Of a stretch of 41,514 nt of DNA, positions 1 through 41,514 are shown piece by piece. This stretch comes from an uncultured Nitrospirota bacterium (GTDB taxonomy: Bacteria > CG2-30-53-67): NCBI GenBank assembly GCA_947259355.1, contig CAMYMF010000035.1, forward strand, positions 1-41,514. The letters are read 5' to 3'. Position 1 is the stretch's first letter; the number at the start of each line of letters is the position of its first letter. The translations under genes and the position numbers were made by a program. The notes beneath the pieces were generated by a model that was not told the DNA's origin, ran no database searches, and saw only the letters and a list, made by a program, of their open reading frames with translations.

Positions 1-109
1 GGAGGTGGAGCTGATCACGCCCATTGCGATGGAGAAGGAGCTTCGCTTTGCGATCCGCGAAGGGGGCCGCACGGTGGGTGCCGGGGTGATCAGCGAGGTT
101 CTCGAGTAG
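1..109 (+). CDS. tuf: Elongation factor Tu, C-terminal fragment
   Basis: The 3' end of an EF-Tu gene enters from the left edge and ends at TAG 107-109. The 35 visible residues contain [15 protein letters not shown], the conserved last strands of EF-Tu domain 3. EF-Tu is the GTPase that brings aminoacyl-tRNA to the ribosome. The position directly before rpsJ is the usual str-to-S10 operon junction. The GTP-binding domain lies outside the window, so completeness cannot be judged. Confidence 0.97.
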
Positions 110-112
110 GGC

Positions 113-146
113 CTGCGGTCTGACACCGTCTCAGAGGTGTCCGCAG
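113..146 (+). other. Hairpin between tuf and rpsJ
   Basis: GACACC (122-127) pairs with GGTGTC (136-141) around an 8-nt loop. CTGCG (113-117) pairs with CGCAG (142-146), with a 4-nt bulge on the 5' side. No T-run follows, so this is not a classical intrinsic terminator. It ends 8 nt before the rpsJ Shine-Dalgarno. It could be a processing or stabilising hairpin, or part of an S10-leader control site; the function is inference. Confidence 0.5.
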
Positions 147-168
147 ACATTGAATAGGAGTGGGGAAG

Positions 169-474
169 GTGGATCAGAAAATTCGGATTCGACTCAAAGC
201 CTATGATTACAAGCTGTTGGACCAGTCCGTACAGGACATTGTCGAGACGGCCAGACGAACGGGGGCCAGTCTTTCCGGTCCCATTCCCCTGCCGACCCGC
301 ATCGAGAAGTTTACCGTCCTGCGTTCGCCCCACGTGGACAAGAAGTCGCGGGAGCAATTTGAAATACGGACCCACAAGCGGCTGATCGACATTCTCGAGC
401 CGACGCCCCAGACCGTGGATGCGTTGATGAAGCTCGATCTTTCCGCCGGCGTGGACGTGGAAATTAAGCTGTAG
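169..474 (+). CDS. rpsJ: 30S ribosomal protein S10
   Basis: S10 (uS10) is a 30S head protein and also the NusE partner of NusB in antitermination. The 101-residue product carries GPIPLPT (37-43) and the [13 protein letters not shown] segment (53-65) of the family. GTG 169 is chosen because AGGAG (156-160) lies 8 nt upstream; the in-frame GTG at 160 overlaps that Shine-Dalgarno. The product then starts [13 protein letters not shown], matching the usual N-terminus. It is the first gene of the S10 operon, 25 nt before rplC. Confidence 0.97.
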
Positions 475-499
475 GCCGAACGGAAGGGTGGGATGTGCC

Positions 500-1165
500 A
501 TGAGTGATGAAAAGAGCAGCGGGGTGACCGAGCTGATCGGCCGAAAGATCGGGATGACACAGGTTTTCGAGAAGGAGGAGGGTCAGCTCGTTCCCGTGAC
601 GGTTCTGCAGGTCGGCCCCTGCCGCGTGGTGCAGGTCAAGCGTGCCGAGACGGACGGGTACAACGCCGTGCAGCTCGGGTTCGAAGTGGAGAAGAAAAAG
701 AGTCGTGTGAGAAAGCCCCTCGCGGGCCATTGCAGGAAGTACGATATGCCCCTGTATCGCCACCTTCGGGAAGTGCGGATGGACGATGTCTCCGGGCTGT
801 CGTCGGGCATGGAGCTGACGGCGGAGATCTTCCAGGCGGGCGATCGGGTGCACGTCACCGGAACCAGTAAGGGCAAGGGATTTGCCGGAGTGATCAAGCG
901 CCACGGGTTCAGCGGCGGGCCCAAGACCCACGGCTCGCGCTTTCACCGGGCCCCCGGGGGGATCGGCCACTGTGCCATACCGAACAAAGTGTTCAAGGGG
1001 CGGCGGATGCCGGGGCACCTGGGCGTGGATCGGGTCACCGTGAAGAATCTGAACGTGGTGGAGGTGATTCCGGACCAGCATCTGGTGCTGCTCAAGGGGG
1101 CCGTGCCGGGAGCCAAGAACGGCCTGATTCGCATTCGCAAGAAGAACGGGAATCCCAAAGCATAA
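500..1165 (+). CDS. rplC: 50S ribosomal protein L3
   Basis: L3 (uL3) binds 23S rRNA near the peptidyl-transferase centre and is an early assembly protein. The 221-residue product has the N-terminal [10 protein letters not shown] signature and the loop [11 protein letters not shown] that reaches toward the catalytic centre, followed by [11 protein letters not shown]. Length is normal to slightly long. ATG 500 is preferred; GTG 488 is an in-frame alternative adding four residues. It lies between rpsJ and rplD. Confidence 0.96.
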
Positions 1166-1185
1166 CGGGAAGATCGGGGACAGCT

Positions 1186-1812
1186 ATGCCGACCGTGACC
1201 ATTGTAGATCAGACCAACAGCCAGGTGGGCTCTATCGATCTGGCTGATCACGTCTTTGGTGTGACACCGCACGTTCCCGCCATGCATCAGGTGGTCCGCT
1301 CGCAGACGGCCAAAGCCCGGGCGGGGACGGCGTCGACAAAGACACGCTCCGAGGTGGCCGGATCCGGGGCGAAGCCCTATCGGCAGAAAGGCACCGGGCG
1401 GGCCCGGGCGGGCAGCCGGACCTCCCCGCTGTGGCGGGGCGGCGGAACCATCTTTGGGCCCAAGCCGCGCAGCTACGCCTTCAACGTACCGAAAAAGGTC
1501 CGCCGGCTGGCCCTGGTCAGCGCGCTGTCTGCCAAGATGCAGGCCGGCGAGCTGGTGGTGGTGGACCGCCTGGAACTGGATGAGATCAAGACGCGAAAGT
1601 TTGCAGCCATTCTCAAGAATCTGGAGATCTCGGGAAAAACGTTGGTGGTGACGGCAGAGCCGGAAACGGCCGTGGCCCTCTCGGCGCGCAACCTGCCCGG
1701 CGTGACTGTCCTCGAAGCAAACCGCCTGAACGTCTATGACGTGCTGAACGTGGCGACGCTCTTGATGACCCGGGACGCAGCGGAGAAGGTATCGGAGGCA
1801 CTGTCGGCATGA
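1186..1812 (+). CDS. rplD: 50S ribosomal protein L4
   Basis: L4 (uL4) lines the peptide exit tunnel; in enterobacteria it also represses the S10 operon, which cannot be shown here. The 208-residue product has the extended basic loop [14 protein letters not shown] (63-76) and the [15 protein letters not shown] stretch that forms the tunnel constriction. The stop codon overlaps the rplW start by 4 nt (ATGA at 1809-1812), which implies translational coupling. No truncation is visible. Confidence 0.97.
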
Positions 1813-2099
1813 ACCCAAAGGGATATCAGATTCTCAGAAGGCCCCTGGTCACCGAGAAGAACATGCAGTTCAAGGAGTCGGAGAACAAGATCTACTTTGA
1901 GGTGGCCCCGGAAGCCAATCGGATCGAGATCAAGAAGGCCGTGGAGCAGGTCTTCAAGGTCAAGGTCAAGAAAGTCAACATCCTCAACCAGGCGGGGCGA
2001 TCGGTCCGTTTCAGGATGCAAACGGGCAAGCGCAAGGCCTGGAAGAAGGCCATCGTGACGCTGCAAGAAGGGCAAAAGGTCGATTACCTCGAAGGCTGA
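1809..2099 (+). CDS. rplW: 50S ribosomal protein L23
   Basis: L23 (uL23) sits at the tunnel exit and is the docking site for trigger factor and SRP. The 96-residue product has the N-terminal ILRRPLVTEKN motif and the conserved FEVAPEANRIEIKKAVE helix-strand unit. Its ATG overlaps the rplD stop. An 87-nt spacer without clear structure separates it from rplB. Confidence 0.96.
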   Translation: MNPKGYQILRRPLVTEKNMQFKESENKIYFEVAPEANRIEIKKAVEQVFKVKVKKVNILNQAGRSVRFRMQTGKRKAWKKAIVTLQEGQKVDYLEG

Positions 2100-2186
2100 C
2101 CGATAGAACGGGGCTGTTTTATCAGCGGCCCGCGCCATCTGCGAGAAGCACGGGCTTCGCCTCCGGCGTCCGACAGGGAGTAGGTC

Positions 2187-3014
2187 ATGGGCATAAAACG
2201 ATATAAGCCGACATCACCGGGTCGGCGGTTTCAGACGGTTTCGGACTTCCAGGAAATCACCACGTCCGAGCCCCACAAAGCGCTGCTGCGGCCGCTGTCC
2301 AAGAGCGGTGGGCGCAACGGCCACGGTCGGATCACCCTGCGACGGCGGGGTGGTGGGCACAAGCGCCACTACCGTCTCATCGATTTTCGGCGCGACAAGG
2401 TGGGCATCCCATCCCGAGTGATTTCCATTGAGTATGATCCGAACCGCTCCGCGCGCATTGCGCTGCTCCAGTACCGAGACGGCGAGAAGCGCTACATTCT
2501 GGCGCCCCAAGGACTGGGTGTCAACGATGAGGTGATGTCGGGCAAGGACGCGGAGATTCGACCCGGCAACGCGCTGCCCCTTCGCTACATCCCCATGGGG
2601 ACCCTCATCCACAACATCGAGATGCGTGTCGGCAAGGGCGGCCAGATGATTCGCAGTGCGGGCACTTATGGGCAGATCATGGCCAAGGAAGGCAAGTATG
2701 CCCAGATTCGCTTTCCCTCCGGAGAGGTCCGGATGATCTTGCAGGATTGCATGGCCACGGTCGGGCAGCTGGGCAACGCGGAGCATGAGAACATCTCCCT
2801 TGGAAAGGCCGGCCGGAACCGCTGGCGCGGACGTCGTCCCAAGGTGCGGGGGGTGGCCATGAATCCCGTTGATCATCCCCACGGCGGTGGCGAAGGGAAG
2901 ACCTCCGGTGGGCGCCATCCGGTGACCCCCTGGGGTGTGCCGACCAAGGGCTACAAGACGCGAAAGAACCGACAGAGTGACCGGTTCATCGTGAAGAAGC
3001 GGACGAAGAAATAG
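2187..3014 (+). CDS. rplB: 50S ribosomal protein L2
   Basis: L2 (uL2) is needed for subunit association and peptidyl-transferase activity. The 275-residue product ends in a typical basic tail and has the invariant [11 protein letters not shown] loop beginning at Asp229; the histidine after it corresponds to the functionally important His of this family. A GGGAGTAGG Shine-Dalgarno precedes ATG 2187. Length and motifs are normal. Confidence 0.98.
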
Positions 3015-3023
3015 GAGGCCCCT

Positions 3024-3302
3024 GTGGGACGTTCAGTCAAGAAGGGATTCTTTGTCGACGAGCATCTGGAGAAAAAGGTGTTTCGGATGAACGAATCGGG
3101 GCGGCGGGAGATCATCAAGACCTGGTCCCGGCGGTCGACCATCACCCCCGACATGATCGGCCATACCTTTGCCGTGCACAATGGCATCAAGTTCATCCCG
3201 GTCTTTGTGACGGAAAACATGGTGGGTCACAAGCTGGGCGAATTCTCGCCGACCCGGATGTTCCGGGGGCACAAGACGGAAAAGTCCACGGGATCCCGAT
3301 AG
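3024..3302 (+). CDS. rpsS: 30S ribosomal protein S19
   Basis: S19 (uS19) contacts S13 and the tRNA A site in the 30S head. The 92-residue product has the conserved series [20 protein letters not shown] and the C-terminal [12 protein letters not shown]. The start is GTG 3024, set by AGGAGG at 3013-3018, directly after the rplB stop. It lies between rplB and rplV as in other S10 operons. Confidence 0.97.
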
Positions 3303-3335
3303 GACGGGGGCGTCGGGCTGCAGGAGAGCGAGACC

Positions 3336-3668
3336 ATGGAAGCCAGGGCTGTTGCCAGATATGTGAGAATCGCACCGAGAAAGGTGAGGCTGGTGGTGGA
3401 CGCTATTCGCGGAGAGCGCGTGGAGAGCGCCTTGAATATTCTGCGGAACTTGCCGCAGCGCGCCGCACCGGTGGTGGAGAAAGTGCTCATGTCGGCGGTG
3501 GCGAACGCCGAGCAGCAGGAAGTCTCGGATGTGGAAAAACTGACGGTCAAGGAGGCCGTCGCGAACGGGGGGCCCATGCTCAAGCGCTTCATACCCCGGG
3601 CCATGGGGCGGGCGACCCCGATTCACAAACGGACGAGTCACATCACCATCGTTGTCTCCGACGGGTAG
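3336..3668 (+). CDS. rplV: 50S ribosomal protein L22
   Basis: L22 (uL22) has a globular domain on the subunit surface and a hairpin that lines the exit tunnel next to L4. The 110-residue product shows the N-terminal [14 protein letters not shown] motif and the beta-hairpin [18 protein letters not shown] near the C-terminus. The ATG follows a GGAGAGCGAG Shine-Dalgarno. A 51-nt gap separates it from rpsC. Confidence 0.97.
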
Positions 3669-3719
3669 ATGGCGTGCGTGACAGGGATCAAATAGTTTTT
3701 TCCGGGAGGAGGTGAGCCT

Positions 3720-4318
3720 TTGGGACAGAAAGTGCATCCGATAGGGTTCCGGCTCCGATATACTAAGGACTGGAATTCGCGGTGGTATGCGAGGAAGGAC
3801 TACGCGGCGCTCTGTCACGCGGACCTCGAGCTGCGCAAGTACATCAAAGAGAAGCTCTACCACGCCGGTGTCGGTCGGGTGGAAATCGAGCGTGCGGCAG
3901 AGTGGTGCGGACGCTTTCGCGCGCCAGCCCCATCGCCGGAAAGAATATCTATCTCAATATTCGCGAGATCCGCAAGGCCGAGATGGAGGCACAGCTCATC
4001 GCGGAAAACGTGGCGCTGCAGCTGGAACGACGGGTGGCTTTCCGGCGTGCCATGAAGAAGAGTGTCATGAGCGCGCTGCGCTTTGGTGCCAAGGGGATCA
4101 AAATTCAGTGCGCCGGACGACTGGCCGGCGCGGAAATGGCGCGCACCGAATGGTACCGCGAGGGGCGGGTCCCGCTGCACACCCTGCGCGCCGACATCGA
4201 CTACGGCCTCGCGGAGGCACTGACAACCTATGGTCTCATCGGGGTGAAGGTCTGGGTCTTCAAGGACGAGATTCTCAATCCGGACAAACAGCGGCGCACC
4301 GGCACTACACTGGGGTAA
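3720..4318 (+). pseudogene. rpsC: 30S ribosomal protein S3, broken by internal loss and frameshift
   Basis: S3 (uS3) is an essential 30S head protein with a type II KH domain at the mRNA entry site. The TTG start (3720) is supported by GGAGGAGGTGA at 3704-3714. Residues 1-60 ([12 protein letters not shown] to VEIERAA, through 3899) are normal. S3 then resumes in another frame from about 3900-3935 ([12 protein letters not shown], then [14 protein letters not shown]) and ends at TAA 4316-4318. Compared with E. coli S3, about 64 nt are missing, including the RPGIVIG strand and GXXG loop of the KH domain. The frame change fits a loss of 3n+1 nt. All neighbours are intact, so a small assembly deletion is the simplest explanation; a real lesion would require another rpsC copy. 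Confidence 0.9.
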
Positions 4319-4344
4319 CCGGATGTTGAGGGAGTAGTTCCGTT

Positions 4345-4761
4345 ATGTTAATGCCCAAGAAGGAGAAATATCGGAAGCGGCAGAAAGGTCGAATCCGGGG
4401 CAACGCCAAAGGCGGCACCAGCATCGATTTCGGGGAGTATGCCCTGCAAGCGCTGGAGCCGGGTTATATGACCAGCCGCCAGATCGAAGCGGCCCGAATC
4501 GCCATCACCCGGCACGTCAAACGGGGTGGCAAGATCTGGATCCGTGTCTTTCCCGACAAGCCCGTGACCAAGAAACCGGCGGAAACCCGAATGGGAAAAG
4601 GCAAGGGCTCGCCCGAAGGGCATGTGGCCGTCATCAAACCGGGCCGGATCCTCTACGAGATGGAAGGAGTGCCCCTGGACATTGCCCGCAGTGCCATGCG
4701 CTTGGCGGCCCACAAGCTTCCGTTCAAAACCCGATTTCTCAGCAAGCACGGAGGCGATTAA
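4345..4761 (+). CDS. rplP: 50S ribosomal protein L16
   Basis: L16 (uL16) organises the tRNA A/P region of the 50S subunit. The 138-residue product begins [16 protein letters not shown], the normal N-terminus, and contains GRKGxPEG-like [17 protein letters not shown] plus the [13 protein letters not shown] helix. The start ATG 4345 is chosen over ATG 4351 because family members keep the leading M-L/x-P. It is followed 3 nt later by rpmC. Confidence 0.97.
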
Positions 4762-4764
4762 ACG

Positions 4765-4965
4765 ATGAAAGCGAGTCAGATCCGAGAGCTGAGCGCGGAA
4801 GAAATGGCTGCGAAGGAAAGCGAACTGATGGCAGAACTGTTGAACCTGCGTTTTCAGAAGGAGACGGGCCAGTTGAGCAATACTGCCCGGATCCGAGATC
4901 TGCGTCGAGACATTGCCCGGATCCGGACCATTCGCCAAGAGAAAGCGGGGAGCACGCAATCATGA
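4765..4965 (+). CDS. rpmC: 50S ribosomal protein L29
   Basis: L29 (uL29) is a small helical protein beside L23 at the tunnel exit. The 66 residues form the expected two long helices, with the ELLNLRFQKETGQL core and a basic second helix (IRDLRRDIARIRTI). It overlaps rpsQ by 4 nt (ATGA at 4962-4965), which suggests coupled translation. Confidence 0.95.
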   Translation: MKASQIRELSAEEMAAKESELMAELLNLRFQKETGQLSNTARIRDLRRDIARIRTIRQEKAGSTQS

Positions 4966-5225
4966 CGGAAAAGAAGCGGGGACTGAAGAAGACGCTGCAG
5001 GGAATGGTCGTCGGCGACAAGATGGGCAAGACCGTGGTCGTAGCCGTGCGGCGGTCGATGCGCCATGCGCTCTATCACAAAACGCTCAGGAAAACGCGCC
5101 GCTATAAGGCTCATGATGAACGCAACGAATGTCACGTGGGCGACACGGTGAAGATTGTGGAGTGCCGGCCCCTGAGCCGGGACAAGAAATTCCGGGTGGT
5201 TCAGATCGTCGAGCGGGCCAAGTAA
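4962..5225 (+). CDS. rpsQ: 30S ribosomal protein S17
   Basis: S17 (uS17) is a primary 16S rRNA-binding protein with an OB fold. The 87-residue product has the conserved GMVVGDKMGKTVVVAV strand and the signature GDTVKIVECRPLSRDKKFRV. The N-terminus carries a short basic extension. It is the last gene of the S10 operon and overlaps rpmC by 4 nt. Confidence 0.97.
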   Translation: MTEKKRGLKKTLQGMVVGDKMGKTVVVAVRRSMRHALYHKTLRKTRRYKAHDERNECHVGDTVKIVECRPLSRDKKFRVVQIVERAK

Positions 5226-5266
5226 GCGGGGCGTGCCACGGCCTTCGGATCGGCAGAGGATAAGCG

Positions 5267-5635
5267 ATGATTCAACCGCAGAGTACCTTGAAAGTGGCCG
5301 ACAATTCGGGAGCCAAAGAGCTCATGTGTATTCGCATCCTTGGGGGATCCCGGGTCCGCTACGCGCGCGTCGGGGACATCATTGTGGCCGCCGTGAAAGA
5401 GGCCATGCCCCGGGGTGCCATCAAGAAGGGATCCATCGTGCGGGCCGTCATCGTCCGAACGAAGAAGGCCCTGAACCGCAAAGACGGCTCATCCATTCGT
5501 TTCGATGAAAACGCCGCCGTCATCATCAACGCGCAGATGGAGCCCGTGGGCACCCGTATATTCGGGCCGGTGACCCGGGAGCTTCGACGGAAGAATTTCA
5601 TGCGGATAGTGTCTCTCGCCCCCGAGGTGCTTTAG
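5267..5635 (+). CDS. rplN: 50S ribosomal protein L14
   Basis: L14 (uL14) lies at the intersubunit face and is the binding site of silencing factor RsfS. The 122-residue product has the typical opening [20 protein letters not shown] and the core [20 protein letters not shown]. Length equals that of most bacterial L14. It is the first gene of the spc operon. Confidence 0.98.
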
Positions 5636-5690
5636 GGCCGCCCGCGGGGCGGATTCGGGAGCGCCAGGGAGATATGGAGGCGTAGGATTC

Positions 5691-6011
5691 ATGGCGAAAC
5701 ATGTCAAAAAGAACGATCTGGTGCGCGTCATGGCCGGTCGGGAGAAGGGCAAAGAGGGCAAAGTGCTGGCGGTTTTCCCGCAGCGCGAGCGGGTGCTGGT
5801 GGAGAAGATCAATCTCATCAAGCGTCACACGCGGCCCAACGAGCAGAACCAGCAGGGCGGCATTATCGAAAAGGAGGGCACCCTGCACCTGTCCAACGTC
5901 ATGCCTGTGTGCGGTAAATGCCAGGGCCCGGTACGCGTGCGCCATCAGGTGCTGGACAACAAGAAGGTGCGCATCTGTGCCAAGTGTAAAGAGCCCCTGG
6001 ATAAGGTGTAG
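5691..6011 (+). CDS. rplX: 50S ribosomal protein L24
   Basis: L24 (uL24) starts 50S assembly through its KOW domain, seen here as VRVMAGREKGKEGKVLAVFP (11-30). The 106-residue product ends in a zinc-ribbon-like pair, CGKC (74-77) and CAKC (96-99), found in many non-enterobacterial L24 proteins. The ATG follows a GGAGGCG Shine-Dalgarno. Gene order is normal. Confidence 0.96.
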   Translation: MAKHVKKNDLVRVMAGREKGKEGKVLAVFPQRERVLVEKINLIKRHTRPNEQNQQGGIIEKEGTLHLSNVMPVCGKCQGPVRVRHQVLDNKKVRICAKCKEPLDKV

Positions 6012-6034
6012 ACTGATCGTGCGGAGATAAGTTC

Positions 6035-6574
6035 ATGGCAAGGTTGAAGGAAGTCTACGAGAAAGAAATTGCGCCGACATTAATGAAGCAGTTCAACTAC
6101 TCCAGCAGAATGGAAGTGCCACGCCTGAAGAAGATCGTGGTCAATGTCGGCGTCGGCGAAGCGATTCAGAATCCCAAACTGCTCGATGCCGCGGTGGAGG
6201 AACTGCGCATGATCACCGGCCAGCAGCCCGTGGTGACGACCGCCCGCAAATCCATCGCCAATTTCAAGTTGCGGGACGGGATGTCCGTGGGCTGCAAAGT
6301 GACGTTGCGAAAGCGGATGATGTACGAGTTCCTGGACCGGCTGATCAATTCCGCGCTGCCCCGGATTCGCGACTTCCGGGGGGTGTCGGGCAAGTCCTTC
6401 GACGGACGGGGCAATTACGCCATGGGCCTGTCGGAGCAGATCATCTTTCCAGAAATCAACTATGACATGATCGAAAAGATCCACGGCATGGACGTCGTGG
6501 TCGCCACCACCGCCAAAACCGATGAAGAGGCTAAGGCCCTGCTGGCGGGGTTCAACATGCCCTTTCGGAATTAG
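6035..6574 (+). CDS. rplE: 50S ribosomal protein L5
   Basis: L5 (uL5) forms part of the 5S rRNA complex and contacts P-site tRNA. The 179-residue product carries the signature [16 protein letters not shown], the [16 protein letters not shown] segment and the C-terminal [14 protein letters not shown]. It is full length. A 33-nt gap with a strong Shine-Dalgarno leads to rpsN. Confidence 0.97.
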
Positions 6575-6607
6575 CGGCGCCTTCGGCGCATCCTGGGAGG
6601 AGTGCTT

Positions 6608-6793
6608 TTGGCCAAGACATCTTTGATTGAAAAGCAGCGGCGCAAACCGAAATTCAAAGTGCGGCAGTACAACCGGTGCAGGATCTGCGGCCGGCCCCGG
6701 GGTTACATGCGCCGGTTTGAAATCTGCCGTATTTGTTTTAGACAATTGTCCCTGCGGGGGGATATCCCCGGCGTGGCCAAGTCCAGTTGGTAG
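6608..6793 (+). CDS. rpsN: 30S ribosomal protein S14, zinc-binding type Z
   Basis: This S14 (uS14) is the short 61-residue form of the 30S head protein. Four cysteines, C24-x2-C27 and C40-x2-C43, form the zinc site that distinguishes it from the longer zinc-free type. TTG 6608 is chosen because AGGAG (6598-6602) lies 5 nt upstream; the in-frame GTG 6602 overlaps the Shine-Dalgarno. The product then begins [10 protein letters not shown] as in other type Z proteins. Confidence 0.95.
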
Positions 6794-6832
6794 GACGCGC
6801 CTGAGAAGACGGTTACCGAGAGGAGTGAATGT

Positions 6833-7231
6833 ATGTCGATGACGGACCCCATCGCTGATCTGTTGACGCGGATTCGCAATGCTGTGCAGGCACGGAAAGA
6901 AGAGGTCGATATTCCTGCATCAGGGATGAAAATCTCCATCGCCAAGATTCTAAAGGAGGAGGGGTTTGTCAAGAATTACAAGGTTCTCAAGAACAGTCGT
7001 CAGGGAATCATTCGGATCGTGCTGAAGAAGCCCCAAGGCGGTGAGAACGTGATTCACGGACTGAAACGGATCAGCAAGCCGGGGCTGAGGGTCTATGTGG
7101 GTGTGGACGAGATTCCACAGATCCGAAACGGCTTGGGTGTGGCCATTCTCTCCACGCCCCGGGGTGTGCTCACCGACAGGCAGTGCCGCAAAGAGCATGT
7201 GGGCGGTGAGGTGCTCTGTGCTATCTGGTAG
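6833..7231 (+). CDS. rpsH: 30S ribosomal protein S8
   Basis: S8 (uS8) binds helix 21 of 16S rRNA and in E. coli represses the spc operon. The 132-residue product starts [17 protein letters not shown] and ends with the conserved [20 protein letters not shown] and a terminal Trp. GAGAGGAG (6818-6825) lies 7 nt before ATG 6833. A second ATG at 6839 would remove two residues. Confidence 0.97.
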
Positions 7232-7276
7232 CCGGACGGCCGCGCCGGTCCCCCGTCCATTGACGAGGAGTGGGTG

Positions 7277-7813
7277 ATGTCAAGAATTGGAAAACAACCG
7301 GTCAGTCTCCCGCAGGGGGTGCAAGCCGTCTATAAGGATGCTGTGATCGAGGTCAAAGGGCCCAAGGGAACCTTGCGCCGTTCGCTGCCGTCGGAGATTC
7401 AAGTCGAAATCGTTGACGGCGAGATCCGCGTGAGCCGCCCCTCCGACGCCAAGCGGCACCGTGCCTTCCATGGGTTGGTGCGTAACCTGATTGCCAATAT
7501 GGTACAGGGTGTCTCGACGGGGTTCACCCGCGTGCTGGAGATCAACGGTGTGGGCTACCGGGCCCAGGTACAGGGGCGGTCGCTGGAACTGAATCTGGGC
7601 TACTCCAAACCCGTTCAGTTTCCGCTGCGCGATGGCGTGGACGCATCCGTAGAAAAGAATACGATCATCACCCTGAGCAGCATCGATAAGGAAGCGCTGG
7701 GGCAGGTGGCCGCAGATATCCGCTCCCTGCGACCGCCCGAGCCGTACAAGGGCAAGGGAATCAAGTACGCGGAAGAGCGGATCCTGCGCAAAGCGGGCAA
7801 ATCGGCCAAATAG
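7277..7813 (+). CDS. rplF: 50S ribosomal protein L6
   Basis: L6 (uL6) supports the sarcin-ricin loop and factor-binding region of the 50S subunit. The 178-residue product has the two tandem L6 folds, begins MSRIGKQPVSLPQGV, and contains the C-terminal signature PPEPYKGKGIKY. ATG 7277, 6 nt after GAGGAG, is preferred over the preceding GTG 7274. Confidence 0.97.
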   Translation: MSRIGKQPVSLPQGVQAVYKDAVIEVKGPKGTLRRSLPSEIQVEIVDGEIRVSRPSDAKRHRAFHGLVRNLIANMVQGVSTGFTRVLEINGVGYRAQVQGRSLELNLGYSKPVQFPLRDGVDASVEKNTIITLSSIDKEALGQVAADIRSLRPPEPYKGKGIKYAEERILRKAGKSAK

Positions 7814-7834
7814 GGTACGAAGGAGTCAGAGTCC

Positions 7835-8203
7835 GTGGCACAGAAAACCAAAAGAGCATCCAGGCAAGCGCGCCACAGGCGGGTGCGCAAGAAGATTTCG
7901 GGAACCCCCGAACGGCCCCGGCTCTCCGTGTTCAGGAGTGCCAAGCACATTTATGTACAAGTCATCGACGACGTCCATGCGGTCACCCTGGCCAGTGTGT
8001 CGACGTTGAGCAAGGATTTCCGGGAGCGTGCCGGGGACGACAAGGGACGCCTCGCGGCGTCGCAATGGGCCGGACAGGAAATCGCGAAGAAATCCAAGGA
8101 CAAGGGGATCGGGCGAGCCATATTCGACCGGGGCGGGTACAAATATCACGGCCGGGTCAAAGCCGTCGCCGACGCAGCCCGGGAGGCCGGGCTCAAACTG
8201 TAG
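7835..8203 (+). CDS. rplR: 50S ribosomal protein L18
   Basis: L18 (uL18) binds 5S rRNA with L5 and L25. The 122-residue product has a basic N-terminal tail ([17 protein letters not shown]), the [20 protein letters not shown] core and the C-terminal [20 protein letters not shown]. Translation starts at GTG 7835 after AAGGAG. It is the only ribosomal large-subunit gene here with a non-ATG start. Confidence 0.97.
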
Positions 8204-8241
8204 GGCGTTCACGGCATCGAGCGTGACGGGGAGGAATCCGA

Positions 8242-8742
8242 TTGGAGACGAGAAACGATCAAGCCAGTGAACTGATCGACAAAATCGTACATATCAACCG
8301 CGTGGCGAAAGTGGTCAAGGGCGGACGGCGCTTCAGCTTCAGTGCCCTTGTGGTGGTGGGCGACGGCAAAGGCCGGGTGGGGTTCGGCAAAGGCAAAGCC
8401 AACCAGGTGCCCGAGGCCATTCGCAAAGGGATTGAACTGGCCAAGAAACGGATGACGAAGGTCGCCCTGCAGGGCAAAACGATTCCCCATCAGGTGGTGG
8501 GGCGCTACGGGGCCGGGCAGGTGGTGCTCAAACCGGCCTCCGAGGGGACCGGTCTCATCGCCGGCGGCGGCGTCCGGGCAGTGCTTGAAGTGGCCGGGGT
8601 GCAGGATGTCCTGACGAAATGCATCGGCTCCAGCAATCCCCACAATGCCGTGCGGGCCGCCATGGATGGGCTCAGGCGCCTGCGGGACGTCGAGCGGATC
8701 GCAAAACTCAGGGGCAAGACCGTCGACGAGCTCTCGGTGTAA
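8242..8742 (+). CDS. rpsE: 30S ribosomal protein S5
   Basis: S5 (uS5) acts in decoding fidelity and mRNA unwinding at the entry channel. The 166-residue product shows the double-stranded-RNA-binding-like N-domain [20 protein letters not shown] and the Gly-rich [14 protein letters not shown] and [11 protein letters not shown] segments. The start is TTG 8242 preceded by GGGGAGGA; no ATG fits the expected N-terminus. Confidence 0.96.
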
Positions 8743-8772
8743 GGTCGGCGGGGGCCGGGGGACAGGACAGAC

Positions 8773-8961
8773 ATGGGACAGCTGAAAATTACACTCAAAC
8801 GAAGCCCCATCGGAAGGCCGGGCAAGCACAAGAAGATCATTGCAGGGCTCGGTCTGAAGAAGACCGCCCAATGGGTCATCCTGAAGGACACCCCGGAGGT
8901 CTGGGGCATGCTCAACAAGATCCCCCATATTGTGGATGTGGAGCCGGTTTCCGGGGACTGA
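8773..8961 (+). CDS. rpmD: 50S ribosomal protein L30
   Basis: L30 (uL30) is a 62-residue 50S protein. It shows the ferredoxin-like fold signature ITLKRSPIGRPGKHKKIIAGLGLKK, described here by its parts: a KRSPIG strand followed by the GLGLKK turn and the VWGMLNKIPHIVDVE helix-strand. It lies between rpsE and rplO. No anomalies are visible. Confidence 0.95.
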   Translation: MGQLKITLKRSPIGRPGKHKKIIAGLGLKKTAQWVILKDTPEVWGMLNKIPHIVDVEPVSGD

Positions 8962-9001
8962 CCCGGGCACGCCGGACCCCAGTGCCTGAAAAGGACAAAT
9001 C

Positions 9002-9451
9002 ATGCGGTTACACGATCTCAAGCCTGCCGAAGGCTCCAGGAAGAAGCGCAAACGGGTGGGCCGGGGCAATTCCTCGGGACGGGGCGGCACCTCCACGCGG
9101 GGCCACAAGGGCCAGAATGCCCGCTCCGGCGGCGGGACGAAAGCCGGGTTCGAAGGCGGTCAGATGCCCCTGCAGCGGCGCCTTCCCAAGCGCGGTTTTA
9201 CAAACATATTCCGCAAGGAGTATGCCATCGTCAATCTGGATCAGCTCAACCGCCTCGAAGGCGTCGACGCGGTGGATCCCGAACTGTTGCAGCGTCGGGG
9301 CATGATCAAGCGGATGAGGGCCGGTCTCAAAGTGCTGGCCAAGGGCGAGATTGAACGGCCGATCCGAGTGAAGGCCCACAAATTCAGCGCCAGGGCCGTC
9401 GAGAAAATACGCGCCGCGGGTGGCGACATAGAGATCGTATCCCCGAAGTAG
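9002..9451 (+). CDS. rplO: 50S ribosomal protein L15
   Basis: L15 (uL15) is a late-assembly 50S protein with a long extended N-terminus. The 149-residue product starts [20 protein letters not shown] and has the Gly/Arg-rich [17 protein letters not shown] segment and the family [16 protein letters not shown] motif. The 12-nt gap to secY contains the secY Shine-Dalgarno. Confidence 0.97.
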
Positions 9452-9463
9452 GAGGAGAAGGGG

Positions 9464-10777
9464 TTGCTCGAGAGTCTTCAAAACATTTTCAAAGTTCCCG
9501 AGCTCAAGCGGCGGATTCTTTTCACGCTCGGTTTCCTGGCGATCTACCGAATCGGGTGCCACGTGCCAATCCCCGGTATAGACGCCCAAGCGCTGGCAGA
9601 GTTTTTTCAGGCCCAGCAGAGCGGTATCCTCGGCTTCGTGAGCATGTTCTCGGGCGGCGCCCTGAGCCGGATGACTGTTTTCGCACTGGGCATCATGCCC
9701 TACATCAGCGCGTCCATTATTCTGCAGCTCATGACGGCGGTGGTGCCGACGTTGGAACAGCTCTCCAAGGAGGGCGCAGCGGGACGGAAGAAGATCACCC
9801 AGTATACCCGCTACGGCACCATCGTGCTCAGCGTCATCCAAGGGGCGGGCATCGCCATCGGGTTGCAGGGAACGACCAGCCCCAGCGGGGCACCGATTGT
9901 GATCCATCCCGGCGCCGGTTTCATTCTTTTCACGGTGATCACGCTGGTTGCGGGGACGGCGTTCATCATGTGGCTGGGCGAGCAGATTACCGAGAAGGGA
10001 ATCGGCAACGGTATTTCCCTGATCATCTTTGCCGGGATCGTGGCGGCGCTGCCCGCGGCCCTGGCGCAGACGGCGAGTATGGTCCGGGCCGGAATCATGC
10101 AGCCCTACGTGGTGCTGGTCATCCTGGTGATCGCGGTGTCGGTGATCGGGGCGATCATCTTCATGGAGAACGGCTTTCGAAAAGTCCCCGTGCAGTATGC
10201 GAAACGGATGGTCGGGCGTAAGACGGTGGGAGGGAGCAGTACCCATATTCCCTTGAAGATCAACACCGCGGGAGTGATTCCTCCCATTTTTGCCTCCTCC
10301 ATCATTCTCTTTCCGGCCACCATCGCCCAGGTGATCGATCATCCCTGGATGCAAACGGTGGCGGCAAGTCTCAATCCGGGGACGATCGTTTACAATCTCG
10401 TCTTTGTGGGGTTTATCATTTTTTTCTGTTTTTTCTACACAGCCATCATGTTCAATCCCGTGGATGTGGCTGACAACATGAAGAAGCACGGGGGCTTCAT
10501 CCCGGGGATTCGCCCGGGCAAGAATACCTCCGATTATCTCGACAAGGTGTTGTCCCGCATTACCTTTGTGGGGGCCCTGTATCTCTCAGCCGTCTGCGTT
10601 CTGCCGATGTTTCTCATTCAGGAGCTCAACATCCCCTTTTACTTCGGGGGGACCTCGCTGCTGATCGTGGTGGGTGTGGCACTGGACACGCTCCGGCAGG
10701 TCGAGTCCCATCTGCTGCAGCGCCACTACGACGGGTTTCTGAAAAAAGGGCGTCTGCGCGACCGGCGGGGCCGGTGA
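9464..10777 (+). CDS. secY: Protein translocase subunit SecY
   Basis: SecY is the channel subunit of the SecYEG translocon in the inner membrane. The 437-residue product has ten predicted hydrophobic segments, the plug-region sequence FVSMFSGGALSRMTVFALGI, and conserved ASIILQL and GKNTSDYL-type loop motifs. Length is normal. Translation starts at TTG 9464 after GGAGGAG (9451-9457). It is embedded in the spc operon between rplO and adk. Confidence 0.98.
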   Translation: MLESLQNIFKVPELKRRILFTLGFLAIYRIGCHVPIPGIDAQALAEFFQAQQSGILGFVSMFSGGALSRMTVFALGIMPYISASIILQLMTAVVPTLEQLSKEGAAGRKKITQYTRYGTIVLSVIQGAGIAIGLQGTTSPSGAPIVIHPGAGFILFTVITLVAGTAFIMWLGEQITEKGIGNGISLIIFAGIVAALPAALAQTASMVRAGIMQPYVVLVILVIAVSVIGAIIFMENGFRKVPVQYAKRMVGRKTVGGSSTHIPLKINTAGVIPPIFASSIILFPATIAQVIDHPWMQTVAASLNPGTIVYNLVFVGFIIFFCFFYTAIMFNPVDVADNMKKHGGFIPGIRPGKNTSDYLDKVLSRITFVGALYLSAVCVLPMFLIQELNIPFYFGGTSLLIVVGVALDTLRQVESHLLQRHYDGFLKKGRLRDRRGR

Positions 10778-10822
10778 TACAGGCCTGGCAGTGCCGGGCC
10801 GTGGACAGGAAAGGATTCAACG

Positions 10823-11473
10823 ATGCGATTGATTCTGTTAGGACCTCCGGGTGCGGGCAAGGGGACACAGGCCAAGAAGCTGGTGGCCAAGTATTCGGTG
10901 CCGCAGATATCGACGGGAGACATCCTGCGGGAGGCTGTGAAGAACCAAACGCCCATGGGACTCAAAGCCAAGGCTTATATGGACAAGGGCGAACTCGTCA
11001 CCGACGATATCGTCGTCGGCATCATCCGGGACCGGCTGCAGGAGAATGACTGTGCCAAGGGCTATATCCTGGACGGTTTTCCCCGGACCGTGCCCCAGGC
11101 GGATGCGCTCAAAAGCGCCCTTGCCGAGATGGGCCAGGCCATCGACCGGGTTGTCTCCATCGTGGTGGCCAACGACGAATTGATTCAACGCCTGACGGGT
11201 CGGCGGACCTGCAAAGAGTGTGGGGCCGGTTTTCACATCCTCTATAAGAAGCCCAAAGCCGAGGGGATCTGTGATCAGTGTGGCGGACCGTTGATTCAGC
11301 GGGATGACGACCAGGAGGCGACCATCAGGAATCGGTTGACTGTCTACAACCAGCAGACGGAGCCCCTCATTGCCTATTACCGCAAGGACGGCGCCTTGAA
11401 GGAGGTTGACGGGACCGGCAGCATTGAGGAGATCTTTGCGCGCATTTGCACTGTCATAGAGAATAGCGGATGA
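10823..11473 (+). CDS. adk: Adenylate kinase, zinc-containing
   Basis: Adenylate kinase catalyses ATP + AMP to 2 ADP in the cytoplasm. The 216-residue product has the P-loop GPPGAGKGT (7-15), the AMP-binding STGDILR and DGFPRT motifs, and a long LID. The LID carries C130-x2-C133 and C150-x2-C153, the zinc-binding set of the structural-zinc subfamily. The stop overlaps the map start by 4 nt (11470-11473). Confidence 0.98.
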   Translation: MRLILLGPPGAGKGTQAKKLVAKYSVPQISTGDILREAVKNQTPMGLKAKAYMDKGELVTDDIVVGIIRDRLQENDCAKGYILDGFPRTVPQADALKSALAEMGQAIDRVVSIVVANDELIQRLTGRRTCKECGAGFHILYKKPKAEGICDQCGGPLIQRDDDQEATIRNRLTVYNQQTEPLIAYYRKDGALKEVDGTGSIEEIFARICTVIENSG

Positions 11474-12219
11474 TCGTGCTGAAGCATCCGGACGAGGTGG
11501 AGACGATGTATCGGGCCAACCAGATCGTCGCCCGCCTTCTGGAGATGTTGGGGGAATGGATTCGGCCCGGGATTACGACGCTGGAGCTCGACCGCCGGGC
11601 CGAGGAGTACATCCGAAAAGAGGGGGCCGTGCCCGCCTTCAAGGGATATCGGGGCTATCCGGCCACGCTGTGCACCTCGGTCAATGAAGTGGTGGTCCAC
11701 GGGATCCCGTCGACGCAGCAGTTGAAATCGGGGGATCTCATCAGCATTGACGTCGGGGTGGTTCAGGAGGGCTTTTACGGAGACGCAGCGAAGACCTACC
11801 CCGTCGGGGCCGTGTCCGACGGGGCGGACCGACTGATTGAAGTGACCGAGCAGGCCCTCCACCTCGGCATTGAAAAGGCGACCGTGAACCACCGACTTTA
11901 TGATATCTCCGCCGCCATTCAGGAATTCGTGGAGGCCAATTCCTTTTCGGTGGTACGAGCTTTTGTGGGGCACGGCATCGGGCGGAACTTGCATGAGGAG
12001 CCCCAAGTGCCCAACTTCGGAAGGCCCCAGCAGGGGCCGCGGCTGAAGCCGGGGATGGTTTTGGCGATTGAGCCCATGGTCAACATGGGAGACTGGGACG
12101 TGAAGATTCTTGCGGACAATTGGACGACGGTGACGGCCGACGGGAGTCTGTCCGCCCATTTTGAACACTCCGTGGCCATCCTGGAGACGGGGACCCGGAT
12201 ACTGAGTCAGGCGGCGTAG
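11470..12219 (+). CDS. map: Methionine aminopeptidase, type I
   Basis: This enzyme removes the N-terminal Met from nascent proteins. The 249-residue product has the pita-bread fold with all five metal ligands visible: Asp94, Asp105, His168, Glu201 and Glu232, within SIDVG, GDAAKT, GHGIG, AIEPM and FEHSV. No N-terminal zinc-finger extension is present, so it is the type Ia form. It is translationally coupled to adk and followed by infA, the usual order. Confidence 0.97.
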   Translation: MIVLKHPDEVETMYRANQIVARLLEMLGEWIRPGITTLELDRRAEEYIRKEGAVPAFKGYRGYPATLCTSVNEVVVHGIPSTQQLKSGDLISIDVGVVQEGFYGDAAKTYPVGAVSDGADRLIEVTEQALHLGIEKATVNHRLYDISAAIQEFVEANSFSVVRAFVGHGIGRNLHEEPQVPNFGRPQQGPRLKPGMVLAIEPMVNMGDWDVKILADNWTTVTADGSLSAHFEHSVAILETGTRILSQAA

Positions 12220-12249
12220 CCGCCGGTCGTACACAATGGAAAGGTTTTT

Positions 12250-12468
12250 ATGGCGAAGGAAAGTGCCATCGAAGTTGAGGGAACGGTGCTGGAGCCGCTG
12301 CCCAACGCCATGTTCCGGGTGGAACTGGACAACGGACACAAGGTGCTGGCGCATATCTCCGGCAAGATGCGGCTGCACTATATCAAGATCCTCCCGGGCG
12401 ATAAGGTGAAGGTAGAGCTGTCACCCTACGATCTGACGCGGGGTCGCATCACCTACCGGCACAAATAG
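12250..12468 (+). CDS. infA: Translation initiation factor IF-1
   Basis: IF-1 is a 72-residue OB-fold protein that occupies the 30S A site during initiation. The sequence shows [27 protein letters not shown] and [12 protein letters not shown], matching the family along its length. The ATG follows GGAAAGG. It lies between map and rpmJ. Confidence 0.98.
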
Positions 12469-12530
12469 AAGGGCCGCCAAGGGGCCACAGTGGCTCGGAA
12501 CGGCCGGCGGCGCGATAGAGGGGCAGTCAG

Positions 12531-12644
12531 ATGAAGGTGAGAGCATCGGTTCGGAAGCTATGCGACAGGTGTAAAATCATCAAACGCAGAGGTGTGGTCC
12601 GTGTGATTTGCGTCAACCCGCGTCACAAGCAGCGGCAAGGCTAG
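12531..12644 (+). CDS. rpmJ: 50S ribosomal protein L36, zinc-binding
   Basis: L36 (bL36) is a 37-residue protein read from ATG 12531 to TAG 12642. It begins [15 protein letters not shown] and ends NPRHKQRQG. Zinc ligands C11, C14, C27 and H32 mark the C+ type. The gene is easily missed because of its size. Its place between infA and rpsM is conserved. A weak Shine-Dalgarno-like AGGGGCAG precedes it. Confidence 0.95.
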
Positions 12645-12679
12645 CGCACCGGGGCCGCACCGATGCAGGGAGAGAGGCA

Positions 12680-13066
12680 TTGGCAAGAATAGCAGGAGTG
12701 GATGTTCCAGACGGCAAGCGTGTGGAGATCGGTCTCACGTACATTTACGGTGTGGGCCGGTCCCGTTCCAAGAAGATCCTGGAGAAATCCGGCGTCGATC
12801 CGTCGGTGCGGGTCAAGGACCTGACCAGTGATCAGATTGGAACCATTCGGGACGTGATCATTGGCGATTATCGGGTGGAAGGTGATCTCCGCAAGGAGGT
12901 CTCCATGAGTATCAAGCGGCTCATGGACCTGGGGGTCTATCGGGGGCTGCGCCACCGGCGGGGCCTGCCGGTGCGGGGGCAGCGGACCCATACCAATGCC
13001 CGTACACGGAAGGGCCCCCGGCGGGGTATTGCCATAAAGGGCAAGAAGTCAACCAGAGGGAAGTAA
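12680..13066 (+). CDS. rpsM: 30S ribosomal protein S13
   Basis: S13 (uS13) forms the intersubunit bridges B1a/B1b and contacts P-site tRNA. TTG 12680 gives a 128-residue product beginning [20 protein letters not shown]; in-frame upstream codons would overlap rpmJ and add a non-family extension. GGGAGAGAGG lies upstream. The helix-two-turn-helix core and the basic tail [17 protein letters not shown] are present. It is the first gene of the alpha operon. Confidence 0.96.
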
Positions 13067-13132
13067 TCGCTTCTGCCGACGTGGTGCCGCGGCGCTGCCC
13101 GGGCAGAATACAAATGCAAGGCGGGGGATGCT

Positions 13133-13528
13133 ATGGCCGACCCGAAGAAGAAGGTGACCCGGAAGAAAAAAGAGAAGAAGAATATCCAGAATGCTGTGGC
13201 CCACATCAAGGCCACCTTCAACAATACCATTATCAGTATCACCGATACGAGCGGCAACGTGATCGCGTGGGCCACAGCGGGCGGACAGGGGTTCAAGGGA
13301 AGCCGCAAGAGCACGCCCTTTGCAGCCCAATTGGCTGCCGCGGATGCGGCCAACAAGGCCATGGAGCACGGTGTGCGCAAGGTGGAAGTGCTCGTCAAAG
13401 GTCCCGGCATCGGTCGTGAATCGGCCATACGCTCCCTGCAGGCTTCGGGCTTGGAAATCACCATGATCAAGGATGTCACTCCCATCCCCCACAACGGCTG
13501 TCGGCCGCCCAAGCGGCGCCGGGTCTGA
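13133..13528 (+). CDS. rpsK: 30S ribosomal protein S11
   Basis: S11 (uS11) lies on the 30S platform near the Shine-Dalgarno helix. The 131-residue product has a Lys-rich N-terminus, the [15 protein letters not shown] strand, and the signature [16 protein letters not shown] followed by [18 protein letters not shown] at the C-terminus. Length and order are normal. Confidence 0.98.
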
Positions 13529-13584
13529 GGCTCGGTGGGTGATACAGCAGATGGAAAGACGTCGAAATATCCAGGAGGTGTGCA

Positions 13585-14211
13585 TTGGCAAGGTATAGGG
13601 GATCGGTCTGCCGGTTGTGTCGTCGCGAGGGAGAGAAGCTGTTCCTCAAGGGTGAGCGCTGCTTCAAGGACAAGTGCAGCGTTGAACGGCGGACCTATGC
13701 ACCGGGTCAGCATGGCCAGCGGCGCTCAAAAATTTCGGACTACGGCGTGCAGCTTCGGGAGAAGCAGAAGGTCCGCCGGATTTACGGCGTCCAGGAGAAA
13801 CAGTTCCGGGCCTATTTTTTCGAGGCCGACCGCCGCAGAGGGGTCACGGGCGAAAACCTGCTGGCCATCTTGGAGTCCCGGCTGGACAATGTGGTCTTTC
13901 GCATGTCGCTGGCCGATTCCCGTAGCGAGGCGCGCCACTTCGTCCGCCACGGTCATTTTCAGGTGAATGGGCGAAGAGTTGATATTCCTTCCTACCAGGT
14001 GCGCCCCGGTGACGTGGTTACCGTGCGGCCTCGGAGCAAGAAGGTCGATCGAATTCAGAGCTGTTTCTCTGCGGTCGAGCGCAAGGGTGTGCCGCCGTGG
14101 CTGGAAGTGAACCAGAAAGAGATGGAAGCGGTGGTGAAGGCCCGCCCAACCCGTGAAGAGATTGCTCTTCCGGTGCGGGAGCAGTTGATCGTAGAGTTGT
14201 ACTCCAAGTAG
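13585..14211 (+). CDS. rpsD: 30S ribosomal protein S4, zinc-binding type
   Basis: S4 (uS4) nucleates 30S assembly; in E. coli it also represses the alpha operon. The 208-residue product has an N-terminal zinc site C9-x2-C12 ... C26-x4-C31 (C+ form) and the S4 RNA-binding domain [20 protein letters not shown] near residues 95-115. Translation starts at TTG 13585, set by AGGAGGTG at 13573-13580. Confidence 0.97.
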
Positions 14212-14259
14212 AAGTGTTGACGCTTCAGGGCTTCTCAACCATTCAGGGAGGTTGATTTA

Positions 14260-15264
14260 ATGACAATGAAGCTGAAGGTCTTTCAACGGCCAAAAAAACT
14301 CAATTTTGAACCCGAAACCTTGACCGAAACCTACGGCAAGTTTTTCGCGCAGCCCTTTGAGCGGGGGTTTGGCACGACCATCGGGAATTCTCTTCGGCGG
14401 ATTCTGCTGTCCCATATCGAAGGGGCAGCCATTACGTCGGTGAAGATCGAGAATGTGCTGCACGAGTTCTCCACCATTCCCGGCGTGAAGGAAGATGTAG
14501 CCGAGATCATTCTCAATCTCAAGGGAATCGCCTTCCGCATGCATACGGACAAGCATAAAATTCTGACCCTGCAGGCGAGCGGGACAGGTGAGGTCAAGGC
14601 GTCGCAAATCGAATGCGACTCGGAAACGGAAATCATCAATCCCGACCACCACATTGCCACCCTCGAGAAGGGGGGCAAGCTCGACATGGAAATGGAAGTG
14701 CGCCTCGGTCGGGGTTATGTGCCGGCCAGTGAGGATCTGGAAAGACGCAAGACCATCGGCGTCATTCCGGTGGATGCGATCTTCAGTCCCATTCAAAAGG
14801 TGAACACCTCGGTGGAGGATGCGCGCGTCGGGCACGCCACCGATTATGACAAGCTGATCATCGAGGTCTGGACGGACGGCACGATCCGGCCCGATGATGC
14901 CATCGCCTACGGCGCCAAGATCCTCAAGGACTATATGACCATCTTCATCAATTTTGAAGAGGACGCCCCGGAGACGGAGCCCGCAACGGACGAACAGGAC
15001 GACAACCTGCGCTCCTTTCTCGGCAAGAGCGTGGAAGAGCTGGAACTGTCGGTCCGCTCGTACAACTGTCTGAAGAAAGCGGAGATCAAGACCATCGGAG
15101 AACTGGTTCAGAAGACCGATGCCGAGATGCTGCGCACCAAGAATTTCGGGCGCAAGTCCCTCAACGAGATCAAGGAGCTGCTCCAGGAGATGGGACTCTC
15201 CCTCGGCATGAAGATCGATCCCGGTCTGATGCTAGCGGAAAAGGAAACGGAAGAGAGCGCCTAG
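14260..15264 (+). CDS. rpoA: RNA polymerase alpha subunit
   Basis: RpoA dimerises to assemble RNA polymerase and contacts activators and UP elements. The 334-residue product has the N-terminal domain (about 1-230; [16 protein letters not shown] motif) and the C-terminal helix-hairpin-helix domain (about 255-320; [20 protein letters not shown]). An acidic linker joins them. It lies between rpsD and rplQ as usual and looks complete. Confidence 0.98.
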
Positions 15265-15295
15265 CCAGCTTTACCCCTACGGAAAGGACCATCAC

Positions 15296-15757
15296 ATGCG
15301 CCACAGGATCGCTGGAAGGGCGCTGGGACGCACACCCAGTCACCGCAAGGCCCTGCTCAAAAACCTGGCCATATCGTTGATCCGCCATGAGGCCATTGAA
15401 ACCACAGTGCCCAAGGCCAAGGAGCTCCGCCGGCTCGCCGAAAAGCTGATCACCCTGGGGAAGAAAGGAACACTTGCTGCCCGGCGACAGGCCTTTGCAA
15501 TCTTGCGGGACCTCGATCTCGTCAAGAAGCTCTTCGAGGAGTTGGCCCCACGGTTCCAGGAACGTAACGGCGGGTACACGCGGATCGTACGGATCCGGAA
15601 ACGACCGGGCGACGGGGCGCCCCTGGCGATGATCGAATATTTAGACCGCAAGGTGAGCACCCCGGCTGCGCCGATGGAGGAGGGTGCGCAGAAGGAGGAA
15701 GGCGGTCTTCTCAAGAAAGTCATGGGCAAGGGCAGAAAGTCCCGGGACAAGTCCTGA
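15296..15757 (+). CDS. rplQ: 50S ribosomal protein L17
   Basis: L17 (bL17) is a 50S protein near the exit tunnel. The 153-residue product has the signature [20 protein letters not shown] and [20 protein letters not shown]. About 30 residues of Lys/Glu-rich sequence follow the domain; such tails are common outside enterobacteria. It is the last gene of the alpha operon. Confidence 0.97.
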
Positions 15758-15761
15758 GGCT

Positions 15762-15785
15762 GCCCCGGCCCCGGTCCGGCGGGGC
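15762..15785 (+). terminator. Possible hairpin at the end of the alpha operon
   Basis: GCCCCG (15762-15767) can pair with CGGGGC (15780-15785) just after the rplQ stop. The following sequence (GACTTTCTCTC) is only mildly T-rich, so termination here is uncertain. psd begins about 20 nt later and may be read through from rplQ. Confidence 0.25.
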
Positions 15786-15805
15786 GACTTTCTCTCACGT
15801 TTCCG

Positions 15806-16651
15806 GTGGATGGTGTGGATCAACTCCTCCTTGCGTTGCTGAAACTTCTCCCCAAAAGGCTTCTGACGCGCTTGACCGGAAAACTGGCACGGGTACCCCT
15901 CCCGGTCCCCCTCAATGAGAAGCTTTTTCGCGTCTATGGCAGAGTCTTTCCCGTCAATTTCGAGGAAGCCGCGCGCGCACCATTTGAATACCGCACCCTG
16001 CAGGATTTTTTCACACGCGAGCTCAAGCCCGGTGCCCGGCCCCTCGATCCCGATCCCAAGAGCGTTCTCTGTCCCGTGGACGGCCGGGTCATGCAGACGG
16101 GGTGCATCGAAGCGGGCACACTCCTGCAGGCCAAGGGGTGGCGTTTTGCGGTGAGCGACCTGCTGGGCGATGCGCAGCGGGCGGCATCCTTTGCAGACGG
16201 CACAGCCTGCACCCTCTACCTATCACCCGCCGACTACCATCGCATCCACATGCCGCTGACGGGCAGCGTGGACGCTCTGCACTATCTCCCGGGGCACCTC
16301 TATCCCGTCAATCGTTTTTCGCTGCACCGCATCCGGAATCTTTTCATCGCCAATGAGCGAGTGGTCCTCTTTCTCACGACACCCGCCGGTCCGGCGGCCA
16401 TGGTGCTCGTGGGGGCTACCAACGTGGGCCGGATCCGGATTGCCGTCGATAAGATTCCGCGCAGGCAATTCCGAAGCGGGGCCTTTCAGCGAAGCTATCC
16501 CGGCGGGATTGCCGTGGCCCGGGGTGCAGAGGTGGGTTGCTTCGAGCTCGGATCTACGGTGATCCTGCTCTTTGAGAAGGATCGTGTCCGGCTGGCTCTG
16601 CAGACCGGCGACATTACCCGCGTCGGCGCCCCCCTTGGTTTTATTGCTTGA
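15806..16651 (+). CDS. psd: Phosphatidylserine decarboxylase proenzyme
   Basis: Psd decarboxylates phosphatidylserine to phosphatidylethanolamine at the inner membrane. The 281-residue product is the E. coli-like long form. LGST (248-251) is the self-cleavage site; cut between Gly249 and Ser250, it would give the pyruvoyl group on a short alpha chain. The VDG motif with Asp92 and the DYHRIHMP motif with His145/His148 are the conserved residues of the processing and active site. GTG 15806 is used here; GTG 15815 is also possible. Its partner pssA is about 7 kb downstream. Confidence 0.93.
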   Translation: MDGVDQLLLALLKLLPKRLLTRLTGKLARVPLPVPLNEKLFRVYGRVFPVNFEEAARAPFEYRTLQDFFTRELKPGARPLDPDPKSVLCPVDGRVMQTGCIEAGTLLQAKGWRFAVSDLLGDAQRAASFADGTACTLYLSPADYHRIHMPLTGSVDALHYLPGHLYPVNRFSLHRIRNLFIANERVVLFLTTPAGPAAMVLVGATNVGRIRIAVDKIPRRQFRSGAFQRSYPGGIAVARGAEVGCFELGSTVILLFEKDRVRLALQTGDITRVGAPLGFIA

Positions 16652-16747
16652 CCGGGCACCGGGGGATTCGTTAAGATCCCTGAAACCGCCAGTGCCCCGC
16701 ACCCGTTGTGAGCCCCGGCGACAACCCCCCATGTTCTGGAGGAGATT

Positions 16748-18331
16748 GTGACTGAGCGAAAAAAGCTGCGCAGCGATACCATCAAGAAAGGTGTGGAGCG
16801 GATCCCCCATCGGGCGCTGCTCCATGCTACGGGCGTCACCCGATCCGCCCTGGGGAGCCCCTTTGTCGGCGTGGCCAGCAGTTTTACGGATCTTATCCCA
16901 GGTCATATCGGCATGCGGGATCTGGAGCGTTTTATTGAAAAGGGAATACACACCGGCGGCGGCCAAGCGTTCTTCTTCGGCGTGCCGGGCATCTGCGACG
17001 GCATTGCCATGGGGCACCGAGGGATGCATTACTCGCTGCCCTCTCGCGAGCTGATTGCGGACATGATCGAATCGGTCGCGCTGGCCCACTGCCTGGACGG
17101 TCTGGTCCTGCTGACCAACTGCGACAAAATCACGCCCGGCATGCTCATGGCCGCCGGTCGCCTCAACATCCCGGCCATTGTGGTGACTGCGGGCCCCATG
17201 ATGACAGGCCGTTACCAACTCAAGCGCCGCTCCTTTGTACGGGATGCCTACGAAACCATCGGCAAAGTCCGAAACAAAACGGTGGGCCGCAGGGAACAGG
17301 AGTGCCTGGAGATGGAAGCCTGTCCCGGGCCGGGTGCCTGCCAGGGTCTCTACACGGCCAACACCATGGCCTGCGTCACCGAAACCCTTGGGTTGTCCCT
17401 TGCGGGCTGCGCGACGAGTCTGGCCGTGTCCTCCCGGAAGCGGCGGATCGCCTTTGACAGCGGCGTGCGCATCGTGGATCTCATCCGGGACGACATCCGC
17501 CCCCGGGACATCCTGACGCGCAATGCCTTTGAGAATGCCATCCGGGTGGACATGGCCCTCGGGGGATCGACCAACACGGCCCTGCACATCCCAGGCGATC
17601 ATTTCATGGAGGATGTGGAATACGCCGGCGGAATTCCGGCCGTGCTGAAGCGGCTCTCCCGGATGCTCAAATCCGCCATGACGGTCAGCGGAGAGGATAT
17701 CATCAAGATTGCGCGCAACGCCACCATCGAGGGCGATGACGTGATTCGGCCTTTGAAGAGAGCCTATCACCGGGAGGGGGGCATTGCGGTGCTCAAGGGC
17801 AACCTGGCGCCGGCAGGATCGGTGGTCAAGCAGACGGCCGTTTCGGACAAGATGAAACAGTTCAGCGGCACGGCCCGTGTCTTCGAATCGGAGGAGGCGG
17901 CCATGAAGGCGCTGCTCAAAAAGAAGGTCCGAGCCGGAGAGGTGCTTGTCATCCGGTACGAGGGACCCAAAGGCGGCCCGGGGATGCGGGAAATGTTAGC
18001 CCCCACGGCTACGGTGATCGGCATGGGATTGGCGGAGAAGGTGGCCCTTGTCACGGACGGCCGTTTTTCGGGCGGCACCCGCGGTCCGTGCATCGGACAT
18101 GTCTCGCCGGAGGCCATGGAGGGTGGTCCCATCGCCGTGGTGCAGGACGGCGACCGGATCACCATCGACATCCCGAAACGGGCCCTGACGCTGCACCTGC
18201 CTGCAGAGGAGATGAAGCGCCGGATGGCGGCCTGGCAGCCGCCTGCGCCCAAGATCCGTACGGGATGGCTCGCCCGTTATGCGGCCAATGTGACCTCCGC
18301 CGCCACCGGCGCCGTGATGAAAGGTCTCTGA
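16748..18331 (+). CDS. ilvD: Dihydroxy-acid dehydratase, with an internal segment missing
   Basis: IlvD dehydrates 2,3-dihydroxy acids to 2-oxo acids in valine and isoleucine synthesis with a [2Fe-2S] cluster. The expected cluster ligands are present: Cys83 (GICDG), Cys125 (TNCDK) and Cys198 (GACQG). The C-terminal [15 protein letters not shown] motif is also intact. At residues 281-283 (about 17590) the sequence jumps from STNTALHIP to [13 protein letters not shown]. Family members have about 30 residues there (AIAHEAG... to ...TPxLxxLxP). The loss is in frame, and the 527 residues compare with about 555 expected. Translation starts at GTG 16748 after GGAGGAG. It could be an assembly deletion or a real shortening that might affect folding. 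Confidence 0.9.
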
Positions 18332-18357
18332 GTGCCGCAAGGCTTTGCCCAGAGGGA

Positions 18358-18387
18358 TTGACGGGGGCGCTGCAATTGTGCCATGAT
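18358..18387 (+). promoter_or_regulatory. Candidate sigma-70 promoter for the PBP gene
   Basis: TTGACG (18358-18363) and CATGAT (18382-18387) are separated by 18 nt in the 140-nt gap upstream of the carboxypeptidase gene. The -35 matches 5 of 6 and the -10 4 of 6 consensus bases. The position is sensible but the -10 is weak. Confidence 0.4.
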
Positions 18388-18471
18388 ACACTCATTCACC
18401 CGTAGCACCTGAACACGGCGATCACGCCGCCATCATTCAACCAAAAGCGACAATCGGGGGACTCCAGTCAC

Positions 18472-19629
18472 ATGCGTGCCTGCCGACGGATGATCTTTTT
18501 TCTGTGCTGCCTGCTCGTCACGGCGCCGGCGGCGTTCGGTTCAGACCCCGCGAACACGGGGACCCTGGGGGCGGGCGATTACGCGGCCGCCATCCTCATC
18601 AATGCCCGCTCGGGAGAAGTGCTCTACGAGCGCGATGCCCATCGACAGCATCCACCGGCCTCCATGGTGAAGATGATGCTGGTGCTGCTGGTCATGGAAG
18701 GGCTGGAAGCGGGCACCCTCACGCTGGAGGATCCCGTTGCCACCTCTGCCAGAGCCAGCACTTTCGGGGGCTCTCAGGTCTATTTGAAGCACGGAGAGGT
18801 GTTCTCCCTGGGGGAGATGATGCAGGCGGTCATGATCCATTCTGCGAACGATGCCAGTGTGGCCGTGGCGGAGTTCCTGGCGGGAAGTATGGCGGCCTGT
18901 GTGGCACGCATGAATGCGCGGGCCCGCGCGCTGGGAATGGTGGATACCGTCTTTCACAGTGTGGACGGCTTGCCGCCTCGCAGGGGCCGGCAGCCCGACC
19001 TCTCCACCGCTTACGATCTCTCCATTCTGGCCCAGGAGCTGACCCGGTACCCGCAGGTGCTCCATTGGGCATCCACGAAGCGTGCACCCTTCCGGGGCGG
19101 TGCGTTTATCCTGACGAACACGAACAAACTCATCGGACGATTCCCCGGCGCGGATGGCCTGAAGACAGGATATTACCGGAAGGCCGGCTACAATCTGACC
19201 GCCACGGCCGCGCGGGGAGGGCTCCGCATGATCTCCGTGGTTATGGGCGCGTCCAGCAACCGCGCCCGTACGCGGGAGACGGCCAGACTGCTGAAGTCCG
19301 GCTTTGACATGTACAACCAGGTCCAGGCCTTGAAAGAAGGCGAACCGGTCCCGGCGGCCGTTCCCGTGGCCGGCGGTATGCTCGCGCAGGTGACCGTGGC
19401 CCCCGTCCGGGATGTCTTCGTCCATGTCCGGCGCGGAGCTGAGTCGGCGGTGCGCACAGAGCTGACGGCGCCCGCGTTCATCGAAGCGCCCGTGGTCAAG
19501 GGAAAACCCTATGGTGAGATTCTGGTGAAGTACGGCGACCGGGAGGTGGCCCGTGTCCAGGCGATCGCCATGGATGCCATTCCTGAAGCCCCCCTATTCC
19601 ACCGTCTCCTGATGCAATACTTCGACTGA
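18472..19629 (+). CDS. D-alanyl-D-alanine carboxypeptidase (PBP5/6-like)
   Basis: This serine peptidase of the S11 family would trim the terminal D-Ala from peptidoglycan pentapeptides in the periplasm. The 385-residue product has an N-terminal signal peptide (RMIFFLCCLLVTAPAAFG). The three active-site motifs are S64-M-V-K67, S124-A-N126 and K231-T-G233. A PBP5-type beta-rich C-terminal domain spans about 280-370. The last residues (FHRLLMQYF) could be a short amphipathic membrane anchor. It appears monocistronic between ilvD and ilvB. Which dac paralogue it is cannot be said. Confidence 0.93.
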   Translation: MRACRRMIFFLCCLLVTAPAAFGSDPANTGTLGAGDYAAAILINARSGEVLYERDAHRQHPPASMVKMMLVLLVMEGLEAGTLTLEDPVATSARASTFGGSQVYLKHGEVFSLGEMMQAVMIHSANDASVAVAEFLAGSMAACVARMNARARALGMVDTVFHSVDGLPPRRGRQPDLSTAYDLSILAQELTRYPQVLHWASTKRAPFRGGAFILTNTNKLIGRFPGADGLKTGYYRKAGYNLTATAARGGLRMISVVMGASSNRARTRETARLLKSGFDMYNQVQALKEGEPVPAAVPVAGGMLAQVTVAPVRDVFVHVRRGAESAVRTELTAPAFIEAPVVKGKPYGEILVKYGDREVARVQAIAMDAIPEAPLFHRLLMQYFD

Positions 19630-19736
19630 GTCTGGCGTCCATCCTGAGGCAAACCGCCACACCACCCCATCGGTAGAAGTGGGATCTCCGTCGTCGACGT
19701 CGCGCCGGCAGTTTCATGCAATGGGCGAATTTCCGC

Positions 19737-19765
19737 TTGTTTTTGGCCTCCAACAATGATAATGT
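19737..19765 (+). promoter_or_regulatory. Candidate promoter for ilvBNC-pssA
   Basis: TTGTTT (19737-19742), a 17-nt spacer and TAATGT (19760-19765) sit in the AT-richer part of the 206-nt gap before ilvB. Transcription would start near 19772, which would exclude the in-frame ATG at 19716 and supports the ilvB start at 19836. No leader peptide or T-box is seen here. Confidence 0.4.
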
Positions 19766-19835
19766 TTCCAAATTTCGCTCACCCCGATATTGGATGGGTT
19801 CACAGGATCATGCGGAGAAGGGCAATCTGAAAACC

Positions 19836-21581
19836 ATGAAACTCTCCGGTGCGGAAATCTTCGTCGAGTGCCTCAAGCGCGAGAAGGTCGATACCATTTT
19901 TGGCTATCCCGGCGGTGTTCTGCTGAACATCTATGATGTCCTGCACCAGCAGCGGGACATTCGTCACATTTTGACGAAGCACGAACAGGGCGCCGTCCAC
20001 GCGGCCGACGGCTATGCCCGCGCCTCGGGCAAGCCCGGCGTGGTGCTGGTGACCTCCGGTCCCGGTGCGACCAATACGGTCACCGGCATTGCCACCGCCT
20101 TCATGGACTCCATTCCCCTGGTGATCTTCACGGGGCAGGTGCCCATGTCGATGATCGGCAATGACGCCTTTCAGGAGGCCGATATTGTCGGCATCACCCG
20201 CCCCTGCACCAAACACAACTATTTGGTCAGCCATGTCTCCAAACTGGCCTCCACCATCAAGGAGGCCTTTCACATCGCGACCCACGGGCGCCCCGGCCCC
20301 GTGCTCATCGACCTGCCCAAGGATGTCACGGTCAATCAGACGGACTTCAAGTATCCCGCCCGTGTAGAACTCAAGGGCTTCAAGCCGAATTACGAGGGCA
20401 ACTTGCAGCAGATCAAACGGGCTCTGCAGGCGATTAAAAAGGCCGAGCGGCCCCTCCTGTTCACTGGCGGTGGTGTCATCCTCTCCAACGCGGCCAACGA
20501 GTTGCGCAAGCTCGCCCGTAAAACGAATATCCCCGTCACGAGCTCCCTCATGGGGCTCGGCGCCTTCCCCGGCGATCATCCCCTCTTTCTGGGGATGCTG
20601 GGGATGCACGGGACCTACGCGGCGAACATGAGCATCCAGAACACCGATCTCATCATTGCCGTGGGCGCACGGTTTGATGACCGGGTGACGGGCAGGATCG
20701 AATCCTTTGCCCCGAAAGCGGGCATTGTACATTTTGATATCGATCCCACCTCGATCAAGAAGAACATCCGCGTCGACATTCCGGTGGTGGGCGACTGTGC
20801 AAACGTTCTCAAGCAGATGAATCGGCTCCTGGCGGCCGAGCGTGGCATTCCGTGGAAGAAGAAGCACGCCGACTGGTTGGCGCAGATCGACGCATGGCGC
20901 AAAGCGTATCCCATGACCTATCCGGAACGCAAAGGGAAGATCGCGCCGCAGTACGTCGTGGAACAGATTCACAAGCTGACCAAGGGCGAGGCCATCATCA
21001 CCACCGAGGTGGGCCAGAACCAGATGTGGGCGGCCCAATTTTTCAGATTCAAGCATCCGCGGCAGTTTCTCTCCTCCGGGGGGCTTGGCACCATGGGCTA
21101 TGGCTTTCCCGCGGCCATCGGGGCCCAGTTCGCGTGCCCCGACAAGGTGGTCTTCGACATTGCAGGCGACGGCAGCATCCAGATGAATATCCAGGAGCTG
21201 GCCACCGCGGTGCAGCATCGCCTGCCGGTGAATGTCGCCATCCTGGACAACCGTTTTCTCGGGATGGTGCGGCAGTGGCAGCAGCTGTTCTATGAATGCC
21301 GCTATTCGTCCACCTGTCTGCACAGTGGACCCGACTTTGTTCGGCTGGCCGAAGCCTACGGGGCGGTGGGGCTGCGGATCACGGAGAAAGAAGATGTCCC
21401 GGACGCCATTCGCGAGGCCATTGCCACCAAGAATACGGTGCTGCTCGATTTCATCATAGACCGGGAAGCCAACGTCATGCCCATGGTCCCGGCGGGTGCG
21501 TCCATCGATGAGATGATGTTGGACGACGGCAAAGGAAAGAAGAGTCTGCCCAAGAAGCAGGCGGACAAGATTACCGGGTAA
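19836..21581 (+). CDS. ilvB: Acetolactate synthase large subunit
   Basis: IlvB condenses pyruvate with pyruvate or 2-oxobutyrate, the first common step of branched-chain synthesis. From ATG 19836 the product is 581 residues and starts MKLSGAEIFVECLKREKVD, as in close family members. The catalytic Glu50 (KHEQGAVHAADGYA) and the ThDP/Mg motif starting GDGS (444-447) are present. The FAD and central domains are intact. In-frame ATGs at 19716 and 19794 would add up to 40 residues that do not resemble the family and would overlap the candidate promoter. It is followed by ilvN. Confidence 0.96.
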   Translation: MKLSGAEIFVECLKREKVDTIFGYPGGVLLNIYDVLHQQRDIRHILTKHEQGAVHAADGYARASGKPGVVLVTSGPGATNTVTGIATAFMDSIPLVIFTGQVPMSMIGNDAFQEADIVGITRPCTKHNYLVSHVSKLASTIKEAFHIATHGRPGPVLIDLPKDVTVNQTDFKYPARVELKGFKPNYEGNLQQIKRALQAIKKAERPLLFTGGGVILSNAANELRKLARKTNIPVTSSLMGLGAFPGDHPLFLGMLGMHGTYAANMSIQNTDLIIAVGARFDDRVTGRIESFAPKAGIVHFDIDPTSIKKNIRVDIPVVGDCANVLKQMNRLLAAERGIPWKKKHADWLAQIDAWRKAYPMTYPERKGKIAPQYVVEQIHKLTKGEAIITTEVGQNQMWAAQFFRFKHPRQFLSSGGLGTMGYGFPAAIGAQFACPDKVVFDIAGDGSIQMNIQELATAVQHRLPVNVAILDNRFLGMVRQWQQLFYECRYSSTCLHSGPDFVRLAEAYGAVGLRITEKEDVPDAIREAIATKNTVLLDFIIDREANVMPMVPAGASIDEMMLDDGKGKKSLPKKQADKITG

Positions 21582-21669
21582 CGGGCCGTGCAGCTTCCCC
21601 CCTGCCGTCGGGAAGCCATCCAGTGCTGTTACAGCGCCCGCGGCCCATCGCTTTCGTTGAGAGTGACCG

Positions 21670-22149
21670 ATGCGTCATACCATTTCGGTGCTGGTGGAGA
21701 ACAAGTTCGGGGTTCTGGCTCGGGTGGCCGGACTCTTCAGCGGCCGGGGGTTCAATATTGAAACATTGAATGTGGCGCCCACCCTCGATCCGGCCTTCTC
21801 GCAGATGACCATTGTCACCTCCGGAGACGACCGGATCCTCGAGCAGATCACCAAGCAGCTCAACAAACTGATCAATGTGATCAAAGTGACCGACTACGCC
21901 GGGGACATTACTTACCTCAATCGTGAGCTGGTGCTCATCAAAGTGACGGCCAAATCGGAACACCGGGCGGAGGCCCTGCGTATCACGGACATCTTCCGGG
22001 CAAAGGTGGTCGATTCTGGACCCACCCACTACACCATCGAGGTGACCGGCAATCCGGCGAAGATCAGCGGGGTGATCGAGATGTTGCGGCCCCTGGGTAT
22101 CAAATCGATTGTGCGAACCGGTCCTGTGGCCATGGCCCGGGAGCGTTGA
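21670..22149 (+). CDS. ilvN: Acetolactate synthase small (regulatory) subunit
   Basis: This subunit activates IlvB and confers valine feedback inhibition. The 159-residue product has an N-terminal ACT domain (MRHTISVLVENKFGVLARVAG; GRGFNIETLNVAPT) and the C-terminal ALS_ss domain (ELVLIKVTA). Length is typical. It lies between ilvB and ilvC, the normal order. It could equally be called ilvH. Confidence 0.96.
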   Translation: MRHTISVLVENKFGVLARVAGLFSGRGFNIETLNVAPTLDPAFSQMTIVTSGDDRILEQITKQLNKLINVIKVTDYAGDITYLNRELVLIKVTAKSEHRAEALRITDIFRAKVVDSGPTHYTIEVTGNPAKISGVIEMLRPLGIKSIVRTGPVAMARER

Positions 22150-22192
22150 GAGATGATGCGAACGACACGGGGACCCAGAGGGAGGAGAGGGC

Positions 22193-23206
22193 ATGAAGAT
22201 TTATTACGACAAAGATGCGCAGCCGGCGGTGTTGAAGAAACGCAGGATCGCTGTTATCGGATACGGTAGCCAGGGGCATGCCCAGTCCCAGAATTTGAGG
22301 GACAGCGGCATGAAGGTGGTCGTCAGTGAGGTCAAAGGCTCCGCTCCCTGGAAACAGGCTCAGAAAGATGGCATGGAGGTGATGGAGGCGGCGGAGGCCG
22401 CGGAGTGGGCCGATGTGATTCAGATCCTGGTGCCCGATGAACTGCAGGCCCGGGTCTACAGCCAGTATATCGCCCCCCATCTGACGAAGGGCAATGTGCT
22501 CTGCTTTTCCCACGGCTTCAACATCCACTACGGGCAAATCGTTCCCCCTGCGAACGTGAACGTGATGATGGTGGCCCCCAAGGGACCGGGGCACCTGGTG
22601 CGCCATGAATATCTGCAGAAGAGCGGTGTGCCCGCGCTGATTGCGGTCCACCAGGACCCGTCACGGAACACCAAAAAGATCGCGCTCGCCTACGCCCGGG
22701 CCATTGGTGCTGGACGGGCCGGTATCATCGAGACCACCTTCCGTGAAGAGACGGAGACCGATCTCTTCGGTGAGCAGGCCGTGTTGTGCGGCGGCTGCAC
22801 CGAGCTGGTGATCGCCGGTTTTGAAACCCTTGTGGAGGCGGGTTATTCCCCTGAGATGGCCTATTTCGAATGTCTCCATGAGCTGAAATTGATCGTCGAT
22901 CTGATGCAGGAGGGGGGCATCGCGAACATGCGCTACTCCATCAGCAACACTGCGGAATACGGGGATCTGACGCGCGGGCCCCGCGTGATCGGCTGGGAAG
23001 CCCGGGGGGCCATGAAGCAGATCCTGACGGACATCCAGGACGGCACGTTCGCGCGCGAATGGATCTTGGAGAATCGTGCCAATGCACCGGTGCTGAACGC
23101 GCTGCGGCGAAAGGGGGAAGCCCACCCCATTGAGGCGGTGGGCAAGAAGCTCCGCTCCATGATGAGCTGGTTGCGTAAAGCCAAGCTGGTCAAAGAGAAG
23201 AAGTAG
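22193..23206 (+). CDS. ilvC: Ketol-acid reductoisomerase, class I, possibly NADH-preferring
   Basis: IlvC isomerises and reduces acetolactate to dihydroxyisovalerate. The 337-residue class I product has [13 protein letters not shown] (23-35), the APKGPGH segment, ETDLFGEQ with metal ligands Asp and Glu, and [12 protein letters not shown]. The loop after beta-strand B reads [11 protein letters not shown] (43-53). Most NADPH enzymes have GLR-x-G-S-x-S-W there. Glu46 at the strand end and Pro52 replacing the usual Ser would disfavour the NADP 2'-phosphate. Cofactor preference is inference. A GGGAGGAGAGGGC Shine-Dalgarno precedes the ATG. Confidence 0.96.
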
Positions 23207-23234
23207 TCTGCGACGCTCGGGCGGCAGGATTTTC

Positions 23235-24005
23235 ATGGACAAGGTCGAAGAACGCCCCAGGGGCATCTATCTTCTGCCCAACGTCTTCACCACCGGCAAT
23301 CTGTTTGCCGGTTTCTTTTCCATCATTGCCTCCGTGAATGGCGAATACGAGAAGGCGGCCGTTGCCATCCTGATCGGCGGGATCTTCGATGCCGTCGACG
23401 GGAAGATCGCCCGCTGGACACGCTCCACGTCGCGCTTCGGCGTGGAGTACGACTCGCTGTCCGACTTGGTGACCTTCGGCATGGCCCCAGCCATTCTGAG
23501 CTTCCTCTGGGCCCTCCAGCCCTTTGGGCGCGTCGGTTGGCTCGCAGCCTTCGGTTTCGTGGTGGCCGGGGCCTTTCGACTGGCTCGGTTCAACGCCAAT
23601 GTGGATGTGGTGGACAAGCAGTACTTCGTGGGGCTCCCCATCCCGGCAGGGGCCGGGGTGATTGCCACATCGGTTCTGGCCTACCACCAGCACTTCGGGT
23701 ACTCCGAGACGGACAAACCCTTCTGGTTCGTCGTGGTGGTGCTGGGTGTCGCCTTCCTCATGGTGAGCAATATCTCCTACTACAGTTTCAAGGATATCGA
23801 TTTGCTCAAGCGGCGGCCCTTCAAGATCCTGGTTTTTCTGGTTCTGGCGGCGCTCGTCATCGCGGCCCGGCCCGAAACCTTTCTCTTCCTGCTGGCGGTC
23901 TCCTATGCCCTGTCGGGACTGATCCAGCGGATTCGGCACCGAAAGAGCATAGATGTGCTTGACATCGACGATGAGGATGTAGTAAAAGAGGACGAACGAC
24001 CATGA
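23235..24005 (+). CDS. pssA: CDP-diacylglycerol-serine O-phosphatidyltransferase
   Basis: PssA makes phosphatidylserine from CDP-diacylglycerol and L-serine in the inner membrane. The 256-residue product has several membrane helices and the exact CDP-alcohol phosphotransferase motif D55-G-x2-A-R-x8-G69-x3-D73-x3-D77. It lies 28 nt after ilvC and its stop overlaps the start of the T-box leader. Placement between ilvC and leuA is also known in related bacteria. Confidence 0.94.
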   Translation: MDKVEERPRGIYLLPNVFTTGNLFAGFFSIIASVNGEYEKAAVAILIGGIFDAVDGKIARWTRSTSRFGVEYDSLSDLVTFGMAPAILSFLWALQPFGRVGWLAAFGFVVAGAFRLARFNANVDVVDKQYFVGLPIPAGAGVIATSVLAYHQHFGYSETDKPFWFVVVVLGVAFLMVSNISYYSFKDIDLLKRRPFKILVFLVLAALVIAARPETFLFLLAVSYALSGLIQRIRHRKSIDVLDIDDEDVVKEDERP

Positions 24006-24260
24006 AGAGGAGTAGTAGGGGCGGGCCTCGCTCCAGAGAGCCGGTGGTGGGTGCGAACCGGTGCGGGGAACCCCGAACTCGCCTCGGAGTCGCGGGGGTG
24101 AACACAGGACGCTAGCCTCCGCCGGGTGGTTCCCGTGAGTGAACCGAAATGAAGGGCGCCCGATGCAGCGCAGGGCGCCGAATCAGGGTGGTACCACGTG
24201 GGCAAGAATCGGACCCTCGTCCCTGGCTGAACGGCAGGCTTGAGACGAGGGTCTTTTTTT
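24003..24260 (+). promoter_or_regulatory. T-box riboswitch, leucine-specific, controlling leuA
   Basis: A T-box leader senses uncharged tRNA and allows readthrough of a terminator. Stem I starts with GAGG (24007-24010) pairing to CCTC (24082-24085). An AGTA loop-E element (24011-24014) faces the specifier loop GAACTC. The specifier codon is CTC (24078-24080), Leu. The distal part has AGAGAG and the CCGGT/ACCGG stem (24041-24061) with the conserved apical loop. GGCGCCC (24155) pairs with GGGCGCC (24173). The T-box proper AGGGTGGTACCACG (24185-24198) has TGGT, which would pair with an ACCA tRNA end, in agreement with tRNA-Leu A73. No strong promoter lies within it, so it may act on transcripts from ilvBNC-pssA. 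Confidence 0.95.
24212..24260 (+). terminator. Intrinsic terminator of the leuA T-box
   Basis: GACCCTCGTC (24212-24221) pairs perfectly with GACGAGGGTC (24244-24253) and is followed by seven Ts (24254-24260). Its position directly after the T-box sequence fits the alternative terminator that forms when tRNA-Leu is charged. leuA starts 34 nt downstream. Confidence 0.95.
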
Positions 24261-24293
24261 CTGTAGTTGCACCGTTAGCCAGAAAGGCTCACC

Positions 24294-25835
24294 ATGGACG
24301 ACAGGGTCCGCATTTTCGATACCACCCTGCGGGACGGCGAGCAGTCCCCGGGCTGTAGCATGAACATTGACGAGAAGATTCGCGTGGCGCGCCAATTGGC
24401 CGCCCTGCAGGTCGATGTCATCGAGGCGGGGTTTCCCATCGCCTCTCCCGGGGACTTTGAGGCGGTCCGGGAGGTGGCCCGCAAGGTCGAGGGCCCCATC
24501 ATCTGCGGACTGGCCCGGGCTGTGGAAAAAGATATCGACCGGGCCTGGGACGCGGTTCGGGAAGCGAAACATGCCCGCATTCACACCTTCATTGCCACCT
24601 CCGATCTGCACCTGCAGTTCAAGCTGAAAATGAGCCGGGAGGTGGTGCTGGAGCGGGCCGCATGGGCCGTGGCCCATGCGAAGCGTTACACGGAGGATGT
24701 TGAGTTTTCCGCAGAAGACGCGGCACGTTCCGACGTCGATTTCCTCTGCCGGGTGGTGGAGGCCGCCATCGGTGCCGGCGCCAACACGGTGAACATCCCC
24801 GACACTGTGGGGTATGCCATCCCGGAGGAGTTCGGTCGTCTCATCGCCACCCTCCGAGAGCGGGTCCCTAATATCGACCAGGCGGTCATCAGCGTGCATT
24901 GCCACAACGATCTGGGGCTGGCGGTGGCCAACTCGCTGGCCGCGGTGCGCAACGGTGCCCGTCAGGTAGAGTGCACCGTCAACGGATTGGGTGAACGGGC
25001 CGGCAACGCGTCTCTGGAAGAGGTGGTCATGGCGATACGGACGCGGCGGAACCTCTTCGGGTTGCACACGAATGTGCGCACAAAGAAGATCCATCAGAGC
25101 TCCCGTCTGGTCAGCGACATCACCGGCATGGTCGTTCAGGCGAATAAGGCGGTGGTCGGGGCCAACGCGTTTGCCCACGAGTCAGGCATTCACCAGGACG
25201 GTTTTCTCAAGAAGCAGGAGACCTATGAGATCATGACGCCCGAGTCCATCGGCCTGTCCCAAAGCACGCTGGTGCTCGGGAAACACTCTGGCCGCCACGC
25301 CTTCCGGGCGCGGCTGGAGGAGATGGGGTATCACCTCAGTGAAGCGGAGACCAACCGGGCCTTCGAACGATTCAAGAGCCTGGCCGATGCCAAGAAAGAG
25401 ATTTTCGACGAAGACATCGTTGCGCTCATTGCCGACGAAGTCTACCGAATCCCCGACATCTTTGAACTGGAGGAGATGGAAGCTCACAGCGTCACCGGAC
25501 AGCCGCCCCGGGCGCGGGTCCGCATGCGGGTCGACGGCCAGATCCTGGAGAAAGCGTCAACGGGCGACGGCCCGGTAGACGCCGTCTACTCAGCCATCAA
25601 GCAGATCACCGGTTCCGAATCGCCGCTGGTGGGATACTTCGTCAAGGGCATCACCGGCGGGACCGATGCCCAGGGTGAAGTCACCGCCAGAGTTCAGGAG
25701 GGCGACCAGATCTTCATCGGCCAGGGTGCAGACACCGACATCATTGTCGCCTCCGCGCGGGCCTATGTGAATGCCTTGAACAAGCTGGAGCATTGGAAGA
25801 GAAAGAAGGTTAAAGATGAAAACTCAAAGATCTAA
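24294..25835 (+). CDS. leuA: 2-isopropylmalate synthase
   Basis: LeuA condenses acetyl-CoA with 2-oxoisovalerate, the first committed step to leucine. The 513-residue product has the catalytic TIM-barrel start [13 protein letters not shown] (8-20) and the metal-binding HCHNDLG (His202, His204). [14 protein letters not shown] and HESGIHQDG are also present. The C-terminal regulatory domain (about 390-505) is the site of leucine feedback in this family. The last residues (KVKDENSKI) are encoded by an AAAGAT-rich repeat-like stretch. AGAAAGG precedes ATG 24294. Confidence 0.97.
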
Positions 25836-25882
25836 AGATAAAGATAAGGTGTTTCGTCTTTTTCCAATCCTTGATCTTTAGG
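25811..25882 (+). repeat. AAAGAT-rich repeat with dyad between leuA and leuC
   Basis: The end of leuA and the following gap contain several copies of AAAGAT (25811-25845). CTAAAGAT and AAGG in the left part can pair with CCTTGATCTTTAG (25869-25881) across a T-rich loop. The stretch is far more AT-rich than its surroundings. The complementary ATCTTT pattern returns at 27348-27379, after leuC. It may be a dispersed intergenic repeat or a weak terminator-like hairpin. Confidence 0.55.
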
Positions 25883-25909
25883 CTTTTATGTTTGCATTGG
25901 AGTTTTGTT

Positions 25910-27172
25910 ATGTCCATGACCATTACTGAGAAAATTCTCGCGGCCCACGCGAGTCGCAAGCGGGTCGAGCCGGGGGAGCTGATCACGGCGCGAGTCGACA
26001 TTGCGCTGGCCAATGACATCACCGCGCCCATCGCCATCAAGAAGTTCCGGGAGTCGGGAGCCACCAGGGTCTTTGACAAGGATTTCATTGCCCTGGTCCC
26101 GGATCACTTCGCGCCCAACAAAGACATCGAGTCCGCGCAGCAGTGCAAACTGCTGCGGGACTTTGCCCGCGAACAGGACCTGACCCACTACTTCGAAGTG
26201 GGAGAAATGGGGGTGGAGCATGCGCTGCTGCCGGAGCAGGGGATCGTGGTGCCCGGCGACCTGGTGATCGGGGCCGACTCCCACACCTGCACCTATGGCG
26301 GCCTGGGCGCGTTTTCCACCGGGATGGGCTCCACCGATCTGGCGGCTGCCTTCATTACGGGGGAGACCTGGTTGAAGGTACCCCAGTCGATGATGTTCAT
26401 CTTCAAAGGCAAACGCAACCGCTGGGTCGGCGGCAAGGACCTCATTCTCCACACCATCGGCGACATCGGCGTGGACGGCGCTCTGTATCGGGCCATGGAG
26501 TTCACCGGGGGAGTCATCGAGGCACTCCCCATGGAACATCGCCTGACCATGGCCAACATGGCCATCGAGGCGGGGGGCAAGAACGGCATCATCGCCCCCG
26601 ACGCCATCACCGAGAAATACGCGACCGGCCGGGCCCGGCGCAAACCGGTGTTCTATGCCAGCGACCCCGACGCCGCCTACTGCGACGTGCGGGAATATGA
26701 CTGTACGGGACTGCAGCCCCAGGTGGCTTTTCCCCATCTGCCCGAAAATGTGCACGATGTACGGGAGGCGGCAAACATCTCTATTGATCAAGTGGTGGTC
26801 GGATCCTGCACCAATGGGAGGCTCTCCGACCTGCGAGAAGCGGCCATGGTGCTCCGAGGCCACAAGGTGGCCCCCTATGTGCGGATGATCGTCATACCGG
26901 CCACCCAGAAAATCTATCGTGACGCCATGAAGGAGGGCCTCCTGGAGACCTTCATCGAAGCCGGTGCGGCCGTGAGCACCCCCACGTGCGGTCCCTGCCT
27001 CGGGGGCTATATGGGGATTCTCGCCCAGGGCGAGCGCGCCGTGGCGACCACGAACCGCAACTTCGTCGGGCGGATGGGCCATCCCGAGAGCGAAGTCTAC
27101 CTCTCCAATCCGGCCGTGGCGGCCGCCTCGGCGGTCACGGGAAAGATCACCCATCCGGAGGAGGTGGTTTAA
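25910..27172 (+). CDS. leuC: 3-isopropylmalate dehydratase large subunit
   Basis: LeuC with LeuD isomerises 2- to 3-isopropylmalate. ATG 25910 (GGAG at 25899-25902) gives 420 residues, the usual size of the shorter, archaeal-type LeuC. The [4Fe-4S] ligands are Cys300 (GSCTNG), Cys360 and Cys363 (CGPCLGG). The substrate-loop sequence [20 protein letters not shown] is present. Earlier in-frame ATGs would add 13 residues of non-family sequence lying in the repeat gap. The subfamily cannot be separated from homoaconitase by motif alone; the leu context decides. Confidence 0.95.
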
Positions 27173-27180
27173 GGGCCTTT

Positions 27181-27205
27181 CACCGCAGACGCAAAGGGCG
27201 CAGAG
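27181..27205 (+). repeat. Intergenic GCAAAGGGCGCAGAG-type repeat
   Basis: CACCGCAGACGCAAAG followed by GGCGCAGAG lies just after the leuC stop. Sequences of this CACCGC...GCAAAGG.CGCAGAG form are, from memory, common dispersed intergenic repeats of unknown function in environmental bacteria. Its relation to the CACAAAGG unit 41 nt downstream is visible: both begin with CACC and have AAAGG-x-C.C cores. Confidence 0.55.
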
Positions 27206-27245
27206 AAAAGGCACTTTTTGGTAAAAGGCCAAGGCAAGAGCGATT

Positions 27246-27269
27246 CACCAGGCACAAAGGACACAAAGG
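27246..27269 (+). repeat. Intergenic GGCACAAAGGACACAAAGG repeat
   Basis: CACCAGGCACAAAGGACACAAAGG contains a direct tandem of ACAAAGG (27254-27260 and 27263-27269). It resembles the dispersed CACGAAGGACACGAAGG family. It sits in the 278-nt leuC-leuD gap with three other repeat-like strings; no gene is visible in that gap. Confidence 0.55.
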
Positions 27270-27283
27270 AAAGCAAGATTCTT

Positions 27284-27307
27284 GCTGAACGGCTAACAGC
27301 TAAGAGC
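27284..27307 (+). repeat. GCTGAACGGCTAACAGCTAAGAGC imperfect tandem
   Basis: The string is made of imperfect GCTAA/AGC units with internal dyad character (GCTGAACGGCTAACAGC). Similar GCTGATAGCTAACAGCT strings are, from memory, scattered in intergenic regions of many bacteria. No function can be assigned. Confidence 0.4.
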
Positions 27308-27347
27308 AATTTACCAGCAGAGACGGACTATAGGATTCTGCTCTATC

Positions 27348-27379
27348 TTTGACTCTTGATCTTTAATCTTTGATCTTTT
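27348..27379 (+). repeat. ATCTTT-rich repeat before leuD
   Basis: CTTGATCTTTAATCTTTGATCTTTT is three ATCTTT units, the reverse complement of the AAAGAT units at 25811-25845. The two stretches flank leuC in inverted orientation. The T-rich end could mimic a terminator, but no stable stem lies directly upstream. Confidence 0.5.
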
Positions 27380-27450
27380 CGAGTTGAGCAACTCATCCCA
27401 ACCAACGCACTGCCTCCGCGGTAACTGCGCAGCTCAATCAGGAGTAACAC

Positions 27451-27942
27451 ATGGACATCAAGGGACGGGTCTGGAAGTTCGGCAAGGATGTGGACACGGA
27501 TCAGATCATTCCGGCGCGATATTTGAATACCTCCGATCCCGGGGAACTGGCCAAACACTGTATGGAGGACGCCGACCCGGCCTTTGTGACCAAGATGGCC
27601 CGGGGGGATTTGATTGTGGCCGACAAGAATTTCGGATGCGGCTCCTCCCGGGAGCACGCACCCATTGCCATCAAGGCCGCGGGCATTTCTGCGGTCATCG
27701 CGAAATCATTCGCCCGGATCTTCTACCGGAACGCTTTCAACATGGGGCTTCCCATCCTGGAGTCGCCGGAGGCCGTGGAAGGGATCTCCGAGGGAGACGA
27801 AGTCGAAGTGGAGATGGCCTCGGGCCGGATCCATAATCGAACGACCGGCCAGGAGTACCAGGCTGCGCCCATCCCGCCCTTTATGCAGGAGTTGATCGAT
27901 GCGGGGGGGCTCATGGCCTATGTGAAACGCAAGATTGGCTAG
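27451..27942 (+). CDS. leuD: 3-isopropylmalate dehydratase small subunit
   Basis: LeuD is the swivelling subunit that partners LeuC. The 163-residue product has the start [20 protein letters not shown] and the conserved [15 protein letters not shown] loop. It is the short archaeal-type form, consistent with the short LeuC. CAGGAG lies upstream of the ATG. The TAG stop (27940-27942) is part of a perfect palindrome. Confidence 0.96.
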
Positions 27943-27963
27943 CCCGACAATATTCGGGCTAGC
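27938..27963 (+). repeat. Perfect palindrome over the leuD stop, TAGCCCGA family
   Basis: GCTAGCCCGA (27938-27947), a 6-nt centre CAATAT and TCGGGCTAGC (27954-27963) form a perfect 10-bp inverted repeat that includes the leuD TAG stop. Its right half CAATATTCGGGC is identical to the right end of the 190-bp element after rnfE. It could be a deletion remnant of that element (two ends joined) or a simple REP-like hairpin. No T-run follows. Confidence 0.8.
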
Positions 27964-28128
27964 GACTGCGCGTCTGGTGCACGCCGCCGGGAGGGCTGCC
28001 GGACACCCGGGGGCGAGCCAGGCTCAGCCAAGGCATCGCCCTATTATCGAGAACATTTCAGCGGCGCATATCGGCCGGTATGGGCGTTTGTTCCCTGTCA
28101 ATGGGGGTGTTTTGCAAGGCGTGTGCCC

Positions 28129-28158
28129 TTGATTTTTGCCCGCCTGGTGTGCTATTTA
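28129..28158 (+). promoter_or_regulatory. Candidate sigma-70 promoter for leuB
   Basis: TTGATT (28129-28134), an 18-nt spacer and TATTTA (28153-28158) lie in the 263-nt leuD-leuB gap. Both hexamers are 4 of 6 matches to consensus. If used, leuB could be expressed independently of the leuA T-box. The rest of the gap (27964-28128) holds no visible gene. Confidence 0.45.
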
Positions 28159-28205
28159 TTTCATCTTTTACGCTTTTCATCTTATGACTCAAGAAAGGAT
28201 TTGAC

Positions 28206-29273
28206 ATGGCCAAGACGTACAATATTGCGTTGATGCCGGGTGATGGCACCGGCCCTGAGGTTTTACAGGAGGGGGTGAAGGTCATTCAGGCGGCGGCGGA
28301 GTCTGAAGGTTTTTCGTTGGAGCTGACCCATTATGACTTCGGCGGCGAACGCTACAAGCGGACCGGCGAGATCCTCCCCGACACGGCGCTGGAGGAGTTC
28401 CGGCAAATGGACGCCATCTATCTGGGGGCCATCGGACATCCCGATGTCAAACCGGGCATCCTGGAGAAGGGCATTTTGCTGAAGGCCCGTTTTGCCCTGG
28501 ATCAGTATATCAATCTACGACCCGTCAAGCTCTATCCCGGTGTGGAAACGCCGCTCAACGACAAGGGGCCGGAGGAGATTGATTTCGTGGTCGTTCGGGA
28601 AAACACCGAAGGGCTTTACTGCGGGGCGGGTGGTTTCCTCAAGCAGGGAACGCCCGATGAAGTGGCCATACAGGAGTCAATCAACACCCGAAAGGGGGTG
28701 GAGCGCTGTCTGCGCTACGCTTTCGAGTACTGCCGAAAACGCAACCAGGACAAAACGCTGACCCTGTGCGGTAAGACCAATGTGCTGACTTTTGCGTTTG
28801 ACCTCTGGGAGCGGACCTTCGAGGAGCTCGCAAAGGAGTACACCGACATCAAGACCGACTATGCCCATGTAGATGCCACGTGCATGTGGATGGTGAAAAA
28901 CCCCGAGTGGTTCGATGTGATCGTCACCGACAACATGTTTGGCGATATCATCACCGACCTGGGCGCCATGATCCAGGGGGGCATGGGAGTCGCGGCGGGC
29001 GGGAACATCAATCCCGAAGGAACCTCCATGTTTGAGCCCATCGGCGGGTCCGCCCCCAAGTATACCGGCCAGAACGTGATCAATCCCATGGCGGCTATCT
29101 GTGCCGGCCAGATGATGCTGGAGCATCTGGGCGAGGCGTCGGCCGCCCGTCGGGTGGAGGTGGCGGTGATAAAGACCATTTCCCGAAACATGAAAAGCCT
29201 CTCAGCGGGCAAAATGGGCCACGGCACCCGCGAAATCGGTGACTTGGTGGCCGGTTACGTGCGTGAGGGGTGA
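28206..29273 (+). CDS. leuB: 3-isopropylmalate dehydrogenase
   Basis: LeuB oxidises and decarboxylates 3-isopropylmalate to 2-oxoisocaproate with NAD+. The 355-residue product has [15 protein letters not shown] near the N-terminus, [20 protein letters not shown] with the catalytic Lys, and the metal-binding [16 protein letters not shown]. The [15 protein letters not shown] segment precedes the cofactor region. The family also contains tartrate and homoisocitrate dehydrogenases; position in the leu block favours LeuB. AAGGA precedes the ATG. Confidence 0.92.
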
Positions 29274-29360
29274 GCACCGACAGCGGTATCTGGGGAGCTG
29301 GTGCGGGCCAAAACCTGGCGCCGTTGATGTACGAGTCGAGCGGGCAATCGGGCTTTTGGC

Positions 29361-29389
29361 TTGACATCCGCAGCGAATATTGGTAAAAT
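29361..29389 (+). promoter_or_regulatory. Strong sigma-70 promoter
   Basis: TTGACA (29361-29366; perfect -35), a 17-nt spacer and TAAAAT (29384-29389; 5 of 6) lie 48 nt before the outer-membrane-like gene. It is the best promoter by eye in the window. Confidence 0.8.
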
Positions 29390-29436
29390 TCGTTTGGATT
29401 TTAGTCTGTTAGTATGATCAAGAAAGTGGGACAGTC

Positions 29437-30120
29437 ATGGAATACCTGCGGGTCATTCTTAGCCTGCTTGTCACCCTCTGCCTCCTGGTCGTTCCCGATA
29501 CAGGAGAGGTGGCAGAGTTGTTTGGTCTGGACGACCCATCCCAGGAGATCTCCTTCTTCAATCCGTCCGGCGTAAACGGTTTCATCGTCTATGATGTGCA
29601 ACCCGAGAAAGGTTTGAAGGGGCTGACTTACGGGCGTCAAAGCTTTGATTTGACCTCCCCCTTAGGCTTGCCCGTGCGGCTCGATGTGGAGAGCTTCAAG
29701 ATGGACGAGCAGGCCTACGACCTGCAGCAGCTTCTCGACGTGGGCGACGGGAATTTCCTCGAGATGTTCTCCATCCCAAGCTCGCTGAGCTTCGGTTCCA
29801 AGAGCACCCTGTCGTCCGCTCACAACGGCAGCACCGATATCACCATGGTCGTGTTGAGCGCCAACTATCGGGCGACAGAGCGATTCATGGCCAAGCTTTC
29901 CACCGGACTGTCCCAGGCGGTGAAGGAGAAAGATGGTGCCACCTCTTCGGACATCGGCTATGAACTCGACATTGCGGGCCTCTACGAAATCGCGCCGGGC
30001 CTTACCTTCTCGGTGGGGGCCGGCTATGCGACGAACCTCGAGAACCTGACCGAAGTCGATGCCGAGGACGACGAAAAGCGCTCCTGGCTGCTCAATTCAA
30101 AACTCCGCTTGAAGTTCTAA
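29437..30120 (+). CDS. Hypothetical protein, putative outer-membrane beta-barrel
   Basis: I do not recognise this 227-residue protein. It begins with a hydrophobic segment (MEYLRVILSLLVTLCLLVVP) that looks like a signal peptide. Residues 140-227 alternate polar and hydrophobic positions (for example TDITMVVLSANYRA and GLTFSVGAGYATNL), as transmembrane beta-strands do. The last residue is Phe in KLRLKF, the usual C-terminal signature of outer-membrane barrel proteins. It has its own strong promoter and no operon partner. The middle part (residues 20-130) may be a periplasmic or plug region. No function is proposed. Confidence 0.75.
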   Translation: MEYLRVILSLLVTLCLLVVPDTGEVAELFGLDDPSQEISFFNPSGVNGFIVYDVQPEKGLKGLTYGRQSFDLTSPLGLPVRLDVESFKMDEQAYDLQQLLDVGDGNFLEMFSIPSSLSFGSKSTLSSAHNGSTDITMVVLSANYRATERFMAKLSTGLSQAVKEKDGATSSDIGYELDIAGLYEIAPGLTFSVGAGYATNLENLTEVDAEDDEKRSWLLNSKLRLKF

Positions 30121-30192
30121 TCCCAAGCCCCGTTGACCCATCCGACCGCTGTTTAAACGGGCTCCTACGCCGCTGTGCATCGCCTTGGGATT
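30119..30192 (+). other. Long inverted repeat after the outer-membrane-like gene
   Basis: AATCCCAAG (30119-30127) is the exact reverse complement of CTTGGGATT (30184-30192). A nested pair CCCGTT / AACGGG lies inside. The distal end runs into TCTCTG, only weakly T-rich. It may serve as a transcript-end structure for this gene; evidence is structural only. Confidence 0.35.
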
Positions 30193-30282
30193 TCTCTGTC
30201 ACCGAGACTTCTCTTGTCACACAGAATGGCCGAAAAGGAGCTGCTGGGGCCCCTTTGCCCTCTTTTTTCACGGGCTTTTCCC

Positions 30283-30312
30283 TTGACACACAACGGCAAA
30301 GTTCAGTAAGAT
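30283..30312 (+). promoter_or_regulatory. Sigma-70 promoter for the rpiB-glyA cluster
   Basis: TTGACA (30283-30288; perfect), an 18-nt spacer and TAAGAT (30307-30312; 5 of 6) precede rpiB. Transcription would start near 30319, so the rpiB start must lie downstream, at 30339 or 30366. The cluster rpiB-glyA-dCMP deaminase-nrdR is tightly packed behind it. Confidence 0.7.
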
Positions 30313-30365
30313 GCCGCAATTTGAACAGATCTCGATCCATGGACCCACAGAAGATGACGCATCCC

Positions 30366-30833
30366 ATGAAAGTAGCTCTGGGCGCCGACCACGGGGGTTT
30401 TCTGCTGAAAAGCTCTATTTTGGGCGTTCTCTTGGAGATGGGGATTGGAATCGAGGATTTTGGTTGCAGCAGTTCTGAATCCGTCGATTATCCGGACTTT
30501 GCCGAGAAAGTTTCGCTGGGGGTTTCCGAGGGGCGCTTCGAGCGCGGTATCCTGATCTGCGGAACCGGTATCGGCATGTCCATGGCCGCCAACAAATTCC
30601 CCGGTGTGCGGGCCGCCCTCTGTCACAATGTCTACACCGCCCGCCTTTCCCGGGAACACAACGATGCCAATATTCTGGTGATGGGGGAGCGGGTGATTGG
30701 GAGCGGACTGGCAAAAGAGATGGTCCGTGTCTGGCTCGAGACACCCTTCGACGGGGGCCGGCACGCCAGACGGGTCAACAAGATCCGGGCCTTTGACCAC
30801 GGGTTTGAGAAAGGGTGTCGACAGGATTGCTGA
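30366..30833 (+). CDS. rpiB: Ribose-5-phosphate isomerase B
   Basis: RpiB interconverts ribose 5-phosphate and ribulose 5-phosphate. ATG 30366 gives 155 residues beginning [12 protein letters not shown], the family start; ATGs at 30339 and 30354 are possible alternatives. Cys65 in ICGTGIGMS is the catalytic base, and Asp8, His9 and the SREHNDAN segment complete the active site. The [10 protein letters not shown] motif is present. It may be cotranscribed with glyA, whose start overlaps its 3' end. Confidence 0.93.
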
Positions 30834-32068
30834 GAGACTTTGACCCGGAGGTGGCCGACGCACTGCGGGAAGAGGCCGTCCGGGAAAACGAACAGATCAT
30901 TCTGATCGCCTCGGAGAATTACGTCAGCGATACGGTGCTTTCGGTGCAGGGGTCTGTCATGACCAACAAGTACGCCGAAGGCTATCCGAGCAAGCGATAC
31001 TACGGTGGCTGCGAAAATGTGGACCGTGTCGAAATGCTCGCCGTCCAGCGGGCGAAGGAGATCTTTGGCGCGGAACATTGCAATGTGCAGTCCCACTCCG
31101 GTACGTCGGCCAACCTCGCCGTTTACTTAACTGTCCTGAAACCGGGTGACCCCATTCTGGGAATGGCGCTCTCCCACGGCGGTCATTTGAGCCATGGTGC
31201 CGGTGTTAATATTTCCGGTCAACTCTACCAGCCGCACACGTACGGCGTTTCCCGAGAGACGGGCCGGATTGACTACGAGGAAGTATGCCGCATCGCCCGT
31301 TCCGTTCGCCCGAAGATGATCATCGCCGGTGCGTCGTCCTATTCGCGCATCATTGACTTTGAGGCCTTCCGGACAATTGCCGATGAGGTGGGGGCGTACC
31401 TGCTGGCCGACATCGCGCATATTGCCGGTCTCATCGCGGCGGGGCTCCATCCGAACCCCGGGCCCTACGCCGATTTTGTGACCACCACCACCCACAAGAC
31501 CCTCCGGGGGCCCCGGGGCGGGCTGATTCTGTGCAAGGGCAAATATGCCAAGGCCATTGACCGTACCATCTTCCCGGGTCTCCAGGGCGGCCCGATGATG
31601 CACACCATCGCCGGCAAAGCGGTGGCGCTCCGGGAAGCCATGCAGCCGGAGTTCCGGGAGTATCAGGCCCAGGTGATCCGCAATGCCCAGGCCATGGCCA
31701 AGGAGCTTATCTCCCTGGGGGATGCCATCGTGTCGGGTGGGACCGACAATCACCTGATGCTCGTCGATCTGCGGGGTCGGGGCATCACGGGGGATCAGGC
31801 CGAAAAAGCCCTGGGCCGCGCCGGCATATCGCTCAACAAGAATGTGATTCCCTTCGATGAAGCGCCCCCGGCCGTGACCAGCGGGATCCGTATCGGCACA
31901 CCGGTTATTACTACCCGGGGCATGAAGGAGAGCGATGCCCGGATCGTTGCCGGATTCATCGACCGGGTCCTGCGGCACATCGATTCCGAAGACGTCATCC
32001 GGGAGGTGCAGGAGGCCGTGCTGCAGCACTGCCGGAGATTTCCTGTCTATACCGACCGCCTCAACTAA
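30815..32068 (+). CDS. glyA: Serine hydroxymethyltransferase
   Basis: GlyA converts serine and tetrahydrofolate to glycine and methylene-tetrahydrofolate. The 417-residue product has [15 protein letters not shown] near the N-terminus and the PLP lysine Lys228 in [17 protein letters not shown] 30815 overlaps rpiB by 19 nt; TTG 30827, 11 nt after GAGAAAGGG, is an alternative start four residues shorter. The link to the next gene makes sense: methylene-folate and dUMP are the substrates of thymidylate synthesis. Confidence 0.96.
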
Positions 32069-32102
32069 CCAAGTGCCATTGACACGCGATAGAGACTCGA
32101 TT

Positions 32103-32561
32103 ATGAAGCGCCCCAGCTGGGAAGAATATTTCATGGACATCACCCACATGGTGAAGAGCCGATCGACCTGTCTGCGCCGTCACATCGGCGCGGTCATCGT
32201 GAAAGACAAGAATATCCTGACCACGGGCTACAACGGTGCTCCCGCCAGGACCCGGCACTGCCTGGACGTGGGCTGCCTGCGCGAAGAGATGCAGGTGCCG
32301 TCGGGGGAGCGCCACGAGCTCTGCCGTGCCCTGCATGCCGAACAGAATGCCATCATCCAGGCCGCCAAACATGGTATCAATATTGAGGGGGCCGATCTCT
32401 ACTGTACCAACCTGCCCTGCCTGATCTGCTCCAAGATGATTATCAACGCGGGTATTCGCCGCGTCTTCTACGAAGGCGAGTATCCCGATGCCCTGTCCCG
32501 GGAAATGCTCCAGGAGGCGGGGGTCGAATTGATTCAGTGGCAGGAGAGTGAAGCCAGTTGA
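32103..32561 (+). CDS. Deoxycytidylate (dCMP) deaminase family protein
   Basis: This zinc deaminase would convert dCMP to dUMP for thymidylate synthesis. ATG 32103 gives 152 residues beginning [13 protein letters not shown], like family members. The catalytic motif is His78-Ala-Glu80 with Cys106 and Cys109 (PCLIC). The additional cysteines and His near residues 53-75 fit the second zinc site of dCMP deaminases and of the related ComEB proteins. It is the third gene of the rpiB-glyA-nrdR cluster. Confidence 0.9.
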
Positions 32562-32582
32562 GCGCGTGCCAGGGGGTTTCCG

Positions 32583-33062
32583 GTGAAGTGTCCCTTTTGC
32601 GGAGAGATGGACAACAAGGTCGTCGATTCGCGGCTGCGGCGCGAAGGCGACGTGATTCGGCGGCGGCGGGAATGCATCCACTGTAGCAGGCGCTTCACCA
32701 CCCACGAGCGGGTAGAGGAAATCCTGCCGATGGTCATCAAGAAGGACAACCGACGGGAGCCCTTTGACCGCAAGAAGATTCGCGACGGGATCGTCAAGGC
32801 CTGTCAGAAGCGGGGCGTCAGCATGGACACCATCGAAGCCATGGTGGATGCCATCGAGCGGCGGTTTCAGGAAAGGATGGAAAAGGAGATTCGCAGCGAA
32901 GAGATCGGTGAGGAGATCATGCAGCGTCTGCACGCCACCGATGATGTGGCCTATGTCCGCTTCGCATCGGTCTACCGCTCCTTCAAGGACATCCGCGATT
33001 TCATGAATGAACTGGAAGAGATTCTGCAGAACCGGGAGAAAAAGCTGTCGGAAAAGCGGTAA
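32583..33062 (+). CDS. nrdR: Transcriptional repressor NrdR
   Basis: NrdR represses ribonucleotide reductase genes in response to (d)ATP. The 159-residue product has the zinc ribbon C3-x2-C6 ... C31-x2-C34 followed by an ATP-cone domain (about 49-139; [18 protein letters not shown]). The start is GTG 32583. The glyA-deaminase-nrdR order recurs in related bacteria. No clear NrdR box is seen in the window. Confidence 0.97.
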
Positions 33063-33073
33063 GGCTTATCTGC

Positions 33074-33102
33074 GCCGCCCGTGCGCTGCGCAGGGGCGGC
33101 GT
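33074..33102 (+). other. GC-rich hairpin between nrdR and rnfC
   Basis: CGCCGCCC (33074-33081) pairs with GGGCGGCG (33095-33102) around GTGCGCTGCGCAG. No T-run follows. It marks the border between the nrdR cluster and the rnf operon and may contribute to transcript ending or processing. I see no convincing promoter for rnfC downstream of it. Confidence 0.4.
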
Positions 33103-33154
33103 GTCACCGGGGTGAAGAGCTGAGATGCGATTTTAATCAGAAGGGTTCTTTCTC

Positions 33155-34477
33155 GTGAAAACACTCACGTTTCCCGCCGGCGGAGTGCATCCGCCGGAGT
33201 CCAAGCATTACACCGAACAGAAACCGATCGAAGCCGCCCCGCTTCCCCGCCGGGCCATTGTCCCCTTACAGCAGCACATCGGTGCCCCCTGTGACCCGCT
33301 CGTCAAGGTCAAAGAAACGGTCTGTGTCGGTCAGCGGATAGGAGAGCCCAAAGGCTTCGTCTCCGCACCGATTCACGCACCCATCTCCGGCACGATTTCC
33401 GCCATCGCAGACAGGCCCCATCCCCTCGGCCGGGAGATCCGCTCCATTGTGATAGACTCCGACGGCGAGGACCGCTGGTGTGACGCGATCACAGAAACAG
33501 CGGATTTCCTCTCGCCCAGCCCTGCGGACCTTAAGGCAAAGATCCTCGAGGCAGGCATCGTCGGGATGGGTGGCGCGACGTTCCCGACCCACGTCAAACT
33601 CTCACCACCGGAGGAGAAGAAGATCGACACGGCCATCGTTAATGGGGTGGAGTGCGAGCCCTTTCTCACCGCCGATCATCGTCTCATGGTCGAAAAACCT
33701 GAAGAGATCGTGGGCGGTCTCGAGATCCTCATGAAGGTGCTGTCGGTCAAGCAGGGGGCCATCGGGATCGAGATGAACAAACCCGACGCCATCGAAGTGC
33801 TCACCCGGGCGACGGCGGACAAGCCCCATGTTTCGGTCTATCCCCTGGAAGTGAAATATCCGCAGGGTGCCGAAAAACAGTTGATCAAAGCCATTCTCGG
33901 GCGGGAGGTTCCTTCGGGCGGTCTTCCCATGGATGTGGGCGTGGTGGTGCAGAACGTGGGGACGGCCGCCGCGGTTTTCCGAGCCGTACGCCACGGGATT
34001 CCACTCATCGAGCGGATCACCACCGTGACCGGTCCGGGCATCGCAACGCCGAAGAATCTTCGGGTACGCGTGGGGACGCCCTTTTCAGATATCCTTGAGT
34101 TCTGCGGGGGGCTTGTGGGCAAGGCCGGCAAGGTGATCTCGGGAGGCCCCATGATGGGCATGGCCCAGTACTCCCTGGACGTGCCGGTGATCAAGGGGAC
34201 GTCGGGCATCCTCGTTTTCCGGGATCAGGACCTGCGTCTGACCGACTCCAATCCCTGCATCCGCTGTGGCAAGTGTATCACGGCCTGTCCCATGCAGATC
34301 AACCCCAGCCTGCTGGGCGTTTACGTGGAGGCCGGGGTGATGGATGAACTGGAAGTGCATCATGTCCTCGACTGCATCGAGTGCGGTTCGTGCGCATTCA
34401 TTTGTCCCGCGGGCAGGCCCTTGGTCCACCTGGTCCGCTACGGCAAAGCCGAGGTGCTGGCCCAGAAGAAAAAATAA
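33155..34477 (+). CDS. rnfC: Rnf complex subunit RnfC
   Basis: RnfC is the peripheral NADH/FMN and Fe-S subunit of the membrane ferredoxin:NAD+ oxidoreductase. The 440-residue product has an N-terminal barrel-sandwich domain, then the NADH/FMN-binding region (GIVGMGGATFPTHVKL; NGVECEPFLTADHR). Two [4Fe-4S] motifs start at Cys368 (CIRCGKC) and Cys407 (CIECGSC). It begins at GTG 33155. It is first of the operon, as in the rnfCDGEAB order. Confidence 0.96.
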   Translation: MKTLTFPAGGVHPPESKHYTEQKPIEAAPLPRRAIVPLQQHIGAPCDPLVKVKETVCVGQRIGEPKGFVSAPIHAPISGTISAIADRPHPLGREIRSIVIDSDGEDRWCDAITETADFLSPSPADLKAKILEAGIVGMGGATFPTHVKLSPPEEKKIDTAIVNGVECEPFLTADHRLMVEKPEEIVGGLEILMKVLSVKQGAIGIEMNKPDAIEVLTRATADKPHVSVYPLEVKYPQGAEKQLIKAILGREVPSGGLPMDVGVVVQNVGTAAAVFRAVRHGIPLIERITTVTGPGIATPKNLRVRVGTPFSDILEFCGGLVGKAGKVISGGPMMGMAQYSLDVPVIKGTSGILVFRDQDLRLTDSNPCIRCGKCITACPMQINPSLLGVYVEAGVMDELEVHHVLDCIECGSCAFICPAGRPLVHLVRYGKAEVLAQKKK

Positions 34478-34522
34478 CGCCGCGAAACCTGAACCGGAAA
34501 TCACTCAGAGAACCGAAACGCC

Positions 34523-35623
34523 ATGGAAGCCAACCGAAAAGAAACCGCGGCCCAAGAAGAGACGAAAGCGGCTGCCGCCCCGCCCAAGAAGGGGGAGAAG
34601 GCCAAGAAGCCCGAGACCTCTTCGGACGCCTTCATTCTCTCCGCATCCCCCCATATCTCGAGCGGGGAATCGATCCGCTCCCTGATGAACGACGTGATCC
34701 TGGCGCTCGTGCCGGGACTGCTGGTGGGAATCTATTATTTCGGCATGGATGCCGTCCGGGTGATTGCCATCACCACGGCCTCCGCGGTGGCCTTTGAGGC
34801 GGGCACGCAGCGGCTGATGGGAAGGCCTGTGGCGGTGTCCGATATGAGTGCCGTGCTCACCGGGATCCTGCTTGCCATGAACCTGCCCAGTGGGTCCCCT
34901 TGGTGGATCTGTGTCATCGGCAGCGCCGTGGCCATCGTGGTGGCCAAACAGCTTTACGGCGGTATCGGCTATAACATCTTCAATCCAGCCCTGGTGGCGC
35001 GCGTGGTGCTGCTGATCTCCTGGCCGGTGCAAATGACGACGTGGCCCGAGCCCAAGCCCTTTTTTCAGCGCGGCGTCGACACCGTGACAGGTGCGACCGC
35101 CCTGGGCAAGATGAAGGAATCGCTCCTGCTTCAAGGAGATCTTTCGGGTATTGCGGATATCCGTTGGATCGACCCCTTTCTCGGCCACACGGGCGGGAGC
35201 CTCGGCGAGATCTCCGCGGTCGCCCTGGCCCTGGGCGGTATCTACCTCATCGCCAGGCGGGTGATCACCTGGCACATTCCCGTCAGCTATCTGGGCAGCG
35301 TGCTGGTGATGGCGGTCATCTTTCATCAGATCGACCCCAATCGTTACGCGCCACCCATGTTTCACCTCGTCACCGGTGGGCTCATGCTGGGGGCCTTCTA
35401 TATGGCCACAGACTTGGTCACGAGCCCCGTCACCTATCGGGGCATGCTGATCTTCGGGGTGGGCTGCGGTATCATTACCATGGTGATCCGCTACTGGGGC
35501 GGCTATCCGGAGGGGGTCTCCTTTGCCATCCTGCTCATGAACGCCACCACGCCGCTGATCGACCGGTGGGTCAAACCGAAGACCTTCGGAACGACGGTCC
35601 AAAGGGCGGGGGCAGCGGAATAG
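34523..35623 (+). CDS. rnfD: Rnf complex subunit RnfD
   Basis: RnfD is an integral membrane flavoprotein subunit of the Rnf complex. The 366-residue product has about ten hydrophobic segments and the flavinylation motif D-T-V-T-G-A-T, with acceptor Thr192, a target for ApbE. Residues 1-37 form a Lys/Ala/Glu-rich extension not usual in RnfD. No apbE gene is in the window. Confidence 0.95.
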   Translation: MEANRKETAAQEETKAAAAPPKKGEKAKKPETSSDAFILSASPHISSGESIRSLMNDVILALVPGLLVGIYYFGMDAVRVIAITTASAVAFEAGTQRLMGRPVAVSDMSAVLTGILLAMNLPSGSPWWICVIGSAVAIVVAKQLYGGIGYNIFNPALVARVVLLISWPVQMTTWPEPKPFFQRGVDTVTGATALGKMKESLLLQGDLSGIADIRWIDPFLGHTGGSLGEISAVALALGGIYLIARRVITWHIPVSYLGSVLVMAVIFHQIDPNRYAPPMFHLVTGGLMLGAFYMATDLVTSPVTYRGMLIFGVGCGIITMVIRYWGGYPEGVSFAILLMNATTPLIDRWVKPKTFGTTVQRAGAAE

Positions 35624-35679
35624 AGAGAGGCGAGAGGGAAACAAGCGAAGGGGTCGAGGATTCAAGGGGTTGAAACGAG

Positions 35680-36276
35680 ATGCGTGACATTTCCAGACTG
35701 GTTGTGGTGCTGGCTCTCTTCTGCATTTTTGCCGCGGGGATTCTGGCCCAGGTCTACGATGTGACCAAGGGGCCCATTGCCGAGGCCAAGGCGGAGGAGG
35801 TGCGCCGTGCAATCCGGGCTGTGCTGCCACAGTATAACAACAAGGCAGATGAGGAGTTTATCGATCGGATCATTGGCAAGGACAAGAAAGGAAACGACAT
35901 TGTCCGCAGGGTGTACGTCGGCAAGCGGGAGGATGCCGTGGTGGGGCGGGCCTATGTGGTGGTGGCGCCGGACGGATATTCGGGCAACATCGAAATCATG
36001 ATGGGGGTCTCGCCGGAGGGTCGCATCACCGGCATCGAGATCGTCAGCCACGCCGAGACGCCGGGTCTGGGCGCCAAGATCGTGAAAGAGGAGACCTGGT
36101 CCGGCAAGGGGGACGGTCCCGGAGGGCTGGTCGGCAAGACCCTCGCGAACAATCTTAAAGTAAAGAAGGACGGCGGCGAGATTGATCAGATCACGGGAGC
36201 CACCATTTCGCCCCGGGCGATCGTCAACGCCGTCCGCCAGGGACTCGAGTTTCATGGCAAGGAGTTCCCCGGCTAG
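35680..36276 (+). CDS. rnfG: Rnf complex subunit RnfG
   Basis: RnfG is a membrane-anchored subunit with covalent FMN. The 198-residue product has one N-terminal membrane helix (LVVVLALFCIFAAGILA) and an FMN-binding domain. The motif D-Q-I-T-G-A-T places the flavin on Thr175. The SHAETPGLGAKIV segment is typical. It follows rnfD by 56 nt. Confidence 0.95.
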   Translation: MRDISRLVVVLALFCIFAAGILAQVYDVTKGPIAEAKAEEVRRAIRAVLPQYNNKADEEFIDRIIGKDKKGNDIVRRVYVGKREDAVVGRAYVVVAPDGYSGNIEIMMGVSPEGRITGIEIVSHAETPGLGAKIVKEETWSGKGDGPGGLVGKTLANNLKVKKDGGEIDQITGATISPRAIVNAVRQGLEFHGKEFPG

Positions 36277-36327
36277 CGGTAGGCGGCACCCAGGGATCCG
36301 GACGCATTCAGTGAGCGGGAAGGCAAA

Positions 36328-36921
36328 ATGAACTTCGTCAAGGAATTCACCAAAGGTCTCTGGAAGGAAAACCCCATCCTCCGGCTGCTGCTTGGCATGT
36401 GCCCCACGCTGGCCGTGACGACGAGCGCGATCAACGGTCTCGGCATGGGATTGGCCACCCTGGCTGTGCTGATCTGCTCCAATCTGGTGGTCTCCCAGCT
36501 GAGGAAAATGATTCCCAAGAAGGTCAGGATTCCGGCCTTCATCGTTGTGATCGCCTCCTTTGTCACCATGGTCGATCTGACCATGAACGCCTTCGCCCAT
36601 GACCTTCACAAGTCCCTGGGTCTTTTCATTCCGCTGATTGTGGTGAACTGTCTGATACTGGGGCGGGCCGAAGCCTTTGCCTCCAAAAAACCGCTGTTGG
36701 GCTCCTTTGTCGACGGGCTCGGGATGGGCATCGGTTTTACGCTCGCCCTCGTGGTGCTCGGAAGCATCCGGGAGGTTCTCGGCAACGGAACCATCTTCGA
36801 CGTGGCCCTGTTCGGCAAGGGATTCCTGCCCATGATCGTCATGATCCTCCCGCCGGGCGCTTTTATCATGCTCGGTTTTCTGATGGCCGGCATGAACCGG
36901 ATCGACAAAGGGATTTCTTAG
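36328..36921 (+). CDS. rnfE: Rnf complex subunit RnfE
   Basis: RnfE is an integral membrane subunit that, with RnfA, forms the inverted-repeat core of the complex. The 197-residue product has six hydrophobic segments and the signature LGMCPTLAVTTSAINGLGMG, with the conserved Cys expected to bind Fe-S. It ends KGIS and its TAG stop (36919-36921) is the first three bases of a repeat element. rnfA and rnfB should follow but are absent here. Confidence 0.96.
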   Translation: MNFVKEFTKGLWKENPILRLLLGMCPTLAVTTSAINGLGMGLATLAVLICSNLVVSQLRKMIPKKVRIPAFIVVIASFVTMVDLTMNAFAHDLHKSLGLFIPLIVVNCLILGRAEAFASKKPLLGSFVDGLGMGIGFTLALVVLGSIREVLGNGTIFDVALFGKGFLPMIVMILPPGAFIMLGFLMAGMNRIDKGIS

Positions 36922-37108
36922 CCCGAATATTGCTTGAGCGATCGTGACGAGAGGCCCCATAGGTACTGGAAGCGCCACAGGCAAGGCACAGAAAATTTGC
37001 TGGCTGAAGGCATATTGCAATATTTCGAAGTCAGGAAATTCTCTGTAACGCCGCAGGGGGCAGCTTATTCGGCCGCGTAATAGATTGACTCATTCAATAT
37101 TCGGGCGA
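36919..37108 (+). repeat. MITE-like 190-bp inverted-repeat element after rnfE
   Basis: The left end TAGCCCGAATATTG (36919-36932) is matched at the right end by CAATATTCGGGCGA (37095-37108), its reverse complement at 12 of 14 bases; TGAG two bases further in also matches. Inside is a nested dyad: CAGAAAATTT (36989) with AAATTCTCTG (37036), CTGGCT (37000) with AGTCAG (37029), and a central perfect palindrome ATATTGCAATAT (37012-37023). All three pairs share a centre near 37017. There is no long reading frame, so any movement would need outside enzymes. Confidence 0.8.
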
Positions 37109-37169
37109 GCCCGCCGTCAACACGTCATCCTGTTACTCGAGAAATCCAATTCGTGAAGGGAAACACTTG

Positions 37170-39563
37170 ATGACCCATGCAAGCTGGCGCAAGCAGGTGG
37201 TCGCCCTGGCGCTCTTTTTCGGTCTGCTGGCCATGTCCGCGTGCGGATCGGTGGAGGATCGCCGGGCCAAATACTTTGCACGGGGTGAGGCCTACTTCTC
37301 AGAGGAGAAGTACAGTGAAGCCCTGATCGAATTCAAGAATGTTCTTCAGATTGATCCCAACTATGCGGAGGGGCACTACCAGATGGCTCGGACCCATCTG
37401 CGTCTGCAGCAGCCCCGTCAGGCATACGGGAGTCTGCTCAAATGCGTCGAACTAGACCCGGACCATCTGGAGGGACATCTCGCCCTGGGGGAGATCCTCC
37501 TGCTGGCCGGACAGGGCGACCAGGCGCTGGAGAAGGCCGATATCATTCTCGCCAACGATCCGGCGAACAGATCAGCCCTGCAGTTGAAAGCAAATGTACT
37601 GCTGGCCCGGAAGGATTTGGACGGCGCGCTGGCCCAGGCGAAGGGGCTGCTCGACATGGAGCCTGACAGCGCCCAGACGCGCATCTTCATGGCCCAGATC
37701 CATCAGCTGAAGCAGGAGATGGAGGCGGCGGAACGACTGCTACAGGAAGCGGTGGAGCTGGAGCCCGAAAACGCCCGGGCGTACCAGGCGTTGGCGCAGC
37801 ATTATCTCGGCAACCAGAAAGAGGGCGAGGCGGAAGCCGTCTTGAAGCGGGCCATTGCGGTATCCCCAAAGAGCGGGGAGCTTCTCATGCAGCTGGCCAA
37901 CGTCTACCAGGGGCAGGGTCGTGCAGAGGCGGTGGAGAGGACGCTTCGTGAAGGGATTGAGAAATTACCCGACGTCATCGATTTTCGGGCGGCTCTGATG
38001 CGGTACTACCTTTCCGGGGGCCGCCGGGCAGACGCCGAGGCGGTGGTGGCCGACCTGACCCGGACCTTTCCGAAGGACGCGGGCAAGCGGGTCGTCGCCG
38101 GTGATCTGTATCGCCTCATGCAGGCCCCGGAGCAGGCCGCCGCCCAATACGAGGCAGCGTTGCAAATCGACCCGGAAGCTTTCGGTCCGAAACGACGTCT
38201 CGCAGCGCTGGCCCTAGACGGGGGCGAGCCGGATGTTGCCGGAGGCTACATCGATGATATCCTGGCAAAGAATCCGAAAGACACGGAGGCCCACCATCTC
38301 AAGGCGCGTCTGAGTATGGTGCGGGGGGATCCGCAGACCGCAGTGGAGGAGTATCGTGTGGTGCTGAAGGACCGGCCGGACAGCGCCGAGCTCCATGTGG
38401 CACTCGCCATGGCCCATATCGCAAACGATGACCCGCTGCTCGGTGAGCAGTCCCTGAAGGAGGCATTGCGCCTCCGCCCCGCCATGGCCACGGCTGCCAT
38501 GCCTCTGGCCGGACTTTACCTGCGGGAGCGCAAATACGGAGAAGCCCGGGAATTGATGCTGGGGCTGCTGGAAAAAGAGCCGGATCTCTATGAGGCCTAT
38601 GCCGTGCTGGAGGAGACCTATCGCATGCGCGAGGAGATCCAAGACGCTCTGGGCGCCGCAGAGAAGATGATCGCGCTGCAGCCCGAGCGGCCCGAAGGAT
38701 ACTTTCGTCGCGGGTTTCTTCATCAGATGCGGAAAAACGAGGAACTCGCTCTGGCGGATTACGAGAAGGCCCTGGCCATCAATCCCAACCTGGCCGACGT
38801 CATGCGCCAAATCGTGTCGATCTATGTGGTGCGAAACGACCTGGACGGCGCCGTGACGCGGGTGCGCACGCAGTTGAGCCGCGCCCCGGAAAACCCCTTC
38901 TTCAGCGAAGAACTGGCACGGCTCTATCTTCGCAAGAACGAGCCGGCTGAAGCGAAGGCCCACTTGGAGCAAGCGCTCCGCCTTAATCCGGGGCATGTGA
39001 CGGCCATGCTGACGTTGGGGGATCTGGCTCGACAGCGCGACGACACGGGCGAGGCTCTGCGGCTCTACCAGGCCGCCGTGGAAAAGAACCCTCGCTTTCT
39101 GGAAGCCCGACTGCGCATCGCTGCGCTCCATGAGCAGTACGGCCGGTATGCCGAGGCCATACAATCCTATGAAGAGATCCTCACGCAGAGTCCGAAGCAT
39201 CCGGTGGCCGCCAACAATCTCGCCTTCCTCTACGCGGAACATGGCAACGACCTGGACCAAGCGCTGAAGTATGCCCAGGAGGCCATGGCCGCCAGTCCCG
39301 AGAACCCGCTGATCAAAGATACCCTCGGTTGGGTCTATTACAAGAAAGGACTTTACGCCAAGGCCATTAACCTCTTCGAGGAAAGCCTCACCCGCTACGA
39401 CAAGGAACCGAGAATCTATCATCATCTCGGTCTGGCCTACTGGAAACAGGGAGATACGGTTCGGGCGAGACAGGCCTTCCAGAACGCCCTGAAATTGGGG
39501 ATCGATTATCCGGAAAAGGAGGATGCCCGCCGGGCTCTGAAGGAGCTAGCCCGAGCCGGATGA
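37170..39563 (+). CDS. Large TPR lipoprotein
   Basis: The 797-residue product has a lipoprotein signal peptide with lipobox ending M-S-A-C25, so it would be anchored by a lipidated Cys25. The rest is a continuous array of about 20 TPR-like helix pairs (for example ARGEAYFSEEKYSEALIEFK near the N-terminus, and NLAFLYAEHGNDLDQALKYA). The layout recalls PrsT-like TPR lipoproteins of PEP-CTERM/exosortase systems, but no exosortase or PEP-CTERM gene is here, so only a scaffold role is suggested. ATG 37170 follows GAAGGG (37155-37160). Confidence 0.85.
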   Translation: MTHASWRKQVVALALFFGLLAMSACGSVEDRRAKYFARGEAYFSEEKYSEALIEFKNVLQIDPNYAEGHYQMARTHLRLQQPRQAYGSLLKCVELDPDHLEGHLALGEILLLAGQGDQALEKADIILANDPANRSALQLKANVLLARKDLDGALAQAKGLLDMEPDSAQTRIFMAQIHQLKQEMEAAERLLQEAVELEPENARAYQALAQHYLGNQKEGEAEAVLKRAIAVSPKSGELLMQLANVYQGQGRAEAVERTLREGIEKLPDVIDFRAALMRYYLSGGRRADAEAVVADLTRTFPKDAGKRVVAGDLYRLMQAPEQAAAQYEAALQIDPEAFGPKRRLAALALDGGEPDVAGGYIDDILAKNPKDTEAHHLKARLSMVRGDPQTAVEEYRVVLKDRPDSAELHVALAMAHIANDDPLLGEQSLKEALRLRPAMATAAMPLAGLYLRERKYGEARELMLGLLEKEPDLYEAYAVLEETYRMREEIQDALGAAEKMIALQPERPEGYFRRGFLHQMRKNEELALADYEKALAINPNLADVMRQIVSIYVVRNDLDGAVTRVRTQLSRAPENPFFSEELARLYLRKNEPAEAKAHLEQALRLNPGHVTAMLTLGDLARQRDDTGEALRLYQAAVEKNPRFLEARLRIAALHEQYGRYAEAIQSYEEILTQSPKHPVAANNLAFLYAEHGNDLDQALKYAQEAMAASPENPLIKDTLGWVYYKKGLYAKAINLFEESLTRYDKEPRIYHHLGLAYWKQGDTVRARQAFQNALKLGIDYPEKEDARRALKELARAG

Positions 39564-39582
39564 GCGGTGCGGCGCGAAGCGT

Positions 39583-39929
39583 ATGCACTATGCCGAGAAA
39601 ATGACTCTGCGCACCGAGGGGTTCTGCGACATCCGCGATATCACCGACGGGGTGCTGCGGGTCCGGGAACGCTCCGGTATCACCGAGGGTCTGGTGACCG
39701 TCTTCTGTCCGGGTTCTACCGGCGCGCTCACCACCATCGAGTATGAATCGGGCGCGCTCAACGATCTGAAACGAACCCTGTCCGGGCGGCGCTCATGAAG
39801 CCGTCTTTCACGATTCCGATTGTGGACGGTGCCCTCACGCTCGGCACCTGGCAGCAGATCGTCTTCATCGACTTTGACAACCGCCCGCGCAGGCGGAGTC
39901 TGGTCATCCAGATCGCAGGGGAGCGCTGA
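39583..39929 (+). pseudogene. yjbQ: YjbQ/UPF0047 family protein, broken by internal loss and frameshift
   Basis: The first part (39583-39798) reads MTLRTEGFCDIRDITD from Met7, then GLVTVFCPGSTGALTTIEYE, the N-terminal half of a YjbQ-family protein; it stops at TGA 39796. The second half continues in another frame (from about 39782: RAALMKPSFTIPIVDG, then LTLGTWQQIVFIDFDNRP) and ends at TGA 39927-39929. Between them the family has about 25-30 residues, including the conserved WGDGN-H-SH motif; these are absent. The frame change fits a 3n+1 loss of about 80 nt. YjbQ has been linked to thiamine-phosphate synthase side activity. This copy is probably inactive, or the sequence is in error. Confidence 0.85.
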
Positions 39930-40004
39930 GGGCCGGATGTCGCCCGGAGGGCGCCCGTTTCCGACAAATGCCTGAAAGCCTCTCGTCACTTTAGAAGTAT
40001 CTGC

Positions 40005-40033
40005 TTGCAATTCCCCAGAGGATCTGATAGGGT
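40005..40033 (+). promoter_or_regulatory. Candidate promoter for the hydrogenase-type operon
   Basis: TTGCAA (40005-40010), a 17-nt spacer and TAGGGT (40028-40033) lie in the 182-nt gap before the Fe-S protein gene. Both boxes are partial matches (4 of 6). The gap otherwise shows T-rich and A-rich runs but no gene. Confidence 0.4.
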
Positions 40034-40111
40034 TTCAGCAGTTTTTTCAACAAGTTACCTTGCCGAGAGCACCGCAGTATTCCCCATGGCGGGAGCCGGG
40101 AGGCCGAGTCT

Positions 40112-41281
40112 GTGAGGCGATCATCGATTCAGATGACCCAGCAAGTCATTCTCGAGGCACCCGATCTTGCCCGTCTTCTGACACTGCTGCAGACGCAGGG
40201 ATATCGGGTCCTCGGGCCGACCGTCCGAGACGGGGCCGTCGTGCTCGATCAGTTGGCATCTCTCTCGCAACTTCCCGCCGGGTATATCGATCAACAGGAC
40301 AGCGGTCGCTACCGGCTGCTGCGCGGGGAGCTACCGACATTCTTCAGCCATGGTCCGGGCCCGCAGGCCTGGAAGAAATTTCTTTTTCCCCCGAGACAGC
40401 AGCTCTTTGTTGCGAAGCGCCGAGACGGGGGCTTTGCTGTGACGGCCCAGAGCGAAATCGCGCCGGCGCGACAGGCGTTCCTGGGGGTGCGTGCCTGCGA
40501 TCTGCAGGCGCTGACCATCCTGGATCGGGTCTTCCTGGGGGGCGACTACGCCGATGCGGTCTACCGGGCGCGACGGGAAGGTCTCCTGCTGGTGGCCGTT
40601 CACTGCACGACAGCCGGTGGCACCTGCTTCTGCGCTTCCATGGGATCAGGGCCGCGCGCTGCGTCCGGGTTTGATCTGGCACTGACCGAGGTGACCGCCG
40701 ACAAACGGCACTACTTCCTCGTGGAGGCAGGCTCGGAGCGGGGCCTCGCCCTCTGCCGGGAACTCGGCTGTGCCGAGGCCGACGATGTCGATCGTGCGGC
40801 GGCTACCCAGCTGGTCGAAAATACTGCCTCCCGGATGGGGCGCCGGCTAGAGACCGACGATCTACCCGAACGCCTCCAGGCATCACCGGAGCACCCCCGT
40901 TGGGAGGACGCGGCGGCGCGCTGTCTCGGCTGCGCCAACTGTACACTGGTTTGCCCCACCTGTTTCTGCCATACCGTTGAGGACAGAACCGATTTGAGCG
41001 GCGCGTGCGCCGAGCGGCAGCGGCGGTGGGACTCCTGCTTCACCCTCGATTTCTCCTACATCCACGGCGGCAGCATCCGACCCTCGCCCCGGGGCCGCTA
41101 TCGGCATTGGCTGACCCATAAACTGGGCACGTGGCATCCACAGTTCGGCACCTCGGGCTGCGTGGGGTGCGGTCGATGCATCACCTGGTGTCCCGTGTCG
41201 ATTGACATCACCGAGGAGGCCGCCGCGCTCTGCCTGCCGGCCGCTGAGACAAGTTCTAGGAAGGACCGTACAAGCCCATAG
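40112..41281 (+). CDS. 4Fe-4S dicluster protein, HydB/AsrA-like hydrogenase beta subunit
   Basis: This 389-residue protein matches the family of sulfhydrogenase beta subunits and anaerobic sulfite reductase subunit A, which pass electrons between a flavin subunit and a hydrogenase small subunit. Visible parts are the [14 protein letters not shown] start, [19 protein letters not shown], and [13 protein letters not shown] in the middle. Two ferredoxin motifs start at Cys271 (CLGCANC) and Cys350 (CVGCGRC). GTG 40112 lies 8 nt after GGGAGG; ATG 40133 is the alternative. With a cNMP-binding gene next, a group 3b [NiFe]-hydrogenase operon is the best reading; AsrA is the alternative. Confidence 0.85.
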
Positions 41282-41291
41282 GAGGTGACCG

Positions 41292-41514
41292 ATGGAGACG
41301 CTCGAACCGATCCTGGCGGAACATCCCTTTCTGAAAGGGCTCAGGCCGAGCCATCTGAAACTGCTGGTCGGATGTGCCGAAAATGTTCGATTTGATGCCG
41401 GGATGTTTGTCTTCCGAGAAGGGACGGAGGCAGACCGATTCTTCATCATCCGCCATGGGTCGGTATCGCTGGAAATGTACAGTCCCGGGCGGGGGGCCGT
41501 GCCGATTCAAACCG
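41292..41514 (+). CDS. Cyclic-nucleotide-binding domain protein, N-terminal fragment
   Basis: The gene starts at ATG 41292 after GGAGGTGA and runs off the window; about 74 residues are visible. [22 protein letters not shown], described by its parts FLKGL, HLKLL and NVRF, then [20 protein letters not shown], is the start of a cNMP-binding beta-barrel as in Crp-family proteins. In bacterial group 3b hydrogenase loci a cNMP-binding-domain gene often lies between the Fe-S and flavin subunit genes. Whether it has a DNA-binding domain cannot be seen. Confidence 0.85.

Follow-up and report, generated by a model that had tools for sequence, protein, structure and literature searches.

Does rpsC in this window encode a KH-less ribosomal protein S3, or is an ordinary gene broken in the sequence as deposited? 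The window (the whole stretch of DNA analysed, 41,514 nt) corresponds to contig C35 in a draft assembly that totals 3.12 Mb in 94 contigs, with 89.7% completeness and 2.8% contamination; these values and the fragmentation suggest that the genome is metagenome-derived. No 16S was found, and the best matches of the ribosomal proteins among named organisms are distant and mixed (51-75%). rpsC occupies positions 3720-4318 and is broken at 3899-3940, with its halves in different frames. The S3 sequence reads normally from a TTG codon at 3720 through VEIERAA (3899) and picks up again at KNIYLNI (3941) in a frame one base earlier, which runs to a stop at 4318; in the list of open reading frames (ORFs), the two open frames overlap (3720-4055 and 3782-4318). 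In Pfam searches, Ribosomal_S3_C (PF00189) is matched in the second frame only (131 bits) and KH_2 (PF07650) in neither frame, and the ORF of the N-terminal part matches no Pfam domain. The rpsC gene of the sister genome G001 has KH_2 at 76.7 bits as well as Ribosomal_S3_C. A functional uS3 gene is expected to be a single open frame with both domains and a GXXG loop in the KH domain: here, two frames and no KH_2 are found, and the loop is missing. The initial annotation, which had reported a disrupted rpsC with a frame change and no GXXG region of the KH domain, is borne out in these respects. It had also placed the resumption of S3 at AGKNIYLN; the change of frame is correct, but the resumption starts at K, because AG is part of a 42-nt patch that separates the two halves (Table 1).

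Table 1. Coordinates of the rpsC parts, the patch and the neighbouring genes in the window
Feature	Position	Strand	Evidence
rplV (L22), intact neighbour	3336..3668	+	ORF list; aligned gap-free from 3487 (G001 contig coverage)
rpsC 5′ part: S3 N-terminus to VEIERAA, intact, TTG start	3720..3898	+	tblastn, dN/dS
42-nt non-homologous patch, shifts the frame	3899..3940	+	family alignment, shuffles, uniqueness searches
rpsC 3′ part: S3 C-terminal domain, intact, frame one base earlier	3941..4318	+	Pfam, tblastn, dN/dS
rplP (L16), intact neighbour	4345..4761	+	ORF list; 96% amino acid identity to G001 in one frame

Both parts of rpsC are well conserved. Compared to G001 using tblastn, the 5′ part shows 92% and the 3′ part 98% amino acid identity, and the dN/dS ratios against the same genome are 0.05 upstream of the break (59 codons) and 0.024 downstream of it (124 codons). 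Judged by these ratios, both parts are under strong purifying selection; a ratio of 0.024 therefore implies that translation of the 3′ part as S3 continued until very recently, or continues now. The S10-spc operon in the window has the usual gene order, and the flanks of the break are syntenic with G001 and 86-87% identical to it, a level typical of the contig, as is expected if the sequence on either side of an assembly error is correct. The flanking rplV and rplP are sound, in agreement with the initial annotation.

The reference used to measure the break was G001, the closest genome compared, which belongs to the same genus and shows approximately 87% DNA identity along the contig. Matching bases end at 3898 and begin again at 3941; the interval between them spans 106 nt in G001 and 42 nt in the window, which amounts to a net loss of exactly 64 nt (the tblastn anchors are 102 nt apart in G001 and 38 nt apart in the window). 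An absence of about 64 nt had been proposed previously: this is accurate as a net figure, but not as a description of the event, which is a replacement and not a plain deletion. The replaced segment corresponds to 35 codons and comprises the remainder of the KH_2 domain, including GXXG. Following a plain deletion, the 42 nt would be expected to show about 86% identity to the G001 segment, at one of its ends or at both. Instead, the best split onto these ends yields 13 matches out of 42, compared to 12.7 (s.d. 2.5) for shuffled patches; because no split beats shuffled sequence, a simple 64-nt deletion is ruled out.

The patch is equally unlike the KH segments of the 77 S3 genes with which it was compared. 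Its DNA score against these segments is 12.0 (equalled by 62% of shuffles) and its protein score is 24 (equalled by 25%). As a positive control, pieces of the G001 segment score 19.5-30 as DNA and 52-74 as protein, well above chance even with the family excluded. By eye, a stretch of 14 residues in the second frame recalls VRxTIxTARPGIxIGK, but a degenerate remnant of the KH strand was rejected, as a quarter of the shuffles score equally at the protein level. Relative to the expected segment, then, the 42 nt are shuffle-like: a stretch unexplained by local sequence evolution, as an assembly error would produce.

A source for the 42 nt was not found in the window, the rest of the genome, the relatives or plasmid sequences. 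Inversion or local copying was rejected, as comparing the patch with the window gave no meaningful match (at best 11 nt, E 0.26). A 10-nt inverted repeat, in which 3934-3943 pairs with 4038-4047, may, given its length, be a chance match. A copy from elsewhere in the genome was likewise rejected: with up to 3 mismatches allowed, neither the patch (40 nt of it) nor either of its halves occurs a second time. At the same threshold, the 30-nt core of the patch is absent from 40 other genomes (relatives). Plasmid origin was rejected on chance-level matches, with a best E of 0.2 among the matches listed.

The KH segment is uninterrupted in the alignment of all five family members (G001-G005), which are 93-99% complete and have exactly one rpsC each. 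In 39 of 40 relatives, rpsC lies in a long open frame (at least 210 amino acids, compared to 183 in the window); the only relative with no rpsC match is a genome that is just 59% complete. The canonical GXXG is kept in 76 of the 77 other S3 proteins, including those of all family members. The remaining protein (L004, contig C1 of the distant genome G017) has ARKG in its place (LLIARKGAEV), in a KH domain that is otherwise complete. A second distant genome, G033, has a normal rpsC and four extra weak Ribosomal_S3_C matches on contigs C17, C18, C56 and C60 (open frames of 274 amino acids), perhaps an unrelated repeated gene.

No break comparable to that of rpsC was observed in the rest of the window when compared with G001. 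When 841 kb of the genome were set against 1.04 Mb of G001, 129 genes were comparable, and rpsC alone is split into two well-conserved halves that lie in different frames. In the other flagged genes, a weaker stretch (65-69%), N-terminal or upstream, precedes a single intact frame, and the flagged pairs are read either as such stretches or as shadow frames. Assembly-wide decay is ruled out, because the other genes compared with G001 are unbroken.

The genome was also searched for another rpsC, a check called for in the initial annotation. Using Ribosomal_S3_C, KH_2 and the whole intact S3 of G001 as queries, no second copy was found in the 3.1 Mb of this 89.7%-complete genome. The queries retrieved both rpsC halves and one other KH_2 protein of approximately 319 amino acids on contig C26, which from its size is probably Era. 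Loose fragments of an S3 KH domain are similarly absent from elsewhere in the 94 contigs. A pseudogene would be accompanied by an intact rpsC, and none is present in the searched sequence, about nine tenths of the genome; as approximately a tenth is missing, a second copy is still conceivable there.

On the basis of these comparisons with relatives, the break is very probably a local assembly error in an otherwise ordinary gene: it is present in the sequence as deposited but most likely not biology. The organism would have an ordinary single-copy rpsC, approximately 106 nt of which would have been dropped at a bad join in the draft assembly; the gap would have been bridged by 42 nt of misplaced consensus, a patch presumably without read support, and the frame shifted thereby. 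This explanation is favoured because a single-copy essential gene with selected flanks is interrupted by one unique, unrelated stretch in a fragmented draft. The initial annotation had left a choice between an assembly error involving a small deletion and a second rpsC. The unique patch and the normal flanks argue for the error, with the deletion amended to a replacement, and against the second gene stands the result of the genome search. Two points count against an assembly error: no source of the 42 nt was found, and the assembly is otherwise clean, with one broken gene among the 129 compared, so errors of this kind would be infrequent in it. In metagenome assemblies, local errors take the form of a short consensus stretch supported by no read; 13 were found in one 1.13-Mb genome, and public databases are left with incorrect protein-coding genes as a result (Chen et al. 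2020, PMC7111523).

The main rival to an assembly error is a real and recent lesion, in which a deletion was sealed with filler DNA and an intact rpsC resides either in the tenth of the genome that the assembly lacks or in other cells of the same population. Repaired double-strand breaks can show a segment replaced by short filler, which is the anatomy observed here, and the incompleteness of the genome leaves room for another copy. However, such a lesion is unlikely, though possible: no family member has more than one rpsC, no KH fragment of S3 survives elsewhere in the searched sequence, selection on the 3′ part dates the break as recent, and a single-copy essential gene that is broken in the consensus would need the lesion to have been fixed in the population. 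Still less probable is a chimeric join, inside a conserved region, to S3 sequence from a different organism. Conservation among ribosomal genes is high enough to allow cross-species assembly joins, but the identity of both flanks to the same genus is at its usual level and the patch is unlike the KH segment of any of the S3 genes compared. Least credible of all is that the gene is functional in its present form, with a frameshift or two separate products yielding a KH-less (or split) S3 and a new form of the small subunit: both frames are open and overlapping and the C-terminal domain is intact, but this reading is very unlikely because the 35 lost codons are beyond any recoding and the same-genus sister has a normal KH domain, and it is further opposed by the near-universal GXXG loop and by the N-terminal ORF without a Pfam domain.

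An S3 without a KH domain would, if true, be very surprising. As biology, the break in rpsC is probably of no importance, and its value is as a caution for annotation and for ribosomal-protein phylogenies. S3 serves as a standard marker both in such phylogenies and in estimates of completeness; an error of this type puts a false truncated protein into databases.

Two other features of the window were observed. At 36919-37020 is a dispersed repeat of approximately 95 nt that adjoins genes. It has 36 matches in its own genome (itself counted), of which about 25 are near full length and 75-83% identical; an 80-nt part of it is present in approximately 30 copies in G001. No Rfam family matches this repeat at the gathering score; it may represent an intergenic element specific to the family. 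At 23993-24227, a T-box leader (RF00230) scores 94 bits against a cut-off of 93 and is located upstream of leuA (2-isopropylmalate synthase, 24285-25817); ilvC and a pssA-like gene come before leuA. Firmicutes are the best-known hosts of T-boxes, and one here would be less common if the organism is not a Firmicute.

Comparison with known systems places this locus as follows. Like genes under programmed ribosomal frameshifting, the window rpsC consists of two overlapping frames of one gene. Unlike them, it would not yield the full conserved product after a shift: 35 codons have been replaced, so the known S3 protein would not result (the initial annotation had likewise held that a programmed frameshift could not restore the missing residues), and the family members, all single-frame, show no such arrangement. 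Relative to bacterial uS3 (KH_2 plus Ribosomal_S3_C), the window gene differs in having no KH_2 and halves in different frames, and agrees in its N-terminus and C-terminal domain, which are normal and 92-98% identical to those of G001. The errors described by Chen et al. (2020, PMC7111523) were shown by the lack of any supporting read, whereas here we infer the error from relatives; in both cases, a short consensus stretch at one site breaks a gene whose sequence is correct on both sides.
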